NCBI RefSeq assembly: GCF_021249345.1
Contig: NZ_CP089588.1
Span: forward strand, 806,001 to 870,000
Direction: 5' to 3'
DNA from: Halobacterium wangiae
GTDB lineage: Archaea; Halobacteriota; Halobacteria; Halobacteriales; Halobacteriaceae
Length of the DNA stretch: 64,000 nucleotides
In this document: positions 1 to 64,000 of the stretch, one piece after another
Numbering within the stretch: the stretch's first letter is position 1
Layout of the letters: the number at the start of each line of letters is the position of its first letter
The notes under the pieces: generated by a model
What the model was told of the DNA's origin: nothing
What the model saw: only the letters and a program-made list of their open reading frames with translations
Databases searched by the model: none
Position numbers and translations under genes: made by a program

Positions 1-48
1 TCGGTCGGTGGGTCGAGCAGTTGTGTGTTGTGGCTCCGGGACGGTGGC

Positions 49-1023
49 CTACGGCTCGTACCACGTGAGATTGCAGTAGCGACCGGGCAGCGTGTCTGGC
101 GGCTGGATGTCGGCGACAGTCGTCCAGCCGCCGTCTCGTCTCCTGAGCACCGTACCCCGGTGCGTGACGGCGACGAGGTCGTCACCGACTGTCGTCCAGC
201 CGACGACCACCTCGTCGGGACACGGGAACGCGACAGCCGCCAGTGTCGTCCCGTCTCGGCACTGGAAGACTGCGGGGTCGGCCTCCCGCTGGTCCCACCT
301 GTTCGGCGGAACGCACGCAGCCGAGGTGTACAGGACCCCGTCGTGCGAGTAGACCGAGCGGAAGTACCGCTGTTCGACGGTCTCGTCGAGGCGCGTCCAC
401 GAACGGCCGACGTCCGTACTCCGATACAGGCCTACACCAGTAGCGGCGACGTAGACCCGGTCGCGTTCGGTGTAGAGCTTGTGGACGTCGTCGTGCACAC
501 CGTCGCTGCGCTCGTCCCACGTCTCCCCGCGGTCTTCGCTGACGTGGACGCCGCCAGGTTCGACACCGGCGACGATCCGGTCCGGCGAGTCCGGGTGGGC
601 ACAGAGGCTCCGCAGTTTCGCGACGTTGTCGTGCCGGGGAACACCCCACTCGTCACGGGACGGGAGGTCGCGGAACCCCGCGAGTTCTCTCCAGTCGAGT
701 GCCTCGGGACGGACGTGCCCGTCTTGGCTCAGGGACGACACGTACACGTGGGTCGGACGCGTCCCGGCGTAGATTCGCTCTCCGTCGGGTGAGACGACGA
801 CTGCGTAGACGGTCTCCTCGGGGACGCGAAGGTCGACCCAGTCCGACCCGTCGCGCGAGTAGTAGAGGCCAGCCTTCGTGGCGGCGAACACGCCGTCTAC
901 GGCGTCGAACTGGCGGACACGTTCAACTCTCGGCGCGTCGAGGACCTTCGCTACCGCCGTGTCTCCACCGCCCGCGAGACCAGTGACACTGTAGGCCCCG
1001 TCACCGGTTCCTGCGATGAGCAT
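49..1023 (-). CDS. BNR/Asp-box beta-propeller protein
   Basis: A 324-residue protein built of sialidase-type Asp-box repeats: SRDGSDW at residues 56-62, SEDRGETW at 162-169 and STDVGRSW at 202-209. There is no signal peptide or membrane segment, so it is probably a cytoplasmic beta-propeller; no catalytic sialidase residues are evident. It resembles the protein encoded at 2167-3111: both carry a DLPS-D/E-x-W stretch before the central repeat, which suggests tandem paralogues. The haloarchaeal family is of unknown function. The start is the ATG at the right end, with no competing upstream start. Confidence 0.85.
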   Translation of the reverse strand: MLIAGTGDGAYSVTGLAGGGDTAVAKVLDAPRVERVRQFDAVDGVFAATKAGLYYSRDGSDWVDLRVPEETVYAVVVSPDGERIYAGTRPTHVYVSSLSQDGHVRPEALDWRELAGFRDLPSRDEWGVPRHDNVAKLRSLCAHPDSPDRIVAGVEPGGVHVSEDRGETWDERSDGVHDDVHKLYTERDRVYVAATGVGLYRSTDVGRSWTRLDETVEQRYFRSVYSHDGVLYTSAACVPPNRWDQREADPAVFQCRDGTTLAAVAFPCPDEVVVGWTTVGDDLVAVTHRGTVLRRRDGGWTTVADIQPPDTLPGRYCNLTWYEP

Positions 1024-1143
1024 ACGCGGCCAGTCACGGATGGTGCACTTGAGTGTTCACGGCACCGAGTTTTTGTAACCCAAGGTATGTTTTTCCCGGT
1101 GACGTCGGGGTCCTCGAACGCGGTCCGGCGTGTATCGGCCCAG

Positions 1144-1872
1144 TTACGCGAGGTCGACGACCGCGTCGAGTGCGATGTCGATGGCGCGCGCGACGTTGTT
1201 CTTGGCCTTGTCCGGGAGTTCGTCGTCGGAGTCGGCGCCCTTCTGGGTGCCCGCGACGAGGTTTCCGTCGACGGTACAGATGGCGCCCGCGCTGAGGCCG
1301 CGTCGGCGCGCCAGCGAGAAGACGGTGGCGGCCTCCATCTCGATGGCGAGCAGGCCGGCGTCGTTCCAGTCCGCGACGTACTCGTCGCTCTCGTTGTAGA
1401 ACGCGTCGTCGCTGACGATGGGGCCGACGTGCACCTCCTCGTCGTTGGCTTCCGAGGCGTCGACGAGACTCGTGAGGACGTCGTAGTCCGGGACGGCCGG
1501 ATACACTTCGGACTCGTAGCGCTTGCTCGTCCCCTCCTCCTTGGCGGCGCCGGTGGCGACGATCATGTCCCCGATCTCGACGTGCTCCTGGAGGCCGCCG
1601 ATGGTGCCGACGCGGATGAACGTCTCGACGCCGACGCGCGCGAGTTCCTCGACGGCGATGGCGGCCGACGGGCAGCCGATGCCGGTGGAGCTGATGGTGA
1701 GGTCGACGCCGTCGTAGGTGGCGTTGACGACCTTGTACTCGCGGTTCTCCGCGACGACCTCGCTGTCGTCGCAGTGGCTGGCGATGCGGTCGACGCGACC
1801 CGGGTCGCCGGGAATCAGCGCGATGTCGTGGACGTCACCCTCCTCGACGAGCAGGTGGGGCTGTTTTGCCAT
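1144..1872 (-). CDS. udp: Nucleoside (uridine) phosphorylase
   Basis: 242 residues of the PNP/UDP phosphorylase family, which splits nucleosides with phosphate into base plus ribose-1-phosphate in the cytoplasm. Family marks are the phosphate-loop stretch IPGDPGRV near residue 20, the STGIGCPS block, the RVGTIGG motif and the IEMEAATVF segment that contacts the ribose. Length is normal. It lies among a PfkB kinase, ribose-1,5-bisphosphate isomerase and DeoC, so feeding ribose-1-phosphate into that route is plausible. Substrate (uridine versus purine nucleoside) cannot be decided by eye. A second homologue is at 20230-21006. Confidence 0.92.
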   Translation of the reverse strand: MAKQPHLLVEEGDVHDIALIPGDPGRVDRIASHCDDSEVVAENREYKVVNATYDGVDLTISSTGIGCPSAAIAVEELARVGVETFIRVGTIGGLQEHVEIGDMIVATGAAKEEGTSKRYESEVYPAVPDYDVLTSLVDASEANDEEVHVGPIVSDDAFYNESDEYVADWNDAGLLAIEMEAATVFSLARRRGLSAGAICTVDGNLVAGTQKGADSDDELPDKAKNNVARAIDIALDAVVDLA

Positions 1873-1893
1873 GCAACTGCGTTCGACGCCCGC

Positions 1894-1905
1894 GAGAAAA
1901 AGAGC
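1894..1905 (-). promoter_or_regulatory. Candidate TATA box of nucleoside phosphorylase gene
   Basis: On the minus strand this reads GCTCTTTTTCTC and lies 22-33 nt before the ATG at 1872. That is the spacing expected for a leaderless haloarchaeal transcript. Assignment is by position and T-richness only. Confidence 0.5.
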
Positions 1906-1935
1906 GGGGATTGGGGCCGACGGCGAGCGTGGCCG

Positions 1936-2109
1936 TCACGACGCCCCGGTGTCCACCCGGTAGAGCGCGAGGAGACCGATGGCGACGAACAGTAACCCCG
2001 TCACGGCGGCGGTGACTGCGGCGGTGACCGACCGGGACACCGCCGCGGCGAGCAACTGCCCGACGCCGACGGCTAGCAGCACGACCGCGACGAGTTTCCA
2101 CGCGTTCAT
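1936..2109 (-). CDS. Small two-TM membrane protein
   Basis: A 57-residue open frame, ATG to TGA, starting MNAWKLVAVV. Two hydrophobic segments (about residues 4-25 and 29-50) are joined by a short Ser/Arg turn, and the C-terminus is short and polar. Third positions are G/C-rich as in neighbouring genes, which supports translation. It sits upstream of the nucleoside phosphorylase gene on the same strand with about 60 bp between them. Function unknown. Confidence 0.6.
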   Translation of the reverse strand: MNAWKLVAVVLLAVGVGQLLAAAVSRSVTAAVTAAVTGLLFVAIGLLALYRVDTGAS

Positions 2110-2166
2110 GGAGAGTGCGAGGGGCGGTCCCCGGAAAAGCGTTGACGTCGGCGGCGGGGGTTCGGC

Positions 2167-3111
2167 TCAGCGAACCACGAGGCCGCGGGGGCGCGCGGAC
2201 TCCAGGGTGGCGGGGAAGTCGCCGTCCAGGGGTTCCCAGGACGCGCCCCAGTCGTCGGTGCGGTAGAAGCCGTGGTTCGTGGCTGCGATGGCCTCGTCGG
2301 CCTCACCCGTGCTCGCGAGCACGGGCGCGAGCAGTCCCTCGGGACCGGGCAGGTCGTCACAGTGCTCCCAGTCGCCGCCGTCGCGGCGGAAGACGGCGCT
2401 GTTGGCGCTGCCGGCGTCGTGGGCGCTCCGCGGGCCGTGGGCGGCCGAGACGAGCAGGCGTTCGGGGTCGGCTGGGTCGCAGGCCACGCTCCAGCAGTAG
2501 GTCCTGTCGAGGCCGGCCTCCTCGGCGCGCCAGGTGTCGCCGCCGACCTCGGTGACGTAGAAGCCGTCGCCGGCCGCCGAGTACGCGAGGTGCGGGTGGT
2601 CGGGGTGCGTCGTCATCCCGTGGGTGTCTCGCGGGCCCGACGGGACGCGGTCGAGCCACGTCTCGCCGCCGTCGGGCGACCGGAGGAGCGCGCCGGCCTC
2701 GATGGCGACGTAGAGGTGTTCGCTCGTGGGTTCGAGCCAGCGAACGTGGTGCGTGGAGGGCCGCGGCGGGAACGCCCACTGATCGCTGGACGGGAGGTCG
2801 TCGAGGCCCGGACGTTCCTGGAACTCCTCGCCGTCGGGGGCGTAGTAGACGGCGCTCGGCGCGGTGCCGGCCCAGACGCCGTCGTCGGCGACGGCGATGG
2901 CGGTCACGTCGCCGAGGGCCGCGACCTGCGTCCAGGCGTCTTCGGTGTGCCACTGCGCCGTCTGGGTCGTCCGGTAGACGCCGTCGTCGGTGCCGCAGTA
3001 GGTGCCCGCGGGACCGGCGTCGAGACACTGCACGTCGCCCTCGAAGGCGGTCGTGTAACCGTCCACGTCGTGGGCGAGCACGCGGTCGGGGTAGGCGGCG
3101 AGCAGGTTCAT
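2167..3111 (-). CDS. Intracellular beta-propeller protein (HVO_0234-like)
   Basis: A 314-residue Asp-box repeat protein without signal peptide; SPDGGETW at residues 145-152 is the clearest repeat. It looks like the haloarchaeal family typified by HVO_0234 (from memory, not searched). The central region (DLPSSDQW followed by the Asp box) aligns by eye with the propeller at 49-1023, so the two are probably paralogues flanking the phosphorylase gene. Function unknown; propellers of this class are usually interaction scaffolds or sugar binders. Confidence 0.82.
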   Translation of the reverse strand: MNLLAAYPDRVLAHDVDGYTTAFEGDVQCLDAGPAGTYCGTDDGVYRTTQTAQWHTEDAWTQVAALGDVTAIAVADDGVWAGTAPSAVYYAPDGEEFQERPGLDDLPSSDQWAFPPRPSTHHVRWLEPTSEHLYVAIEAGALLRSPDGGETWLDRVPSGPRDTHGMTTHPDHPHLAYSAAGDGFYVTEVGGDTWRAEEAGLDRTYCWSVACDPADPERLLVSAAHGPRSAHDAGSANSAVFRRDGGDWEHCDDLPGPEGLLAPVLASTGEADEAIAATNHGFYRTDDWGASWEPLDGDFPATLESARPRGLVVR

Positions 3112-3162
3112 ACGGGACCGTACGCGCCGGGGGAACCTAAAGCCGGCTCGGAATCGAGCGAC

Positions 3163-4053
3163 TCAGAACTGGCCGTCGAGGAACGACTCGGTCGCCTCGC
3201 GGGTGGGAGCGGTCCGCGCGCCCTCGGACTGCGCGGCGAGCGCACCGCAGGCGTTGGCGAACTCGAGGGCGCGCTCGTGGTCGTCGGGGTGGTCGAGGAG
3301 GACGGCGAGGAAGCCCGCGGCGAACGCGTCGCCGGCGCCCGTCGTGTCCACCGTCTCGACGTCGAAGCCCGGGTGGTCGTACGAGCAGTCGGGCGTGTGG
3401 ACGGTGGCGCCGTCCGCCCCGTGTTTCACGACGACGACGCGATCACTGAGCGCCGACTCGGCGTACGAGGCCTGCTCGTCGAGGACCTCCAGTGCCTCCC
3501 GGTCGTTGACGAACAGCACGTCCGCGAGCGCGATGGCGTCCGAGAAGTCGCGCTCGTCGAGGCGCCTCCCCGGGTCGAAGGAGACAGTGGCGTCGGCCTC
3601 GGAGGCGACCGTCGCGAGGTGAGCGGCCGTCTCGGGGCGCTGGCTGGTGAGGTGGAGGTGGTCGGCGGCCTCGACGTAGTCCGCGTCGACGTCGCCGGGG
3701 ACGACGGCCTCGTTCGCGCCGTCGTTGCCGAGCACCATCACCTCGCCGTCGGCGTCGACGACGAGGTACTTCACGCTCGTCTCGGCGTCGGCGACGACGC
3801 GGAGGCCCCGCAGGTCGACGTCCGCGCCCTCCAGTTCGCGGCGCGCGAGCAGGCCGTTCTCGTCGTCGCCGACGCTGCCGACGAGGCCCGTGTCGACGTC
3901 GAAGCCCGCGAGCGCGCAGGCGACGTTGGCGGCGCTGCCGCCGCCGGAGCGCCGCTGGGAGACGAGTTGCGCTTCGCCGTCGGGCTCCGGGAGGGAGTCC
4001 ACGCGGAGCGTCACGTCCCAGTTGACGTGGCCGGCGGCGACGACTCTAACCAT
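3163..4053 (-). CDS. PfkB-family sugar/nucleoside kinase
   Basis: 296 residues, full length for the ribokinase superfamily. The N-terminal signature GSAANVACALAGF and the C-terminal DTTGAGDAFAAGFL are intact; the latter supplies the catalytic Asp and the anion hole. In haloarchaea a PfkB enzyme acts as ribose-1-phosphate kinase in the non-carboxylating pentose bisphosphate pathway. The nearby nucleoside phosphorylase and ribose-1,5-bisphosphate isomerase make that a reasonable inference here, but ribokinase, fructokinase or nucleoside kinase activity is not excluded by sequence. Confidence 0.88.
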   Translation of the reverse strand: MVRVVAAGHVNWDVTLRVDSLPEPDGEAQLVSQRRSGGGSAANVACALAGFDVDTGLVGSVGDDENGLLARRELEGADVDLRGLRVVADAETSVKYLVVDADGEVMVLGNDGANEAVVPGDVDADYVEAADHLHLTSQRPETAAHLATVASEADATVSFDPGRRLDERDFSDAIALADVLFVNDREALEVLDEQASYAESALSDRVVVVKHGADGATVHTPDCSYDHPGFDVETVDTTGAGDAFAAGFLAVLLDHPDDHERALEFANACGALAAQSEGARTAPTREATESFLDGQF

Positions 4054-4077
4054 ACCCCCGACGTCAACGGCCGGCGG

Positions 4078-4896
4078 CTAAAACCCTGCGGGGTTGGAGG
4101 CGACGAACAGCAGAATGTTGTGGACGCCGGGGCCGAGACCGACCGCGGCGACGATACCGAGCACGAGGTAGCCCTCGCCGGGCACCTCCCGGACGTAGTC
4201 CGCGACGAGCACGACGACGACGGAGACGAGCACGACCTTCACGAGGACGAACAGCCAGCCGACGCCGAGGTAGGGTTCCGTCGGGAGGTGGGCCGCGAAC
4301 TCCATGACGAGCGCCGACAGCGGCGTTTGCTCGCCGAAGCCGAGCACGTCGATGCCGACGGCGGTGGAGGTGCCGTCGAGGACGTGCCCGAAGACGGCGA
4401 GCGCGCCGGCGACCCCCGTGAGGCGGGCCGCCTCGGGTCGCCAGTAGCGGACGCCCAGCCACGTGACGTGGCCGAGGACGGCGGCGGCGCCGACGGCGGC
4501 CAGCGGCCACGCGAGGTCCAACGAGTCGTGTTCGAGGCCGAAGTTGATCGCGGCGGCCGCGGGGAGAACTGCGAGGACGGCGCCGACGCCCGCGAGGACG
4601 GCGAGCGGGCTGGACGTCCGGCGGGCCGCGAGCCACGTCACGCCAGCGACGGCGAACGTCGTCGCGTAGACAATCGGAGAGCCGAAGAGGGGCGCGACGG
4701 ATTCGGGGTAGAGCTGGAGCTGGAAGCAGACGTAGAGCGCCGACCCGAGGGCCATCCACGGGCCGAACGCGAGAATCGTCAGTTCGTCGACTGGCGGTGA
4801 CTCGCGGGCGAGCAGCCAGGCGACCACGACCACCGCGGCGGCGACGGCCGCGAGATACGGGAGCGGCGGGAGTGCGAACCCTTCGGGGAGCACCAT
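4078..4896 (-). CDS. DUF63 family membrane protein
   Basis: 272 residues with about seven or eight hydrophobic segments, starting MVLPEGFALPPLPYLAAVAA. Length, the GPWMALGSALYV block and the C-terminal NPAGF ending match the archaeal DUF63 family of polytopic membrane proteins of unknown function. The downstream PfkB gene begins 24 bp after its stop on the same strand, so the two may be co-transcribed. Confidence 0.85.
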   Translation of the reverse strand: MVLPEGFALPPLPYLAAVAAAVVVVAWLLARESPPVDELTILAFGPWMALGSALYVCFQLQLYPESVAPLFGSPIVYATTFAVAGVTWLAARRTSSPLAVLAGVGAVLAVLPAAAAINFGLEHDSLDLAWPLAAVGAAAVLGHVTWLGVRYWRPEAARLTGVAGALAVFGHVLDGTSTAVGIDVLGFGEQTPLSALVMEFAAHLPTEPYLGVGWLFVLVKVVLVSVVVVLVADYVREVPGEGYLVLGIVAAVGLGPGVHNILLFVASNPAGF

Positions 4897-4950
4897 ACCG
4901 GGTGAGCGGACCCGCGCCTTGAGAACGTTCCTATTCCGCGAGCGGTCGGA

Positions 4951-5895
4951 CTACGTCTCGGCCCACGGCTCCGTCGTCCCCTCACCGTACAGCTCCCGCA
5001 TCAGCGTGACGATGCTCTCGGGCGGGAACTGCCCGCGCTCGGTGACGATGGCGTCGACGTACCGCGGCGGCGTCACGTCGAAGGCGGGGTTCTCGACGGC
5101 GACGTCGCCGACCTCCGCGCGCTCGGCGTCCGTCATCACCTCCGACTCGTCGCGCATCTCGATCTCGACGGTGTGGCCCGTGAGCGTGTCCGGGTGGAGC
5201 TTCAGCGTCTGCGCCGCGACCATGATGGGCGTGCCGCGCTCGCGAGCGGCGACGGCAAGCAGGCTCGTCCCGACCTTGTTGATGACCGAGCCGTCCGCGG
5301 CGATGGAGTCCGCGCCGACGAGCACGTGGTCGCAGTCGTCGAGGTAGCGCCGCGCGGCGTTGTCCACGACGACGGTGACGGGGACGTCCCACTCGCGGAG
5401 CTGTTTCGCGGTGATGTGGCCCTGCTTGCGGGGCCGGGTCTCCTTCACGACGGCCTCGATGTGTTTCCCGTCGTCGAGTGCGGCGCGCACACAGGCCAGC
5501 GCGTCCGTCGAGTGGCAGTGGGTCATCACAGTGTCGCCGTCCTGCAGGCGGTTCGCGCCGATGTCGCCGAGGTCGTCCTGGGCGCGTTCGAGCTGGTCGC
5601 GGAACGACGCCGCGGCCTCGATGGTCGACACGCGGAGTGCCTCGACGGAGTCGCCGTCGAGTTCCCGGAGGACGTACCGGAGCGCGTTCGGCAGGCTCAC
5701 GGCGGTGGGGCGGGTGTCCCGGAGGCGGCGCGCGGCCGCTCGCATCTCTGCACGGAACGCGTCGGGCGAGGCCGCCTCGCTGGCGCGAGCCTGCGCCTCG
5801 AGCGCGTCGGCGGCGGCCTCGGCGATGGAGGCCGCGCCTCGAATCTCCATGTCGGCGATGTCCTCTGCCGTTCGCTCGACTTCCGGTACGGGCAT
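4951..5895 (-). CDS. Ribose-1,5-bisphosphate isomerase
   Basis: 314 residues, related to eIF2B alpha and to methylthioribose-1-phosphate isomerase. In archaea this branch converts ribose-1,5-bisphosphate to ribulose-1,5-bisphosphate. Cys127 in THCHSTD and Asp196 in GADSI appear to match the catalytic Cys/Asp pair of the Thermococcus enzyme, and the NKVGT block that closes the active site is present. The start is the ATG at 5895; longer in-frame readings lack haloarchaeal protein character. It is divergent from deoC with 90 bp between starts. RuBisCO is not in the window, so RuBP may go to a phosphatase/aldolase route. Confidence 0.88.
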   Translation of the reverse strand: MPVPEVERTAEDIADMEIRGAASIAEAAADALEAQARASEAASPDAFRAEMRAAARRLRDTRPTAVSLPNALRYVLRELDGDSVEALRVSTIEAAASFRDQLERAQDDLGDIGANRLQDGDTVMTHCHSTDALACVRAALDDGKHIEAVVKETRPRKQGHITAKQLREWDVPVTVVVDNAARRYLDDCDHVLVGADSIAADGSVINKVGTSLLAVAARERGTPIMVAAQTLKLHPDTLTGHTVEIEMRDESEVMTDAERAEVGDVAVENPAFDVTPPRYVDAIVTERGQFPPESIVTLMRELYGEGTTEPWAET

Positions 5896-5915
5896 ACCTG
5901 CCCGTAGGCACCCGC

Positions 5916-5925
5916 GAGTAAAAGC
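5916..5925 (-). promoter_or_regulatory. Candidate TATA box of R15P isomerase gene
   Basis: Minus-strand GCTTTTACTC lies 21-30 nt before the ATG at 5895, consistent with a leaderless promoter. It is part of the shared divergent promoter region with deoC. Confidence 0.5.
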
Positions 5926-5953
5926 AGTTGGGCGCCCAGGAGCGCACCGGCCG

Positions 5954-5963
5954 GCTTTTTGAC
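5954..5963 (+). promoter_or_regulatory. Candidate TATA box of deoC
   Basis: GCTTTTTGAC lies 23-32 nt before the deoC ATG. The upstream TTG at 5959 falls inside this box, which argues against using it as the start codon. Confidence 0.5.
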
Positions 5964-5985
5964 TGATGCCGTCCACGGTTCGGCC

Positions 5986-6624
5986 ATGAACCGCGAGGAA
6001 CTCGCCGCGAGCATCGACCACACCGTCCTCGGGCCGGAGACGACACTCTCGGACGTCGAGCGCGTCATCGACGAGGCCGTCGAGTACGGCATGAACGTCT
6101 GCATCCCGCCGTGCTACGTCGCCGAGGCCCGCGACGACGCCCCCGACGACCTCACGATTGCGACCGTGATCGGCTTCCCGCACGGCCAGAACGCACCCGA
6201 CGCGAAGGCCGCGGAGGCCAGCCTCGCCCACGAGGACGGCGCGGACGAACTCGACGTCGTCGTCAACGTTGGCCGCCTGCAAGCCGGCGAGCACGACGCC
6301 GTCCGCGAGGACCTCGAAGCGGTCGTGGACGCCACGCCGCTCCCCGTGAAGGTCATCATCGAGACGGCGCTGCTCGACGACGACGAGAAGCACGCGGCCT
6401 GCGAGGCCGCCGAGGAAGCCGGTGCGGACATGGTGAAGACGTCGACCGGGTTCGCCGACGGCGGCGCCGAGGTGCCGGACGTCGAACTGATGAGCGACTA
6501 CCTCCCGGTAAAGGCCAGCGGCGGCGTCGGCAACTACGAGCAGGCGCAGGCGATGTTCGACGCGGGCGCGGTGCGCATCGGCGCCTCCTCTGGCGTCGCC
6601 ATCGTCGAGAGCTACGACGGCTAG
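5986..6624 (+). CDS. deoC: Deoxyribose-phosphate aldolase
   Basis: 212 residues; cleaves 2-deoxyribose-5-phosphate to acetaldehyde and glyceraldehyde-3-phosphate in deoxynucleoside catabolism. The Schiff-base and proton-relay lysines are visible as Lys151 in VKTSTGF and Lys176 in PVKASGG, with the acidic partner in DELDVVVN near residue 90. The ATG at 5986 is preferred to an in-frame TTG at 5959 that lies in the promoter box. It is adjacent to R15P isomerase and close to a nucleoside phosphorylase, which fits nucleoside salvage. Its 3' end overlaps the convergent propeller lipoprotein gene by 4 bp. Confidence 0.95.
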
Positions 6625-7826
6625 GCGAGCGAGAGTATCACGGATTCGCCCTCCCCGTCGCCGTCCGCCACGGCGTAGAGGCGCCCACCCGCGACGGCCA
6701 GCCCCGCACCGACCTCCCGTTCCACGTCGACCGTCCACTCTCGGTCGCCGCTCACCGATAGTGCGTGAACCTCGCTCCCGGTTCCCACGTACACGCGGTC
6801 GCCGCCCACCACGGGCATCGTCGTCACGTCGTGCTCGAACTCCTCGACCCAGACGCGTTCGCCCGTCTTCGCGGAGAGCGCGTGGACTGCTCGCTCGTCG
6901 ACGAGGAACACACGAGCGCCGTCGAACGCGATGCCCGACCGCGAGAGTTCGTCGGCGCCGTCGAACGTCCAGACGACCCGGCCGCCGTCCTGTGCGAGCG
7001 CCACCGCACCCTCCTCGATGCCGACGTAGACCCGGTCCGCCCCGACCACCGGTTGTGTCGCGGGAACGCGGTCCAGGTCGGTCCGCCACCCCACGAACCC
7101 CCACTGCGTGAAGCGGTACGCTTCCCCGGTGTACGACACCGCGTAGACGTCCCTCGTCGCGGCCACTCTGAACGACCCCTGCCCGTACACGTCGTGGGTC
7201 CACTCGTCTGGCCGCCCACCCACTCCGTCGTCGGGATTGCGCATCGTAGCGGCGACCTGTCCACCGGTCGGCGCGGCGACGTACCCCTGCTCGGGGGTGA
7301 CCGACGGGGCGTACGTCGGCACCCCGGACAGGTCGACACGGTCCGCGACGTCGCCACTCGACTGATCGAGCGCGAGAGCGGTCGACGCCCCCTCGCCGCC
7401 CCGAACCCACGCGAGTCCGTCCACCACGTTCGGCGCGACTCTCGCCTGGACGGTGGCGTTCTGGCTCCAGACGTGGTCCCCGGAGACGACGTCGAAGGCC
7501 TGAGCGGCGCCGTCGGCCGTGTACACCGTTGCGCCGTCCACCGTCACGGTTCGCATCGACGCTCGCGGCGGTATCGACAGCGGCCGCGACGTCCAGTCGA
7601 CACTCGGTTCCGGAATCGGGTCGGCGTCCGGCACGCAGGCCGTGTTCGCCCGGTCCCGGCGGAACTGCGGCCAGCCGTGGGTTACTGGCGCGTCGGCCGG
7701 TTCAGGGAAGTCCTCGCCGAGCGCCACGGAACGGCTGTGGCCGACGAACGGGAGGGTAGTACAGCCGGCGACTGCGGCCGAACCGACCACGCCGGCAGTA
7801 GACAGAAATCGTCGTCTGGAGGGCAT
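6621..7826 (-). CDS. PQQ-type beta-propeller lipoprotein (Tat exported)
   Basis: 401 residues. The N-terminus [14 protein letters not shown] carries a twin-arginine motif followed by the lipobox AVAGC, so it should be Tat-exported and lipid-anchored outside the cell. The rest is a run of PQQ-like WD-type repeats such as [25 protein letters not shown] and repeated [14 protein letters not shown] blades, resembling BamB-type propellers. No dehydrogenase catalytic residues were recognised, so a structural or binding role is more likely. Confidence 0.88.
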
Positions 7827-7869
7827 CGCCGGCGGTTCGGCGGCGCGAGTGGTAGGCGTTACGGTGGCG

Positions 7870-9450
7870 TCACAGCGCGGGCTGGGCCACGCGGGCGGTC
7901 GTCGTGTTGTTCTGGCGGACGACGTAGCGCTTGCCGGCCTGGCCCTGCAGGAGCGCGTCCACCGGCGCGTGCTCGTCGGTGAGCACGGGGACGTCGCCGG
8001 TCTCGACCTCGCTGGGGTGGGTGTACCGCGTGACGGCGCCGGTGAGGTCGACGCCGACGTCCCGGGTCCCGGCGAGCGCTTCGAGTTCGGACTGCGACCA
8101 CGACTGCCCCTTCGTCGCCACGATCTCGATGTTCTGGAGCGCGTCCGTGTCGCTCGTCGGGAACGCGTAGACGTGCGGGAACGCCCGCTCCATGGTCTTC
8201 ATCTCGGCGCGGAAGAACGCCGAACCGGCACCCGAACGCGCGCTGATGACGTTGGCGACCAGCGCGCCGTCGTCGTCGAGTTTCGACGCGGCGAGCTCCA
8301 TGAACTCGACGGTGGTGAGGTGGAAGGGGACGGCGTCGCGCTGGTAGGCGTCGAGCACGACGAGGTCGTACGTGTGGTTCGTCTGCTCAAGGAACCGGCG
8401 ACCGTCCTCGACGTGGACGTCGAAGTTCGGGCCCTCGCTGACGCCGAAGTACTCCTCGGCGGCGTGCACGACGCCGGGGTCGATCTCGACGACGTCGACG
8501 GTGACGTCGTACTCCTCGGCGAAGCGCTTCGGGCCGGAGAAACCGCCGCCACCGATGAACAGCACCCGGTCCACGTCGTCCTGCCACAGCATCGGGACGT
8601 GGGCGTACTTGCTGTACTCGAAGACGTAGCCGTCGCGGTCGTCCGTGTACATCGCGGAGTGGCGGACGCCGTCGAGGTACAGCGTGCGCACGCCGTCGGC
8701 CTCCCCGACGCGGAGTTCGGAGTAGGCGGTCTGGTCCTCGTAGAGGGTGTCCTCGCCGACGTTCACGCCGTAGACGCCGACGACAGTGGCCGAGAGCAAC
8801 AGGAGCGCGGTCACGCCGAGTTTGCCGACGGCCCGCGGCGTCGGCTCCGCGACCAGCAGCGCGGCGACGAGCAGCAGGCCGCCGAACAGTGCCGCGATGA
8901 CGGTGACCTCGAGCGCGGGGATGAGGACGAACGTCGTGCCGAACGTGCCGATGATGCTGCCGATGGTGCCGAGCGCGTAGACGCGGCCGGACGCCGCTCC
9001 CCTGCTCTCGGCGGCCGACAGCTCCGCGCCGTACGGACTCACCAGCCCCACGAAGAACGTCAGGGGGCCGAAGAGGACGACGATGGAGGGGACTGCGGCG
9101 TAGCGAGTGGGTATCGGCAGCGACGCGGAGAGTTCGACCACCGTCTCGCCGCCCACCACGACGGCGGCAGCGAAGGCCGCGGACGCCGCGAGGACGGAGA
9201 CGAGCAACGCGGGCGACGCGTACTTCGCGGTGCGTCCGCCGACGGCGTACCCGACGCTGAGCGCGGTGAGGAAGACGCCGATGACGCTCCCCCAGACGTA
9301 GATGCTACCCCCGAAGGTCGGCGTGACGAGCCGACCCGCGAGCAGTTCCAGCCCCATGCTGGCGACGCCGGCGGTGAACACCGCGGCTTCCGCACGAGTG
9401 AGGCGAGGGACCCGTGACACGCACGCACCTTGCGGTGGCGTTCCCTTCAC
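7870..9450 (-). CDS. Membrane-anchored spermidine-synthase-like protein
   Basis: About 526 residues in two parts. Residues 15-230 hold roughly seven hydrophobic segments (start of first: FTAGVASMGLELLAGR). Residues about 240-520 are a spermidine synthase-like aminopropyltransferase fold, with LFIGGGGFS as the nucleotide-binding glycine loop and VVEIDPGVV as the acidic ribose-binding strand, then DLVVLDAYQ. Both start options are GTG: 9450, or 9420 (VSRVPRL), which fits homologues from memory slightly better. Such fusions occur in haloarchaea; real polyamine synthesis activity is unproven. The integrated element starts about 55 bp upstream. Confidence 0.85.
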   Translation of the reverse strand: MKGTPPQGACVSRVPRLTRAEAAVFTAGVASMGLELLAGRLVTPTFGGSIYVWGSVIGVFLTALSVGYAVGGRTAKYASPALLVSVLAASAAFAAAVVVGGETVVELSASLPIPTRYAAVPSIVVLFGPLTFFVGLVSPYGAELSAAESRGAASGRVYALGTIGSIIGTFGTTFVLIPALEVTVIAALFGGLLLVAALLVAEPTPRAVGKLGVTALLLLSATVVGVYGVNVGEDTLYEDQTAYSELRVGEADGVRTLYLDGVRHSAMYTDDRDGYVFEYSKYAHVPMLWQDDVDRVLFIGGGGFSGPKRFAEEYDVTVDVVEIDPGVVHAAEEYFGVSEGPNFDVHVEDGRRFLEQTNHTYDLVVLDAYQRDAVPFHLTTVEFMELAASKLDDDGALVANVISARSGAGSAFFRAEMKTMERAFPHVYAFPTSDTDALQNIEIVATKGQSWSQSELEALAGTRDVGVDLTGAVTRYTHPSEVETGDVPVLTDEHAPVDALLQGQAGKRYVVRQNNTTTARVAQPAL

Positions 9451-9503
9451 CGTATCGCTACGGGCGAACTAGCGCGGTGCAGTAGGTCCAGTCGCGGGCC
9501 GTA

Positions 9504-9518
9504 TCGCACTACTTTTCC
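9504..9518 (+). repeat. attL direct repeat, 15 bp
   Basis: TCGCACTACTTTTCC, identical to 18856-18870. It lies in the intergenic space between the spermidine-synthase-like gene and the integrase and is interpreted as the left att core created by integration. Confidence 0.8.
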
Positions 9519-9528
9519 GGTGCATCCG

Positions 9529-9541
9529 CCCGGAATACCCG
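9529..9541 (+). repeat. Left 13-bp inverted repeat (candidate integrase arm site)
   Basis: CCCGGAATACCCG is the exact reverse complement of 18829-18841. It starts 10 bp inside the left core repeat; the right copy ends 14 bp before the right core. This placement suggests binding sites for the integrase or an accessory factor. Confidence 0.65.
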
Positions 9542-9591
9542 GAGCACGTATATTGTTGCCTGGCGAACGACAGAATCGAGGACCCCGAATA

Positions 9592-10929
9592 ATGTCGAAA
9601 AATCCACGCGAGAAGTTCGAGCGGGAACGCGGACGTTGCGAGGACATCGAGGACGACGACGTGCGAGAGGCCGTGCTCGCGTACGGCGACGCCATGGACC
9701 GCGAGTACGACTACGAGAACGCCCCCAAGCCCACCTCTACCGGCGCAGTCACGCGAGAGAGCAAATCGAACGGCACCGCGGCCATCTACCTCTCGGCAGT
9801 GCGCTCCGCCCACGACCGCGGCCTCAACCTCCTCGAAGCCGATGCCGAGACGGTCAACCACTTCATGCTGGACCTCGTGAACGACCCCGACGACCGCCGG
9901 TACGGCCTCGTGGACGAGGACTACGAGGACAAAATCCAGAAGTCGTCCGGCCAACGGTGGCAGTCCGCCCTCATCGGGTTCTACCGCTACTGCACGGAAC
10001 CCGGCGTCAGCGACGACCGCCCGACCGTCGCCGTCGAGTGGCCCGCCGACGACATCCACATATTTCCCGACCGGTCGGACCCGAAATACGACGAGGACGA
10101 CATGCCCGAGCAAGCCGACCTCGACGCGCTCCGGGAAGCCTGCCTGTACTCGCAGAACACGCACCGGGACCGTGCGCTCCTCGAACTCGCCGCCGGTACC
10201 GGCCAGCGCGTCTACGCACTCGTGACCCTGAAGGTCAAACACGTCCGTCTGGAGGATGAGGTTCCGCACATCCTGCTGAACCCCGAGATAGACGGCGACG
10301 GCGACAAGAACGCCATCGAGTATACGGGGCGATTCAAACCCATCGTCTCCGACATCGGCCCCATCCGCGAGTGGCTGCGGCACCACCCGCTCCGGGACGA
10401 CGACGTGCGCGCCAGATACGACGGCGTGCCCGAGCAGTTCGAGGACTGCTACCTGCTCATCGGCGCACTCAACCACAAGGACACCGACCCCACCAGTCAC
10501 TGGGACGCTGACGCTGCCCGCGACATGCTCGTCCGCCGCAAGGAGAACACCAAGACCATGCCCGGCGTGAAGACCGTGGACGTGCCCGTGAACCCCCACA
10601 ACTGGCGTCACTACGCCTACACGCGGTCGAAGGACCTCGCGATTCCCGAGAGCAAGCGCCGGTCGGTGTTCGGGTGGGCACGCGACTCGAACATCGGCGA
10701 ACGCCTCTACGACCACAAGGCGAACACGGACAACTCGCGGGATTTCGCCGACGCGTGGGCGGAGACGTTCGGGACCGAGGGCGGCACGAGCGTCGCCGAG
10801 CAGGTCGTCGGGGACGCCGCACTCGCGGACCTCTCCCCCGAAGCCACCCGGGCACTCGTCCGCGAACTCGCGACCGACGAGACCGCCATGCGGGAACTCG
10901 CCGCCGCCGTGCGCGAGGCCGCCGAGTAG
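9592..10929 (+). CDS. Tyrosine recombinase/integrase
   Basis: 445 residues of the XerC/D-like phage integrase family. Catalytic residues can be placed: Arg206 in TGQR, His336 and Arg339 in HNWRH, and nucleophile Tyr373 in RLYDH. An N-terminal SAM-like DNA-binding domain (about residues 50-160) and an acidic C-terminal tail follow the usual layout. The ATG at 9592 is chosen because the frame upstream runs through the att region and reads as non-coding. The gene sits directly beside attL, as is usual, and presumably drives integration and excision of the element. Confidence 0.92.
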   Translation: MSKNPREKFERERGRCEDIEDDDVREAVLAYGDAMDREYDYENAPKPTSTGAVTRESKSNGTAAIYLSAVRSAHDRGLNLLEADAETVNHFMLDLVNDPDDRRYGLVDEDYEDKIQKSSGQRWQSALIGFYRYCTEPGVSDDRPTVAVEWPADDIHIFPDRSDPKYDEDDMPEQADLDALREACLYSQNTHRDRALLELAAGTGQRVYALVTLKVKHVRLEDEVPHILLNPEIDGDGDKNAIEYTGRFKPIVSDIGPIREWLRHHPLRDDDVRARYDGVPEQFEDCYLLIGALNHKDTDPTSHWDADAARDMLVRRKENTKTMPGVKTVDVPVNPHNWRHYAYTRSKDLAIPESKRRSVFGWARDSNIGERLYDHKANTDNSRDFADAWAETFGTEGGTSVAEQVVGDAALADLSPEATRALVRELATDETAMRELAAAVREAAE

Positions 10930-10942
10930 GTCCCGCCGCCCA

Positions 10943-11158
10943 CTACCGCTCTCCTGCATCCTCTCTCACCCGCTTGAGCACGCGCGCTGCCGGCCCCCGC
11001 GGCACGTCCTCGCCCCGCACGACCGCGGCCAGCACCACCAGCGAATCGGCCGCCCGCTGGTTGTCTTCGGCCTCGGCCTCCGCGGCGGCACGCTCGAACT
11101 CGCCGGCGAGCGACGGAAGTGACGACCGCCCGCTCCGGTCGCCCCACGCACTGCTCAC
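10943..11158 (-). CDS. Small hypothetical protein of the element
   Basis: 71 residues from a GTG start at 11158, beginning VSSAWGDRSG. The GTG overlaps the stop codon of the preceding frame (GTGA), a typical translationally coupled arrangement. The centre is a predicted acidic helix rich in Ala and Glu, followed by a basic C-terminus (RVLKRVRED). It converges on the integrase gene with 13 bp between stops. No family recognised. Confidence 0.55.
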   Translation of the reverse strand: MSSAWGDRSGRSSLPSLAGEFERAAAEAEAEDNQRAADSLVVLAAVVRGEDVPRGPAARVLKRVREDAGER

Positions 11159-11385
11159 GGTCGCACCTCCCCGTGATGCGTCGCGTTGGCCGCCGAACCG
11201 GGCGAAACGGCTTTGTGCGACCACCACGAAGGAATACCACCGGGTGTCGTAGTACACCGCGGCGCTCGGTGTGACGGCAATCGGGCGGTTCTTCGTCGTC
11301 CCGTCTGTCGTTTATGGTGTCGCAACGGGCGGTCGTTCGCGAGGGACCGGCCCCCCGCCACTCGGCATCCATTCTCTGGGTTCAT
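11155..11385 (-). CDS. Possible 76-residue protein of the element
   Basis: The frame starting MNPENG has its ATG overlapping the stop of the upstream small gene (ATGA) and its stop overlapping the start of the downstream gene (GTGA). Those two overlaps are the main argument that it is translated. The composition is basic and Arg-rich, unlike a normal haloarchaeal protein, and the alternative frame beginning MDAEWRGAG at 11372 is also open. Treat as uncertain. Confidence 0.35.
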   Translation of the reverse strand: MNPENGCRVAGGRSLANDRPLRHHKRQTGRRRTARLPSHRAPRCTTTPGGIPSWWSHKAVSPGSAANATHHGEVRP

Positions 11386-11522
11386 GCGCGGTGCGCCTCC
11401 GTCTCGTAGACCTCTGCCATCTGACAGAGCAGGTCGTCCCACGTCTGCCCGTCGCATTTGTAGTTCCGAAGTTCGTCCCGCGTCTCCGCCCGGAGCGGGA
11501 TTCTCGCGTTCATTTCTGCCAT
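11382..11522 (-). CDS. Small RHH/antitoxin-like protein
   Basis: 46 residues, starting MAEMNARIPLRAETRDELRN. The pattern (short beta strand, then two helices with WDDLLCQMAEVYE) resembles the small haloarchaeal ribbon-helix-helix or DUF7557-like proteins often found beside integrases. No toxin partner is recognisable next door. A T/A-rich box (GCTTAAAC on the minus strand near 11550) sits about 25-35 nt upstream, so it probably heads the three-gene minus-strand operon. A second ATG lies at 11513. Confidence 0.6.
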   Translation of the reverse strand: MAEMNARIPLRAETRDELRNYKCDGQTWDDLLCQMAEVYETEAHRA

Positions 11523-11685
11523 TGCAACACAGCGTGCGGCACGCCGAAGTTTAAGCGTTTCAGTAAACTGACACTACGTGGGAGGGGTTTGTACTACCTG
11601 ATGGAACTCTGTGAGTAGGAGCAATGCCAAGAGAGGCGGCGCCGGACACGCACTGCGTAGAACGCCCACATCTCGGGGAGGGCGA

Positions 11686-12528
11686 CTACGTGAACTGTAA
11701 CCAGTAGGTGATGACGTTCAGCGACTCCCCCCAGTACGAACTTAGTACCATGAGGAGCGCTAACTTTACGGTGGCACTCGGACCCACGTGCTCCCAGGAG
11801 TCTGCCCAGTGGTTCAGTGCTTCCTCGGCTCGTGCACGAACGTTCTCCGAATCCTCCTGCCAGAAGACCTTAGCTGGCCGGATGACGTAGTAGATGAACC
11901 CCAATGGGGCAAGTAGGAGGACGACGACGTGCATCACGCCCATCGCCGGGAGCCAACCGACGATGGTCACGAGGAACAAGAAGCCTGTAATCCACGCAAG
12001 CCCGATAGCCTGCCATAAGAGCGTGAAACACCGATTCAGGTAGATTAGCGCCTCCGTCACGCGCTCATCATTCTCGAGAATCCACTCCACTAACAGGTCC
12101 TCCTCCGCGTCTGCCTCCGTCTCGGTTTCTACCGCTCTCCTTCTCGAAGTCGGCAGCGGGCTATCGATTTTCATTATCCAAATCGTATTCATCCCTGCCC
12201 CGTACAACAGGCCCACAGTAATCATCGCTAACATGACTATGACGGCCAGCGAGTCGTTGACAATCTCGGGGGCCTTCGCAGCGACACCGTTCTGGAAGAC
12301 GAGCGGCGAGTTCAGCAACTCGTACAACTGTCCGTTGTTTACGATAGCGGTGTACACCTCCGTGCCGGCGAGCCCGAGAACGAGGGCGGAGGCAGCAATC
12401 AGGAGCCGAAAGAACTTCTGGCCCTGTTCCTGGGCGTGACGGAACGTCTCGGCCTGCTGGGTGAGGACGAGTTCGCGTTGCGACTCGGACAACTGCCGCA
12501 CGTCCTCCCGCGTGAAGTGTCGGTCCAT
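11686..12528 (-). CDS. Polytopic membrane protein of the element
   Basis: 280 residues from the ATG at 12528 (MDRHFTREDVRQ). The frame continues upstream but there reads as antisense of the neighbouring zinc-ribbon gene. The N-terminus is a charged, Gln/Glu-rich amphipathic helix. Hydrophobic segments lie near residues 42-62, 90-112, 165-190 and 195-215, with a possible fifth at the C-terminus. An acidic loop separates the second and third. Codon use is less GC-biased than the chromosome, in keeping with transfer. No family recognised. Confidence 0.75.
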   Translation of the reverse strand: MDRHFTREDVRQLSESQRELVLTQQAETFRHAQEQGQKFFRLLIAASALVLGLAGTEVYTAIVNNGQLYELLNSPLVFQNGVAAKAPEIVNDSLAVIVMLAMITVGLLYGAGMNTIWIMKIDSPLPTSRRRAVETETEADAEEDLLVEWILENDERVTEALIYLNRCFTLLWQAIGLAWITGFLFLVTIVGWLPAMGVMHVVVLLLAPLGFIYYVIRPAKVFWQEDSENVRARAEEALNHWADSWEHVGPSATVKLALLMVLSSYWGESLNVITYWLQFT

Positions 12529-12706
12529 ATACACGGCAGAAATCCGGCCAGCAAATGTCTTTGGGACGCTACGGCAGTCGTCCTCCAGCCCTCGCCGGAA
12601 GAAGATATGGGGTGGTGCGGGCAGCGACGCCCGAATCTCCGCTCCGCCCAGTGCGAGAGTCTCTTCTTCCGCAGGATTATGGGGGCACGACTCAGTCCAG
12701 AGATAC

Positions 12707-12841
12707 CTACTGCTCAGTGAAGCGGAAGTTAGTGCCGCCACACCCAGGGCAGGCATCAACGCGCCTTGGAGTGGGGTCGGTCGTATTCGTGCCGAGCAGC
12801 ACGAACCCACAGTCCCGACAGGCGATGTACTCAGACACCAT
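12707..12841 (-). CDS. Tiny zinc-ribbon protein (44 aa)
   Basis: Starts MVSEYIACRDCGF and ends with CPGCGGTNFRF; the two CxxC pairs (residues 8-11 and about 32-35) should bind one zinc. It begins 2 bp after the stop of the HalOD1 gene on the same strand, so the two form an operon. A similar protein (CRACG and CPDCGG) is encoded at 13971-14123 behind a DUF7344 gene. Probably a small regulatory or nucleic-acid-binding ribbon; function unknown. Confidence 0.7.
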   Translation of the reverse strand: MVSEYIACRDCGFVLLGTNTTDPTPRRVDACPGCGGTNFRFTEQ

Positions 12842-12843
12842 GG

Positions 12844-13257
12844 TCACCGGGCCTTAGTCGACTCCTCTGGGGGTGGTCGAATACAGATGATACCGTCGGC
12901 GTGGACCGTTACCTCGTAGTCAACGTACGTCACGGAGACGTGCATCTCTCCGAGTGCTGCCTCCGTTATCATCAGGTCGACCAGCGCGTCGTGTGCGTCT
13001 GAGCCAATGTCGTAGTAGACTGGGGGCAACTTCAACGGCTCCGTGTTCGAAACCGTCGCAACAGCGGAGACGACTTCCAGTGCGACGCACTCAGGATGGC
13101 TCCCGAGTTTCGCCCAGTACGTGTTTGTTTCTGCGTCGTAGTGGAGCGCCTCTCGCTCATTGGTTTCGCCCCATTCGGTATTCGCTACATCCGGGGTCGG
13201 AGGGAGAGCGTGTGGTACTGGTGGTATTCCCGTGCCTATTCGGTTGTTCATCACCAC
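12844..13257 (-). CDS. HalOD1 output-domain protein
   Basis: 137 residues. Residues about 60-128 match the haloarchaeal HalOD1 output domain: a VVSAVATV helix, the PLKLPPVYYDIG motif, an Asp-Ala-Leu helix, then VTYVDYEVTVHADGIICI beta strands. The N-terminal 55 residues contain an extra stretch (HYDAETNTYWAKLG). HalOD1 proteins are thought to be signalling outputs, but their mechanism is unknown. It is divergent from a second HalOD1 gene at 13438-13707 and precedes a zinc-ribbon gene by 2 bp. Confidence 0.82.
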   Translation of the reverse strand: MVMNNRIGTGIPPVPHALPPTPDVANTEWGETNEREALHYDAETNTYWAKLGSHPECVALEVVSAVATVSNTEPLKLPPVYYDIGSDAHDALVDLMITEAALGEMHVSVTYVDYEVTVHADGIICIRPPPEESTKAR

Positions 13258-13437
13258 CTCTTAAGGGACACGCACGAATGAACGCCAGTGATTTTCACGC
13301 CGTTCCGAATCTGGGTCAATGGGATGGCTGGCAAGACGCGGGGACTTCACTGGAAACGTGTAAACTGCGACCGCAGGCAACTACCGGGTCGTATACTGGC
13401 AAGAGCGGGTTTCCCGTTGACGGTCCAAATAGCGTGC

Positions 13438-13707
13438 GTGAGAGATACACAGGAGTTCTTCTACGAGCCGAATGAGGATGAACCGCTAAGCACAGCAGTC
13501 GTCACGGCGGTTGCAGAGGCACACCACGAGGATGTAATCGAGCAAAAGTGGGTCATCAGTGACGATATTAATGCAGACGCACTCGACGGGCTCTTTCAAC
13601 AGAACAATCTCAAGATGACCCTCCAGTTCGAGGCGGATTCGACGACCGCGACTATCGTCGCCGACAAAAACGGAAATCCAGTCATCAAAATCGAATCGCA
13701 CCGCTAA
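13438..13707 (+). CDS. Second HalOD1-like output-domain protein
   Basis: 89 residues from a GTG start at 13438. The helix LSTAVVTAVAEAH, an Asp-Ala-Leu helix (INADALDGLF) and the final strands ATIVADKNGNPVIKI match a HalOD1 domain. The usual LPPLY motif is replaced by KWVISDDI, so it is a divergent copy. An open frame extends to an ATG at 13288, but that extension is basic and unlike a protein of this group. A TATA-like GTATACT lies about 50 nt upstream near 13390. Confidence 0.65.
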   Translation: MRDTQEFFYEPNEDEPLSTAVVTAVAEAHHEDVIEQKWVISDDINADALDGLFQQNNLKMTLQFEADSTTATIVADKNGNPVIKIESHR

Positions 13708-13970
13708 GTATGCACATCTCCATCACAATCAGGTGTTCAGTAGTCGACCGACCAAACGGGCCGAAGCGTCGCGCCGGCCACGGTCGCACCCCGGACTACT
13801 CGGTTCTGACGGGTTCTCGGCATTGCGGCGAGCCCGCGCCACACGGCCCGCTCAGCCGTTCTCGCACTCGGCCCGACCAATCGAGAACCCGACGCCACGG
13901 ACGGAGCGTGGCGGGAGGGCTGGCGCCACCGAATCGCTCAGTCCGTCAAATCACGCCGCCACCTGCCCCC

Positions 13971-14123
13971 TCAGTCGTCGGTGCGGACAATCGTCCCCGT
14001 GTCGTTGTGCTTGAACTCCACGCCCCCACAGTCCGGACACGCTTCAACTCCCGGCACAAACTCGCCGTCCTGCTTCTTGCCTCGGGTGAACTCGCCACAC
14101 GCCCGGCACATCAGCATCTCCAT
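13971..14123 (-). CDS. Tiny zinc-ribbon protein (50 aa)
   Basis: Starts MEMLMCRACGEF, with a second pair in CPDCGG; the two CxxC pairs indicate one bound zinc. Its ATG overlaps the stop of the upstream DUF7344 gene by one base (TAATG), so translation is coupled. It resembles the ribbon at 12707-12841 in the CRxCG and CPxCGGxxF positions. An in-frame upstream start at 14159 would overlap the DUF7344 gene more and is less likely. Confidence 0.7.
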   Translation of the reverse strand: MEMLMCRACGEFTRGKKQDGEFVPGVEACPDCGGVEFKHNDTGTIVRTDD

Positions 14124-14467
14124 TACGCCACCACGCCGCGAGTGAGATACTGCGACCATTCGTCCGCTGGGACTACTGTGGGAGCGCCCCAGTACCGGAC
14201 CGTGGCTGACCGGGCGTCGTAGTCGATGAGGCCCTGGTCGGCTAACTTCGGCAAGTCACGGTGGTGGAGGTTCTTCCGGACGTGCTCGCGCTCGGTGTCG
14301 GCCTGCTGCGTGGCGAGGAACGCAGTGAGGTCGTCCAGCGATGCCGTGGCCTCCCCCGTCCGCTCAAAGTAGGCCAGCACGAGCCGTCGCTGGTCGCTCG
14401 CGAGCGCCGCGTGCAATCGACTCATGGTCGCCGTATCGCCCCCCGTCGTGAAGGGGTGAGTGGACAT
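14123..14467 (-). CDS. DUF7344 winged-helix protein
   Basis: 114 residues. The block from ASDQRRLVLAYF through LDDLTAFLA and the VRKNLHHRDLPKLADQGLIDYD segment match the haloarchaeal DUF7344 winged helix, where the HHxxLPKL helix is the recognition element. It is a likely DNA-binding regulator. The promoter box CTTATAAAA on the minus strand (about 14526-14534) is roughly 60 nt upstream, so the message has a short leader. Followed by an overlapping zinc-ribbon gene. Confidence 0.8.
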   Translation of the reverse strand: MSTHPFTTGGDTATMSRLHAALASDQRRLVLAYFERTGEATASLDDLTAFLATQQADTEREHVRKNLHHRDLPKLADQGLIDYDARSATVRYWGAPTVVPADEWSQYLTRGVVA

Positions 14468-14554
14468 GGAACGTTTTAGTCCTCAACTCCGGGTAGGGCC
14501 TATCGTTGAACAGTCAACCTCTTTTTATAAGCGTGGGTGGCGGGATGGAGCGTG

Positions 14555-15223
14555 TCACCGGAAATCCGCTGCCGAGGAGAGCAACGCCTGTTTGAGGACC
14601 TTCTCGTTGCCGCGGCGAATCCGATTCGAGACGGCCTGCTCGGAAATCCCGAGTTTGTCGGCGAGGTCGGCGAGTGAGGTCCCCCGGGGCGTCTGGAAGT
14701 AGCCCTCCTGGAGCGCCAAGACGAGCGCCTCGCGCTGGTCCTGGGTGAGGTCGAACCGGTGGCCGAACTTCGTCTTCTCGGTGAGCGTGTACGACCGCTC
14801 GATGTGGATGTCGATGTCCTGCCCAGTGCAGAGATTGTAGAACGTCGAGAGTGCGTCGTGGTCGCGGAACCGAACGCGGAATGCCCAGCCGTTATTTCCG
14901 AAGCCTTCGAGGATAGCACCACCGCTCTGGGTGATGATTTCCAGCAGACTGAACGGCTCGTCAGCCCACTCGACGCGGTAGAGCACCCAGTCGTCGGCCC
15001 GGTCGAGGGCGTCGAACCTGCCGATGACGGGATTCTCGTTGATGTGCTTCTCGAACGCCTCGTAGTTCTCGCCATGCACCCATAGGAAAGGGATGACTGC
15101 ATCGCCGGTCGGGACGAGGCGTTCGAGTTCGATGCGCAGCCCTGCCTGCCCCGCCGGCTCCGCCAGCACCTCTCCGAGCAGGAACTCCTCGTCCGGAATC
15201 GTGAACTCAACGATGACACTCAT
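14555..15223 (-). CDS. Bat-type HTH (HTH-10) transcriptional regulator
   Basis: 222 residues. The N-terminal 150 form the bacterioopsin-activator-like ligand domain that begins MSVIVEFTIPDEEFLLGEVL. The C-terminus is the HTH-10 DNA-binding domain: LTQDQREALVLALQEGYF, TPRGTSLADLADKLGISEQAVS and a final NEKVLKQALL helix. Such regulators control diverse haloarchaeal genes, and this one may have been brought in as element cargo. A nested inverted repeat directly before the start codon (15229-15263) could be its own operator. Confidence 0.88.
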   Translation of the reverse strand: MSVIVEFTIPDEEFLLGEVLAEPAGQAGLRIELERLVPTGDAVIPFLWVHGENYEAFEKHINENPVIGRFDALDRADDWVLYRVEWADEPFSLLEIITQSGGAILEGFGNNGWAFRVRFRDHDALSTFYNLCTGQDIDIHIERSYTLTEKTKFGHRFDLTQDQREALVLALQEGYFQTPRGTSLADLADKLGISEQAVSNRIRRGNEKVLKQALLSSAADFR

Positions 15224-15228
15224 GCCGT

Positions 15229-15263
15229 CCCCCTACAGCAGCCATGTAGGAAGAAGTAGGGGG
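15229..15263. promoter_or_regulatory. Nested inverted repeat upstream of bat-type gene
   Basis: CCCCCTAC at 15229-15236 pairs with GTAGGGGG at 15256-15263, and a third copy of the half-site (TGTAGG) lies at 15245-15250. It begins 6 bp upstream of the ATG of the HTH-10 gene. Position and symmetry suggest an operator or a 5'-end hairpin. Confidence 0.45.
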
Positions 15264-15390
15264 TACCGCCGAGTGCGCTCACAGGGCTCGCGGGGCTGCG
15301 GTATCGGCTCCACGACTGGCGCTGAGGTGTGAAGCCCAGGAGCCACCACAAAAACAGCGGTGAGCGCCCCTCACCACCGCGCGACGCCGC

Positions 15391-16359
15391 TCAGTCCGAC
15401 TTGCCTTTCTTCCGCGCCACCGCGTTCCGCCGCTCCTCCTCGGCCTCCGCGTACCGGGCAACGAGCAGCGGGTATCGCTGTTCAACCAACGTCGCCCGCG
15501 CCTCGTACGCCGACCGGCCACCCACGGGAACCTCCTCGTCCGGCTCCTGCGGGAGCCCTGCCTGTTTTCGTTCCCACGCCGACCGCCCGCCAGCGGGCCA
15601 GTCGTCCTCGTCGTCGCCCGCGGCGTTCGACCGGGAGAACGGCCCCGGGACCGCCGCGTAGTTTACGCGCTGCTCGTCGTCGGCCTCCGCCTCCTTCCGG
15701 GCCGCCCACGAGGACCGCGTCCCCGTCGCCACGTCCGCGTTCGTCGTCGGGTCCGCCTCCTCGCCGCCGTCGTAGATATACCGGGGGTCCGCGTCCACCG
15801 CCGTCTCGTTCTCCCGCCTGACAACCTCGGGGTCCACCCCCCGGACCCGCGCCGCCGCGTGGTAGCAGAGTGCGTCTATGCAGTCGCACTCCTCGGGCCG
15901 CCACCCCACGACGTGGGCCGAGAGGAACACGCCCTTCTCCTTCTCCGGTATCTCCGTCCCGTCCTCCTTCAGGGCCGCCACGGCCGCCTCACGCTCGGCC
16001 GCGCTCTTGAAAACGCGCACCTCCTCGTCGTCCTCGTCGGTCTGGTCGACCGCGTGCTCGCCGTCGTGCTCGCCGTAGTCATTGTGGGTGTGCTCGTGCT
16101 CGTGCTCGTGCTCGTCGTCGTTCATGGAAGTAGTGGTCTGCTGGTCGCTGTCGTTCGCCGTGCTCGCCGCCCTGTCCGCCTCGCTCTCCGTGTCCGCGCC
16201 TGGGTCGTGCTCCTCGTCGCCGGTCGCCGTGTGAACGGTGCCGGTTCCGCACCCGCAGCCGCAGTGCGTACGAAGCGGGCCGACCGACTCCCCGCGTGCG
16301 GCTGCTATTGCTCGCGCCTGACCCAGCGACGGGGGCGTGTGCTCCTCGCCGTCAGTCAT
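15391..16359 (-). CDS. Acidic His/Cys-rich hypothetical protein of the element
   Basis: 322 residues. Notable stretches are a Cys-Gly cluster HCGCGCGTG (about residues 32-40), a His-Glu run EHEHEHEHTH (about 83-92) with more His-acidic residues after it, and a CDCIDALCYHAAARVRG segment near residue 165. The C-terminal third repeats GGRSAWERK / GGRSAYEAR and TRSSWAARKE, an internal repeat of about 10 residues. Metal binding is suggested. The start overlaps the upstream gene by 8 bp. No family recognised. Confidence 0.75.
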   Translation of the reverse strand: MTDGEEHTPPSLGQARAIAAARGESVGPLRTHCGCGCGTGTVHTATGDEEHDPGADTESEADRAASTANDSDQQTTTSMNDDEHEHEHEHTHNDYGEHDGEHAVDQTDEDDEEVRVFKSAAEREAAVAALKEDGTEIPEKEKGVFLSAHVVGWRPEECDCIDALCYHAAARVRGVDPEVVRRENETAVDADPRYIYDGGEEADPTTNADVATGTRSSWAARKEAEADDEQRVNYAAVPGPFSRSNAAGDDEDDWPAGGRSAWERKQAGLPQEPDEEVPVGGRSAYEARATLVEQRYPLLVARYAEAEEERRNAVARKKGKSD

Positions 16360-16672
16360 CGTCGCTCGCCTCCTCGGCCCCGTCGCTCTCAGCGCTACCA
16401 GGCGCGCTCTCAGTACCCTCCGACTCGCCCGCCGTGTGGGAGTCGCCGGTCGGCCCCGACTTCGCCTCGTGGGCTTCGCGGGCCTCCTTGGCCGCGCGGA
16501 GCCGCTCCAGATACGCGTCGGCAGCGCCGGGATGTGGTTCCGGCTCGCCGTTGTCCCTCGCGTGGCAGTTCCGTAACTGGAACATGTACAGGTCGCTCAC
16601 GGCAACGTCCTCGTAGGACGCGTCGTACGTGGCCTCCAGGTCCTCGACGCGCTCGGTGAGGTCCCGACTCAT
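16352..16672 (-). CDS. Acidic helical hypothetical protein
   Basis: 106 residues, starting MSRDLTERVEDLEATYDASY. The first 70 residues look helical and possibly coiled (repeated Glu/Ala/Leu); the last 35 are a low-complexity Ser/Glu/Gly tail ending ASDDD. It overlaps both neighbours by a few bases in one minus-strand operon with Rep. Function unknown. Confidence 0.7.
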   Translation of the reverse strand: MSRDLTERVEDLEATYDASYEDVAVSDLYMFQLRNCHARDNGEPEPHPGAADAYLERLRAAKEAREAHEAKSGPTGDSHTAGESEGTESAPGSAESDGAEEASDDD

Positions 16673-16935
16673 CGCCGGACCCCGGGCGTCGCCGCGGGCT
16701 TTTCCTCCAAGGCCTCGATGCGCTCCCGGAGGTCGTCCATGTCCCGGTCCTTCAGCAGCCTGCGTTCTGCATTTGCGGCCTGCACGGTGAGCCGGTGGTA
16801 CTTGATGCGGATGTCCTCGCGCTCAACGTCTCGAATCCGTCCGTCGCCGAACGTCTTGTACCGCGCCTGCTCCCGGACCTCTCGCAGGTCCGCCAGTACG
16901 TCGTCTCTCTCTCGCCGTTCGTCGTGTTCCGTCAT
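16669..16935 (-). CDS. Small charged coiled-coil protein of the Rep operon
   Basis: 88 residues from the ATG at 16935 (MTEHDERRERDDV). A GAGG tract 7-10 nt before the ATG could act as a ribosome binding site. The sequence is almost entirely charged helix with an LRERIEALEEK heptad near the end. The frame stays open for a long way upstream through a 12-bp tandem repeat, but no start there gives a credible protein. Function unknown. Confidence 0.65.
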   Translation of the reverse strand: MTEHDERRERDDVLADLREVREQARYKTFGDGRIRDVEREDIRIKYHRLTVQAANAERRLLKDRDMDDLRERIEALEEKPAATPGVRR

Positions 16936-16958
16936 TTTTCGTATCCTCGTTTTCGTCC

Positions 16959-17006
16959 TTCTCGTGCTCGTTCTCGTGCTCGTTCTCGTGCTCGTTCTCG
17001 TGCTCG
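16959..17006. repeat. Four perfect 12-bp tandem repeats
   Basis: TTCTCGTGCTCG is repeated four times without mismatch between rep and the 88-residue gene. Because the unit is divisible by three it keeps the frame, and on the minus strand all three frames are open through it (Thr-Arg-Thr-Ser, Glu-His-Glu-Asn or Ala/Arg repeats). It may be an iteron, or part of an unstable coding microsatellite. Confidence 0.85.
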
Positions 17007-17100
17007 CTCGTCCTCCGTCCGGTAGCCCCTGCCACTTCACCACGGAACGCCGCTCACCGACCGCCTCGGCGTCCCTACGGACACCCGCGGTTACGTTATC

Positions 17101-17121
17101 TACCGGTAAAAAGTACCGGTA
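17101..17121. repeat. Palindromic hairpin behind rep
   Basis: TACCGGTA at 17101-17108 and again at 17114-17121, separated by AAAAG. Each copy is itself a palindrome, so the pair forms an 8-bp stem with a 5-nt loop. It ends 23 bp beyond the rep stop codon. It is a candidate replication-origin hairpin or transcription terminator. Confidence 0.6.
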
Positions 17122-17144
17122 CCAATAGACAACGCCAGCCGCGA

Positions 17145-18707
17145 CTACCCTCGCACCACCGGAGGCGGCTTCCCTCGCGCCACCACCGTAGCACGCACCC
17201 CGAACCCGCCACCGACCGCGGACACCACCACCTCGCACACCGGAGCATCCACAACCACGACCTCGCCCTCGACCGGGGACTCGTCTACGTGCTCCGTCAC
17301 CGTGTCGTCCACCGCGGCCAGCACCGCCGGGTCCGACGCACCGCGAATCGCCGGCACCGAATCGGGCGCGTCCGCCCACGACGGCTTCGGCACCACGCGA
17401 GTACACGGCAAGGCCCAGAAGAGCGCCCCCACCCGCGCCGCTGCGGGATGCACGTCCACACCCTCGACGCCCGTCACGTCCACCGGCAGGTCCGGCCCCC
17501 GACCCGGCTCCACCTCCACGTCCCCCAGCGCGCCGTGCGCGTCCGCCATCGCCCGCCGCTCCCCCGCATCGAGGTCCGCCGCACTCGCGAGCGCGTTCGC
17601 CCCCTTCGCCAGATACGCCGCCGGCGAACACCCGTCCGCGTCCTCCGGGGCTGCATCCGCCCACGTCCACGCCTCCGAGGATGCGCCCGGCCCCGTCGCG
17701 GTCGCGCGTAGCGGCTGCACCTCCACCTGATGCCCGCGACCCCGATGGGTCGCCCAGTAGTCCTTCAGGTCCGCCCGGTGCTCGACCAGCGCCGCCGCGT
17801 CCACCCCGAACACCACTACGTGGACGTGCGGGAGTCCGCGCGCCGAGACGTCCAGCACCCAGAGCACCGGCGGCCGCCCCGGCAAGTCCAGCACCCGCTT
17901 CACCTTGCCCTTGAACAGGTCCACGTCCTTCGGGAGTGACTCCGCCGCCTCGTAGAGACTCCCGCACCACCCCTCCGCGGTCGTCAGCGTCACGACCGCC
18001 GCCTCCAGCACGCCCGCCTCGGCCGCCGCCGCGAACGAATCCAGTACCCGGTCGCGAGTGGCTAACGCCCTCGACAGCGTGTTGTACTTCGAATCCGTCC
18101 GCACCTCTGCCGGTCCCCGCTCGTGGCCCAGCCGCTTCGCCGCCCAGTCACCCAGCAGTCCCTCGTAGTCCTCGGCCGTATCCAGCGCCTCTCGCCGCTT
18201 CAACCGGCCGCGAGCGTTCGCCAGCGACTCCGACGCCGGTTCCGCCGCCGACTCCTCGGTGTCCGCTCCGTCCCTCGTTGGAGGGCTTTGCTTACTTGCT
18301 GTATTGAACTTCTCCGCGTCGTCGAGGAGTTCGAACGCCTGGAACGCCTCTGCCGTCGGGAACACCCAGCGTGGCCGGTTCCACGGGCGTTCCTGGGGGC
18401 CGATGCGTTCGATGCGTACCACGTCGTGGCGCGCCAGCGCGTCCGTGAAGTCCTTGAGGCGGTTGTAATCGTAGGTCGAGTTTCGGATGGCGTCGTGGTC
18501 GTAGAGATGCTTCACCAGCGCGGAGAACCGGACGCCGTAGCCGTCTGCTTCGACGATGCGACGGAGGGCAGCGATTCGGACTTCTCGGCGGGAGTCCTCG
18601 AACAGGTCCGCCCACGGGTACGATTGTGGTATTCGGCCGGGGTGTTGAGACACACCCCGCGCGTCCGCATCGTTCCCGCCGCAGTCGGAGACGCTCACGC
18701 AGCCCAC
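17145..18707 (-). CDS. Rolling-circle replication initiator (HUH Rep)
   Basis: 520 residues. The three rolling-circle motifs appear in order: VVTLTTA (motif I, about 238-244), LPHVHVVVFG with the metal-binding HVH at 294-296 (motif II, HUH), and YLAK at 365-368 with the nicking Tyr365 (motif III). Residues about 40-120 look like an N-terminal winged helix (FSALVKHLYDHDAIRN), which could bind the origin. The C-terminal 140 residues have no recognised fold. GTG starts at 18698 and 18653 are alternatives to the ATG at 18707. It implies that the element can replicate as a circular plasmid. Confidence 0.88.
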   Translation of the reverse strand: MGCVSVSDCGGNDADARGVSQHPGRIPQSYPWADLFEDSRREVRIAALRRIVEADGYGVRFSALVKHLYDHDAIRNSTYDYNRLKDFTDALARHDVVRIERIGPQERPWNRPRWVFPTAEAFQAFELLDDAEKFNTASKQSPPTRDGADTEESAAEPASESLANARGRLKRREALDTAEDYEGLLGDWAAKRLGHERGPAEVRTDSKYNTLSRALATRDRVLDSFAAAAEAGVLEAAVVTLTTAEGWCGSLYEAAESLPKDVDLFKGKVKRVLDLPGRPPVLWVLDVSARGLPHVHVVVFGVDAAALVEHRADLKDYWATHRGRGHQVEVQPLRATATGPGASSEAWTWADAAPEDADGCSPAAYLAKGANALASAADLDAGERRAMADAHGALGDVEVEPGRGPDLPVDVTGVEGVDVHPAAARVGALFWALPCTRVVPKPSWADAPDSVPAIRGASDPAVLAAVDDTVTEHVDESPVEGEVVVVDAPVCEVVVSAVGGGFGVRATVVARGKPPPVVRG

Positions 18708-18828
18708 CTCGCCGGGCAGCCGGCACCGGTACGGCTTCGTATCTGGAGCGCAGAGGATGCTGTACAGAGTGTTCGCGGCCGTCCCGCGGGAGTGGTTCCT
18801 GCTCTCGCCGGCCGCGTAGGTCCCGAGT

Positions 18829-18841
18829 CGGGTATTCCGGG
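18829..18841 (-). repeat. Right 13-bp inverted repeat (candidate integrase arm site)
   Basis: CGGGTATTCCGGG, the exact reverse complement of 9529-9541. It lies 14 bp inside the right core repeat. See the left copy for interpretation. Confidence 0.65.
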
Positions 18842-18855
18842 TGGGCCAATCGGAT

Positions 18856-18870
18856 TCGCACTACTTTTCC
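18856..18870 (+). repeat. attR direct repeat, 15 bp
   Basis: TCGCACTACTTTTCC, identical to 9504-9518. It ends 28 bp before the ATG of the tRNA methylthiotransferase gene, where a leaderless haloarchaeal gene would have its basal promoter. Integration here would rebuild the same 15 bp in front of that gene. Confidence 0.8.
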
Positions 18871-18898
18871 TCGCGGGCCGCCAACGTGCTGCCGACGC

Positions 18899-20152
18899 AT
18901 GGCCCGCTACCACATCGAGACGTACGGGTGCACCTCGAACCGCGGCGAGAGCCGCGAGATCGAGCGGCGCCTCCGCGACGCCGGCCACCACCAGGTCGAG
19001 GGGCCGGACGCCGCGGACGTCGCCATCCTCAACACCTGTACCGTCGTCGAGAAGACGGAGCGCAACATGCTCCGTCGGGCCAAAGAGCTAGAGAGCGAGA
19101 CGGTGGACCTCATCGTCACCGGCTGTATGGCGCTGGCCCAGGGCGAGGAGTTCCGCGCGGAGGACGTCGACGCCCAGATCCTCCACTGGGACGAGGTGCC
19201 CGAAGCCGTCACGAACGGGGAGTGTCCGACGACGACGCCGGACGCCGACCCGATTCTGGACGGCGTCATCGGCATCCTCCCCATCGCCCGGGGCTGCATG
19301 AGCAACTGCTCGTACTGCATCACGAAGCAGGCGACCGGCCGCGTGGACTCGCCGCCGGTCGAGGAGAACGTCGAGAAGGCCCGCGCGCTCGTCCACGCCG
19401 GCGCGAAGGAGATCCGTATCACCGGCCAGGACACGGGCGTCTACGGCTGGGACAAGGGCGAGCGGAAGCTCCCCGAACTGCTCGAGCGCATCGCCACCGA
19501 GATAGACGGCGACTTCCGCGTCCGCGTGGGGATGGCCAACCCCGGCGGCGTCCACGGCATCCGCGAGGAACTCGCACGGGTGTTCGCCGAGCACGACGAG
19601 ATCTACAACTTCCTGCACGCGCCCGTGCAGTCCGGCAGCGACGACGTGCTCGCTGACATGCGCCGCCAGCACGAGGTCGCCCAGTACGTCGACATCGTGG
19701 AGACGTTCGACGACTACCTCGAGGAGTGGACGCTGTCGACGGACTTCATCGTCGGCTTCCCCACCGAGACCGACCACGACCACGAGCAGTCGATGGCGCT
19801 CCTGCGGGAGACCCGCCCGGAGAAGATTAACGTCACGCGGTTCTCGAAGCGCCCCGGCACGGACGCCGCCGACATGAAGGGGCTGGGCGGCCAGACGAAG
19901 AAGGACCGCTCGAAGGCGATGTCCGACCTGAAGATGGACGTCGTCGCAGAGGCCCACGAGGAGATGGTGGGCACCGAGCGAAACGTGCTCGTCACCGAGC
20001 AGGGGACTGGCGACTCCGTGAAGTGCTACGACGACAGCTACCGGCAGGTCATCGTCCAGAACGCGAGCGAGTACGGCCTCGAACCCGGGGACTTCGCGAC
20101 GGTCGAGGTCGTCGGTCACCAGACCGTCTACGCGTTCGGCGAACCAATCTGA
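18899..20152 (+). CDS. tRNA t6A37 methylthiotransferase (radical SAM)
   Basis: 417 residues of the MiaB/MtaB family, archaeal e-MtaB branch, which adds a methylthio group to N6-threonylcarbamoyladenosine at tRNA position 37. The N-terminal cluster-binding cysteines are Cys11, Cys47 and Cys76. The radical SAM CxxxCxxC is Cys133, Cys137 and Cys140 in RGCMSNCSYC. A C-terminal TRAM domain ends with GDFATVEVVGHQTVYAFGE. The ATG at 18899 is used because upstream in-frame sequence lies inside the integrated element. Confidence 0.94.
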   Translation: MARYHIETYGCTSNRGESREIERRLRDAGHHQVEGPDAADVAILNTCTVVEKTERNMLRRAKELESETVDLIVTGCMALAQGEEFRAEDVDAQILHWDEVPEAVTNGECPTTTPDADPILDGVIGILPIARGCMSNCSYCITKQATGRVDSPPVEENVEKARALVHAGAKEIRITGQDTGVYGWDKGERKLPELLERIATEIDGDFRVRVGMANPGGVHGIREELARVFAEHDEIYNFLHAPVQSGSDDVLADMRRQHEVAQYVDIVETFDDYLEEWTLSTDFIVGFPTETDHDHEQSMALLRETRPEKINVTRFSKRPGTDAADMKGLGGQTKKDRSKAMSDLKMDVVAEAHEEMVGTERNVLVTEQGTGDSVKCYDDSYRQVIVQNASEYGLEPGDFATVEVVGHQTVYAFGEPI

Positions 20153-20229
20153 GGCGGAACGAGCGACGTGGTACCGTCGGACACGGGCGGGAAACACTCA
20201 TTGTTCACGTCGACCGACTTACCTGACGG

Positions 20230-21006
20230 ATGCCGTTCCCGAACCTCCCCGGCAAGTACGACGCCGACCCGGTCGCGACGCCCGATCATAACAACGAGTA
20301 CCGCGACGAGCGCGCCGACGGCGACGCCGTAGAGCCTCCCGAGGGCGTCGTCGTCTGCTACAGCCGAAGCCTGATGGAGTACTTCGTGGAGTCCTACGAC
20401 GGCGAACTCGTCGAGCAGTACTACGGCGACCTCTACGTCCTCAACGACACCGACGGCCGCGTCGGCGTGCTCGGCGAGTTCGGCATCGGGGCTCCCACGA
20501 CGGCCATCCTCATGGACGAACTGGTCGCCGACGGCGTCGAGACGTTCCTCTCCATCGGGTACACGGGCTGTCTCGACCGCTCCGTGGAGATGGGGGAGTT
20601 CGTCGTCTGCGACAGCGCCGTCCGCGACGAGGGCACGAGCCACCACTACGTCGAGTCCGCGAAGTACGCCCACGCCACCGAGGCCGTCGTCGACGCGACG
20701 ACCGACCTGCTGGACGAGCGCGACGAACCGTACCACGTCGGGCCGTCGTGGACGACGGACGCCCTCTACCGGGAGACCGATCTGGAGGTCGAGACGTACG
20801 CCGCGGAGGGCGTGCTCACGGTGGAGATGGAGGCGTCGGCGGTGTTCGCCGTCGCGGACCACCGCGGCGTCGACGCGGGCGCGATGTTCGTCGTCAGCGA
20901 CTACCTCGGCACCGACGACTGGGAGCCGAAGTTCCACCTCACGGCCGAGGACATGCAGCACCTCGGAGACACCGCGGTCGACGTGCTCGCGCGGTACGTG
21001 GACTGA
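20230..21006 (+). CDS. Nucleoside phosphorylase family protein
   Basis: 258 residues of the PNP/UDP phosphorylase family. FGIGAPTTAILMDEL, SIGYTGCLD and VEMEASAVFAVADHRG are the family blocks. The N-terminal 45 residues (MPFPNLPGKYDADP...) differ from the shorter enzyme at 1144-1872 and the phosphate loop is replaced by VVVCYSRSLMEYF, so substrate or phosphate handling may differ. It stands 77 bp after the methylthiotransferase gene on the same strand. Confidence 0.85.
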   Translation: MPFPNLPGKYDADPVATPDHNNEYRDERADGDAVEPPEGVVVCYSRSLMEYFVESYDGELVEQYYGDLYVLNDTDGRVGVLGEFGIGAPTTAILMDELVADGVETFLSIGYTGCLDRSVEMGEFVVCDSAVRDEGTSHHYVESAKYAHATEAVVDATTDLLDERDEPYHVGPSWTTDALYRETDLEVETYAAEGVLTVEMEASAVFAVADHRGVDAGAMFVVSDYLGTDDWEPKFHLTAEDMQHLGDTAVDVLARYVD

Positions 21007-21041
21007 CCGGGTTTTTGGTCGTATGTGACGTCGTGGCGACC

Positions 21042-21476
21042 ATGCCGTCGCTGCCCCGTCGCCTCTCGTCGTTCGCCGACCGCTACTTCTGGCGCGGCCA
21101 CGCGAACCCCGGGAGTGTGTGGACGTTCGTCGCCGCCTACCCAGTGTTCGTGCTCGCCGTCTACCGTCGCGACCTGCGCCTGCTCGGGGCGGTCCTGGCG
21201 TTCGTAGCCGTCAACCCAGTGGTGTTCCCGGAGCCGGCGGACGACAGCGCGTGGGCGACCCGCGTGGTCCTCGGGGAGCGCGCGTGGCTGGCCGACGGCC
21301 TCCTGTCGTCGCCACTGGACCTCCTGCTCGTGGTCGCCGTCGCTCCGTTCCACCTGTGGACCCTCCACGCGGCGGTGCGACGGCGGCCGGTTCGGGCAGC
21401 TGTCGGCACCGCGCTGGCGCTGCCACTGATGGGGCTGTTCTTCGGCCGGATGGCGCGGCTGTACGACGAGCGCTAG
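21042..21476 (+). CDS. Membrane protein, DUF6653-like
   Basis: 144 residues from the ATG at 21042 (MPSLPRRLSSFADRYF). The HANPGSVWTF motif, a paired hydrophobic segment, NPVVFPEP and VLGERAWL recall the haloarchaeal DUF6653 family (from memory). Three or four hydrophobic segments are present. It follows the phosphorylase gene by 35 bp. Function unknown. Confidence 0.72.
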   Translation: MPSLPRRLSSFADRYFWRGHANPGSVWTFVAAYPVFVLAVYRRDLRLLGAVLAFVAVNPVVFPEPADDSAWATRVVLGERAWLADGLLSSPLDLLLVVAVAPFHLWTLHAAVRRRPVRAAVGTALALPLMGLFFGRMARLYDER

Positions 21477-21485
21477 CGGTGAGGG

Positions 21486-22382
21486 TTACGCCGGTTCCTG
21501 CTCTTCTTTCCACTCGCCGAGTTCCCGTGGGTCCACGTGGACGAACACGTCGTCGACCTCGGGTATGGAGCGGACGTCCTCGACGATGGCCGTCTCGATG
21601 TCGTGGACCTCGTGGAGGGTCATCTCGCCCTCGACCTCGATGTGGAGGCTGACGTCGACCTCCGGACCGACGTAGTGGGCGATGACGTCGTGGGCGCCGT
21701 GGACCTCCGGGTGGGCGAGTGCGCGCTCGAGGATGTCCTCGCGGAGGTCGTCGGGCGGCGCGGCGCCGACGAGGTAGTTGACGTTGTCGCGAACGATCTC
21801 GTAGCCCGTGTAGAGGATGCCGACGGCGACGAGGAGGGCGGCCGCCGGGTCGAGGACGGGGTAGCCGACGGCCGAGCCGAGGACGCCGACGAGCGCGGCG
21901 CTCGCGGTAAGGATGTCGTTGCGGTTGTCGAGGGCGGTGGCTCGGATAGCCGGCGAGTGGTGGGTGTCGGCGACGTCGAGGCAGTAGCGGTAGAGCGCGT
22001 ACTTCCCGACCGCCGTCCCGACGAGCACGACGATGGCGGCCGCTCCCGCGTGCTGCCCGTAGTCCCCCGAGAGCAGCGAGGTGGTGGCCGACCAGATGAC
22101 GCCGACGCCGGCCGCGAGCACGCCAAGGGCGACGACCAGCGAGACGAACGGCTCGATGCGCTCGTGGCCGTGCGGGTGTTCGAAGTCCGGCGGCTGGGTG
22201 GTGAGGTAGAGGCCGCCGAGCACGACCAGCGAGTACGCGACGTCCGCGAGGCTGTTGACGGCCTCGGAGCCGACCGCGATGCTGCCGGAGAGCCACCACG
22301 CGGCGGCCTTCGCGGCGACCAGCGCGAGGTTCGCCACCAGGACGACGAACCCGACCCGGCGGACGGCGCGCGTGCGGTCCAT
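21486..22382 (-). CDS. Cation diffusion facilitator transporter
   Basis: 298 residues with six hydrophobic segments in the first 200 and a cytoplasmic C-terminal domain, the CDF layout. The HPHGHERIEP motif between TM2 and TM3 and the ALDNRNDILTASAAL segment of TM5 carry the metal-site Asp and flanking residues. It should export divalent metals (zinc, manganese or iron) against protons. A GTG immediately before the ATG is an alternative start. It converges with the DUF6653-like gene. Confidence 0.93.
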   Translation of the reverse strand: MDRTRAVRRVGFVVLVANLALVAAKAAAWWLSGSIAVGSEAVNSLADVAYSLVVLGGLYLTTQPPDFEHPHGHERIEPFVSLVVALGVLAAGVGVIWSATTSLLSGDYGQHAGAAAIVVLVGTAVGKYALYRYCLDVADTHHSPAIRATALDNRNDILTASAALVGVLGSAVGYPVLDPAAALLVAVGILYTGYEIVRDNVNYLVGAAPPDDLREDILERALAHPEVHGAHDVIAHYVGPEVDVSLHIEVEGEMTLHEVHDIETAIVEDVRSIPEVDDVFVHVDPRELGEWKEEQEPA

Positions 22383-22473
22383 CACGCACTGGTTCCCAAC
22401 GGGGGAGGTTCGGCCTTTCGGTTGGCGTCACGGAGACGCCGCCAGGGCCACGCTCGATCTGCGTCCCGCCGCC

Positions 22474-22938
22474 TCAACTGTTCGGCAGGTCCCAGCGGAT
22501 GCCCACGGTGACGCCCTCTACCTCCGTCGGGACGACCTCGACGAGGATGTCGTGGACCTCCATGGCGTTCTCGGTGCCGACAGTGATAGTGCGCCGGGGC
22601 TTGCCGGCTTCCGGGAGGAAGTGGTCGTCGTCGACGGACGCCTCTACGACGTACAGCCCCTCGCCGCTGACGACCTGGTCCCACTCGTGGTCCTCGCTGG
22701 GGTCGCTCTCGACGGTCTCCTCGAAGACCAGTTCGTCGCTGCCGCGTGGCGCGACGGTGATGGTGACCGAGTACGGGTGGTCGGTCTTGTTGAGGAGGCG
22801 GACGCCATAGGAGTCTGTGCCCGCGTCCGGGTCGCCGGAGCCACCGACGCCAGGTATCGCCGAACAGCCGGCGAGAACGGTGGCCGCGAGGACGCTACTA
22901 CCGCAGAGGACGCTCCGTCTGGTTGGCTGGAGGGCCAT
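22474..22938 (-). CDS. Tat-exported lipoprotein, unknown function
   Basis: 154 residues. RRSVLCGSSVLAATVLAGC gives a twin-arginine motif and a lipobox ending at Cys25, so the protein should be exported folded and lipid-anchored. The mature part is about 125 residues of predicted beta sandwich (VRLLNKTDHPYSVTITVAP; YVVEASVDDDHF), similar to other small haloarchaeal surface lipoproteins. No catalytic motif. Confidence 0.85.
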   Translation of the reverse strand: MALQPTRRSVLCGSSVLAATVLAGCSAIPGVGGSGDPDAGTDSYGVRLLNKTDHPYSVTITVAPRGSDELVFEETVESDPSEDHEWDQVVSGEGLYVVEASVDDDHFLPEAGKPRRTITVGTENAMEVHDILVEVVPTEVEGVTVGIRWDLPNS

Positions 22939-22995
22939 ATCCGGGCCTCGGCACGCCCGGTAAAGTAATTTTTCCTGACAGGACGGGGCGCGTGC

Positions 22996-23538
22996 TCAGT
23001 CGAACGCGAGTCGCGGAGCGCCCGCGTCGCTCTCGACGGCGGTGGCGTGCTCGCCGAACGCCTCGTGGAGACGGTCGTAGGTGTCGTCGAGGGCTTCGAC
23101 GATGACCTTCGTGTCGCCGACGACGGGCATGAAGTTCGTGTCGCCGCTCCAGCGCGGCACGACGTGCGTGTGGAGGTGGTCGCCGATGCTGCCGCCTGCC
23201 GCGCTGCCCCCGAGGTTGAGGCCAGCGTTGTAGCCGTCCGGGTCGAAGGCGGCGTCGAGCGCGTCGAGCGTGGCCTGCTTGAGGCGCGCGTGGTCGAGGA
23301 GGACGTCCGGGGAGAGGTCGGTGTAGTCGCCGGTGTGCTCGCGGGGGACGACCATGCAGTGGCCCGGGTTGTAGGGGTAGTTGTTCAGCATCACGAACGC
23401 GTGCTCCGAGCGCGCGACGACGAGGTGCTCGCGGTCGTCCTCGCTGGCGGGGAACTCACAGAACACGCAGTCCACGCCCTCGTTCTTCTCCTCGCGCTCC
23501 ACCCACTCGATGCGCCACGGGGCGAACACCTGCTCCAT
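22996..23538 (-). CDS. HIT family nucleotide hydrolase
   Basis: 180 residues. The histidine triad HLHTHVVPRW at residues 121-130 is intact, with the catalytic central His. A CVFC pair near residue 24 resembles the zinc site of the archaeal/HIT-Ap4A branch. It probably hydrolyses dinucleoside polyphosphates or AMP conjugates in the cytoplasm. The start is the ATG at 23538 (MEQVFAPWRIEW), which matches the usual family N-terminus. Confidence 0.93.
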   Translation of the reverse strand: MEQVFAPWRIEWVEREEKNEGVDCVFCEFPASEDDREHLVVARSEHAFVMLNNYPYNPGHCMVVPREHTGDYTDLSPDVLLDHARLKQATLDALDAAFDPDGYNAGLNLGGSAAGGSIGDHLHTHVVPRWSGDTNFMPVVGDTKVIVEALDDTYDRLHEAFGEHATAVESDAGAPRLAFD

Positions 23539-23664
23539 GGAGGCGCGTCGGCCCCACGAGACAGGAGTGTTTCGGTGAAGTCGCCCGGTGTACCAGCCCG
23601 TTGTATCCAACGTCGTGGAAGTTTATTTACGAGGCTAGTTCGTTGGAACCCCCGGGTGGTTCCG

Positions 23665-23865
23665 ATGGCCAGCAAGACACCGCGCACAGACGGACGAACC
23701 GAACACTGCGAGCACTGCGGTCGGGAGACGGTACACGACGTCCGCGTCGAGGTTCGCACGGAGAACGAGCAGGCCGAGTACGCGGCGAACTCACGCGAAC
23801 CGTACCGAGTCGTCACCTGCCGGGAGTGCGGTCGGGAGACGAGCCAGCGCATGAACGACGCGTAG
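23665..23865 (+). CDS. Zinc beta-ribbon protein, DUF7835-like
   Basis: 66 residues. Two CxxC pairs, CEHCGRE near residue 15 and CRECGRE near 56, flank a conserved stretch (NSREPYRVVTC) characteristic of a small haloarchaeal zinc beta-ribbon family (DUF7835 from memory). It is transcribed away from the HIT gene. Function unknown. Confidence 0.82.
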   Translation: MASKTPRTDGRTEHCEHCGRETVHDVRVEVRTENEQAEYAANSREPYRVVTCRECGRETSQRMNDA

Positions 23866-23913
23866 GTCCCGCCCCGCGCTCGCCAGCCGACTGTCGGCAC
23901 AGCGCCGCGGCCG

Positions 23914-24804
23914 TCAGTTCGTCGTGATCTCGCAGCCGTCCTCGGTGACGATGACTGTGTGCTCGTCCTGGCTCACAAGCGTCCCCTCGGCCTCCTTCAG
24001 CACGGGGTACGAGCGCACGATGTCGGCCATCTCTAGTCGCCGGAGGCTCATCTCCGCGCGCGGGGAGTCCAGCCAGCGCGCTGCGAACGGCAGGCCGTCG
24101 AACTGCTCGAGGTCCTCGAGCAACTGGCGGGCGCGCCGGTCGCGGACCGACCCCTCGCCGACGACCTCGTAGATCTCCGTGTCCGTCCCCTCGGAGACCT
24201 TCCCGCTGCCGGTGGTGGCGAACGGCTCGATGGCGAGCACGTCGCCGACCTGTAGTTCGACGCCGCTGTCGACCGCGCGGTTCGGCACGCTCGGCCCGGT
24301 GTGCGCGTCGTAGACGTCCATCCCGTGGCCCGTCAGGTTCACGACCGGATTGTAGCCGTACCCCTCGATGGCGGCCTCGATTTCGGCGCCGATCTCGCCC
24401 GTGTGGACGCCCGGTTCGACGGCGTCGACCGCCGCATCGAGGGCCGACTCGGCGGCCTCGACGAGGTCGGGGTTCCCGGAGAGGTCGACGGTGGTCGCGG
24501 CGTCCGCGATGTGGCCGTCGACGTGGACGCCGACGTCGAGACACACCATCTCCTCGCCGAACTCCGTCTCGTCGTCGGCACCCGGCGCGGCGTGGCTCGC
24601 CTCCTCGTCGACGCTGATGTTCACGGGGAAGGCGGGTTCGCCGCCGAGTTCGCGGATGCGCTCCTCGGCGAACTCCGCGACCTCGAGTTGCGTGACGCCG
24701 ACCTCGATGCGGTCGGCCGCCGCGTCCAGTACGTCGGTGAGAATCTCGCCGGCCTCGACGTACTGCTCGTACGCCTCGGAGCCGACTTCGACGCTGTCTG
24801 CCAT
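23914..24804 (-). CDS. map: Methionine aminopeptidase, type II
   Basis: 296 residues, archaeal type II length. It removes the initiator methionine. Metal ligands lie in CLDVGVHVDGHIADAATT (two Asp), the HGMDVYDAHTG histidine and IEPFATTG glutamate, with the final Glu in the TVIVTEDG C-terminus. The ATG at 24804 is chosen; the upstream in-frame stretch is basic and non-coding in character. Confidence 0.95.
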   Translation of the reverse strand: MADSVEVGSEAYEQYVEAGEILTDVLDAAADRIEVGVTQLEVAEFAEERIRELGGEPAFPVNISVDEEASHAAPGADDETEFGEEMVCLDVGVHVDGHIADAATTVDLSGNPDLVEAAESALDAAVDAVEPGVHTGEIGAEIEAAIEGYGYNPVVNLTGHGMDVYDAHTGPSVPNRAVDSGVELQVGDVLAIEPFATTGSGKVSEGTDTEIYEVVGEGSVRDRRARQLLEDLEQFDGLPFAARWLDSPRAEMSLRRLEMADIVRSYPVLKEAEGTLVSQDEHTVIVTEDGCEITTN

Positions 24805-24866
24805 GTCACGCCACTTCGCCCGACCCGGGGAAAGAGGTTGCGGGATTGGGCGGTCGGCAGCGCCAC

Positions 24867-25421
24867 TCACTCGCCCAGGAACGACTCGACGTCCGCGCGG
24901 AACTCGTCGTCCGCGACGCCCTCCGGGACCGAGTCGAACCAGTCGTCCGCCCACTCGTCGCCGTCTTCCGACTCGCGTCTCGCGTTCAGGTAGTCCATCG
25001 GCGTCTCGTCGTCCAGCGGCGCCGCCCGGAACACCACGTCGTAGCCCGTCGTCTGCCTGGTCGCGGACCCCGCGAGCCGGTAGCTGGTGCGGCTGACGCG
25101 CTCGGGACGCTCGATGTCGACGGCGAGCCCTGCCTTCTGGGCGACCCAGCGCCGCGCGACCGCCGCCCAGTCGTCGCCCGCGCGCACTGGACTCACGGGG
25201 AGCGACCAGCCCTGCGGTGCGTTCACCAGCAGGAGGTCACCGTCGTCGTTCAGCACGCCCACGGCGACGGCACCCGCCCACGTCTCGTGGCCGTTGAACG
25301 CGGCGACGTCGTTCACGACTTCCGTCTCCTCCCGGAACAGCACGTCCGTCCGCTCGCGTAACTGCTCGGGGTCGAGCAGCGACGTCTTCGAGAAACCGTC
25401 GTAGATGGGGCGCTCGGGCAT
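24867..25421 (-). CDS. NUDIX-fold protein with degenerate box
   Basis: 184 residues. WAGAVAVGVLNDDGDLLLVNAPQGWSLPV has the NUDIX beta-sheet look. The expected GX5EX7REUXEEXGU box is replaced by VRAGDDWAAVARRWVAQKAG: the REUXEE glutamates are missing. It may bind nucleotides without hydrolysis or use other residues. It lies just upstream of the methionine aminopeptidase gene on the same strand. Confidence 0.72.
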   Translation of the reverse strand: MPERPIYDGFSKTSLLDPEQLRERTDVLFREETEVVNDVAAFNGHETWAGAVAVGVLNDDGDLLLVNAPQGWSLPVSPVRAGDDWAAVARRWVAQKAGLAVDIERPERVSRTSYRLAGSATRQTTGYDVVFRAAPLDDETPMDYLNARRESEDGDEWADDWFDSVPEGVADDEFRADVESFLGE

Positions 25422-25541
25422 GGGGGACCGTCGGGGGTACCGACTGTGACCCTTGCTTACCCCGCGCTCGTAGAAGAACGCTTCGGCAGTTCGCTCACTC
25501 CTCGGCTACGCTCGCGGCTCCCGGTCGCCGCTCGCACGTTC

Positions 25542-25570
25542 CGATAGCCCTCACTCCGTTCGGGCTATCG
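25542..25570. repeat. Hairpin at 3' end of isoaspartyl peptidase gene
   Basis: CGATAGCCC at 25542-25550 pairs with GGGCTATCG at 25562-25570 across an 11-nt loop. It overlaps the last codons and stop of the gene transcribed leftward and could act in 3'-end formation. Confidence 0.45.
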
Positions 25571-26438
25571 CGGTCTGCATCGCCGACGAGTTGAACGCCT
25601 CCCCCGCGTTCCCCTCGCTGTCGAGGACGATGACGCCCGCCGAGGAACCCGTGATCTCGCCGAACTCCTCGATGGCGCGCTCGGCGGCCCGCTGGGCGTC
25701 CAGCCCGGATTCGAGGTGGCGGACGGCGCGTCGCGTGAGCGTCGTCTTCGCGATGTCCTCGCCGGCGCCCGTCGCGGACGCGGCGCCCGCCGGGGCGGCG
25801 TAGAACCCGGAGCCGATCTGCGGGACGTCGCCGACGCGACCCGCGAGTGCGAGCCAGCGGCCGCCCGTCGAGGTGGCCGCGGCAAACTGCTCCCCGTCGT
25901 AGGCCACCGCGCCGACGGTGTCGTGGTCCTTGTCGTCTCTCCCGCCTGGATCCGTCTGTCCGAACTTGTCCCGTATCCACGCGAGGTGCTCGGTCGGTGT
26001 CCCCTCGGGGTGGTCGTCGAGGGCGTCCCAGCGCTCGCGGGTGTCCTCGCTCCAGAGGTCCCGTTCCACCTCGACCCCGACGTCCGCCGCGAAGTCGACC
26101 GCGTGGACGCCGTTCAGGAGGACGTGCGGCGTCTCCTCCAGCACCGCGCGCGCCACCGAGACCGCGGCCTCGACACCTGGCATCGACGCCGCTGCACCAG
26201 CACGTCGGTCGCTGGTCATCAGCCCCGCATCGGTCCGGATCACGCCGTCGGACTGCACTGCGCCGCCCGTACCAGCGTTGAACCGGACGTCTGCCTCGAG
26301 CACGCGGACGGCCGATTCGACGGCGTCCACCACGTCGTCCTCGCTCGCACCGGCGTTAGCCGCATCATTCAGCGTCGCCTGTCGCGGCGCCGGCTCCTCT
26401 GGGTCGCTGCCAGCCCCGCCGTGGACGATGACTTTCAC
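25551..26438 (-). CDS. Isoaspartyl peptidase / L-asparaginase (Ntn family)
   Basis: 295 residues of the plant-type asparaginase family, which self-cleaves before a nucleophilic Thr. Thr174 in DHDTVGAVAYD is that residue, and the upstream stretch is the cleaved linker. GTGGAVQSDG (about 56-65) and the ASTGG-like ATSTGG support the call. The start is GTG at 26438 (V/MKVIVHGGAG), and HGGAG is the conserved family N-terminus. Confidence 0.92.
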   Translation of the reverse strand: MKVIVHGGAGSDPEEPAPRQATLNDAANAGASEDDVVDAVESAVRVLEADVRFNAGTGGAVQSDGVIRTDAGLMTSDRRAGAAASMPGVEAAVSVARAVLEETPHVLLNGVHAVDFAADVGVEVERDLWSEDTRERWDALDDHPEGTPTEHLAWIRDKFGQTDPGGRDDKDHDTVGAVAYDGEQFAAATSTGGRWLALAGRVGDVPQIGSGFYAAPAGAASATGAGEDIAKTTLTRRAVRHLESGLDAQRAAERAIEEFGEITGSSAGVIVLDSEGNAGEAFNSSAMQTAIARTE

Positions 26439-26596
26439 GTCCGACTCTCCCGACGGCGGCCCCTTAGTGGTGCGGTTTCCGCCCGCAGGAGCCGCAACAG
26501 GGCGTCGACGTTAGGCGGCGTGTATGGATTCGGGGTGGCCGTCGTGCCGTCGGTAGCCGGTGTATAGCAAAGCGGTGGCACGGCCCGTGGAAAGCC

Positions 26597-27778
26597 ATGA
26601 AGCTGGCAGTAATCGGGTTCGGGAACGCAGGGAGCAAGATTGCGGATCGAATCGTCGAGTACGAGGCCGACACGGGGCGGTCTCTCTGCCGGTTCACTGC
26701 CGTAATCAACACGGCGAGCATCGACCTGAAGAAGATCGACTACATCCCGAAGGACCACCGCGTACTCATCGGCCAGACCGACGAGCGCTCGAAGGGCCAC
26801 GGTGCGGGCGCCGACCCCGAGCTGGGCGCGGAGCTCACGCGACAGGACAAACCGGAGCTCGCGCGGTTCCTCGACGGCGTCCCGCTACACGACATCGACG
26901 CGTTCCTCGTCATCGGCGGCCTCGGGGGCGGCACCGGGAGCGGGGGCGGCCCGGTGCTCGCAGAAATCCTTCGCGAGCGCTACGACGAGCCGGTGTACGG
27001 CCTCGGTGTCCTCCCGAGCCGCGACGAGGGCGGCCGAGCGTCGCTGAACGCCGCGCGCTCCGTCCAGTCGTACGCCGACCAGACTGACGGCCTGATGGTC
27101 TTCGACAACAACGCCTGGAAGGAGGGCAGCGACACGGTCGAGGGCGGCTACGAGCGCACGAACTACGAGATCGCCAAGCGCGTGGTGACGCTGCTCGCCG
27201 CCGGGGAGTACGACGGCTCGACGGTGTCGGAGAACGCGATGGACTCCAGCGACATCAACCGGACGCTGGCCGTCGGCGGCGTGAGCACCATCGCCTACGC
27301 GGAGGCGGAACTCGACGACGCGACGCGGCGCCAACAGGGGCTGTTGAGCCGGGTTCGGTCGGGCGGGTCGAGCGAGGACGGCAACGCCAACTCCGCGACG
27401 AAGGTCCACAGCCTCGTCCGGCGGGCGGTCCAGTCGCGGCTCACCTGCCCGGCGGACGTGGCGTCCGCGGAACGGGCGCTCATCGTCGTCTCCGGCCCGC
27501 CGAGCGAACTCTCCCAGAAGGGGCTGGTCCGCGCGAGACAGTGGCTCGAGGCCGAGATAGACAGCGTCGAGGTACTCGCGGGCGACGACCCGCGGAAGTC
27601 CGCCGACTCCCTCTCGGCGACCGTGCTGCTCTCGAACGTGACCGAGGTCCCCCGCATCGACCGCCTCCAGGAGCAGGCCGTCGACGCCCAGTCCAACATC
27701 GAGGAGCAGGCCAGCGGGCGCGACGAGCAGATCACGAACCTCGTGACTGACGCCGACGACAAGCTCGACCCGATATGA
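26597..27778 (+). CDS. cetZ: CetZ family tubulin-like cytoskeletal protein
   Basis: 393 residues. The tubulin/FtsZ signature GGLGGGTGSGGG is at residues 107-118; the N-terminus MKLAVIGFGNAGSKIAD and the VKGHG-like SKGHGAGAD loop are those of CetZ rather than FtsZ. The C-terminus is a conserved acidic tail ending DDKLDPI. CetZ proteins polymerise with GTP and control haloarchaeal cell shape and motility. Residues 34-36 (TAVINTA) keep the nucleotide-binding strand. Which paralogue group it belongs to is not decided here. Confidence 0.93.
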   Translation: MKLAVIGFGNAGSKIADRIVEYEADTGRSLCRFTAVINTASIDLKKIDYIPKDHRVLIGQTDERSKGHGAGADPELGAELTRQDKPELARFLDGVPLHDIDAFLVIGGLGGGTGSGGGPVLAEILRERYDEPVYGLGVLPSRDEGGRASLNAARSVQSYADQTDGLMVFDNNAWKEGSDTVEGGYERTNYEIAKRVVTLLAAGEYDGSTVSENAMDSSDINRTLAVGGVSTIAYAEAELDDATRRQQGLLSRVRSGGSSEDGNANSATKVHSLVRRAVQSRLTCPADVASAERALIVVSGPPSELSQKGLVRARQWLEAEIDSVEVLAGDDPRKSADSLSATVLLSNVTEVPRIDRLQEQAVDAQSNIEEQASGRDEQITNLVTDADDKLDPI

Positions 27779-27914
27779 GCCGGCGCGGACGAGCGACGCG
27801 AGGCGCTCCGCGCCTCGATTCGCGCGAACGGGGAGCACCGCGACCAGTGAGCGGCTCGACGACACTGCCGCGCTGGCTCCGAGACGCACCCCAGCGACGA
27901 GCTGGCTAACACCG

Positions 27915-28685
27915 ATGGCCCCGGAGCAACGGACTGACCGACGAGAGACGGCAGCCTCGCCGAGCCTCTGGACCCAGCTCCGCACCGACCTCGGGCGGCT
28001 CCACGTCGGCTGGATGGACCTCGCGTTCCCGCGTCAGGCCGACCCCCACCCGACGCTCGGCCGGTGGAAACCCGAGACGGTGCCCCAGCGACTCGCCTAC
28101 TGGCTGTGGGCGCTCCTCGGCGTGGTGGCGCTCGCCGTCGGCTACCCGCTCGCGCTCGCCGGGTTCACGGTCCGCTTCTACAGCCGACGGCTGTACAGCA
28201 CCGCGCTCGCGCTCGGCATCCTCGGCGTGGTGGTGGTCGCCACCCTCGTCTGGACCGGGCTCACCGTCGGCGTCTACCTCCTGGAGTTCTCCCGGGAGGG
28301 CGTCGTCGCGGTGGCCGCCGGTGGCGGCGTGGCCGTCGTCTCGGCGGCCCTGGCGACCGCGTTCGCGCGCTGGGACGGCCGGCTGGCGACGGTGCTGTTC
28401 GCGTACCCCTTCGGCGTCACCGCCGTGTTCCTGCCGCCCGTCGTCGCGGCGCTGTACTCTCCGACGCTCGGCGAGTGGGTGTTCCCGAACAGCTACAGTC
28501 TCGCCGTGTGGCTCCTGGAGAACCCGCTTTCCGTCGCCGGAATCGCCGAGTTCCTGCGCTCGCAGTTCACCCTCGTCGGCGTCGCCTACGTCGGGATGTG
28601 GTTCGCGCTCGCGGTGCCGGTCGGGTGGGCGCTGGGGCTACTCGTGACGCTCGCGGACTTCGTGCGACCGACCGCGGAGCGCTGA
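27915..28685 (+). CDS. Six-TM membrane protein downstream of cetZ
   Basis: 256 residues. An N-terminal polar region of about 65 residues (MAPEQRTDRRETAASPS...) precedes roughly six hydrophobic segments starting at YWLWALLGVVALAVGYPLAL. It lies 136 bp after cetZ on the same strand. No family recognised; the position makes a membrane partner of CetZ possible but unproven. Confidence 0.75.
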   Translation: MAPEQRTDRRETAASPSLWTQLRTDLGRLHVGWMDLAFPRQADPHPTLGRWKPETVPQRLAYWLWALLGVVALAVGYPLALAGFTVRFYSRRLYSTALALGILGVVVVATLVWTGLTVGVYLLEFSREGVVAVAAGGGVAVVSAALATAFARWDGRLATVLFAYPFGVTAVFLPPVVAALYSPTLGEWVFPNSYSLAVWLLENPLSVAGIAEFLRSQFTLVGVAYVGMWFALAVPVGWALGLLVTLADFVRPTAER

Positions 28686-28733
28686 GCGCCCACTGGAGGC
28701 GGCAATACTTGGCGAGGCCGCGGCAAACAGCAG

Positions 28734-28743
28734 TCCTTTTAGG
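28734..28743 (+). promoter_or_regulatory. Candidate TATA box of icd
   Basis: TCCTTTTAGG lies 27-36 nt before the icd ATG, consistent with a strong basal promoter and a leaderless or nearly leaderless transcript. Confidence 0.55.
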
Positions 28744-28769
28744 CGCATCCCGCGAGTTTTCGAACGATA

Positions 28770-30029
<1,260 letters not shown>

Positions 30030-30138
30030 CTCGCTCGCCGGACAGTCGGATTTCGGCCGATACCATCCGAGAGCGCTCGCACGACTCGACACCGACCACT
30101 ATTCTCTCGGCGAGGACGTCGGCGAACTGTTCCCGAGA

Positions 30139-30300
30139 CTACTCTCGTGGGCCCAGGGGCTGTGGTTCGTCGACGTCGTACCCGCCACCACCGCCGCCGC
30201 CGTCCCCGCCGCCGTCGTCACCGTCACCAGGGTCACCACAGCCCGCGAGGACGAGCGTCGCGACGGTTGCTGACGTGGCGAGGAAGCGTCTCCGGCTCAT
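30139..30300 (-). CDS. Tiny Tat lipoprotein (53 aa)
   Basis: MSRRRFLATSATVATLVLAGC is a complete twin-arginine lipoprotein signal. The mature part is only about 32 residues, mainly Gly/Asp low complexity (DGDDGGGDGGGGGGGYD) ending PQPLGPRE. It could be a truncated lipoprotein or a real surface peptide. It sits between icd and the divergent SUI1-like gene. Confidence 0.6.
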   Translation of the reverse strand: MSRRRFLATSATVATLVLAGCGDPGDGDDGGGDGGGGGGGYDVDEPQPLGPRE

Positions 30301-30400
30301 ACTAGTGGTTTGGTAACGTTTGGCAATAAGTATACTGGCAGTCCACGCGCGGGCAGACACCGCGGCAACGGCTTTGCGTCTCGGTGGCATAGTGGATAGT

Positions 30401-30688
30401 ATGTCAGACGACGACCCGTTCGAGGGGCTGGACGTACCGGGCGAGGACGACCTGGCGCGCGCCGACCAGGTGTTGACCGTCCGCGTCGAGTCCCGCAGGT
30501 ACGACAAGCCGATGACCGTCGTCGAGGGGTTCGACCCCGACGTAACCGACACCGACGAGGTGGCGACGATGTTGAAGAAGCAACTCGGGGCCGGCGGCAC
30601 GGCCAAGGAGACGAGCGTGGAGGTGCAGGGCGACCACGCGGAGCGAGCACGGGACATCCTCGAGAGCGAGGGATTCCAGGTCGACTGA
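30401..30688 (+). CDS. SUI1/YciH-like translation initiation factor
   Basis: 95 residues. The YDKPMTVVEGFD and MLKKQLGAGGTAKE segments match the aIF1/SUI1 fold, including the basic Gly loop that contacts the ribosomal P site. The N-terminal 25 residues are an acidic extension. It belongs to the YciH-like branch and may be an alternative initiation or fidelity factor. Confidence 0.88.
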   Translation: MSDDDPFEGLDVPGEDDLARADQVLTVRVESRRYDKPMTVVEGFDPDVTDTDEVATMLKKQLGAGGTAKETSVEVQGDHAERARDILESEGFQVD

Positions 30689-30718
30689 CGGTACCCCCTC
30701 GAGAGCGAGGAGTGTGGG

Positions 30719-30958
30719 TCAGGTGATGCGAGCGATGGAGTCGCCGCGGCGGAACTCGCCGTGCTCCTCGACGAGCACCTCGACCGTGCCAGCGTCGGGC
30801 GCGGGCACGTCGACGCTCACTTTCTCGATCTGGATTTCGGCTATGGTGTCGCCCGCCTCGACGGTCGCGCCGTCGCGCACGAACCAGTTGGAGACGACCG
30901 CCTCCTCGACGTCCATCGCGTCCGCCGGCCAGACGTCCGCGGAGTCGACGTCGGTCAT
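30719..30958 (-). CDS. Stand-alone lipoyl-domain protein
   Basis: 79 residues forming one biotinyl/lipoyl domain, with the modified Lys in the IQIEKVSVDV hairpin turn. It lacks a subunit-binding domain and an acyltransferase core, so it is a lipoyl carrier only. It overlaps the E1-beta stop codon by ATGA and is the last gene of a three-gene operon. It would serve E1 as the acceptor if lipoylated. Confidence 0.88.
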   Translation of the reverse strand: MTDVDSADVWPADAMDVEEAVVSNWFVRDGATVEAGDTIAEIQIEKVSVDVPAPDAGTVEVLVEEHGEFRRGDSIARIT

Positions 30959-31974
30959 TCCGTGACGCGGCGGACGGCCTCGGAGATATCCCCGGCAGAC
31001 GGGTTGAACTCCTCTTCGAGTGGGCGAGCGTACGGCACCGGCACGTCGGGGCTGGCGACCCGCTCCGGGGGCGCTGCCAGCTCGTCGAACGCGTGCTCGG
31101 TGGCGAGCGCCGAAATCTCCCCGGAGACGCCGAAGGAGTGGTAGTCCTCGTCGACGACGACGAGGCGCCCCGTCTTCCGCACCGAGTCGAGGACCGTCTC
31201 GCGGTCGAGGGGGACGAGCGACCGGAGGTCCACGACCTCCGCGTCGACGCCGTCGTCCGCGAGGTCCTCGGCGGCGTCGAGTGCGCGGTGGACGTGGAGA
31301 CCGAGCGTGACGATGGAGACGTCACTCCCCTCGCGTTTGACGTCGGCCTCCCCGATGGAGGCCTCGTAGTCCTCCTCGGGGACGGCGGTCTTCGGCCCCT
31401 CCGGTGCGGGCATCCAGCCTAGCCCCATCAGGCGCTTGTGGAACATGTAGACGACGGGGTCGTCGTCGCGGATCGCGGCGTGCATCAGCCCCTTCGCGTC
31501 GCGGGCGGTCGACGGGACGACGACCTTCATCCCCGGGAGGTGGGCGAAGGTGCCGTAGAGTGTCTGGGAGTGCTGGGCGGCGTCGTTGTACGTGCCGCCG
31601 ACCGCTGTCGTCAGCACCATCGGCACCGACACCTGCCCGCCGCTCATGTACGTGTGCTTGGCCATCGCGTTGTAGATCTGGTCGAAGCAGACACCGAGGA
31701 AGTCGGTGAACATCAGCTCCGCGATGGGGCGCATCCCCTCCATCGCGGCGCCGGTGGCGGCGCCGAGGTACGCCGTCTCGCTGATGGGGACGTCCATCAC
31801 GCGGTCGCGCCCGAACTCGTCGAGGAGCCCCTGGGTCGAGTCGAAGATGCCGCCGTAGTCGGCGACGTCCTCGCCCATGTAGAACACCTCGTCGTTCTCC
31901 CGCATCTCGTGCGCGATGGCGTCGACCATCGCGCGACTCATCGTGAGTTCGCGCTCGGCGGTCTGCTGGCTCAT
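30955..31974 (-). CDS. 2-oxoacid dehydrogenase E1 component, beta subunit
   Basis: 339 residues of the transketolase-like pyrimidine-binding plus C-terminal domain. MGEDVADYGGIF carries the conserved Glu that activates thiamine pyrophosphate, and DVPISETAYLGAATGAAMEGMRP is the family block. It forms an alpha2beta2 decarboxylase with the upstream gene. The ATG at 31974 overlaps the E1-alpha stop (ATGA). Substrate (acetoin, pyruvate or branched-chain oxoacid) cannot be read from sequence. Confidence 0.93.
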   Translation of the reverse strand: MSQQTAERELTMSRAMVDAIAHEMRENDEVFYMGEDVADYGGIFDSTQGLLDEFGRDRVMDVPISETAYLGAATGAAMEGMRPIAELMFTDFLGVCFDQIYNAMAKHTYMSGGQVSVPMVLTTAVGGTYNDAAQHSQTLYGTFAHLPGMKVVVPSTARDAKGLMHAAIRDDDPVVYMFHKRLMGLGWMPAPEGPKTAVPEEDYEASIGEADVKREGSDVSIVTLGLHVHRALDAAEDLADDGVDAEVVDLRSLVPLDRETVLDSVRKTGRLVVVDEDYHSFGVSGEISALATEHAFDELAAPPERVASPDVPVPYARPLEEEFNPSAGDISEAVRRVTE

Positions 31975-32993
31975 TCGGGACCACCCCCGATCGCGGTGCC
32001 GTGTTCGGGTGGGTTCGTGAACACGTCCTCGTAGGTCGTCTCGGGGTCCGGTTCGGGCTGGTCTTTCGCCCACTCGATCGCGTCGTCGACGCGCTGTTCG
32101 GCTCGCTCCCGGATGTCCGCGAGTTCGTCGTCGTCGACGCCCGCCGCCGCGAGGTCGGCCTCCAGGTGCGGGATACAGTCGAGTTCCTTCGCCCGTTCGA
32201 CGTCCGCGTCCGGCCGGTAGGACTCGGGGTCGCCCATGAAGTGGCCCATGCGGCGGTGGACCTGGACCGAGAGCAGCGTCGGGCCGTTGCCGTTGCGGGC
32301 GCGCCCGACGGCCTCCTCGGCCGCCTCGTAGACCGCGCAGACGTCGTCGAACTCGACGCTGCGGCCGGGCAGGTCGAACCCGTTTGCGCGGTCGGCGATG
32401 TCGTCGACGTCCGTGATGCGTTCCTGGGGCATCGAGATGGCCCAGTCGTTGTCCTCCACGACGAAGACGACGGGGAGGTCGTGGACCGCCGCGAAGTTCA
32501 GGGACTCGAGGAACCCACCCTGGTCGACGGCGCCCTCACCGAGGAAGGCGACGGCGACGTCGTCCGTGTTGCGCTTCTTCGCTGCGAGCGCGGCGCCGGC
32601 GGCGGGCGGGCAGCCCTGCGCGATGATGCCCGAGCAGGCGAAGTTGACGTCCGGGTCGTAGAGGTGCATGTGCCCGCCCTTCCCGGAGGAGAGGCCGGTT
32701 TCCCGCCCGAAGATCTCGGCGGTCATGCGCTCCAGGTCGACGCCCTTGGCGATGGCGACGTGGTGCGGGCGGTGGGGCGCGGTGACGGTGTCCTCGTCGC
32801 GGAGGTGCGCGCAGACGCCGGCGCTGGCCGCCTCCTGGCCGGCCGAGAGATGGAGTTCGCCGGGGATGGGGCCGGCGGAGATGTCGAACGCCGGCTGTTT
32901 CCCCTCGAGGTACTCCTCCTGGAGGCGCTCCTCGTAGTATCGCGCGGTGACCACGTCCTCGTAGAGGCCCCGGATCGTGTCTGCTGTTAACAT
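31971..32993 (-). CDS. 2-oxoacid dehydrogenase E1 component, alpha subunit
   Basis: 340 residues. The thiamine pyrophosphate/magnesium motif runs from LGEGAVDQGGF to EDNDWAIS (GDG...N type with a GEG variant), and SSGKGGHMHLYD is the conserved pre-motif. The arrangement and acetoin-type HHVAIAKG stretch suggest the acetoin/branched-chain branch. It heads the E1-alpha, E1-beta, lipoyl operon. The ATG at 32993 is chosen; the longer reading has no support. Confidence 0.93.
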   Translation of the reverse strand: MLTADTIRGLYEDVVTARYYEERLQEEYLEGKQPAFDISAGPIPGELHLSAGQEAASAGVCAHLRDEDTVTAPHRPHHVAIAKGVDLERMTAEIFGRETGLSSGKGGHMHLYDPDVNFACSGIIAQGCPPAAGAALAAKKRNTDDVAVAFLGEGAVDQGGFLESLNFAAVHDLPVVFVVEDNDWAISMPQERITDVDDIADRANGFDLPGRSVEFDDVCAVYEAAEEAVGRARNGNGPTLLSVQVHRRMGHFMGDPESYRPDADVERAKELDCIPHLEADLAAAGVDDDELADIRERAEQRVDDAIEWAKDQPEPDPETTYEDVFTNPPEHGTAIGGGPE

Positions 32994-33035
32994 ACCACTG
33001 TTTCGGTTCGGCAGCGCTGAGGTAGTAGTTAATTG

Positions 33036-33043
33036 ACACGTGT
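33036..33043. promoter_or_regulatory. Palindrome in the E1-alpha / CBS intergenic region
   Basis: ACACGTGT, a perfect 8-bp palindrome, lies 43 bp upstream of the E1-alpha ATG and directly behind a TTAATTG box that could be its TATA element. It is a possible operator. Confidence 0.3.
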
Positions 33044-33178
33044 TGGCGAGGTAGTTACCAGTTCGTGAATCGAGGGGGTGGACCGGGCGACGCGGCGGCA
33101 GCACAAAGGGCGCCGGACAACCAACCGGAAACCGTCTGGTAACATCGTTGATTCGTCGACTTGCCGTCGTATCGAACG

Positions 33179-34387
33179 ATGGATATCGCCGACATCTACA
33201 CCACGGAGTACGTCGCAGTGTCGCCGGATACCCCCGCGTCGAAACTCGTCGGTCGGTTCGAGGAGGCCGACGAGAAGGCCGTCCTGGTCGTCGACGGGGC
33301 CGACGTCGAGGGCGTCGTCACGGAGCGCCAGTTCCTCCAGTCCAGCGTGCCGCCGCAGACGAAGGCGCGGTCGCTCGTCTGGCACGTCCCCGCGGTGTCG
33401 CCGTCGACGAACGTCCGGGACGTGGCGCGCCACCTGGTGGGGGCACAGACGACGCTGCTGCCGGTCGTCGACGAGGGCGACCTGGTCGGCGTGGTCACTA
33501 GCGACGGCGTGCTGGCCGCCGTCGCGGACAACCTCGACGTGCTCACCGTCGCGGACGTCCAGACCGACGACCCTCTGACGGTGCCGCCGACCGCCACCGT
33601 CGGGAGTGCACTGAACCAGCTGCGGGAGCGCCGCATCTCCCACCTCCCCGTGGTCGACGACGGCGACGTGGTCGGCGTCGTGAGCGTGGCGGACCTCGTC
33701 GGCGTCACGGGACGGGCGGTGTCGAAGTCCAGCGGCGGGGACACGGGGTTCCGTGAGGGGCAGAGCCACGGCGGGTTCGGAGCCCGCGAGGGCGACCGCG
33801 ACGTCCTCCTCGACGTCCCCGTACGAACCGTCATGACCGAGCGCCCGATGTCGACGGCGCCGACCACCCCGCTCGGGGAGGCGGTCGAGACGATGCTCGG
33901 CGCGGGCATCTCCTCGCTCGTGGTCGCGGCGGGCGAACGGCCCACCGGCATCGTCACGAAGACGGACGCCCTGGAGTCCCTGACGTGGACCGACGAGTCC
34001 CCGCCGGAGGTCCAGATCCACCACAAGGACCTGATGGACGACCTCACGATGACGACGGTGCGGGAGACCATCGGCGGCATCGTCTCGAAGTACGACGCGA
34101 TGCGACTCCTCGAGGCGAACGTCTACTTCCACGAGCACGAGGAGCGCCTCCGCGGGACGCCGCTACTGCTCGCGCGCATCCGGCTGTTCACCGACAAGGG
34201 CCACTTCGTCGGCACAGGGGAGGGGTATGGCGCGTCCCACGCGTTCCGACTGGCGGCGAACGTCGTCGAACGCGAGATCCTCGAGGGGAAGACCCGGGGG
34301 CGCTCGAAGAAGGGGCGTGATCAGGAGGAGCGTGCCGCCCACAAGCTATACGGCTGGTGGCTCGCTGGACCCGACGAACGGCGGTGA
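33179..34387 (+). CDS. Four-CBS-domain protein with ribosome-hibernation-like C-terminus
   Basis: 402 residues. Four CBS repeats (about residues 3-55, 62-118, 122-175 and 215-265) are visible from repeated VVDxGDLVGVV endings, so adenine-nucleotide sensing is likely. The C-terminal 130 residues (from IHHKDLMDD) include LLARIRLFTDKGHF and ASHAFRLAANVVEREI, a beta-alpha pattern reminiscent of HPF/S30AE domains; that resemblance is weak and by eye. It is divergent from the E1 operon. Confidence 0.8.
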   Translation: MDIADIYTTEYVAVSPDTPASKLVGRFEEADEKAVLVVDGADVEGVVTERQFLQSSVPPQTKARSLVWHVPAVSPSTNVRDVARHLVGAQTTLLPVVDEGDLVGVVTSDGVLAAVADNLDVLTVADVQTDDPLTVPPTATVGSALNQLRERRISHLPVVDDGDVVGVVSVADLVGVTGRAVSKSSGGDTGFREGQSHGGFGAREGDRDVLLDVPVRTVMTERPMSTAPTTPLGEAVETMLGAGISSLVVAAGERPTGIVTKTDALESLTWTDESPPEVQIHHKDLMDDLTMTTVRETIGGIVSKYDAMRLLEANVYFHEHEERLRGTPLLLARIRLFTDKGHFVGTGEGYGASHAFRLAANVVEREILEGKTRGRSKKGRDQEERAAHKLYGWWLAGPDERR

Positions 34388-34461
34388 CGTCGGGCGACGG
34401 CTCGGCCCGGGGGCACCGTCGAGGGGTGAGCCTTTTCAGGGGGCGCGACCGACACAGTCGC

Positions 34462-34983
34462 ATGTACGCGGTCGTCGGCTGTTCGAACTGCAACGCGCTG
34501 TGGGTGGTCGAGGGACGGCCCGACACCACCGGCTGTCCGCGCTGCGAGAAGCGCCACCAGTTCGGGAAGCTGCGGAAGTTCGTCACCACCGACGACGAGG
34601 ACCACGCTCGCGAGGTTCGCGCGTCGATCCTCGCGAACAAGGCCGGTCACGGCGACGCGTTCGCGGAACTGGACGACTTCGCGACGCTCGACGACTACAC
34701 CGACGACGTGGGGATGAGCGACGACGAGTTCCTCTCACAGGCGGGCGTGGACACCGACGAGGTGGCGGGCGTCGCCGAGCGCGTCGAGGCGTCCCCGCGG
34801 AGTCTCGGGAAGCGCGAGGCCGTCAGGACCGCGCTGCGGGAACTCGACGAACCGACGGCTGGCGAGGTGAAGGCGTTCGCCGCAGAACACGGCGTCGACG
34901 GCGACTACGTCGAGCGCGCACTGGCGAAACTCAAACGCGCCGGCGAACTCTCCGAGTCGGGCGGTCGGTACCGACAGCTGTAA
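34462..34983 (+). CDS. DUF5817-like zinc ribbon/winged-helix protein
   Basis: 173 residues. The N-terminal zinc ribbon has CSNCNALW and CPRCEKRH pairs. The middle is acidic, and the last 65 residues (REAVRTALRELDEPTAGEV and VERALAKLKRAGELSE) are a winged helix. The layout recalls haloarchaeal DUF5817 proteins (from memory). A role in DNA or RNA binding is likely. Confidence 0.8.
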   Translation: MYAVVGCSNCNALWVVEGRPDTTGCPRCEKRHQFGKLRKFVTTDDEDHAREVRASILANKAGHGDAFAELDDFATLDDYTDDVGMSDDEFLSQAGVDTDEVAGVAERVEASPRSLGKREAVRTALRELDEPTAGEVKAFAAEHGVDGDYVERALAKLKRAGELSESGGRYRQL

Positions 34984-34988
34984 CGAAC

Positions 34989-35126
34989 CTACAGCGGCCC
35001 GCCGGAGAGCGCCCGGAGGAGGGTGAGGGCGAGCACGAGCACCGTGAGGAGGAGTTTGAGGACGCGGAGCGCGCGCACTGCCAGTGCGGACGGGTCGGGG
35101 TCCTCGGCGTCGCTGTGAGCGCGCAT
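34989..35126 (-). CDS. Small single-TM protein (45 aa)
   Basis: MRAHSDAEDPDPSALAVRA followed by one hydrophobic helix (LRVLKLLLTVLVLALTLLRAL) and a short GGPL tail. Codon third positions are G/C-rich, as in real genes nearby. It converges on the DUF5817-like gene. Function unknown. Confidence 0.5.
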   Translation of the reverse strand: MRAHSDAEDPDPSALAVRALRVLKLLLTVLVLALTLLRALSGGPL

Positions 35127-35189
35127 ATTACGACCCACGGCAGTGAGGAAAATAACCCTGTGTCTGCCGCGGGGCGAAAGTGAAACTGG

Positions 35190-35531
35190 TCAGGCCGTCA
35201 GCGCGAGCAAGACGACGCCGGCGACGCCGACTCCACAGAGCCAGCAGACAGCCTGCAGCGGGTTCGGGATCGGGATCACGTTCCCGGTCTGGTACTGCTC
35301 GGGGTTCCCCGTCGGGGCGCCGATGCGGGCGCTCGCGGTGGCGGTCTCGATGCCCGCGTCCGTGACGCCGACGATGCCGGGGACGACGAACAGCGGGACG
35401 CCGGTCAGGATCATCCCGAGCAGTTGCAGCGGGAAGTCGGCGGCGACGGCGACGCCGGTCAGTACCAGCGTCGTGGCGACGCCGGCGGCTGCGAACCGGA
35501 GGGCGACTTCGCGGAGGTTCACGTCGCTCAT
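35190..35531 (-). CDS. Small two- or three-TM membrane protein
   Basis: 113 residues, starting MSDVNLREVALRFAAAG. Three hydrophobic segments (about residues 12-32, 35-55 and 92-112) flank a polar loop with IGAPTGNPEQYQTGN. It sits 44 bp downstream of hmgA on the same strand. No family recognised. Confidence 0.78.
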   Translation of the reverse strand: MSDVNLREVALRFAAAGVATTLVLTGVAVAADFPLQLLGMILTGVPLFVVPGIVGVTDAGIETATASARIGAPTGNPEQYQTGNVIPIPNPLQAVCWLCGVGVAGVVLLALTA

Positions 35532-35575
35532 GGCCCGCCATCGTGTCGGCGGTGAGATAAGTGTTGCCGGCAGTC

Positions 35576-36790
35576 TCAGCGTCCGAGTTCGGCGTGGGCC
35601 GAGGAGAGGTGGCGGGAGGCGAGCGCGGCGAGCAGGCTGAGTTCGCCGGCGAGGCCGCCCGCGGCGATGACCTCGGCGAGCGCGTCGGCGTTCGCGCCGG
35701 CCGGGTCGCCGCCGCCCCGGACGCCTAGCACGTCGAGGGCCTCCCGCTGGGTGGGGAGTTTGGTGCCGCCGCCGACGGTGCCGACCTCGAGACTCGCGAA
35801 GCTCACGGAGGCGTAGAGGGCCTCCTCCCGAGCCTCGACGGTGGTGATGGCGTTGGACCCCTCGACGACCTGCGCGGCGTCCTGCCCGGTGGCGAGGAAG
35901 ACGGCCGCGACGACGTTCGCCGCGTGGGCGTTGAATCCCAGGCTCCCCGCCTTCGCGGAGCCGACGAGGTTCTTCCGGGTGTTGGCCTCCTCGATGGCCT
36001 CCGGCGTCGTGTCGAAGCGGTCCTCGACCACGTCGCGGGGGATGGTGACGTCGGCAGTGACCGTGCGGCCCCGACCCTCCACGGCGTTGATGGCGGCCGG
36101 CTTCTTGTCCGTGCAGAGGTTGCCCGAGAGCGCGACGAGTTCCGCTGGCGTCTCGCGCTCGACGACCTCGCTGGCGGCCTCGGTGGCGATGGTCGCCATG
36201 TTCATCCCCATCGCGTCCTTCGTGTCGTAGCTGAACCGCAGGAAGACGTTGTCGCCGACGACGTACGGCGTCACGTCCAGCAGTTCGCCGTGGCTGGTCG
36301 TGGACTCGGCGGCTTCGGCGAGCACGTCGACGTGCTCGTCGACCCACTCGGCCACTTCGGCGCCCTCGGTCACGTCTGCGACCCGGAAGACGGGGGCGCG
36401 CGTCATCCCGACCTTCGTGACGCGAGCGTTCGCACCGCCGGCAGCCGTGATAGCCGAGCAACCCCGGTTGACGGAGGCGACGAGCGCACCCTCCGTCGTA
36501 GCCAGGGGGAGGTAGTAGTCGTCCCCGGCCGCGCCGCCGGAGACGGCCAGAGGACCGGCGACGCCGAGCGGGAGTTGCGTGCCGCCGGCGAGGTTCTCGA
36601 CGGCCGTTTCGGCGGCGTGTTCGGCGTCGAACGTGAACGCGCCCGTGGCGTCGAGGTCGGCCCCGGTCTCGCGGACGAGCAGTTCGCGCCGCGCTGCCGC
36701 CGCCGTGTCGGCGTCGGCGTGGGATTCGAGTTCGTAGAGTCGGAGTTCGCCGGCCTGCACGCGGTCGGCGAGGTCTGCGGCGTCGGTCAT
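35576..36790 (-). CDS. hmgA: HMG-CoA reductase (NADPH)
   Basis: 404 residues, class I archaeal type. It makes mevalonate for archaeal isoprenoid lipids and is the statin target. Conserved blocks are DAMGMNMATIA (NADP region), CTDKKPAAIN with the catalytic Lys, ATGQDAAQVVEGS with the active-site Asp, and the C-terminal HLSSAHAELG containing the catalytic His. Length is normal. Confidence 0.97.
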   Translation of the reverse strand: MTDAADLADRVQAGELRLYELESHADADTAAAARRELLVRETGADLDATGAFTFDAEHAAETAVENLAGGTQLPLGVAGPLAVSGGAAGDDYYLPLATTEGALVASVNRGCSAITAAGGANARVTKVGMTRAPVFRVADVTEGAEVAEWVDEHVDVLAEAAESTTSHGELLDVTPYVVGDNVFLRFSYDTKDAMGMNMATIATEAASEVVERETPAELVALSGNLCTDKKPAAINAVEGRGRTVTADVTIPRDVVEDRFDTTPEAIEEANTRKNLVGSAKAGSLGFNAHAANVVAAVFLATGQDAAQVVEGSNAITTVEAREEALYASVSFASLEVGTVGGGTKLPTQREALDVLGVRGGGDPAGANADALAEVIAAGGLAGELSLLAALASRHLSSAHAELGR

Positions 36791-36886
36791 GCCCGGGAGT
36801 CGGCGGCCCGGCGCCCTGAAGGTTACCCTTCGGCGTCGACCGGTGGAAATAGTGAGTTATATCACCAAGTAATTCACCGGTGTGGT

Positions 36887-37204
36887 ATGACCGTCACCGC
36901 CATGCTGTCGGTCGCACCGCTGGACAGCCCGGAGGTCGAGTTCGACGAGGAGATCGCGAAGGCCGTCGACGCCCTCGAGGACTTCGACGTGCGCTACGAG
37001 ACCTACCCGATGGAGACCACCATCGAGGCCGACTCCCTCGACGAGGTGTTCGCCGCGGCGCAGGCCGCCCACGAGGCCCTCGACGCGCGTCGGGTCGGCA
37101 CCAACCTGAAGATAGACCACTTCAGGGAGGAGGACCTCGCCGTCGAGGAGAAGGTCGAGCGCGTGGAGTCGTACCTCGGCCGCGAGGCGGTGAGCGACGA
37201 ATGA
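36887..37204 (+). CDS. MTH1187/YkoF-type thiamine-binding protein
   Basis: 105 residues of the MTH1187 (DUF77) family. The N-terminal strand MTVTAMLSVAPLDS and the YPMETTIEADSLDEVFAAAQAAHEAL region match the ferredoxin-like fold of thiamine-binding YkoF-like proteins. Its stop overlaps the ATG of the thiamine transporter binding protein gene (ATGA), so the pair is co-translated. A TTATAT box with flanking GTGA/TCAC (about 36852-36865) lies just upstream. Confidence 0.88.
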   Translation: MTVTAMLSVAPLDSPEVEFDEEIAKAVDALEDFDVRYETYPMETTIEADSLDEVFAAAQAAHEALDARRVGTNLKIDHFREEDLAVEEKVERVESYLGREAVSDE

Positions 37205-38265
37205 CGTCGCGCCGCCGCTTCCTCGCGTCCGCCGGGACCGCCGCCGCGCTCGGTCTCGCCGGTTGCCTGGACGTCGCCAGCCCCGGCGGCGACCCAGACA
37301 CGCTGAAGGTCGGCACCACGCAGTCCTACGTCGACGCCGTCTCCACGAGCGCCGGCGACTGGGTGAAAGCCGAGTTCGAGGCGCGCTACGACGCGACACT
37401 CGAGTGGGTCGTCCGCGAGAACGAACTCAACGACTTCCTCGAACGCCGGAAGCAGGGCGTCGACCTCGGCGCAGACGTGTACGTCGGCGTCACGCCCACC
37501 GACCTCGTCCGCGCGGACCGGGAACTCGACGAGTCGCTGTTCGCGGCGTTCGACACCGACCGCGTCCCGAACTCGCGGGACGTCGTCGACGCCTACCGTT
37601 TCGACCCGCAGGACCGCGTCCTCCCCACCGGGTCCTCGTACGTCTGCATCGTCTACGACGAGAACGAGGTCGCCGAACCCGAGACGCTGGAGGACCTCAC
37701 GCGGGAGCCGTGGGCGGACAGCCTCCTCCTCCCGGACCCCCAGAACACGGTGACGGGCCTGAGCTTCCTGCTGTGGACGGTCGAGGCGTACGGCACCGAC
37801 GGCTACCTCGACTACTGGGAGCGCCTGCTCGACAACGGCCTCCGCACCACCGGCAACTGGAACGCCGCGTACAGCGCCTACTCCAACGAGGAGGCCCCGA
37901 TGGTAGTGTCCTACAGCACCGACCAGGTGTACGCCGCCCGGAGCGACGTGGACATGAGCCGCCACCAGATCGCGTTCCCGAACGGCCAGGGGTACGCCTA
38001 CGTCTCCGGCACCGCGCGCTTCGCGGACGCCGGGAAGGACGACCTCGTCCACGAGTTCGCGAACTTCATGCTGGACGCCCGGACCCAGCGCGAGGTCGCC
38101 GTGAAGAACGTCGGCATCCCGACCGTCTCGGACGCCTCCCTCCCCGAGGACGTCCAGCAGTACGCCCACGTCCCCGGGGAGACACTCCAGTACGACTACG
38201 ACACGTTGCGCGAGAACCTCGGCGACTGGCGGGAGACGGTCTCCCGGCGCATCGCCGGCCAGTAA
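37201..38265 (+). CDS. Thiamine ABC transporter substrate-binding protein
   Basis: 354 residues. RRRFLASAGTAAALGLAGC is a Tat lipoprotein signal. The mature part is the TbpA/ThiB-type binding fold, with VGTTQSYVDAVSTS at the start and WNAAYSAYSNEEAPMVVSYSTDQVY in the ligand cleft. Permease and ATPase genes do not follow: the next gene is on the other strand. It is coupled to the thiamine-binding gene upstream. Confidence 0.9.
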   Translation: MTSRRRFLASAGTAAALGLAGCLDVASPGGDPDTLKVGTTQSYVDAVSTSAGDWVKAEFEARYDATLEWVVRENELNDFLERRKQGVDLGADVYVGVTPTDLVRADRELDESLFAAFDTDRVPNSRDVVDAYRFDPQDRVLPTGSSYVCIVYDENEVAEPETLEDLTREPWADSLLLPDPQNTVTGLSFLLWTVEAYGTDGYLDYWERLLDNGLRTTGNWNAAYSAYSNEEAPMVVSYSTDQVYAARSDVDMSRHQIAFPNGQGYAYVSGTARFADAGKDDLVHEFANFMLDARTQREVAVKNVGIPTVSDASLPEDVQQYAHVPGETLQYDYDTLRENLGDWRETVSRRIAGQ

Positions 38266-38322
38266 CGTACCAGTAACAGACTGGGTGCCAGCCGAACGAG
38301 TGCCGGACGGCAGTCGGCGCTG

Positions 38323-39144
38323 TCAGGCGACCATGTAGTAGGGGTCCCGTTCGACCGCCGGTTCGAGCGCGTCTCGGACGTCTCTCGCTCGCATGAACGA
38401 CAGCCGCAGACCGTTCGTCTCGCGGTCGTTGACGACCCCGCGGTCGGCGAGGTCGCGCTCCATCTTCCAGCGGTTCCAGTTATAGATGGACGTGAACGTG
38501 TCGCCGCGTTGTACTACGGGTTCGTGCGTCTCGCCGTCGCGGTAGAGCACGCCCGAGTGGGTCTCCGCAGCGTGGTACGGCGAGTCGGCCTGCATGGAGA
38601 TGTAGTGGAACTGGGTCGAGACGAGCCTGTTCGTCCCGATGTTCGCGATCAAGACGTTGTCCCGGTCGAGTTTCGCGTAACAGCCGTCCGCCCCGAACGT
38701 GTCGTGGTGGTCGCAGTCGTCGAAGCGGTACGAGCCGGCGACCTGGATGGAGTGCAGCGCGTCGTCCGTGCGGTAGTCGGCGTCGTCCATGAACAGGACG
38801 GGGAACGTGCCGACCTGTGGCCGGGAGTACTGCTTGTGGTAGACGCCCGAGTCCCGAAAACTCGGCGTGAATCCGGGGACGAGGACGCTGTCGAACTGCG
38901 CCGTCAGCTCCTCGTACAGCCGCTCGTACCCCCGTTGCCCGAACGCAGCGTTCACGTCGCTCAGGCCGACGTGGACGAAGACCACACTGTCGTCGTAGTC
39001 GTCCAGGATCGAACTGAGCTCGGAGAACTGGACCGGCGAGGCGGACGTGTCTCTGAGGCGGCCTCTGAGCCGGCGTGTGTACTGTCCTCTGGCCACGGTC
39101 CGCCACCGTCGAAGCTCTCGAAGGGGGCGGAGCTCCCGCGACAT
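38323..39144 (-). CDS. AAC(3)-fold acetyltransferase-like protein
   Basis: 273 residues. VVFVHVGLSDVNAAFG, LVPGFTPSF, RPQVGTFPVLFM and ALHSIQVAGSYRF are laid out as in aminoglycoside 3-N-acetyltransferases, with the HS pair in LHSIQVAG near the CoA site. In archaea and bacteria such proteins often acetylate sugars in surface-glycan clusters, not antibiotics. The 45 N-terminal residues are Arg-rich and could be trimmed to an internal start. Confidence 0.75.
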   Translation of the reverse strand: MSRELRPLRELRRWRTVARGQYTRRLRGRLRDTSASPVQFSELSSILDDYDDSVVFVHVGLSDVNAAFGQRGYERLYEELTAQFDSVLVPGFTPSFRDSGVYHKQYSRPQVGTFPVLFMDDADYRTDDALHSIQVAGSYRFDDCDHHDTFGADGCYAKLDRDNVLIANIGTNRLVSTQFHYISMQADSPYHAAETHSGVLYRDGETHEPVVQRGDTFTSIYNWNRWKMERDLADRGVVNDRETNGLRLSFMRARDVRDALEPAVERDPYYMVA

Positions 39145-39366
39145 ACACTGAACAGGGCGTTCGTGGCCAATGTAATACCGACCATATGCGAGAACAGGTT
39201 CGTTCTATACCCACCCCGGGGGTCTACGGCGTCAGCGGTGGGAGAGCAGACGAGACGAGGGCTGGGAGCCACCGCCGCACCCGCGAGCCGTGGCGCGAAT
39301 CCCGCGACCCCGCCCCCGATGACCCCTTCCCCAACGTCTTTGCCGACGCACGACCCGGACAGTAGT

Positions 39367-40902
39367 ATGACAGCGCCCGCCGACCTCGTCCTGCACAACG
39401 GCGAGGTGCACACGCTAGCCGGCGAGGAACGCTACGACGCCGTCGCGGTGCGGGACGGCCGCGTGGTGCGTCTCGCCAGCGACTACGACATCGACTTCCT
39501 GAACGGCGTCGGCACGGACGTCGTCGACCTCGACGGCCGCGTCCTCCTGCCGGGGTTCGTCGACGCCCACACCCACATGGAGACCGTCGGCCAGTACGGC
39601 CTCCACGCGGACCTCCGGGGCGCCAGCGGCCCCGGAGACGTGGCCGACCGCCTCCGCGACCGTGCGGCCGAGAGCGACGGCTGGATCCTGGGCTTCGGCT
39701 ACGACGAGAGCACCTGGGACGCAGACGACATCGTGCAGGCGGACCTCGACGCCGTCAGCGAGGAGCGTCCCGTCGCGGCCATCCGCGAGGACATGCACAC
39801 GGCGACGGTCAACGACGTCGTCCTCGACGAGTTCGGCTCCCAGATGCCCGACGACGACGTGCTCGGCGACGGCCGCATCGTCGAGGACGCCGTCGAGGTC
39901 GTCTACGACGCTACCGACCCCGGCCCCGCGGAGACGAAGGACCTCGTCCGGGCCGCCCAGCGCGAGGCCAACGAGCGGGGCGTCACCGCCGTCCACGACA
40001 TGGTCCGGCACTCGGACGCGCCGCGGGCGTTCCGGGAACTCGCGCTCGCCGGCGACCTCACCGTCCGGGTGCGCCTCAACTACTGGAGCGACCACCTCGA
40101 CGCCGTCCGCGAGGTCGGCCTGCGGACGAACCACGGCTCCGGGCTGGTCGACGTCGGCGGCGTCAAGACGTTCACGGACGGGAGCCTCGGCGGCCACACC
40201 GCGAAGCTCTCCGACCCGTACGCCGACGCGCCCGACGAGACGGGGACGTGGGTCGTCGACCCCGAGGAACTGGCGTCGTTCGTCCGGGAGGCCGACGAAC
40301 TCGGCCTGCAGGTGACCGCCCACGCCATCGGCGACGAGGCCGTCGACGCGGTGCTCGACGCCTACGAGGAGTGTGCGGACGCGGCCGCGAGCCGCCACCG
40401 AGTCGAGCACGCCGAACTCGCGAGCGACGACGCCGTCGAGCGGATGGCCGAGCTGGGCGTCGTCGCGTCGATGCAGCCGAACTTCCTGAAGTGGGCGGGC
40501 GAGGAGAGCCTCTACGAGGACCGCCTCGGCACCGAGCGCCGGGAGGCGAGCAACCGCTTCCGGGCGATGCTCGACGCCGACGTGCCGCTCGCGTTCGGCA
40601 GCGACTGCATGCCACTGGACCCGCTGCTGGGCGTCCACCACGCCGTGAACGCCCCTGCCGAGAGCCAGCGACTCTCCGTCACCGAGGCGCTCCGGGCGTA
40701 CACCAGCGGCGGCGCGTACGCCGGCTTCGCGGAGGACCGGATGGGGACCGTCGAAGTCGGCAACGTCGCGGACTTCGTCGTCCTCGAGGAGTCGCCGTGG
40801 GAGCGCCCCGAGTCGATCCGCGACGTCGATGTGGCCGCGACGGTCGTGGACGGCGACGTGGTCTACCGCAGCGAGGGCTTCGACGGCGGGCAGAACGACT
40901 AA
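39367..40902 (+). CDS. YtcJ-type metal-dependent amidohydrolase
   Basis: 511 residues. The metal ligands are the HTHM pair in VDAHTHMETVG, a later His in AHAIGDEA, the SRHRVEHAE His and the GSDCMPLDP Asp. It belongs to the amidohydrolase family 3 with the composite N/C-terminal beta sandwich (MTAPADLVLHNGEVHTL). Substrate unknown; homologues act on N-acyl or imidic compounds. The upstream 220 bp to the divergent AAC(3)-like gene carries no gene. Confidence 0.9.
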   Translation: MTAPADLVLHNGEVHTLAGEERYDAVAVRDGRVVRLASDYDIDFLNGVGTDVVDLDGRVLLPGFVDAHTHMETVGQYGLHADLRGASGPGDVADRLRDRAAESDGWILGFGYDESTWDADDIVQADLDAVSEERPVAAIREDMHTATVNDVVLDEFGSQMPDDDVLGDGRIVEDAVEVVYDATDPGPAETKDLVRAAQREANERGVTAVHDMVRHSDAPRAFRELALAGDLTVRVRLNYWSDHLDAVREVGLRTNHGSGLVDVGGVKTFTDGSLGGHTAKLSDPYADAPDETGTWVVDPEELASFVREADELGLQVTAHAIGDEAVDAVLDAYEECADAAASRHRVEHAELASDDAVERMAELGVVASMQPNFLKWAGEESLYEDRLGTERREASNRFRAMLDADVPLAFGSDCMPLDPLLGVHHAVNAPAESQRLSVTEALRAYTSGGAYAGFAEDRMGTVEVGNVADFVVLEESPWERPESIRDVDVAATVVDGDVVYRSEGFDGGQND

Positions 40903-40927
40903 CTGCTCGCGCGGTCACGCTCCGCGT

Positions 40928-41085
40928 ATGGCAGCAGCCGCCGGTAGTGTGTTCGCGTTCTTCCTGGCACTGTCCCTCCTCGGCGCGCTCGCACTCTACT
41001 ACTTCGTGCGCCGCGAGGCCGAGAACACCGAGCGGATGCGCCGCGACGAGGCCCACGAGCGGGTCTCCCGCGAGCAGGACGAGAA

Positions 41086-41089
<4 letters not shown>
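40928..41089 (+). CDS. Small single-TM protein (53 aa)
   Basis: MAAAAGSVFAFFLALSLLGALALYYFVRR gives one N-terminal helix followed by a highly charged tail (EAENTERMRRDEAHERVSRE). It starts 25 bp after the amidohydrolase stop on the same strand and overlaps the convergent gpmI by 4 bp at its stop. Function unknown. Confidence 0.6.
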
Positions 41090-42615
<1,526 letters not shown>

Positions 42616-42733
42616 GATTCAGGGTGCGGTAGCCGCGGCCATGTAGGTGTCGTTCGTTGGTCGCAGGTCCGGCGGAGCTTGGGACAGCATACTCCGCAGC
42701 GAACACCCAGAAAGCCCCGGCGTGCTCGCTGTC

Positions 42734-42750
42734 GCCGGGCTTCGCCCGGC
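42734..42750. repeat. Hairpin 1 upstream of nurA
   Basis: GCCGGGC at 42734-42740 and GCCCGGC at 42744-42750 with a TTC loop, a 7-bp stem. It lies 5 nt before the second hairpin. Confidence 0.6.
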
Positions 42751-42755
42751 TGCAA

Positions 42756-42774
42756 GCGGTTCCGGGGGAACCGC
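42756..42774. repeat. Hairpin 2 upstream of nurA
   Basis: GCGGTTCC at 42756-42763 pairs with GGAACCGC at 42767-42774 with a GGG loop, an 8-bp stem. With hairpin 1 it makes a compact double stem-loop. Confidence 0.6.
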
Positions 42775-42931
42775 TCTGCCTGCGGCTCGCTGCGCTCCTC
42801 GGCCTCCGGCCTGCGGTGCTTACGTCGCCTCGGCTACCGAGCACGCCGCCCCTTTCAGTCCGCCCGTCGGTCGACGCTTCGACCGGCAGACACCGTTGGG
42901 GTATTTGGTGCTCGGGGGAACAGACGGTGGC

Positions 42932-44173
42932 ATGACCCTCGACCCCGTCCACTTCGACGGCATCGCGGACCTCGCGCGCCAGATCCGCCACGAGGTGGAC
43001 GCCGAGGAACACCGCGACGTGGCCGAGGAGACGTGGGCGAACTACCTCGACCCGCTGTACGGCGACGGCGGCGTCGTCCTCGAACCGCTGGCCGAGCAAC
43101 GTCGGTCGGCCGCCCCCATCGAGGAACTCGCGCTCCAGCCCTCGCCGTTCGACACCGCCCACGGCCTCGACTCCGGCACCATCAACCCGCGGACGTTCAA
43201 GAACGGGCTCGTCCTCGACCTGGCGCAGGCGGCGATGAGCGCGACGCCCTCGGACCTCGACCTCCACCGCTCGCGGACGGTCATCACGAGCGTCCACTCG
43301 AACGACGCCACCGTCCGCACGAACACCGACTGGCGGAAGTGGGACGCGGGATTCAGCCGCGGGCGCATCGTCCACACCGCGCCGCTCGCCCGCGACCAGG
43401 AGCGCGTCGTCCACGGCCTCGCGCTCTACCTCGCGGAGAGCCACCACGCCGTCCAACACGCCGAGGCCGTCGACGACCTGCTGCTGCTGGACGGTCCGGT
43501 GTACCCGAAGCAGCTGGTGAACTGGGCGGACCGCCACGCGAGCGTCGCAGACCTCGTCACGGAGGAAGAACTCGTCGGCGAGGTGCTGGAGAACTACGTC
43601 CGCCTCGTCGAGCGCTTCGCCGAGCAGGACGTGCCGCTGGCGGGGTTCGTGAAGAGTCCCGCGAGCCAGGCGCTCGTCCGCGCGCTCCGGGACCGCGGCC
43701 GGCCGACGCCGTGGGCCAGCGACGCCGCGTTCTTCACGCAGGTGCTCGAACGCCGCGAGTTCGACGGGGAGGACCACCAGCGCCTCACCGACGAACTCAC
43801 GTGGACCGGCTGGTTCACGTCGACGCTCGGCGCGGACGGCGTGTTCGCCGACGCGGGCGAACTCGGCGTGGAGCGCGAACTCGACGCCGAAGCCTACGAA
43901 GTCGCCTTCTTCGTCGTCTACGACCCCCGGACGGACCTCGTCCACAAGGTCGAACTCCCCTGCGCGTTCGCACGCGACGGTGACGTCCGCGCGGCCGTCG
44001 AGCGCTACGTCACCAGCCAGGTCGCTGCGGAGGCCGGCCCGCCGAAGCCCGTGGGGAAGGCCGACGAACTCGCCCGTATCGGCGCCGCCGAGAAGGGCGA
44101 ACTCGTGCGGAAGCTTGAACAGTCCTTCGACAGCCAGCAGGACCGCAACTACGACGACGAGCGCTGGGAGTGA
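42932..44173 (+). CDS. nurA: NurA-domain DNA repair nuclease
   Basis: 413 residues. MTLDPVHFDGIADLARQI and LPLAGFVKSP-type (VPLAGFVKSPASQALVRAL) blocks, with the C-terminal LVHKVELPCAFARD strand, fit archaeal NurA. NurA is a 5'-3' nuclease that works with the HerA helicase to resect double-strand breaks. Acidic metal-site residues are likely but I cannot place them all by eye. HerA is on the same strand about 5 kb downstream rather than adjacent. An ABC exporter gene pair follows. Confidence 0.85.
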   Translation: MTLDPVHFDGIADLARQIRHEVDAEEHRDVAEETWANYLDPLYGDGGVVLEPLAEQRRSAAPIEELALQPSPFDTAHGLDSGTINPRTFKNGLVLDLAQAAMSATPSDLDLHRSRTVITSVHSNDATVRTNTDWRKWDAGFSRGRIVHTAPLARDQERVVHGLALYLAESHHAVQHAEAVDDLLLLDGPVYPKQLVNWADRHASVADLVTEEELVGEVLENYVRLVERFAEQDVPLAGFVKSPASQALVRALRDRGRPTPWASDAAFFTQVLERREFDGEDHQRLTDELTWTGWFTSTLGADGVFADAGELGVERELDAEAYEVAFFVVYDPRTDLVHKVELPCAFARDGDVRAAVERYVTSQVAAEAGPPKPVGKADELARIGAAEKGELVRKLEQSFDSQQDRNYDDERWE

Positions 44174-44244
44174 GGCGGCCTGCGGTGTTCGAACGCGGAG
44201 AACACTCGTCCGGTTTTAAGACCGGTGAGCCGAGAGTGCCGACA

Positions 44245-44994
44245 ATGAGCGACCGCGCCATCGAGACACGGAACCTGACGAAGCGGTACGGCGACACGAC
44301 CGCCGTGGAGCGACTCAACCTCGCCATCCCCGCGGGCAGCGTCTACGGCTTCCTCGGCCCGAACGGCGCGGGGAAGACCACGACGATGCGGATGCTCACG
44401 ACGCTCACGAGACCCAGCGACGGCACGGCCACCGTCGCGGGCGCGGACGTCACCGACCGCGAAGCGGTCGTCTCGAACATCGGCTACCTCCCCGAGGAGC
44501 CGCCGCTGCACGCCGAACTCACGGGTCGCGAACAGCTCCGCTACATCGCCGGTCTGCGCGACCTGCCCGAGGCCCACGCCGAGGAGCGCATCGAGGACCT
44601 CCTCGCCCGGTTCTCGCTGGCCGACGACGGCGACAAGCGCATCTCCGCGTACTCCAAGGGGATGAAACAGAAGGTCGGCATCATCCAGGCGATGCTCCAC
44701 GACCCGGACGTCCTCTTCCTCGACGAACCGACCTCCGGGCTCGACCCCCGGGCCGCGCGCACCGTCCGGGACACCATCGCGCACCTCGCTGCGGGCGACG
44801 CCACCGTCTTCCTCTCGACGCACATCCTCCCGGTGGTCGACGAACTCGCGGACACGGTCGGCGTCCTCTACGACGGGAGCCTCGTCACGGAGGGGTCGCC
44901 GCGAGGACTGAAGTCCCGCGCGGAGTCCGGCGAGGAGCGCACCCTCGAGGACGTCTTCCTCGAGGTGACCGGCGGCATCGGCGAGGAGGCCTGA
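44245..44994 (+). CDS. ABC transporter ATP-binding protein
   Basis: 249 residues. Walker A GPNGAGKTT (about 39-47), the signature ISAYSKGMKQKVG in place of LSGGQ, Walker B VLFLDEPTSGLDP and the H-loop STHIL are all present. It is of the CcmA/NatA type used by drug, lipid or sodium exporters. The ATG at 44245 is chosen over a frame open to the left. It precedes the permease gene by 2 bp. Confidence 0.94.
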   Translation: MSDRAIETRNLTKRYGDTTAVERLNLAIPAGSVYGFLGPNGAGKTTTMRMLTTLTRPSDGTATVAGADVTDREAVVSNIGYLPEEPPLHAELTGREQLRYIAGLRDLPEAHAEERIEDLLARFSLADDGDKRISAYSKGMKQKVGIIQAMLHDPDVLFLDEPTSGLDPRAARTVRDTIAHLAAGDATVFLSTHILPVVDELADTVGVLYDGSLVTEGSPRGLKSRAESGEERTLEDVFLEVTGGIGEEA

Positions 44995-44996
44995 CC

Positions 44997-46610
44997 ATGT
45001 CCGCGCTGCCGGACGCCCGCCACTCGTACGCCATCGCCCGCAACGAACTCCGGGTCGGCTGGCGGAAGTTCCGCTCGAAGAGCTTCGTCCAGGTCCTCGT
45101 CTTCGGTCTCGCCGCGCTGCTCGGCCTGGTGTTCACAGCCGCTGCGACCTACGGTGCGTACTGGGCGGGTCAGGCGCTCGTCGAGGACCCGGGCGAGGCG
45201 GCCGACCTCGCCGCGCTCGTCCCGGCCGGCCTCGGCGCGTTCGTCCTCTTCATGGCGGCGTACATGACGGTCATCCAGATCGGCGACATCGACGTCCGGG
45301 ACGGCTACCTCACGACGGTCCCCGCGCGTGACGTCGTCGGCGGCCTCCTGCTCTCGGGGTACGTCCGCGTCGCCGGCTTCGTCGCCGGGCCGCTGGTTGT
45401 CGCGAGCGCGGGGTTCGCGGTCGGCACCGGCGAGCCCCTGGCGTTCCCGCTGGCCGTCCTCGCCGTGGTCGCGCTGACCGCGACCTCGTTCCTCGTCGGC
45501 TACCCGCTGGGAGCCGCCGTCGGCTACCTCCTCGGGCAGTCCGAACTGGTCGCCCGTTACAGGGTCGCGCTCGGCGCGCTCGCGTTCGTCGCGTACTTCG
45601 GCCTCATCCTCACGGGCACACTCGACGTGGTGATCGACCCCGTCATCGAGGCGTTCCGTGCCTCGCCCGTCGCGTGGTACAGCGACCTCGTGTTGCTCCC
45701 CGTCCTCGACTCGGCGAGCGCCCTGCAGGCGGGGGCGGTGGTCGTCGGGTCCGTCCTCCTCTCGGCGGTCGCCGTGTTCGCCAGCGTCCGCGTCTCCGAG
45801 CGCCGGTGGTACGACGACGGCGTCGACGCCGGCGCCCGGGAGACCGACTCCGTCTCCGGTGGCCGCCTCGACGGACTGCTCGGCCGCCGGACCGCGTGGG
45901 TCGCACGCAAGAGCTGGCTGCGCGCCCGGCGCGCCCCCGTCAAACTGCTGTACGTCGCCTACCCGATCTTCGTCCTCGTCACCCCGATCCAGGCGAGCGT
46001 CGAGGCCGGCCGGGTCACCAGCCTGCTCCCGACGATCGTGGCGCTGTACGGCGCGTGGATGACCGGCGCGCTGTTCACGCTCAACCCGCTCGGCGACGAG
46101 GGCGCGGTGCTCCCCGTCTCCGCCATCACGGGCGTCACCGGCCGCGAGTTCGTCGGCGGCCTGGTCACCGCGAGCGCGCTCCTCGGTGGACCGGTGACGC
46201 TCGTCGTGACCGTCGTCCTCGCCGTGCTCAGTCCGCTCCCGCCGCTCGCCGTCGTCTGTACCGTCGCGGCCGCCGCCGTCCTGCCGCCGCTCGCCGCCGC
46301 CGTCGCCGTCGGCGTCGGCACTGCGTTCCCGAAGTTCGAGGCGACGACCATCACCCGGAGCCGCGAGGCCGTCGTGCCGTCGCTGTGGGCGTTCGCGGTG
46401 TACACGCTGGTGTTCCTGGTGACCGCGGGCATCGCCACGGGAGCGCAGTCGCCGGCGGCCGCCGGCCCCATCGCCGACGCGCTCGGCGCGAGCACGGCAG
46501 CCGTCCGCCTCGGCAGCCTCGTCGTCGGCGTCGCGCTCGCGGGCGCCACTGCAGTCGTCGGCACGCGCACCGCGGTGCGGGCGTTCGACGGCTACACCAC
46601 GGACGACTGA
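44997..46610 (+). CDS. ABC transporter permease
   Basis: 537 residues with about twelve hydrophobic segments. There is a central soluble loop near residues 265-300 (ERRWYDDGVDAGARETDS). It starts 2 bp after the ATPase stop codon, so the pair forms one exporter. It looks like two fused six-TM ABC2-type halves. Substrate unknown. Confidence 0.88.
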   Translation: MSALPDARHSYAIARNELRVGWRKFRSKSFVQVLVFGLAALLGLVFTAAATYGAYWAGQALVEDPGEAADLAALVPAGLGAFVLFMAAYMTVIQIGDIDVRDGYLTTVPARDVVGGLLLSGYVRVAGFVAGPLVVASAGFAVGTGEPLAFPLAVLAVVALTATSFLVGYPLGAAVGYLLGQSELVARYRVALGALAFVAYFGLILTGTLDVVIDPVIEAFRASPVAWYSDLVLLPVLDSASALQAGAVVVGSVLLSAVAVFASVRVSERRWYDDGVDAGARETDSVSGGRLDGLLGRRTAWVARKSWLRARRAPVKLLYVAYPIFVLVTPIQASVEAGRVTSLLPTIVALYGAWMTGALFTLNPLGDEGAVLPVSAITGVTGREFVGGLVTASALLGGPVTLVVTVVLAVLSPLPPLAVVCTVAAAAVLPPLAAAVAVGVGTAFPKFEATTITRSREAVVPSLWAFAVYTLVFLVTAGIATGAQSPAAAGPIADALGASTAAVRLGSLVVGVALAGATAVVGTRTAVRAFDGYTTDD

Positions 46611-46657
46611 CCGGACACTACTTGAAGAGCCTAGTGGCTGCGGCAGTACGACGAACT

Positions 46658-46678
46658 GGGGACGCTCGAAACGTCCCC
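46658..46678. repeat. Hairpin between ABC permease and nuoH
   Basis: GGGGACG at 46658-46664 pairs with CGTCCCC at 46672-46678 around the loop CTCGAAA. It ends 22 bp before the nuoH start codon. It could be a terminator for the ABC operon or a leader structure for nuoH. Confidence 0.5.
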
Positions 46679-46700
46679 CTATGACGGTACGTAGCCACAG

Positions 46701-47768
46701 GTGGTCGCCGTGACGGCGCCGACGCTCCCCGAAGCGATCTCGAACGTCCTCCCGGACGGCCCGCTGGCCGACCCGCTGGGGGCGTTCCTCTCGGCGTTCC
46801 TCGTCGCGAACTTCGTGCTCGCGACCACCGCGGTCGCCGGCCCGTGGGCGAAACGCAAGATAGCCGCCGACTTCTGGGGGAAGGTCGGGCCGAACCGGAT
46901 GGGACCGTACGGCATCCTCATCGTCGTCGCCGACGCCCTCCGCCTGCTCTCCAAGGAGAACATCGTCCCGGAGAACACCGACCGACCGGCCTTCGACCTC
47001 GCACCGCTCGTGATGGCGTCGACCGCGCTCCTCGGCTTCGCCGTCGTCCCGATGGGGTCGCTGTTCGGCGTGCGTATCCACCTCGCGGACCCCGAGACCG
47101 GGCTCGCGTTCGTCTTCGCCGTCTCCTCGCTGGCGAGCGTCGGTATCGTCATGGCGGGGTACGCCTCGAACAACAAGTTCAGCCTGCTCGGCGGTCTGCG
47201 CGCCGTCGCGCTCACGATCGCCTACGAGATCCCGCTCGTGGTCACCGCCGCCAGCGTCGTCCTGCTCGCGGGAACGCTCCAGATGGGCGCCATCGTGGAG
47301 GCACAGGCCGAACCGCTGCTCACCGTGGCGGGGGTCACGATTCCCTCGTGGTACGCCGTCGTCAACCCGGTCGCGTTCGCCCTCTTCCTCGTCGCGAACC
47401 TCGCGGAGGTCGGGCGCAACCCCTTCGACCTCGCGGAGGCGCCACAGGAGATCGTCGCCGGCATCATGACGGAGTACTCCAGCGTCTACTTCACGCTCAT
47501 CTACCTCGCCGAGTTCATCCACATCTTCCTCGCCGGCGCCGTCGTCGCGACGCTGTTCCTCGGCGGCCCCGCGGGGCCGGTGCTGCCCGGCTTCGTCTGG
47601 TTCGTCGGCAAGATCTGGGCGGTGTTCCTGTTCACGCAGTGGATGCGCGCGACCATCCCCCGGGTCCGCGTCGACCAGCTCATCGAGATCGGGTGGAAGG
47701 GACTGCTCGTCCTCTCGTTCCTCAACCTGCTGCTCACCGCCGTAGTCGTCGTCGTGTTCGCAGCCTGA
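46701..47768 (+). CDS. nuoH: NADH-quinone oxidoreductase subunit H
   Basis: 355 residues with about eight hydrophobic segments. GPNRMGPYG in loop 1, the RNPFDLAEAPQEIVAG loop and MTEYSS are the hallmarks of NuoH, which forms part of the quinone site of complex I. The start is GTG at 46701 or 46710; no in-frame ATG is near. No other complex I gene is in the window: an ABC operon precedes it and a reverse-strand gene follows. Confidence 0.93.
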   Translation: MVAVTAPTLPEAISNVLPDGPLADPLGAFLSAFLVANFVLATTAVAGPWAKRKIAADFWGKVGPNRMGPYGILIVVADALRLLSKENIVPENTDRPAFDLAPLVMASTALLGFAVVPMGSLFGVRIHLADPETGLAFVFAVSSLASVGIVMAGYASNNKFSLLGGLRAVALTIAYEIPLVVTAASVVLLAGTLQMGAIVEAQAEPLLTVAGVTIPSWYAVVNPVAFALFLVANLAEVGRNPFDLAEAPQEIVAGIMTEYSSVYFTLIYLAEFIHIFLAGAVVATLFLGGPAGPVLPGFVWFVGKIWAVFLFTQWMRATIPRVRVDQLIEIGWKGLLVLSFLNLLLTAVVVVVFAA

Positions 47769-47770
47769 GC

Positions 47771-48112
47771 CTACGGTTCCGCCTCGTGTTCGCGGACGAC
47801 CTCGATCACCACGTCGTCGGGGTCGATGCCGATGCGCGCGAACTGCGTGCGGACGTGTTCGCGGGCCGCGTCGAGGGCCAGTTCGCGGGTCTCGAACCCC
47901 CGGGGCATCGGCGACTCGAAGGCGACGTTGACGTCCTCGCCGTCGACCCGCTGGACGCTCCCCCCGCTCTCGACGGCGTAGAACTCGTCGCAGACCCAGA
48001 CGTAGGGCGCGGCCTCGTCGGGGGCGCCCTTGAACGACGGCGAGTCCTCGCCGCGTTCGTACAGGGACCCCGTGAGCGTCGTCCCGCCCGCCGAACCGCG
48101 CACCAGTAACAT
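47771..48112 (-). CDS. Conserved haloarchaeal protein (DUF7113-like)
   Basis: 113 residues, starting MLLVRGSAGGTTLTGSLYERG. The pattern with YVWVCDEFYAVESGGS and NVAFESPMPRGFETRE resembles a conserved haloarchaeal family (DUF7113 from memory). No TM or catalytic motif. It converges on nuoH with a 2-bp gap between stops. Confidence 0.75.
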   Translation of the reverse strand: MLLVRGSAGGTTLTGSLYERGEDSPSFKGAPDEAAPYVWVCDEFYAVESGGSVQRVDGEDVNVAFESPMPRGFETRELALDAAREHVRTQFARIGIDPDDVVIEVVREHEAEP

Positions 48113-48161
48113 AGGTGGTACTGGGTGGCCGACGACCATAAGCCCGTGGCTGGACCGCAGG

Positions 48162-48917
48162 TCACGAGACTGCTGCCAGCAGCGCCTCGCAGACGTCTCC
48201 GTTCGTCGCGGCGACGTACAGCCCGTCGCCGGGTCGAGCGACCGAAGCCCCTGCCTCTGAGGCGAGCAGTTCGCCGACGTGCTGCTCCTCGTCGTCGGGG
48301 TGGAAACAGACCATCCCGTCGAGACGCCCCCGGGCCAGCGCACCCCAGTGGACGCAGGGCGACCAGCTCTCGACGACGCGCTTCGTGACGTCGCCGAGCG
48401 CGGCCTGCAGCCGGTCTGCCTCGTCGAGTCTGCCGTCGAGTTTCACGTCGTGGCCGACGACGAACGCGACCGTCGCCTTCGCGGGTGGGACGTCGCTGTC
48501 GGCGCGAACCGGGTCGCCGTCGTAGCGCACGCCCTCGCCGCGCCGCACGACGAAGAGGTCGTCGGCGACGGGGACGTAGACGCTGCCGACGACCGGCCCG
48601 TCGTCGTCGAGGACCGCGGCCGCCGTCGCGAACGACGGGAGCCCCGAGACGAAGTTGTTCGTGCCGTCGAGTGGGTCGACGATCCAGCGGTAGTCGCCCT
48701 CGATGGCCACGTCGCCGGACTCCTCGGCGTACACTGCGTGCCCGGGGTGGGCGGACTGAATCACGTCGAGCATCCGCGCCTCGGAGGCGCGGTCGGCCGC
48801 GGCCTTCACGTCGTGTCTGGAGAACTCCGCGTCGACCTCGTCGCCAAAGCGTTCGCGGAGGTGCCGACCGCCGGCGAGACACGCCCGCACGGCCGTGTTC
48901 TCTACGTTGGAGAGCAT
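48162..48917 (-). CDS. Inositol monophosphatase family phosphatase
   Basis: 251 residues from the ATG at 48917; a GTG just before it (48920) is an alternative. Metal ligands are Glu in VYAEESGD, WIVDPLDGTNNFVSG with the two Asp, and ESWSPCVHWGALARG in place of the usual WDxAAG. It may act on inositol phosphate or fructose-1,6-bisphosphate as archaeal relatives do. It is divergent from herA. Confidence 0.9.
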   Translation of the reverse strand: MLSNVENTAVRACLAGGRHLRERFGDEVDAEFSRHDVKAAADRASEARMLDVIQSAHPGHAVYAEESGDVAIEGDYRWIVDPLDGTNNFVSGLPSFATAAAVLDDDGPVVGSVYVPVADDLFVVRRGEGVRYDGDPVRADSDVPPAKATVAFVVGHDVKLDGRLDEADRLQAALGDVTKRVVESWSPCVHWGALARGRLDGMVCFHPDDEEQHVGELLASEAGASVARPGDGLYVAATNGDVCEALLAAVS

Positions 48918-48998
48918 CACCGGACGACACTCGACAAGCGTCTAAGGCGTTCCGGTTCGAGGGAAAGGGGTTTGTAGGCGGCCCGTGAGGAACGCGCC

Positions 48999-50801
48999 AT
49001 GAGCGACCTCGGGGACTTCGCCGACCACGACCGCGACGACGCGGGCAGTGGTGCGAGCGACACCGGTGCTGGTGGCGCGGACGATGACTTCCAGCGCGCG
49101 GACCTCGACGACGTCGGCGACGACGCGGGCCTCGGCGCGCTGGCCGTCTCGGAGGGACTCCGCATCCACGAGGACGGACAGGAGACCGCACTGAAGGCCT
49201 ACGTCACAGCCGGCAACCGGTCGGCGGTCCGTCTCGGCACGTACCTCGTCGCGCCGTACCCCCGCGGCGAGAAACTGTTCTGCCGCATTACCGGCCTGGA
49301 GTACGTCCAGGCGTTCCAGAGCGACGACGCCACGGAGATCCACGCACGGAGAGCCATGCGCAGCGACGGTGTCGACGAGCAGGACTACAAGTTCCTCGCC
49401 GAACTCGAACCGGTCGCCGTCCTCTACGACGACGACGGCGACCTCAAGCGCCGGATGCCCGACCGCGTCCCGAAACCCGAGACGGTGGTCCGGGCGGCCG
49501 ACGACGCCACCGAGATCAAGACCGGTCTCAAGATCCCGGAGGAGGGTGTCTTCCTCGGTCACCTCTCCGTTGGCGGGGAGAAGGTGCGGACCGCGGCCGA
49601 ACCGCCGACCATCGACTACCGGGTGAAAGACGACTACGACTCGGGCGACCCGCTCGTCTTCCGGCACACGCTCGTCGCGGGCGGCACCGGGTCCGGGAAG
49701 ACCCACTCCGCGAAGAACGTCCTCCGGCAGTACCTCCACGAGGACCGCCGCTACCCCGTCGACTCGGGCGGCGCGGAGCGCCGGATGGCGGTCGTCCAGT
49801 TCGACCCGCAGGACGAGTACGCACAGATGCACGACGACAACCCCGAGGCCACCGCCGGCGACGAACGGAACTGGGAGACCCAGGGGCTCGCCCACGGCGG
49901 CCACGACGACACCGTCGCGTTCGTCCCGAAGGTCGGGGACGCGTCGTACGCTGCGGACCACCACGGCGCCAAACAGGTGGAGTTCACAGTGCCGTTCTCG
50001 ATGGTGCGCTCGAACCCGTGGCTGGTCGCCTCCAGCGGCCTCAACGACAACCAGTACGGCGCGCTGACGCTGCTCCTCGACCGGTTCTTCGGGAACTACG
50101 GGCGCTCGGGAACGTACGAGGAGTTCTGCACGTTCCTCGACGACCCCGCGCTCAAGGAAGAACTCGACGAGAGCGGGCGCGTCCACGAGGCGACCTACGA
50201 GGCCGTACTGCGGCGCGTCCACAACATGCCCTCGGGGCTGTTCGACCAGGACGCACGCTCGATCACCGACCTCGTCTCGGACCGCCAGTTCGTGCGACCC
50301 GGTCGCCTCTCGGTCGTGCCGACGTACCACATCAGCAACTCCCGGGCGGCGGAGACGGTGGTACTGGCGGTGTCGAGCCTGCTCGTCGACCAGAAGCTCT
50401 CGAACGACCCGACCTACGAGTCGATCAAGGAGACGCCGCTCGTCGTGGGGATGGACGAGGCGCACAACTTCCTCGCGGACGCCGACAGCGTGCAGGCGAA
50501 CAAGGTCGTCGGGAAGTTCACCGAGGCCGCCAAGCAGGGCCGAAAGGAACGTCTCGGCCTCTTCCTCATCACGCAGGACCCCCAGGACATCGCCGACCCG
50601 GTGTTCAAGCAGGTGAACACGACGGTCGTGTTAAACCTCGGTGACGAGGACGCCATCAAGGCCGTGAACATCCCCGCGGAGCTCCAGTCGAAGGTCCCGT
50701 ACATGGAGAAGGGGCAGATGGTCGTCTACTCGCCGGACAACTCCGAACCCGTCGAAATCTGTGGGCTGCCGACGTGCCTGACGCGTCACGGTCGCGAGTA
50801 G
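48999..50801 (+). CDS. herA: HerA-type DNA translocase/helicase
   Basis: 600 residues. An acidic haloarchaeal N-terminus (about 45 residues) precedes a HAS-barrel domain and the FtsK-like ATPase. Walker A GGTGSGKT is at residues 227-234 and Walker B LVVGMDEAHNF near 480; the arginine-finger region is KQGRKERLGLFLITQD. HerA pumps DNA into NurA during end resection. nurA is 5 kb away on the same strand, so partnership is inferred. Confidence 0.92.
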   Translation: MSDLGDFADHDRDDAGSGASDTGAGGADDDFQRADLDDVGDDAGLGALAVSEGLRIHEDGQETALKAYVTAGNRSAVRLGTYLVAPYPRGEKLFCRITGLEYVQAFQSDDATEIHARRAMRSDGVDEQDYKFLAELEPVAVLYDDDGDLKRRMPDRVPKPETVVRAADDATEIKTGLKIPEEGVFLGHLSVGGEKVRTAAEPPTIDYRVKDDYDSGDPLVFRHTLVAGGTGSGKTHSAKNVLRQYLHEDRRYPVDSGGAERRMAVVQFDPQDEYAQMHDDNPEATAGDERNWETQGLAHGGHDDTVAFVPKVGDASYAADHHGAKQVEFTVPFSMVRSNPWLVASSGLNDNQYGALTLLLDRFFGNYGRSGTYEEFCTFLDDPALKEELDESGRVHEATYEAVLRRVHNMPSGLFDQDARSITDLVSDRQFVRPGRLSVVPTYHISNSRAAETVVLAVSSLLVDQKLSNDPTYESIKETPLVVGMDEAHNFLADADSVQANKVVGKFTEAAKQGRKERLGLFLITQDPQDIADPVFKQVNTTVVLNLGDEDAIKAVNIPAELQSKVPYMEKGQMVVYSPDNSEPVEICGLPTCLTRHGRE

Positions 50802-50817
50802 TGGGAATTGCCCAACC

Positions 50818-50827
50818 GCTTTTTGAG
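50818..50827 (+). promoter_or_regulatory. Candidate TATA box of the UspA gene
   Basis: GCTTTTTGAG lies 22-31 nt before the ATG, the same spacing and core as the deoC box. Confidence 0.5.
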
Positions 50828-50848
50828 GGGCACGACGAACTATCCGGT

Positions 50849-51277
50849 ATGTCGAGGATTCTCGTCCCTATCGACGGTTCCGAACAGGCCCAGGACGCCC
50901 TAGAGTACGCACTCGAAGAGTTCGAGTCGGACGACATCACGGTCATCAACGTCATCGACCCCATCGAGGCCGGCTACACGGCGCAGGCGACGGTCCCCGG
51001 CTACTCCGAGGAGTGGTTCGAGCAGGCGAAGTCGGCGGCCGACGACCTGTTCGAGGCGGCCAACGAGACCGCCGCCGAGTACGGCAACGGACCACTCGAC
51101 ACCGCGACTGAGGTCGGCCGACCGAGCCGCACCATCGTCGAGTACGCCGAGGAGAACGGCTTCGACCACATCGTGATAGGGAGCCACGGGCGCGCCGGCG
51201 TGACTCGCATCCTCCTCGGGAGCGTCGCGGAGAGCGTCGTGCGTCGCTCCCCGATGCCAGTGACGATTGTGAGGTAG
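50849..51277 (+). CDS. Universal stress protein (UspA family)
   Basis: 142 residues, one Usp domain. RILVPIDGSEQAQDALEYAL opens the Rossmann-like fold and GSHGRAGVTRILLGSVAESV is the ATP-binding G-2x-G-9x-G(S/T) motif. Likely an ATP-binding cytoplasmic stress protein; no fused domain. Confidence 0.95.
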   Translation: MSRILVPIDGSEQAQDALEYALEEFESDDITVINVIDPIEAGYTAQATVPGYSEEWFEQAKSAADDLFEAANETAAEYGNGPLDTATEVGRPSRTIVEYAEENGFDHIVIGSHGRAGVTRILLGSVAESVVRRSPMPVTIVR

Positions 51278-51600
51278 GGCTTGCAGGCGGCGTGTCGTCC
51301 TCGCGGCCCGGGTCGCCGCACTCCCGCCCCGGCCGGACCGCGCTTGTCGTCAGCTCACGGTGCGGGTTGGTTCCGCTCTCCTACTTGAACCTACACGAGC
51401 AGAAAGCGACGCCTGTGAGACAGCCGGCAGGTTAGCATCCGGCGACCGAGCGGGTCGAATACCCCGGAAGATCGCCGGTTCACTCCGCGAACGAAGTGAG
51501 CGGAGGCCGAGGAGCGACCAACGGGAACGACGCTGGCTTTTGGTGGAGCTTTTGCCGAGCGAGCGGCGCTACACGCCGCTCGCGCAGCGCAAAAGGTCCG
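51278..51600. other. 323-bp convergent intergenic region
   Basis: The stops of the Usp gene (+) and the KaiC-like gene (-) face each other. No credible gene was found. A long inverted repeat at 51549-51595 adjoins the KaiC-like stop and is listed separately. CACTCCGCGAACGAAGTGAG near 51482 is a second weak hairpin. Confidence 0.7.
51549..51595. repeat. Large hairpin downstream of KaiC-like gene
   Basis: CTTTTGC at 51549-51555 pairs with GCAAAAG at 51589-51595, enclosing CGAGCGGCG (51560-51568) and CGCCGCTCG (51574-51582) around the loop CTACA. The double stem, six bases beyond the stop codon of the minus-strand gene, looks like a transcription terminator or intergenic repeat. Confidence 0.6.
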
Positions 51601-52809
51601 CTAGAAGATATTCGCCTGCCGGTAGACGCTGATTCCCTGGTGGGTGATCTCGTACGGTTTGGTCTCGCGGGAGTGGTTGGCGTCCCGGATCTTCTGGATC
51701 TCGACGGCGAGACGGGTCTCCCGGAAGTCCTCCGGGCGGATGTAGCGCAGGACGACGACGGCGTCCGTGAGGTACTCGATGATGCCGTAGCGCGAGGCGA
51801 AGGGGTTGTCCTCGCTGGCCTCGCTGGTGAGCATCGTGGTGACGCCGGCCTCCTTCAGCGACTTGGTGAAGTCGTAGATCTCGGTGCGGCGCTTGGACTG
51901 GTCGTCGTACATCATCTCCAGCAGGGAGACGGAGTCCAGCACGAGACGGCTGGCGCCGAACTCCTCGACCAGACGGGGGAGTTCGTTGCGGATGCTGGTC
52001 AGGGAGTTCGCCATCTCGATAGGGTCGATGTCGATGACGGCGAGGTCCCCCGCCTCGGTGTGCCGGTCGAACTCCCAGCCCTTGTCGACGGCGCTCTTGA
52101 TGACGCGCTCGCGGGACTCCTCGAGCGTGATGAAGACGGCACGGTCGCCGTTCTGGACGGCCTCGTAGAGGAACTGGAGGCCGAACGTGGTCTTCCCGGT
52201 CCCGGCTTCGCCGACGGCGACCATCAGGGAGCGTTCGGGGACGCCACCCTGGATCATCTCGTCGAGGCCGTCGATGCCGATGTCGATGCGGGGAATGTCG
52301 GAGTCGTACTCTTCGTCCTCCTCGAATCCGCCGGGCGCCCCTGCACCGGCGTCGCCGTCGATGTCGAACCCGAAGGTCTCGTCCCCACCGCCGGGAGCGC
52401 CGCCACCGCCGAACGCGTCCGCGAAGTCGTCCTCGAAGAGGTCGTCGCCGCCGCCCGGTTCGCCGCCGCCGAACGCGTCCGCGAAGTCGTCGGAGTCGTC
52501 TCCGCCAGACTCACTCTCGGCGGCGTCCGGCGCCGGTTCGTCGCCCAGGTCGAGCGCGTCGGTGGGGTCGACTGACTCGTCCGCGGTGTCCTCGGCTTCG
52601 TCGGTGTCGCTGTCGTCCGGGGCGTCGTCTACGTCTGCGGTGTCTGTCTCGACGGCTTCGTCGTCGGCGTCGGCTGACGGTTCGTCTGCGTCCGCCTCCG
52701 TCGGCGGGTCGTCGTCAGCATCGGCTGGCGAGTCCCCGGAGTGGTCGGCCGACTCCTCGGCCTCGTCGTCGAACGCCTGCTCGAACCAGTCCTCGTCGTC
52801 CTCAGCCAC
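51601..52809 (-). CDS. KaiC/RAD55-like ATPase with acidic N-terminus
   Basis: 402 residues. The first 170 are disordered and acidic, with a repeat [10 protein letters not shown] at residues 107-116 and 127-136. One KaiC/RecA-like ATPase domain follows: [20 protein letters not shown], Walker [10 protein letters not shown] at 200-208 and Walker [12 protein letters not shown]. Haloarchaeal single-domain KaiC-like proteins include the light-responsive Cir group, but function here is unknown. The start is GTG at 52809. Confidence 0.85.
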
Positions 52810-52897
52810 GGTGACGCCTCCAGCCCGCGACGGGACGCGCCGTCGACTCCATACCCGGCCGTTGTGACACAGCGAAAAGTAGTTTCCGCCGCCCGCG

Positions 52898-52908
52898 GGT
52901 TTTTCAAG
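52898..52908 (+). promoter_or_regulatory. Candidate TATA box of NAD kinase gene
   Basis: GGGTTTTTCAA lies 22-32 nt before the ATG at 52930. Confidence 0.5.
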
Positions 52909-52929
52909 GGCGCCCGTGAGATAGTCGGT

Positions 52930-53754
52930 ATGCGTGTTGGAATCGTCGCACAGCGGGGGAACTCCCGCGCGGCGTACCTGGCGGCGGACCTGCGTGAGTT
53001 ACTCGCCGACGAGGACGTCGAGGTGTGGCTGGACACGGAAACGGCGGCCACGCTCGACGGCGACGGCCACGACGTCGACACGTTCGACGCCTGCGAACTC
53101 GTCGTGAGCATCGGCGGCGACGGGACGTTCCTGTTCGCCGCGCGGGGCGCCGGGTCGACGCCCGTGCTCGGCGTGAACCTCGGCGAGGTCGGCTTCCTGA
53201 ACGCGGTGGCGCCGGGCCAGGCCGTCGAGACGACGCGCCGGGCGGTCCGGCGGTACGAGGAGACCGGCGAGGTGAGCCACCGGGAGGTGCCGCGGGTCAC
53301 CGCGACCGGCGAGGACTGGGCGCTGAACCCCGCGCTCAACGAGGTGGTCGTGGCCGGCGAGCAGCGCGGGCACGGTCACGGAGTGGACGTGGAGGTGCGC
53401 GTCGACGGCTCGCTGTACGAGGCGACGCACGCCGACGGCGTGCTGGTGGCGACGCCGACGGGGAGCACCGCGTACAACCTCAGCGAGGGTGGGCCGCTCG
53501 TCACGCCGGGCGTGGACGCGCTCGTGGTGACGGGGATGTGCCCCGTCGAGCCGATGCCGCCGCTGGTGACGGGCCTGGACAGCGAGGTGACCGTGCGCGT
53601 CGACGGCCCGGAGTACGCGGTCGTCTCCAGCGACGGGCGGAACCGCGAGCGAGTCGCGACGCCGGCGGTCGTGACCGTGCAGACCACGGACGACCCGGCG
53701 CGGGTCGCGGGCCCGGAGACGGACTTCTTCCAGGCGCTGAACAAACTGGAGTGA
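52930..53754 (+). CDS. nadK: NAD(+) kinase
   Basis: 274 residues. The catalytic GGDGT is at residues 62-66, NEVVV and [17 protein letters not shown] are the NAD-binding blocks, and [10 protein letters not shown] is at the C-terminal lobe. It phosphorylates NAD to NADP in the cytoplasm. Archaeal type, about the usual length. It is divergent from the KaiC-like gene and followed 49 bp later by mptA. Confidence 0.94.
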
Positions 53755-53803
53755 GGTGCCGGAATGAAAAGGGTTAGTGAGCCGCCACACGTAGCGGACG
53801 CCA

Positions 53804-54736
53804 ATGAGCCAGCAGCTTCCCGACGTACAGGCGACCGAACCGGACGTCAGAGTCGGCCTCAGTCAGGTCGGCGTCACGGGGGTCGAGAAGCTCGTGAAGA
53901 TCGCTCGCGAGGACAAACGTCCCATCGCGTTGATGGCGGACTTCGAGGTGTTCGTCGACCTCCCGCAGGGCCGGAAGGGCATCGACATGAGCCGGAACAT
54001 GGAGGTCATCGACGAGACCCTCGAGGCCGCCGTCTCGGAGCCGGTCTACCAGGTCGAGGAGATGTGCGGAGACACCGCCGAGCGCCTGCTCGACAAACAC
54101 GACTACACGACGACGGCGACGGTGAAGATGGAGGCGGAGCTGATGATCCAGGACGAGACACCGGCGAGCGAGCGCTCGACGCAGGGCACCGTCGACATCA
54201 TCGCGTCGGCGACCGCCCGCGAGAACGAGCCGACCCGCGAGGAGATCGGCGCGCGCGTCGTCGGGATGACGGTGTGCCCGTGCAGCCAGCAGATGATGAG
54301 CGAGACCGCGCGGGAGACGCTCCGTGACCTCGGGGTCGGCGAGCGCGAGGTCCGGAAGTTCCTCCAGGCGGTCCCGCAGGCGGGCCACAGCCAGCGCGGG
54401 CACGCGACGCTCACCGTGGAGGCCGCGGGCGACCCCGAGGTCGACCTGATGGACATCGTCGACCTCGCCCGGGACTCGATGAGTGCGCGCATCTACAACA
54501 TGGCCAAGCGCCCGGACGAGGACCACATGACGTACGCGGCCCACGCGAACGCGAAGTTCGTCGAGGACTGCGTGCGCTCGATGGCGGAGGGCGTCGTCGC
54601 GGAGTTCGACCACCTCGCGGACGGCGTGGTGGTGACGATGAAGCAGTCCAACGACGAGTCCATCCACCAGCACAACGCCCACGCCGAGCGCATCGCGGAG
54701 CTGGGGACGCTGCGCGAGGAAGTGAACGAGAACTAG
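53804..54736 (+). CDS. mptA: GTP cyclohydrolase MptA (FolE2 type)
   Basis: 310 residues. It converts GTP to dihydroneopterin 2',3'-cyclic phosphate for pterin synthesis, an archaeal iron-dependent enzyme. The [11 protein letters not shown] Cys pair, the [10 protein letters not shown] His block and [11 protein letters not shown] near the C-terminus fit the metal-site residues. A promoter-like AAAAGGG tract lies just before it. It runs with nadK on the same strand. Confidence 0.96.
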
Positions 54737-55191
54737 AACTCCCACCGCGTCGCGTCCGTCGGGAAGTCCGCCCACGCGAACGCGCGCTCCGGTCGCACCG
54801 CGAAGACGGGCGACCCGTGGCGGACGTCGTACTTCTGTTCGTAGGCGTCGTCGACGCGTTCCTGAGTCTCGTCGTCGGTGACGCGTTCCGCGTGCCCTTC
54901 GAGAATCACGACCTCGGTCCCGCTCTCGGAGTGGACGCTCACGGCGGGGTTCGTGGCGAGGTTGCGGACCCAGCGCGTGAGCTCGCCGCCGCCACAGTGG
55001 ACGGTGTCGTCGACGTAGACGCCCCACACCGGCCGAGTGTGCGGTGAGCCGTCGGGGCGCGTCGTGGCGAGCCAGAACGTCTGCTGGTCGCGCAGGCGGT
55101 CGGCGACGAACGACCAGTCGAGGGCGCCATCGCCCTCGGGGATCCCGTAACTGTCCTCGGTCTCCGGGGTGCTCCGCTGGGGGGCGGTCAT
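54733..55191 (-). CDS. Pyridoxamine-5'-phosphate-oxidase-like flavoprotein
   Basis: 152 residues. [21 protein letters not shown] is the FMN-binding split barrel of the PPOX family; [17 protein letters not shown] is the second block. It probably reduces or oxidises a small cofactor, F420 or heme-type substrates being possible for this group. Its 3' end overlaps mptA by 4 bp. Confidence 0.88.
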
Positions 55192-55263
55192 GGTCGAAGT
55201 ACGCGCCGGACGACAATCAGTCGAGTGTCGGGTCGGTCGAGTTCGCTCGGTCGGGTGTGCCGG

Positions 55264-56064
55264 TCAGTCGAGTGTGTCCGCGTCGGTCCAGCTGTCCTCG
55301 AAGGCGGCGTAGACGTCGGCGGCGAACTCCGCGTCCTGGAGGTCGATGATGGCGAACGCCTCGTCGGGTTCGACGGGGTTCGACACCTCCAGGCAGACCT
55401 CCGCGCCGTCGACGATGGTGACGTTGCCGTCGATGCCGTCGCCGACGCGGACCTCGTAGTCGGGGCTGTCCGCGAGGTCCGAGGCGTAACGCTCGTTGAC
55501 GACGTCGGGCATCGAGCGCGCCAGGCCCTCGGACATGAGCACCGAGACGGAGACACCCCGCTCGACGGCGTCCTGGAGGCGGCTGAACACGCGTCCGCTC
55601 ACGTCGTCGAAATCGAAACTGGAGGAGGGCGTGCCGGAGACGAGGACGATGCTGTCGCTGGCGGCGTCGAGGCGTTCGAGCAGCAGGCCCAGCGAGTCGT
55701 CCGGTCCGAGCGCGGCGGTCCAGAAGCCGTCCTCGGGGGCGGTCGGGTCCTGGAGGTCGCGGGTGAGTTCGTCGACGACGGACTCGTACTGGTCGGCCTT
55801 CTCGCGGAGTTCGCGCTTCCGGTCGTCGAGCAGGCGGTCGAGGGCCGTGTCCGGTTCGACGGCGACGTACTTCTTCGGCCGACTCGCGGCCTGACTCCGG
55901 ACGAGGTGCTGGGACTCGACGCTCCCGAGCACGTCGTAAATGCGGCCCATCGGCACCCCGCTCTCCTCGGACAACTCCTTGGCGGTTGCCGGACCGGTTC
56001 GAAGGAGCGCGCGGTACGCACTCGCCTCGTACTCCGAGAGCCCGATGTCCCTCAAATCAGCCAT
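55264..56064 (-). CDS. TrmB family transcriptional regulator
   Basis: 266 residues. The N-terminal winged helix LSEYEASAYRALLRTGPATAKELSEESGVPMGRIYDVL is TrmB-like. Then comes a linker and the C-terminal TrmB/PLD-like sensor domain (FDFDDVSGRVFSRLQDAVERGVSVSVLM). TrmB regulators usually sense sugars. It stands between the PPOX gene and the DUF255 gene; targets are unknown. Confidence 0.92.
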   Translation of the reverse strand: MADLRDIGLSEYEASAYRALLRTGPATAKELSEESGVPMGRIYDVLGSVESQHLVRSQAASRPKKYVAVEPDTALDRLLDDRKRELREKADQYESVVDELTRDLQDPTAPEDGFWTAALGPDDSLGLLLERLDAASDSIVLVSGTPSSSFDFDDVSGRVFSRLQDAVERGVSVSVLMSEGLARSMPDVVNERYASDLADSPDYEVRVGDGIDGNVTIVDGAEVCLEVSNPVEPDEAFAIIDLQDAEFAADVYAAFEDSWTDADTLD

Positions 56065-56130
56065 CTCGTCGTCAGTTGGGATTCGGGGGTCAAAAACACT
56101 CCGACGGTTTATCTCGGCCGGCCGGTAGCG

Positions 56131-57753
56131 CTACTGCGTGCTCGCCACGAGGTCCGCGAGCGCCTCGGGGGAGTCGACGGCCGCCGTCGTGCCGTCGGTG
56201 GTCTCCAGCCACGCCGTCTCTCGTTCGCTGTCGGCGTCCGGCAGGACGACCTTCTCGTGGTCTGCCATCCGGAGCGCCGCGCGGTGGAGGTCGCTGCCCA
56301 CCTCGTCCGCGACCGCGACCACGAGCGGGCGGTCGACGACGCGGGAGGCCGCCGTCCCGTAGCTCGCGACCTGGACGCCCATCCGGTCGGCCGCCCCGGC
56401 GAACGCGCCGACAGCGTCGCGTGCGGCGTCCAGGTAGCGGTCGTCGCCGGTGAGGTAGTGGAGGTCGACCAGGGCGTTGGCGAACGTCGCGGCGTCGTCG
56501 ATGGGCCGGAGCGGCATGTCGAGCAGACCGACGTCCTCGCCGGGGCCGTCCTGAAACGCGCCGGTCGCGTCCTGCAGGTCGTCGATGGTCGCGTCCGCGA
56601 CGGCGACGGCAGTGTCGAGGTAGCCGTCACCGAGCACCTGGGCCGCCGTGGCGAACGCCTGCGTGACCTGTGCGCGGTCCGCGAGCAGGCCGGTGGGTGC
56701 GGCGGGTGCGTCGAAGTGGCGGACTGTCCCGTCGTCGACGAGGCTGTCCGCGAGGTAGTCGAGCGTCCGCTCGGCGTAGCGGGTCGCCGTCTCGTCGTCG
56801 GTGTACGACGCGAACGCCAGGAGTGCGTCCGCGGCGAGGGCGTTCACGTCGGCGTACGCCGTCTCGTCAACGGCCGGTTCCTCGTGGCCCGCACGCTCCT
56901 CGTCGGGGGCGTCGAAGTACGCGCTGGCGGCCTCGCTACCGCCGAACGCCGCGCCCGTCCACAGCGTCCCCGTGAGGTAGTCGATGGCGTCCGCCGCGGG
57001 GTCGCGGTACGCCTCGCTGCCCGTGTGGAGGTAGGCGTGGGCGAACGCCCGGAGCAGGCTGGCGTTCTCCGAGAGCACCTTCTCGCGCTGGGGGTCCGAC
57101 CAGTCCCGGCCGTGGGCGAACCGGAAGAACCCGCCGTCGACGTCGTCCGTGAGGTTGCGTGCGACTGCGTCGAGGGTCCGGAGGGCCTGGTCGCGCTCGC
57201 GCTTGAGGGCGAACTCGATGGTCCCCGGGAGCGGGAACTTCTCGCTGGTCCCCCAGCCCGCGTGTTCGTCGTCGTACTGGTCGCCGAGCTGGCCCGCGAG
57301 CAGGCGCTCGATCTCGCCGTCGACCGGTCCCCGGGGTGGTTCGCCGCCCTGCAGCGACCGGGGCACCTGGCCCGCGTCCTCGCCCTGCTCGTCCCACGTC
57401 TCGCGGACGCGCTGGAGCACCTGGCGGAACCCCTCGGGTTCGAGGAACGTCGCGCCCGCGATGTGGTTCCCCTCGGGCGTCACGAACACCGTCGACGGGA
57501 ACCCGCCCATGTTGTACCGCTCGCGGACCCGCGGGTGGCGGTCGGCGTCCACGCGCACCGGCACGAAGTCGTCGTTGACGTTCGCCGCGATGCGGGGTTC
57601 CGCGTACGTCCGCTCGTCCATCTGCCGGCACCAGTCGCTCCAGGACGCGACCAGCGCCACCAGCAGCGGGACGTCCCGGTCGGCGGCCTCCGCGAACGCC
57701 GCCTCGCCCCACTCGCGCCACTCCACACGCGTCCGGTCCGCAGCGTCTTCCAT
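56131..57753 (-). CDS. DUF255 thioredoxin-fold / (alpha/alpha)6 protein
   Basis: 540 residues. The N-terminal 130 form a thioredoxin-like fold of the DUF255/SPATA20 group (WRQMDERTYAEPRI-type helix; YNMGGFPSTVFVTPEG). The usual STCHWC active site reads WSDWCRQM: the first Cys is lost, so a redox role is doubtful. The remainder is an alpha-helical toroid with repeated YADVNALAADALL and YLDAARDAV segments, like six-hairpin glycosidases. The ATG at 57753 is chosen over a GTG at 57762. Confidence 0.85.
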   Translation of the reverse strand: MEDAADRTRVEWREWGEAAFAEAADRDVPLLVALVASWSDWCRQMDERTYAEPRIAANVNDDFVPVRVDADRHPRVRERYNMGGFPSTVFVTPEGNHIAGATFLEPEGFRQVLQRVRETWDEQGEDAGQVPRSLQGGEPPRGPVDGEIERLLAGQLGDQYDDEHAGWGTSEKFPLPGTIEFALKRERDQALRTLDAVARNLTDDVDGGFFRFAHGRDWSDPQREKVLSENASLLRAFAHAYLHTGSEAYRDPAADAIDYLTGTLWTGAAFGGSEAASAYFDAPDEERAGHEEPAVDETAYADVNALAADALLAFASYTDDETATRYAERTLDYLADSLVDDGTVRHFDAPAAPTGLLADRAQVTQAFATAAQVLGDGYLDTAVAVADATIDDLQDATGAFQDGPGEDVGLLDMPLRPIDDAATFANALVDLHYLTGDDRYLDAARDAVGAFAGAADRMGVQVASYGTAASRVVDRPLVVAVADEVGSDLHRAALRMADHEKVVLPDADSERETAWLETTDGTTAAVDSPEALADLVASTQ

Positions 57754-57922
57754 ACCCGCCACTCGGCGGCACGCCCGGGAAACCGTTTCGACACGGGCAG
57801 CGCGAGGCCGACCGACGGGAGTCCTCGGACTGCTCGAACGAGGAGCGAAGCGACCCGTGAGAGTCGCGGGAGTCGACAGCGCCGAGGGCTTTCAGACAGT
57901 CGCAGGAGTCGTCACCGCCACC

Positions 57923-57971
57923 AAGCTATCAGCTGAATACAGGAACCGTACGGTAGCAGAAAAGCTATCAG
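57923..57971. promoter_or_regulatory. Direct repeats before fxsA
   Basis: AAGCTATCAG occurs at 57923-57932 and 57962-57971, 39 bp apart. The second copy ends 22 bp before the fxsA ATG. It could be an operator pair. Confidence 0.35.
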
Positions 57972-57993
57972 GCGCGCGAAGCAACCTCGTGGT

Positions 57994-58572
57994 ATGCCTC
58001 GACTCCGGTGGCTGTTCCTGGCCCTGCTGATCGTCCCCCTCGCGGACGCACTGTTCCTGGTGTTCGTCGCGGGGGAACTCGGCTGGAAGGTCACCGTCGC
58101 CATCGTCGTCCTCACTGCGCTCCTGGGGACGCTGTTCGTGCGCGCCGAGGGCCGCCACACCCTCCGGCGCATCCAGCGCTCGCTGGCGAGCGGCGAGTCC
58201 CCGGCGGACGACCTCATCGACGGCGCGTTCCTCATCGCCGCGGGCGCGTTCCTGCTCACGCCCGGCCTGCTCACGGACGCCCTCGGCTTCCTGCTCGTCT
58301 TCCCGGTGACGCGCATCCCGTTCCGGTACGCCGTCAAGCGCTGGGTCATCCTCCCCAGACTCGACCAGCGCACCGGCGGCTTCGCCACCGGCAACGTCTA
58401 CACGTTCGGCTTCCCCGGCGACGACGCCGACCCCTTCGGTGGCGACGCCGGCGGCTCGGGCGGCGGCTTCGACCCCCGGGACTTCGACGCGAACGCCGAC
58501 AGCGAGGACACCGTCGACCTCGGCGAGGAGTCCTACGACGTGGAGTTCGACGACGACGAGGACCGCCGGTAA
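57994..58572 (+). CDS. fxsA: FxsA family membrane protein
   Basis: 192 residues. Residues 1-105 carry four hydrophobic segments; LADALFLVFVAGELGW and GAFLLTPGLLTDALGFLLVFP are the FxsA signature. The C-terminal 60 residues are an acidic Gly/Asp tail typical of halophiles. FxsA in E. coli affects F-plasmid phage exclusion; the archaeal role is unknown. Confidence 0.92.
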   Translation: MPRLRWLFLALLIVPLADALFLVFVAGELGWKVTVAIVVLTALLGTLFVRAEGRHTLRRIQRSLASGESPADDLIDGAFLIAAGAFLLTPGLLTDALGFLLVFPVTRIPFRYAVKRWVILPRLDQRTGGFATGNVYTFGFPGDDADPFGGDAGGSGGGFDPRDFDANADSEDTVDLGEESYDVEFDDDEDRR

Positions 58573-58603
58573 CGCCAGCGGGCGCCGGTGTCGAAAGGAA
58601 ACC

Positions 58604-58611
58604 CTTAATTG
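58604..58611 (+). promoter_or_regulatory. Candidate TATA box of tRNA-Ile
   Basis: CTTAATTG lies 29-36 nt before the tRNA 5' end, right for archaeal transcription starting at or near the tRNA. Confidence 0.55.
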
Positions 58612-58639
58612 TGGCACCAGCAAACGTTCGGTTGCGTTC

Positions 58640-58713
58640 GGGTCAGTAGCTCAACTAGGTAGAGCGCCACTCTGATAAGGTGGAAGTTTGCGGTTCAAAT
58701 CCGCACTGACCCA
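58640..58713 (+). tRNA. tRNA-Ile(GAT)
   Basis: Cloverleaf by eye: acceptor GGGTCAG/CTGACCC with discriminator A, D arm containing GCTC/GAGC, anticodon stem CCACT/GGTGG around loop CTGATAA with anticodon GAT, a short variable loop, and T arm TGCGG/CCGCA with TTCAAAT loop. The CCA end is not encoded. No intron visible. It is followed by an AT-richer interval. Confidence 0.95.
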
Positions 58714-58776
58714 CTCAGTTTCCTCTCGTTCACTGACCGAGTAGCGAGTTCTCTTTCGTGAGGATATTACCCTGAC

Positions 58777-59178
58777 CTATGCGCTAAAGAACACCGCCGT
58801 CAGAACTCGCTGGAAAATTATAGTGAATATGGCAGCCGAAAGGCCAATTAGGAGTTGGAAACACAAAACTTTCCACTTTGGCTCATCCAGTTCGCTGGCC
58901 AACCAGGCGACCGAGAGCCCAGTAATCATCAGCATCAGGGAACTTGCGCCCGTGACGCCCCTCTGAATCGCGACGCTATCTGTTGCCACCATTATAGCTC
59001 CTGAGAAGAACAAAAGCGCCCACCAGAGCAGAGCGGTTCCTCCTGTGATTATCCCGACCCCCATGATGTCAACATCTTCGTCGCTGTTGAGTACCCACTT
59101 CACCACCCCCAACCAAAGCGTAAGCGCCACTAGAGTTGCCTGAAACAGCGGGATAGACGTACTAAGGTCTGCAACCAT
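58777..59178 (-). CDS. Four-TM membrane protein, AT-richer
   Basis: 133 residues from the ATG at 59178; a GTG at 59187 would add three. Hydrophobic segments lie near residues 12-32, 42-62, 72-92 and 105-130 (last ends LTAVFFSA). Codons such as AAA, ATA and TTA are used more than in surrounding genes, pointing to recent acquisition. It lies 64 bp behind the tRNA, pointing back at it. No family recognised. Confidence 0.65.
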   Translation of the reverse strand: MVADLSTSIPLFQATLVALTLWLGVVKWVLNSDEDVDIMGVGIITGGTALLWWALLFFSGAIMVATDSVAIQRGVTGASSLMLMITGLSVAWLASELDEPKWKVLCFQLLIGLSAAIFTIIFQRVLTAVFFSA

Positions 59179-59341
59179 ATCTCCCACTCACCACTATTTC
59201 CAGATTAACTTTCCTACCCGTTGTCAGAATAGGTCCGCCTGGCTATATCCCCTGCCACGGATATCCTCCTTTGTCACTCAATCTCGAGCGAATAATGTGG
59301 TCCGTGCTCGGGGTAACAGCTCATCTTCGTAAACGAAACCA

Positions 59342-59569
59342 CTACTTCTGCTCTTCACTCTCGGCGATTCGCTGGAGCGCGTCCGCGATGCCTTCTACGG
59401 CGACGAGAAACCGCCACAGGAGGTACAGCGACACGAACAGCATCCCGAACCAGATCACGAGCAGTGGCTGGTGTATGACGAGCACCGAGTAGCCCAGGAG
59501 GAGGACGTAGAGGAGGACTATCAGGCCGAGCCAGTGGGAGGGAATAGACGCAGGGGACCAGTCCGACAT
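59342..59569 (-). CDS. Small two-TM membrane protein (75 aa)
   Basis: MSDWSPASIPSHWLGLIVLL begins the first hydrophobic helix (about 13-33); the second is about 37-57, followed by an amphipathic tail ending AESEEQK. Codon use is closer to the chromosome than the preceding AT-rich gene. It resembles small haloarchaeal membrane proteins of unknown function. Confidence 0.6.
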   Translation of the reverse strand: MSDWSPASIPSHWLGLIVLLYVLLLGYSVLVIHQPLLVIWFGMLFVSLYLLWRFLVAVEGIADALQRIAESEEQK

Positions 59570-59900
59570 GCGTCGCTCTACCCGGAAGGCACACTTAAAA
59601 TCAGCGTCACTTGCGCACTGCCTCGCCATAACCGCGTTCGCACGCGCTGCAACTCCGCGACGCTTTCAGTACCCAACACACCGAACTCCCTGCTGGGTTC
59701 CGAAGGTTCGGAACCTGTCCCTGTTCCCCGCCACGCCGAGGCCCACGGCCGTTGCCTGGCCGTTCCCTGCCACCCGGGCCTCGGTTGGCGTTCCGGAGTC
59801 CAGTCGCGCAGTCGAGGAGTGCCGGACGGCGCTGGTCCCGGATTCGGCCCCCGCGTCTCGAAGCGGAGGATTCACGCACGCCGAGTGCCAACGCGAGTCC
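59570..59900. other. 331-bp intergenic region with 20-bp palindrome
   Basis: No credible gene. A near-perfect 20-bp palindrome (59696-59715) is listed separately. A TTAAAA box at about 59594-59599 could be the promoter TATA element of the minus-strand gene starting at 59569. Confidence 0.6.
59696..59715. repeat. 20-bp palindrome
   Basis: GGTTCCGAA and TTCGGAACC separated by GG form a 9-bp stem. It is 186 bp before the next plus-strand start, so an operator there is not certain. Confidence 0.5.
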
Positions 59901-60107
59901 ATGAAGTCGCACGTGAAACTGGCGCTGGTGCTCGCCGCGGGTATCGCGGTGCCGGGCGTGGCGGACTACGCGCTCAAGGAGGCGGGCGCGCCGACCGCTG
60001 GCGCCGCCGTCTGGGCGGTCGGGTACGCGACGATGGTGCTCGTCGTATGGTACTACTGGATCCGCCCGCTGGACATCACTGGACCGAGCGGCGGAACGGA
60101 ACCTTAA
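59901..60107 (+). CDS. Small two-TM membrane protein (68 aa)
   Basis: Starts MKSHVKLALVLAAGIAVPGV. Two hydrophobic segments (about 5-22 and 35-52) are separated by DYALKEAGAPTAG; the tail includes WYYWIRPLDITGP. No family recognised. It precedes the next membrane-protein gene by 30 bp on the same strand. Confidence 0.65.
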   Translation: MKSHVKLALVLAAGIAVPGVADYALKEAGAPTAGAAVWAVGYATMVLVVWYYWIRPLDITGPSGGTEP

Positions 60108-60137
60108 AGGGGATTTCGCGGCGATTTCCGACCAACA

Positions 60138-60404
60138 ATGGCGTTCACACCGTTGCCCCTCATAGACGACTTCCTCGTCAACTACCACGTCGGGCACGCA
60201 CTCCTGGTGTTGTTCGCGCTGTCCATCGTCGGGGTCATTCCGCTCGGATCGCGGAAGATCGTCTCCATCAACGCCGTGATGTTCGGCCTGCTCTTCCTCG
60301 TGATTCCGGGGTCAATGCTCGGCGACGACCCGTTCACGTACCGCTTCCTCGGCCTCGCGCTCGTCATCGTCGCACCGCTGCTGTACGTCACCGCCCGCAG
60401 GTAA
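60138..60404 (+). CDS. Small three-TM membrane protein (88 aa)
   Basis: MAFTPLPLIDDFLVNYHVG precedes three hydrophobic segments (about 20-38, 45-60 and 70-86), with IPLGSRKIVSINAVMFG between the first two. G/C third positions support coding. It follows the 68-residue gene on the same strand. Function unknown. Confidence 0.7.
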   Translation: MAFTPLPLIDDFLVNYHVGHALLVLFALSIVGVIPLGSRKIVSINAVMFGLLFLVIPGSMLGDDPFTYRFLGLALVIVAPLLYVTARR

Positions 60405-60488
60405 TCCGGGGCCGCGAACGCCGCCTTCTACCGACGACCAATCCGTAGCCGAGCGGCCGCGTCACACCGCGCGCCGACCACGCTCGCG

Positions 60489-61520
60489 CTACTCTCCGAC
60501 GAGTTCCTCGTAGCGCGCGCCCGTCTGCTTCAGCGTCTGTTCGCTGTACAGTCGCTCGTGGTCGAACGGCAGGTACTCCGCGGCGAGTTCGTCGATCTTC
60601 GCGTCGACGGCGTCGCTCTCCCGGCCGTGGATCATCGTGAAGAGGTTGTACGGCCACTCCTGGTCGGGTCGCCGCGGGCGGTGGTAGCACAGCGTCACGT
60701 ACGGGAGTTGGCCGACGTCGACGCCGCGCTCGTTGAGTTCGTCGTCGGGGACGTCCCAGACGACCATGCAGTTGGCGTCGAAGCCCGTGACGACGTGGTT
60801 GACGATGCAGCCGACGCGCTTGATGCAGCCGTCGGTGAGCAGGCGCTCGACGGCGTCCAGGACGCTCTCGACGTCCGCGCCGATTTCGTCGGCGACGTCC
60901 CGGTAGGGGGTCGCGGACAGCGGGAAACCGTCCTGGATGGCCAGCAGCAACTCGGCGTCCAGTTCGGAGAGGTCGCCCGTCGCGTTCTCGCTGATGCGCG
61001 TCGCGGAGACGTCCGTGCTGTCCAGGCTCTCCCGTGCGAACCGGTCGGAGTTCACCACCGGGAACTCGAGGTCGATGTAGTAGTCCGTGAGCATCGGGAG
61101 GTTCAGCACCTCGCAGCCAGTGCGCTCTTCGATTTCCCGGAGTATCTCGTCGCGTCGCTCCCGGCTGCCGGCGGTGACCACGAACCACTGGTTGTACTCG
61201 TGGGCGCGCCGGTAGTTGTGGTTCACCTGCCGGTAGCCGTTGATGACGTCGGCCACCTCGTCGAAGCGGTCCTCGGGCGCCCGCACGGCGGCGAGCGTCG
61301 AGGAGCCGATGACCGGCGGGTTGAGCACGGCGCCGAACCGCCGGAAGACGCCCTCGTCGCTGAGCCGTTCCACGCGCTCGACGACGTCTGCCTCCGTCGT
61401 CCCGAGCGCCGCCGCGACGGCCTGGAAGGGACGCTCGCGGACGGGGAAGCCGCTCTGGTACTCGTCGACGAGGCGTGCGTCCGTGTCGTCGAGGCGTTCA
61501 CGCCAGTCCTCCGCAACCAT
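60489..61520 (-). CDS. Siroheme decarboxylase AhbA/AhbB-like fusion
   Basis: 343 residues made of two similar Lrp/AsnC-type halves (about 1-165 and 185-343). Each half starts with a winged helix (LVDEYQSGFPVRERPFQAVA; LLLAIQDGFPLSATPYRDVA), followed by an effector-binding sheet (YRRAHEYNQWFVV; YHRPRRPDQEWPYNLF). These GFPL starts and RRAHEYNQW are typical of AhbA/AhbB, which decarboxylate siroheme in the alternative heme route, rather than of an ordinary Lrp regulator. Fused AhbAB or NirDL forms occur in several prokaryotes. Misannotation as AsnC is common. Confidence 0.82.
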   Translation of the reverse strand: MVAEDWRERLDDTDARLVDEYQSGFPVRERPFQAVAAALGTTEADVVERVERLSDEGVFRRFGAVLNPPVIGSSTLAAVRAPEDRFDEVADVINGYRQVNHNYRRAHEYNQWFVVTAGSRERRDEILREIEERTGCEVLNLPMLTDYYIDLEFPVVNSDRFARESLDSTDVSATRISENATGDLSELDAELLLAIQDGFPLSATPYRDVADEIGADVESVLDAVERLLTDGCIKRVGCIVNHVVTGFDANCMVVWDVPDDELNERGVDVGQLPYVTLCYHRPRRPDQEWPYNLFTMIHGRESDAVDAKIDELAAEYLPFDHERLYSEQTLKQTGARYEELVGE

Positions 61521-61614
61521 TGGTCGGGCGTAGGGAGCACTGCGGTTACTGTCTACCGGTTCCGGCGCACGCGAACCGGGTGGATTTACCGTGGTGCGAT
61601 TCCAACCCCGAGAC

Positions 61615-62673
61615 ATGAGTGATTCGTACGGCGAGTGGCCGCTACAGCGCCTGATGACGGAGGTCGTCGGTTCTGGGCCGAAGTCCGCCGCGGACATGAC
61701 CCGCGAGCAAGCGACGGAGGCCTTCGAGCGCATCCTCGACCACGACCCGGACCCCACGACGCTGGGCGCGTTCTGGCTGGCCAACCGCTGGAAGCGCAAC
61801 GACGGCGAGGAACTCGGCGCGTACGTCGACGTGATGCGCCGTGACAGCGTCGTCACCGCCGAACCGGACGCCGACCCCGTGGACTGCGGCGCGAACTACG
61901 ACGGGAAGCAGTCGAGTGCGCTGCTCGGCGTCGCGGCCGGCGTCGTCGCGGCCGCCGGCGGCACGCCAATCGTCGTCCACTCCGGCGACCGCGTGCCGAC
62001 GCAGCAGGGCGACGCGTACAAGCACGTCCTCGACGAACTCGGCGTCCGCACCGAGCTCTCACCGGACGAGAGCGCGCGCATGGTCGACGAGGTGGGCTTC
62101 GGCTTCTACTACCAGCCGGAGTTCAACCCGGTCGTCGACGCGCTGTGGGACCGCCGCGAGAAGATGGGCGTCCGGACGTTCGTCAACACCGTCGAGACGC
62201 TCGGCAACCCCGCGAACGCCGACGTCCACCTCGGCTCGTTCTACCACCTCGCGTTCGCGAAGAAGATCGTCGAGACGGTCCGCGAGAGCGAGGCCGTCGG
62301 CTTCGACCGCGTCCTGATGTTCCAGGGGATGGAGGGGTACGACGACGTGCGCCCCGGGTCGACGACCGTCGCGGAGTGGTCCGCGGGCGGCGACGTCGAG
62401 GACTTCACCGTCGAGACGCCGGACTACGGGATGGACTTCGAGAGCGAGGACCTGCACGTCGACGACGTCGCCGTCGACTCCGCGGCGATCACGGCGGACG
62501 TGCTGGCCGGTGAGGAGCGCGGCCCGTTCGTGGACGCCGTGGCGCTCAACGCCGCCCTCCGCATGTACGCCGGCGAGGACGTCGACTCCATCGACGAGGG
62601 CGTCGAGGCGGCCCGCGAAGTTATCGCCGACGGCCGCGCCGAGTCGCTGCTCGCGGACCTCTGTGCGTTCTGA
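61615..62673 (+). CDS. TrpD-like phosphoribosyltransferase family protein
   Basis: 352 residues in the anthranilate phosphoribosyltransferase fold: an N-terminal helical domain (TREQATEAFERILDHDPDPTTLGAFWLANR) then the Rossmann part with GVAAGVVAAAGGTPIVVHSGD. Canonical TrpD has GTGGD and KHGNR; here DCGANYDGKQ and SGDRVPTQQG stand in their places, so it is probably a TrpD2-type paralogue with a different substrate. No other tryptophan genes are near. It is divergent from the siroheme decarboxylase gene. Confidence 0.85.
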   Translation: MSDSYGEWPLQRLMTEVVGSGPKSAADMTREQATEAFERILDHDPDPTTLGAFWLANRWKRNDGEELGAYVDVMRRDSVVTAEPDADPVDCGANYDGKQSSALLGVAAGVVAAAGGTPIVVHSGDRVPTQQGDAYKHVLDELGVRTELSPDESARMVDEVGFGFYYQPEFNPVVDALWDRREKMGVRTFVNTVETLGNPANADVHLGSFYHLAFAKKIVETVRESEAVGFDRVLMFQGMEGYDDVRPGSTTVAEWSAGGDVEDFTVETPDYGMDFESEDLHVDDVAVDSAAITADVLAGEERGPFVDAVALNAALRMYAGEDVDSIDEGVEAAREVIADGRAESLLADLCAF

Positions 62674-62712
62674 GGTCGGAACCACTTTGTGACAGCCGGC
62701 GAATCGGAGCGC

Positions 62713-63564
62713 ATGAGCGACGGCGACGGGTTCGACGTGCTGGCCGACGAGACCCGCGCCGGCATCGTCCGTGCGCTCGCGGTGGCGCGCCGCGACGACC
62801 CGCGGAACCCACACCGCTCGTTCTCCGAACTGCAGGACGACGTGGGGGCGACGGACTCCGGCCGGTTCAACTACCACCTCGGGAAGGTCAGGGGGCACTT
62901 CGTGACGCAGACAGAGGACGGCTACACGCTGTCGGCGGTCGGGCAGCGAGCAGCGGGCGCCATCCTCTCGGGGTCCTTCGACGACCCGCCGGAACACGAC
63001 CCCGTGGACCTCGACGAGGACTGCGGCCGCTGTGGCGAGCCAGTAACGGCGCAGTACGAGGACGGACTGCTCCTGGTGGGCTGTGAGAACGACCACAGGT
63101 TCGGGGACTCCCTGCCGCCCGCGACCATCGAGGAGAACACCCTCAGAGAGTCCATCGACGTCCTCGACGCGAAGATGCGCGGCGACGTCGAGCTGGCACG
63201 CCGGGGCGCCTGTCCGACGTGCTTCGGCCCGGTCGCGTGGTCGTTCCACCGGGACCTCGACCCCGAGGCCCCGGTCGAGCAGATCTACACCGCCGAGTGC
63301 CAGCAGTGCGGCCAGCAACTCGGCGTCCCACCGGGGTTAGTCGTCCACGACCACCCGGCGCTCGTCGCCGCCTACCGGGACGCCGGCGTGGACCTCCGCG
63401 AGCAACTCCTCTGGACCGTCGACTGCTGTCTCCCCGGGGCGTCGGAACTCGTCTCCGAGGACCCCGTCCGGGTCGCCATCGACGCCGGCCCGCACGGCGA
63501 CCAGCGGTTCGTCCTCGACGCCACCGCCGACGTCGTGACGGCACCGAACGACGCGAGTAGGTAG
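62713..63564 (+). CDS. ArsR-like winged-helix regulator with zinc ribbons
   Basis: 283 residues. The N-terminal 80 are a winged helix ([38 protein letters not shown]) of the haloarchaeal ArsR-like group. Downstream are cysteine pairs CGRCGE, CPTCFG and CQQCGQ that could hold one or two zinc ribbons. The C-terminal domain is uncharacterised. It follows the TrpD-like gene by 39 bp on the same strand, and may be co-transcribed. Confidence 0.85.
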
Positions 63565-63598
63565 CGTTATCCGCCCGGCGGTCGACCGTTCGGACTGT

Positions 63599-64000
63599 AT
63601 GACTATCCAGGCGACGCTCCACACGAGCGAAGGCGACATCGAGGTCGAACTGTACGACGACCGGGCCCCGCGGACGGTCGAGAACTTCGTCAACCTGGCG
63701 AAACACGACCCCGCGGCCAGCGACGACCCGGCCCCCGACACGCCCACGTGGGAGGACCCCGAGAGCGGCGAGGTCCGGGGCGACGCGCTGTACAACGACG
63801 TCAAGTTCCACCGCGTCATCGAGGGGTTCATGATCCAGGGTGGCGACCCGACGGAGACCGGTCGCGGCGGCCCCGGCTACCAGTTCGACGACGAGTTCCA
63901 CGACGACCTCCGCCACGACGGCCCCGGCGTGCTCTCGATGGCGAACTCCGGCCCGGACACGAACGGCTCGCAGTTCTTCGTCACGCTGGACGCCCAGCCA
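63599..64000 (+). CDS. Cyclophilin-type peptidyl-prolyl isomerase (partial)
   Basis: 134 residues visible; the gene runs off the window. [47 protein letters not shown] and NGSQFFVTL are the cyclophilin core, with the catalytic Arg in FHRVIEGF. It would speed proline isomerisation in the cytoplasm. An insertion of about 25 acidic residues ([20 protein letters not shown]) sits between the first helix and the core, a common haloarchaeal variation. Confidence 0.95.

Follow-up and report, generated by a model that had tools for sequence, protein, structure and literature searches.

In Halobacterium salinarum, transcription of bop needs both Bat and Brz, which probably cooperate at the protein level. 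Mutants in the zinc finger of Brz lose bop mRNA with bat mRNA unchanged, and the bat homologues boa2 and boa4 adjoin small CPxCG genes (PMC2253796, PMC3184054). In Haloferax volcanii, the HVO_1357-HVO_1359 locus has been linked to motility and the quorum response (PMC7824242, PMC12240190). A first-pass annotation of the DNA studied here had held that no function is described for a regulator paired with a tiny zinc-ribbon protein; Bat with Brz, and boa2 and boa4 beside their small CPxCG genes, provide a precedent. The literature mentioning HalOD1, in the portion accessible to us, describes no ribbon pairing, and we found no paper that names DUF7344.

We analyzed a gene block at 12707-15223 of the window (the whole stretch of DNA under analysis, 64,000 nucleotides), which is part of a 3.11 Mb haloarchaeal chromosome in one contig (G000). 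All genes named in the first-pass annotation were confirmed in strand and position (see the table). They form two same-strand runs, bat to DUF7344 to ribbon-B, and a second operon in which HalOD1-A is the lead gene and ribbon-A follows; HalOD1-B is a single gene on the opposite strand without a ribbon. The first reading had overlooked that bat is the gene immediately before DUF7344 and is part of the DUF7344 cassette.

Features of the gene block and of the element that encloses it (window positions)
Feature	Position	Strand	Description
Left attachment repeat	9504-9518		TCGCACTACTTTTCC; 15-bp direct repeat; single copy with one mismatch at the G027 empty site
Tyrosine integrase	9592-10929	+	445 aa; PF00589 E 2e-6, phrog_1 E 2e-11
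Ribbon-A	12707-12847	-	44-46 aa; CRDCG...CPGCGG; GTG start
HalOD1-A	12844-13251/57	-	~135 aa; PF18545 E 1.3e-13, 51.3 bits (cut-off 26.3)
HalOD1-B	~13438-13707	+	PF18545 E 4.6e-9, 36.7 bits (cut-off 26.3); start uncertain
Ribbon-B	13971-14123	-	50 aa; CRACG...CPDCGG; third gene, optional
DUF7344 winged-helix protein	14123-14467	-	114 aa; PF24035 E 2.8e-13, 50.5 bits (cut-off 27.8)
Palindromic operator-like site	14505-14518		GTTGACTGTTCAAC (TTG-N6-CAA), in the bat-DUF7344 gap; GTTGA-N4-TCAAC in the window
TATA-like box	14522-14530	-	TTATAAAAA; precedes the palindrome by 3 bp; read from sequence
Bat-type regulator	14555-15223	-	222 aa; BAT domain and C-terminal HTH_10; opens the DUF7344 cassette
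Rep-like replication protein	17145-18698	-	HxH motif; PF23343 E 7e-4, below its cut-off
Right attachment repeat	18856-18870		TCGCACTACTTTTCC; 15-bp direct repeat

The bat-type regulator matched HTH_10 (PF04967, E 5.1e-16, 58.7 bits against a cut-off of 23.1) and BAT (PF15915, E 3.7e-9, 37.0 bits against 25.8). These were the only family matches over its full length, and no PAS, GAF or receiver domain was found; since it lacks the PAS/GAF sensor domains, we call it bat-like rather than Bat. HalOD1-A and HalOD1-B are ordinary members of the HalOD1 family. Both ribbons fall under the size and motif definition of CPxCG zinc-finger micro-proteins taken from PMC2253796 (<70-100 aa, with 7-40 residues between two CPxCG-like motifs). 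We assume from the motif that they bind zinc; some Haloferax CPxCG proteins bind none, according to the part of PMC11241148 available to us. The start of ribbon-A overlaps the stop of HalOD1-A by 4 bp (GTGA), and that of ribbon-B overlaps the stop of DUF7344 by 1 bp (TAATG), suggesting translational coupling of each ribbon to the gene before it.

Two neighbors of the block had no family match. Directly downstream of ribbon-A lies a gene for a probable membrane protein of 280 aa (11686-12528, minus strand; Pfam and NCBIfam searched), and 15391-16359 on the same strand encodes a 322-aa acidic low-complexity protein that is rich in His and Glu over one stretch and contains a CGCGCG run. A TTG ~18 bases upstream of the GTG is a possible alternative start of HalOD1-B (13420-13450, plus strand). 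The sequence TTGACGGTCCAA in front of HalOD1-B looks like an operator but was not counted as one, since it lies in frame at this possible TTG start. Sequences resembling TTGAC..TCCAA also precede two other HalOD1 genes in the genome.

The ribbons are conserved proteins, with dN/dS ratios that point to purifying selection in most close pairs. Ten of the 14 close pairs compared gave a dN/dS of 0.06-0.36, among them ribbon-B and its counterpart in the sister genome G027 (0.27), and the ribbon-A family is likewise under purifying selection. Two almost undiverged pairs gave 0.60 and 0.89, another pair had no synonymous change, and one outlier ribbon-B pair (G124/G136) ran contrary to the trend at 1.07. 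Relatives occur in ~10-15% of the sampled genomes of the order: a single-sequence search (E 1e-3) found ribbon-A in 32 and ribbon-B in 29 of 293 genomes, and an alignment-based search (E 1e-4) found them in 58 and 38 of 392. Neither ribbon belongs to the curated HVO_0758 family of NCBIfam (15.4 and 18.9 bits against a cut-off of 70); ribbon-B matched HVO_0758 weakly and under the cut-off (E 0.001-0.003).

We observed DUF7344 directly upstream of all 14 ribbon-B family members (11 genomes, 5 families) in a search whose alignment had been built from DUF7344-linked ribbons; the nine best hits of a single-sequence ribbon-B search, which is independent of this choice, likewise all follow a DUF7344 gene. 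A bat gene stood further in front, in the same direction, at 10 of the 14 (the window and nine further loci). Starting instead from the bat protein, we found DUF7344 directly behind 25 of its 30 closest relatives and a ribbon at only eight of the 30 loci, broken at two of these eight, which argues for a bat-DUF7344 core with the ribbon as an accessory. The first-pass proposal of regulator and ribbon as the unit therefore holds in part: protein-level conservation of the ribbon frames and recurrent pairing in other haloarchaea were borne out, but we reject the pair as the unit, since bat-DUF7344 operons without a ribbon are commoner. The ribbon is missing from most bat-DUF7344 operons and is broken in three genomes (G149, G224 and G320), suggesting that it is dispensable. 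Computationally, we could show a conserved operon order across haloarchaeal families, a predicted winged-helix fold, a conserved palindrome closely following a TATA-like box ahead of DUF7344(-ribbon), and a ribbon-B that always stands behind DUF7344 and in one case is fused to it.

At three loci, ribbon-B is interrupted by a stop or frameshift and the bat and DUF7344 genes in front look intact, so that the ribbon seems in the process of being lost. Three of the five bat relatives without DUF7344 have another small, Cys-rich (zinc-finger-like) protein behind them. The window's own genome holds a second DUF7344-ribbon pair outside the element (G000:C1:1215566-1215712), where a bat-type gene lies in front on the opposite strand.

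A natural fusion joins DUF7344 and the ribbon in frame. This protein, WP_224270959.1, is encoded on the Haloprofundus salinisoli plasmid NZ_CP083664 by a single reading frame of 164 codons and carries the annotation hypothetical protein. Its predicted structure (pLDDT 90, pTM 0.71) shows a winged helix, a long helix and a four-cysteine ribbon; given this pTM, the arrangement of the ribbon relative to the winged helix is uncertain. Residues 12-116 of the model reached Z scores of ~10 to ArsR/MarR-type regulators (CadC, HlyU and CzrA) and 9.8 to the haloarchaeal RosR, and a Foldseek search with the fusion model returned no match at E <0.001. Judged on this homologous fusion, DUF7344 is predicted to adopt a winged-helix (ArsR/MarR-like) DNA-binding fold. 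The HalOD1-A model (pLDDT 76) had no meaningful match in the PDB.

A different account would make the ribbon a general nucleic-acid-binding micro-protein that is merely co-transcribed and acts elsewhere, without contact to DUF7344, HalOD1 or bat. This would fit the absence of the ribbon from most bat-DUF7344 operons, the ribbon-A relatives that frequently stand alone without HalOD1, and the stress, biofilm or swarming phenotypes of several small CPxCG proteins, as described in the accessible part of PMC6562870. The unbroken link of ribbon-B to a preceding DUF7344, mostly with overlapping genes and once as a fusion, argues against it, and we rate this account as unlikely.

Next, we considered the 87 bp gap between bat and DUF7344. 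It carries GTTGANNNNTCAAC, whose single match in the 3.1-Mb genome is the one in this gap. Across 26 distinct homologous gaps, the exact dyad TTG[A/T]...[A/T]CAA occurred in 15, against 0.46 expected (a maximum of 4 in 2000 simulated sets); the palindrome is altered or missing in about a third of the homologous gaps. In many of them a TATA-like element lies right ahead of the palindrome. TTG-N6-CAA preceded 18 of 33 DUF7344 genes when bat stood in front, versus 0 of 87 otherwise. In four HalOD1-type gaps we found by eye TT[A/G]-N6-CAA at the equivalent place; bat is the component shared by both types of gap and would therefore fit as the binder.

We lean, with modest confidence, towards reading the block as a transcription-control cassette that regulates itself and travels as cargo of an element; its ribbon would modulate bat/DUF7344 as Brz does Bat. 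The operon order, the DUF7344-ribbon fusion, the bat tree, the operator statistics, the dN/dS ratios and the Bat-Brz precedent favor this reading, whereas the dispensable ribbon, the gaps with an altered or missing palindrome and a HalOD1-A operon that lacks bat count against it. Its core would be the bat/HTH_10 regulator and the winged-helix DUF7344 protein. A bat dimer, or less likely a DUF7344 dimer, would bind the TTG-N6-CAA palindrome. Because the palindrome sits between the TATA-like box and the DUF7344 gene, binding would most likely repress DUF7344-ribbon and so provide feedback. The ribbon may serve as an optional small co-regulator that contacts DUF7344 or bat and alters binding of DNA or polymerase, a role like the one proposed for Brz, together with Bat, in bop transcription.

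The element itself is an integrative element with a tyrosine recombinase. It spans 9.35 kb, is bounded by 15-bp direct repeats and encloses the gene block; the two genes that flank it, one spermidine-synthase-like and the other of the radical-SAM/TRAM (MiaB) type, are direct neighbors in the sister genome G027, where a single TCGCACGACTTTTCC between them marks the empty site. Just inside both ends we noted inverted copies of CCCGGAATACCCG (9529-9542 and 18829-18841), which are probably integrase arm sites. Searches with the Rep-like protein and the integrase did not find a close sister of the element: the Rep-like protein had no match in the plasmid, genome-contig and viral-contig sets and matched weakly in 3 of 98 other genomes, and the integrase had no relatives in 88 other genomes. 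Of the mobile regulatory module that the first-pass annotation proposed, the integrated element was thus substantiated, but the relatives of the cassette lie in chromosomes or large plasmids and megaplasmids, beside metabolic genes, and were not found in relatives of this element.

The location in an integrated element that has an integrase and Rep, the gene overlaps and a palindromic operator adjoining a TATA-like box would also suit an addiction or anti-repressor module, in which DUF7344 represses element genes and the ribbon antagonizes it with a phage-like or toxin-antitoxin logic. The genomic settings of the relatives and the many operons without a ribbon speak against such a module, as does the lack of any toxin-like protein; no toxin or antitoxin family appeared among the Pfam, NCBIfam and PHROGs matches. 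We also rejected a phage origin of the cassette, as this bat had no relative in 50,697 phage records and ribbon-B was absent from the viral contigs in a scan that detects close relatives only. Overall, we consider an addiction module improbable.

In the HalOD1 version of the cassette, HalOD1 lies directly upstream of ribbon-A relatives at ~10 loci, and the order bat-HalOD1-ribbon occurs at seven loci, one of them in the window's own genome. The bat tree separates a DUF7344-linked clade from a clade linked to HalOD1 and/or ribbon-A, with 100/100 support for the split. The HalOD1-A-ribbon-A pair in the window comes without a bat gene; this operon would represent the second version of the cassette design, bat-HalOD1-ribbon, minus its bat. 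We found no HalOD1 remnants by eye in the bat-ribbon gaps of two loci (L020 and L025). We rejected a general pairing of HalOD1 with a ribbon. In stretches around ~101 HalOD1 and 45 DUF7344 genes of six genomes, outside which the second DUF7344-ribbon copy of the window's genome falls, a ribbon stood directly behind one HalOD1 gene (~1%) and none of the DUF7344 genes, suggesting that the pairing is limited to particular subfamilies.

HalOD1 and DUF7344 have 21 and 22 matches in G000, and seven of the 21 HalOD1 genes have a DUF7344 gene no more than 2.5 kb away, where 0.6 would be expected (0 of 20,000 random placements). This abundance and mutual clustering would fit a chance assemblage, within a mobile element, of regulator genes that are widespread in haloarchaea. 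As a whole, such an assemblage is highly improbable: for bat-DUF7344-ribbon it is contradicted by the conserved order, by the operator that the loci share and by the way the cassette types follow the bat clades. For the two cassettes lying side by side it is conceivable.

A wider extension of the autoregulated-cassette reading is tentative, and we regard it as rather doubtful. It would posit a haloarchaeal family of self-contained gene switches, each combining a bat/HTH_10 regulator with an interchangeable DUF7344 or HalOD1 protein and an optional ribbon. These proteins would form a single complex on DNA, which would regulate its own genes via TTG-N6-CAA, and plasmids and integrative elements would spread the switches. 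If this were true, such switches would be previously undescribed, and the very common HalOD1 domain would act as a subunit that partners bat regulators. Both DUF7344 and HalOD1 are regulator-like domains with comparatively many copies in haloarchaea, ~20 of each in G000 and similar numbers in several other genomes. The conserved bat operons, the fusion and the operator-like site offer for them a partner set, a minimal construct and a candidate binding site.

Compared with known systems, the cassette is a variant of the bat plus small zinc-finger protein partnership, carried by an integrative element. It shares with the Bat-Brz(-Brb)/bop system a bat/HTH_10 regulator and a small CPxCG zinc-finger protein (PMC2253796, PMC3184054), a linkage that we found in the window, at nine further ribbon-B loci and at seven loci of the HalOD1 version. 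Unlike Bat, the cassette bat has no PAS/GAF sensor domains; no DUF7344 or HalOD1 partner has been described for Bat-Brz, whereas the ribbon gene of the cassette overlaps a winged-helix gene or is fused to it, and there is no adjacent bop-like target. The HVO_1357-HVO_1359 locus likewise has a BAT/HTH_10 regulator near a small CPxCG gene, but HVO_1357 carries HalX and GAF domains and acts as a response regulator (PMC7824242, PMC12240190). CPxCG micro-proteins, HVO_0758 and HVO_2753 among others, resemble the ribbons in size and in their two CPxCG-like motifs; the ribbons differ in their link with operons of DUF7344 or HalOD1. Stand-alone HalOD1 proteins such as DdfA (PMC5847659, PMC10869688) differ from HalOD1-A, which has a ribbon behind it. 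In REC-HalOD2 response regulators, the output domain of a haloarchaeal regulator is similarly followed by a fused CXXC...CXXC zinc finger (PMC5847659), but there the parts form one protein with a different domain, whereas the cassette keeps them as separate genes with one natural fusion. The conserved bat operons widen the Bat-Brz partnership from the control of bacteriorhodopsin to a more general haloarchaeal design.

Follow-up and report, generated by a model that had tools for sequence, protein, structure and literature searches.

The haloarchaeal integrase IntSNJ2 uses a tRNA gene, and the streptococcal SpyCI islands at mutL are an example of active lysogeny, in which integration silences the gene. 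Most haloarchaeal tailed proviruses sit in tRNA genes according to the survey PMC8651126, and a tRNA target for IntSNJ2 is implied by PMC8371274, which describes this integrase as restricted to haloarchaea and gives its core as both 13 and 14 nt. Halorubrum virus BJ1 has its att in the HMG-CoA reductase gene (PMC8371274), and among thaumarchaeal elements 14 of 68 lie in 3′-distal regions of protein genes and 15 of 68 in intergenic regions, with some casposons among them; in the worked example, the att is 13 bp long and the displaced gene end is replaced by one from the element that has a new stop codon (PMC6563490). The word ‘promoter’ is absent from the main text of PMC6563490, where a core-promoter site is undescribed, and in the open literature searched we found neither a promoter-sited archaeal attB nor a polD2 site.

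The element analyzed here lies in a window of 64,000 nucleotides, the whole stretch of DNA that was analyzed, from a Halobacterium genome consisting of a single contig of 3,112,195 bp. Like the SpyCI islands it is inserted at the 5′ side of a housekeeping gene, with the difference that the probable core promoter of that gene is kept. It shares a haloarchaeal tyrosine integrase and a non-tRNA target with BJ1 (PMC8371274), although the two integrases have little similarity (28% over 98 aa, pairwise E=5e-4), and it resembles IntSNJ2, as described in PMC8371274, in its haloarchaeal restriction and short core. The thaumarchaeal elements, though from a different phylum, have in common with the group of the window element a short att and a replacement gene end (PMC6563490).

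An integrated element with an empty site in a sister species

The element, which carries integrase and Rep genes, spans 9.35 kb and is bounded by an exact 15-bp direct repeat, TCGCACTACTTTTCC, whose right copy ends 28 bp before the ATG of a tRNA t6A37 methylthiotransferase (MTTase) gene. This is the spacing that an earlier sequence-only reading had given, and its placement of the site outside a tRNA is borne out as well, as the sole tRNA that ARAGORN finds in the window (58640-58714) is about 40 kb from the core. The relevant features are as follows.

7870..9450, minus strand: fused MFS/spermidine synthase-like gene, the original divergent neighbour (NF037959; adjoins the MTTase in G008)
9504..9518, plus strand: attL core, exact repeat of attR; unique pair in the genome
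9529..9541, minus strand: inner inverted arm CCCGGAATACCCG, probable integrase arm site, 10 bp inside the attL core
9592..10929, plus strand: tyrosine integrase, 445 aa (PF00589; catalytic motif alignment)
11686..12810, minus strand: ORF, 374 aa (Pfam, PHROG and NCBIfam: no match)
12844..13257, minus strand: HalOD1-domain protein (PF18545)
14123..14467, minus strand: DUF7344 protein (PF24035)
14555..15223, minus strand: BAT/HTH_10 regulator (PF04967, PF15915)
15391..16359, minus strand: ORF, 322 aa (no match)
16352..16672, minus strand: ORF, 106 aa (no match)
17145..18707, minus strand: putative rolling-circle Rep of 520 aa (PF23343 at E=0.00073, a weak match below the cut-off)
18829..18841, plus strand: inner inverted arm CGGGTATTCCGGG, probable integrase arm site, 14 bp inside the attR core
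18856..18870, plus strand: attR core, exact repeat, also the BRE/TATA-like probable core promoter of the MTTase (orthologue promoter matrix)
18871..18898, plus strand: host DNA between core and MTTase ATG, 23/28 identical to the G008 empty site
18899..20152, plus strand: MTTase, the target gene (TIGR01578; single match in the genome)

A search of the whole genome at up to one mismatch finds the core twice, at the two element ends, whereas the reversed-pattern control gave 0 matches in the same genome. The two arms form a perfect 13-bp inverted repeat to which the integrase may bind, and core and arms together reach a joint score of 28, against a 99% quantile of 23.35 for 766 pseudo-sites (maximum 61); the only other loci above the 99% null are L052 and L061. 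The attL core faces the integrase gene, with a gap of 73 bp to its start.

The MTTase scores 560.8 bits against TIGR01578 (cut-off 314.7) and is present in 12 of the 13 Halobacterium genomes searched. In G008, a sister species whose MTTase is 96% identical to that of the window, the site is empty and both element flanks adjoin upstream of the gene, with 90.5% identity over 1,474 bp for the left flank and 93.8% over 1,302 bp for the right. The flanks meet at TCGCACgACTTTTCC, which has one core mismatch to the window, where both copies are alike. Direct repeats and an empty site in a relative confirm, as far as sequence comparison can, that the 9.35-kb stretch is a site-specific integrated element. 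A repeat of only 15 bp might have arisen by chance and mark no att site, but this is refuted by the G008 empty site, and with the inverted arms and the genome uniqueness also against it, its probability is practically nil. Integrases near the MTTase in G291 and G223 were considered as the same event and rejected, being XerC-like genes beside an intact MTTase promoter with repeats of at most 10 bp.

With 28.2 bits against PF00589 (cut-off 27.1) and the catalytic residues R206, H336, R339, W362 and Y373 present in an alignment with 13 homologues, the integrase can be classed as a tyrosine recombinase. Inspection of the DNA by eye shows a His-x-His stretch, GLPHVHVVVFG, in the putative Rep. Of the 391 genomes of the class, 6, including that of the window, have relatives of this protein at E<=1e-10, and in G036, G241 and G348 these share a 20-kb stretch with an integrase homologue. 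We recognized no virion genes in the element, which is most likely an integrated plasmid-like element. Short tandem repeats are found inside it at 16959-17006 and 16090-16115 of the window (TTCTCGTGCTCG and GTGCTC).

The conserved block upstream of the methylthiotransferase gene

The sequence before the MTTase contains a TTTT about 31–44 bp from the ATG in all 58 orthologues compared, the window included. Among 80 named haloarchaea, a set that shares some species with the 58, TTTT lies 20–50 bp before the ATG in 79 (the exception being L230), compared with 105 of 4,000 random 30-nt windows (2.6%). The promoter consensus of 56 orthologues, with the window and G008 left out, is gAACCGTCGCGCTTTTGCCCGCGG. 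Relative to TTTT, whose columns are conserved by construction, conservation amounts to 0.11–0.13 bits per base at −70 to −30, 0.86 bits at −12 to −1 and 1.52 bits at 0 to +7, and the att core spans −9 to +5 of this block. When the window was scanned with the 56-orthologue matrix, attR ranked first on the plus strand and second when all 127,880 positions of the two strands were considered, a match that is partly by construction since the matrix is anchored on TTTT. The top match and several others sit 26–34 bp before start codons of long ORFs. The core itself reaches a modest 5.1, versus 20.1 (sd 5.3) for the orthologue members. Haloferax has TTWT as its TATA box motif, and 72% of its transcripts are leaderless (PMC4983044). 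Given the conserved TTTT block, its spacing to the ATG and the Haloferax motif, the att core is best read as the probable BRE/TATA region of the MTTase promoter, in agreement with the earlier proposal that it coincides with the basal promoter. A bacterial promoter scan was set aside as uninformative for archaea.

Because attL also scores well with this matrix (8th of 127,880 positions on both strands) and faces the integrase from 73 bp away, the core could double as the integrase promoter in attP and attL, with integrase binding at the arm 10 bp downstream causing repression. We consider this very unlikely, as inspection of the sequence shows a separate TATA-like TATATT at about 9550-9555, closer to the integrase start.

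The promoter overlap might also be incidental, with the integrase recognizing a sequence that lies in a safe gap between divergent genes and promoter function having no role in that choice. Several positions of the core are changed in the MTTase promoters of other Halobacterium genomes, and a 21-bp extended site with at most 3 mismatches precedes the MTTase, within the genus, only in the window genome (G000) and G008, both of which would suit such an overlap. The coincidence of the core with the best-conserved stretch before the ATG argues against it, and overall we judge an incidental overlap somewhat improbable, with the targets of related integrases, described below, adding to its side of the balance.

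Target sites of related integrases

The window integrase forms a lone long branch in the tree, with a best identity of 36% over 373 columns. Of the 391 genomes of the class, 82, counting that of the window, contain a match at E<=0.001. Direct scans of genome_contigs and viral_contigs found no relatives, and tblastn against 50,697 phage records returned two HRTV-27 records only. We examined 40 homologous loci, two further G228 stretches and four Rep-bearing stretches; three of the latter also have an integrase, and among these an att was assigned in G036 only. The resolved sites are listed below.

L050: att in prsW (core-plus-arm score 22)
L051, L058, L076, L078: att in the polD2 3′ end
L052: att in S27ae (score passes the 99% null)
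L056: att in a GST-type gene (short core; basis is gene context)
L061: att in an unnamed 109-aa ORF (score passes the 99% null)
L062 (G278): att in the sdhB 3′ end (short core; basis is gene context)
L074 (G003): att in the 5′ part of TYW1 (2904-2917 and 12185-12198)
G036 (L143): att in the msrA 3′ end (7983-8016 and 16909-16942)
G228: att in a tctA-like gene

All 12 resolved homologous sites are in protein-coding genes and 0 in tRNA genes, a habit that holds for resolved sites only, since 28 of the 40 loci have no assigned att, including G323 and G280, whose integrases group with that of G228; some of these loci are probably larger than the 20 kb fetched. For polD2, the cores of L051 and L078 are short and assigned by gene context, the L058 core lies outside its best-scoring pairs and L076 rests on the rebuilt peptide alone, while the sdhB of L062 (iron-sulfur subunit) was named from Fer2/Fer4 domains and its neighbour. 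In the seven of the 40 loci that contain tRNAs, ARAGORN places none closer than ~1.6 kb to the integrase start. The premise of the sequence-only reading that tRNA genes are the usual haloarchaeal target agrees with the tailed-provirus survey (PMC8651126), to which the group of the window integrase is an exception. The same reading had named homologous integrases in unrelated sites as an observation that would tell against its account, and the homologues do occupy many different protein genes.

In five targets (polD2, S27ae, GST, msrA and TYW1) the gene is rebuilt by a variant that the element carries; at TYW1 the first codons come from the element, with ...HTAAQACGWTKNALTEGRSC preceding YKHAFYGI. 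In G228, an element of roughly 60.7 kb, present twice, simply disrupts the target gene. No homologue among the 12 resolved sites is promoter-sited, and this use of coding sequence favours an incidental overlap in the window, as does the inclusion in the nearest-relative group of G228, which breaks its tctA-like gene outright.

Several loci show features of their own. In G003, of the same genus, the element supplies a divergent N-terminal coding part to TYW1, a radical-SAM enzyme of tRNA position 37. One integrase sub-group sits in the 3′ end of polD2, which encodes the large subunit of the replicative DNA polymerase D, and supplies a new C-terminus; in L051, DKNRPSTIADFM replaces DKNKQGSIADFM, and the left flanks of L055, L065 and L082 are a polD2 3′ end as well. 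The G036 element (L143) has a 34-bp core and, at 8.9 kb with integrase and Rep, is similar to the window element in size and gene pair. The sdhB cores of G278 (L062, 3081-4840) enclose 1.75 kb with little beyond the integrase, a possible integrase-only mini-element. Identical integrases at 581223 and 641965 of G228:C1, 60.7 kb apart with a shared upstream core, are probably a tandem double provirus. In the virus HRTV-27, a piece of a peptidase M3 gene end adjoins the integrase; the annotated hypothetical gp35 (L132, 2579-2908) matches this PepF-like end and is probably the gene-rebuilding part of attP.

Proposed integration at the core promoter and its probable consequences

We consider promoter-regenerating integration at the MTTase core promoter the likely explanation of the locus as a whole. 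A plasmid-like element with a circular form of 9,352 bp and a tyrosine integrase of its own would have recombined its attP with an attB of 15 bp, the BRE/TATA core promoter of the MTTase. As attP and attB would both carry the core, crossover would leave the MTTase with a full core promoter at attR, now bordered upstream by element DNA, while another copy of the core would lie at attL, oriented towards the integrase. The layout of the intergenic region would be kept, with Rep replacing the spermidine-synthase gene as divergent neighbour, and we recognized no element gene reading into the MTTase.

The sequence-only reading had correctly anticipated that integration swaps the upstream host DNA for element DNA, as the flanks are contiguous in G008 and split by the element in the window. 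Specifically, the element supplies the 11 bp upstream of the attR core (−20 to −10), which score 3.3 with the matrix versus 4.4 for the displaced host sequence in the rebuilt attB; the same stretch scores 1.0 in G008 and on average 4.7 (sd 2.5) in the orthologues. The attR stretch lies above 97.8% of random windows, with 2.2% reaching its score, so that a fit resting on 11 bases could be a chance match at about 2%. Since the core promoter is kept at attR and the upstream bases from the element fit the consensus, the sequence suggests that basal MTTase transcription is probably kept after integration. For the spermidine-synthase gene, integration leaves 53 bp of the original upstream DNA, counted from the ORF start adopted here.

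The same reading went further and proposed that the swapped upstream region changes MTTase expression, which could make the element a reversible regulatory switch as in active lysogeny. Everything beyond the core is indeed replaced by element DNA, and the divergent neighbour is now Rep in place of the spermidine-synthase gene; Rep is the nearest element gene and is oriented away from the MTTase. Nothing points, however, to a conserved regulator site that could be lost, because the orthologue sequence at −70 to −30 is unconserved and, of the 12 genus loci compared, G008 alone has the left-flank gene beside the MTTase. With the conserved block being the core itself and the adjoining element bases fitting the consensus, changed expression is possible but finds no support in these comparisons, and we regard a switch as unlikely.

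Under promoter-regenerating integration, the window site looks like a promoter version of the gene-end-rebuilding habit of related integrases, a loose analogy since the window integrase is a lone long branch with at most 36% identity; the window element replaces no coding sequence. One could speculate that a class of archaeal integrases lands in conserved housekeeping genes, as others do in tRNA 3′ ends, and carries a replacement, which here would be the core promoter, with attP as a promoter mimic. We find this generalization doubtful; if it were true, the MTTase here and TYW1 in G003, both hit on the 5′ side and both radical-SAM enzymes of tRNA position 37, would hint at selection for a gene class.

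Reports of archaeal elements integrated into protein genes and into intergenic regions are already in print, and the core-promoter site is a variant of this kind. The site of the window integrase would be a core promoter, neither a tRNA nor a gene end, which suggests that integration can be promoter-neutral. The locus also draws attention to a group of haloarchaeal integrases that uses conserved protein genes (polD2, S27ae, sdhB, msrA and TYW1) as targets and often rebuilds them, and because this group lands in protein genes, provirus and plasmid searches limited to tRNA genes would miss such elements.
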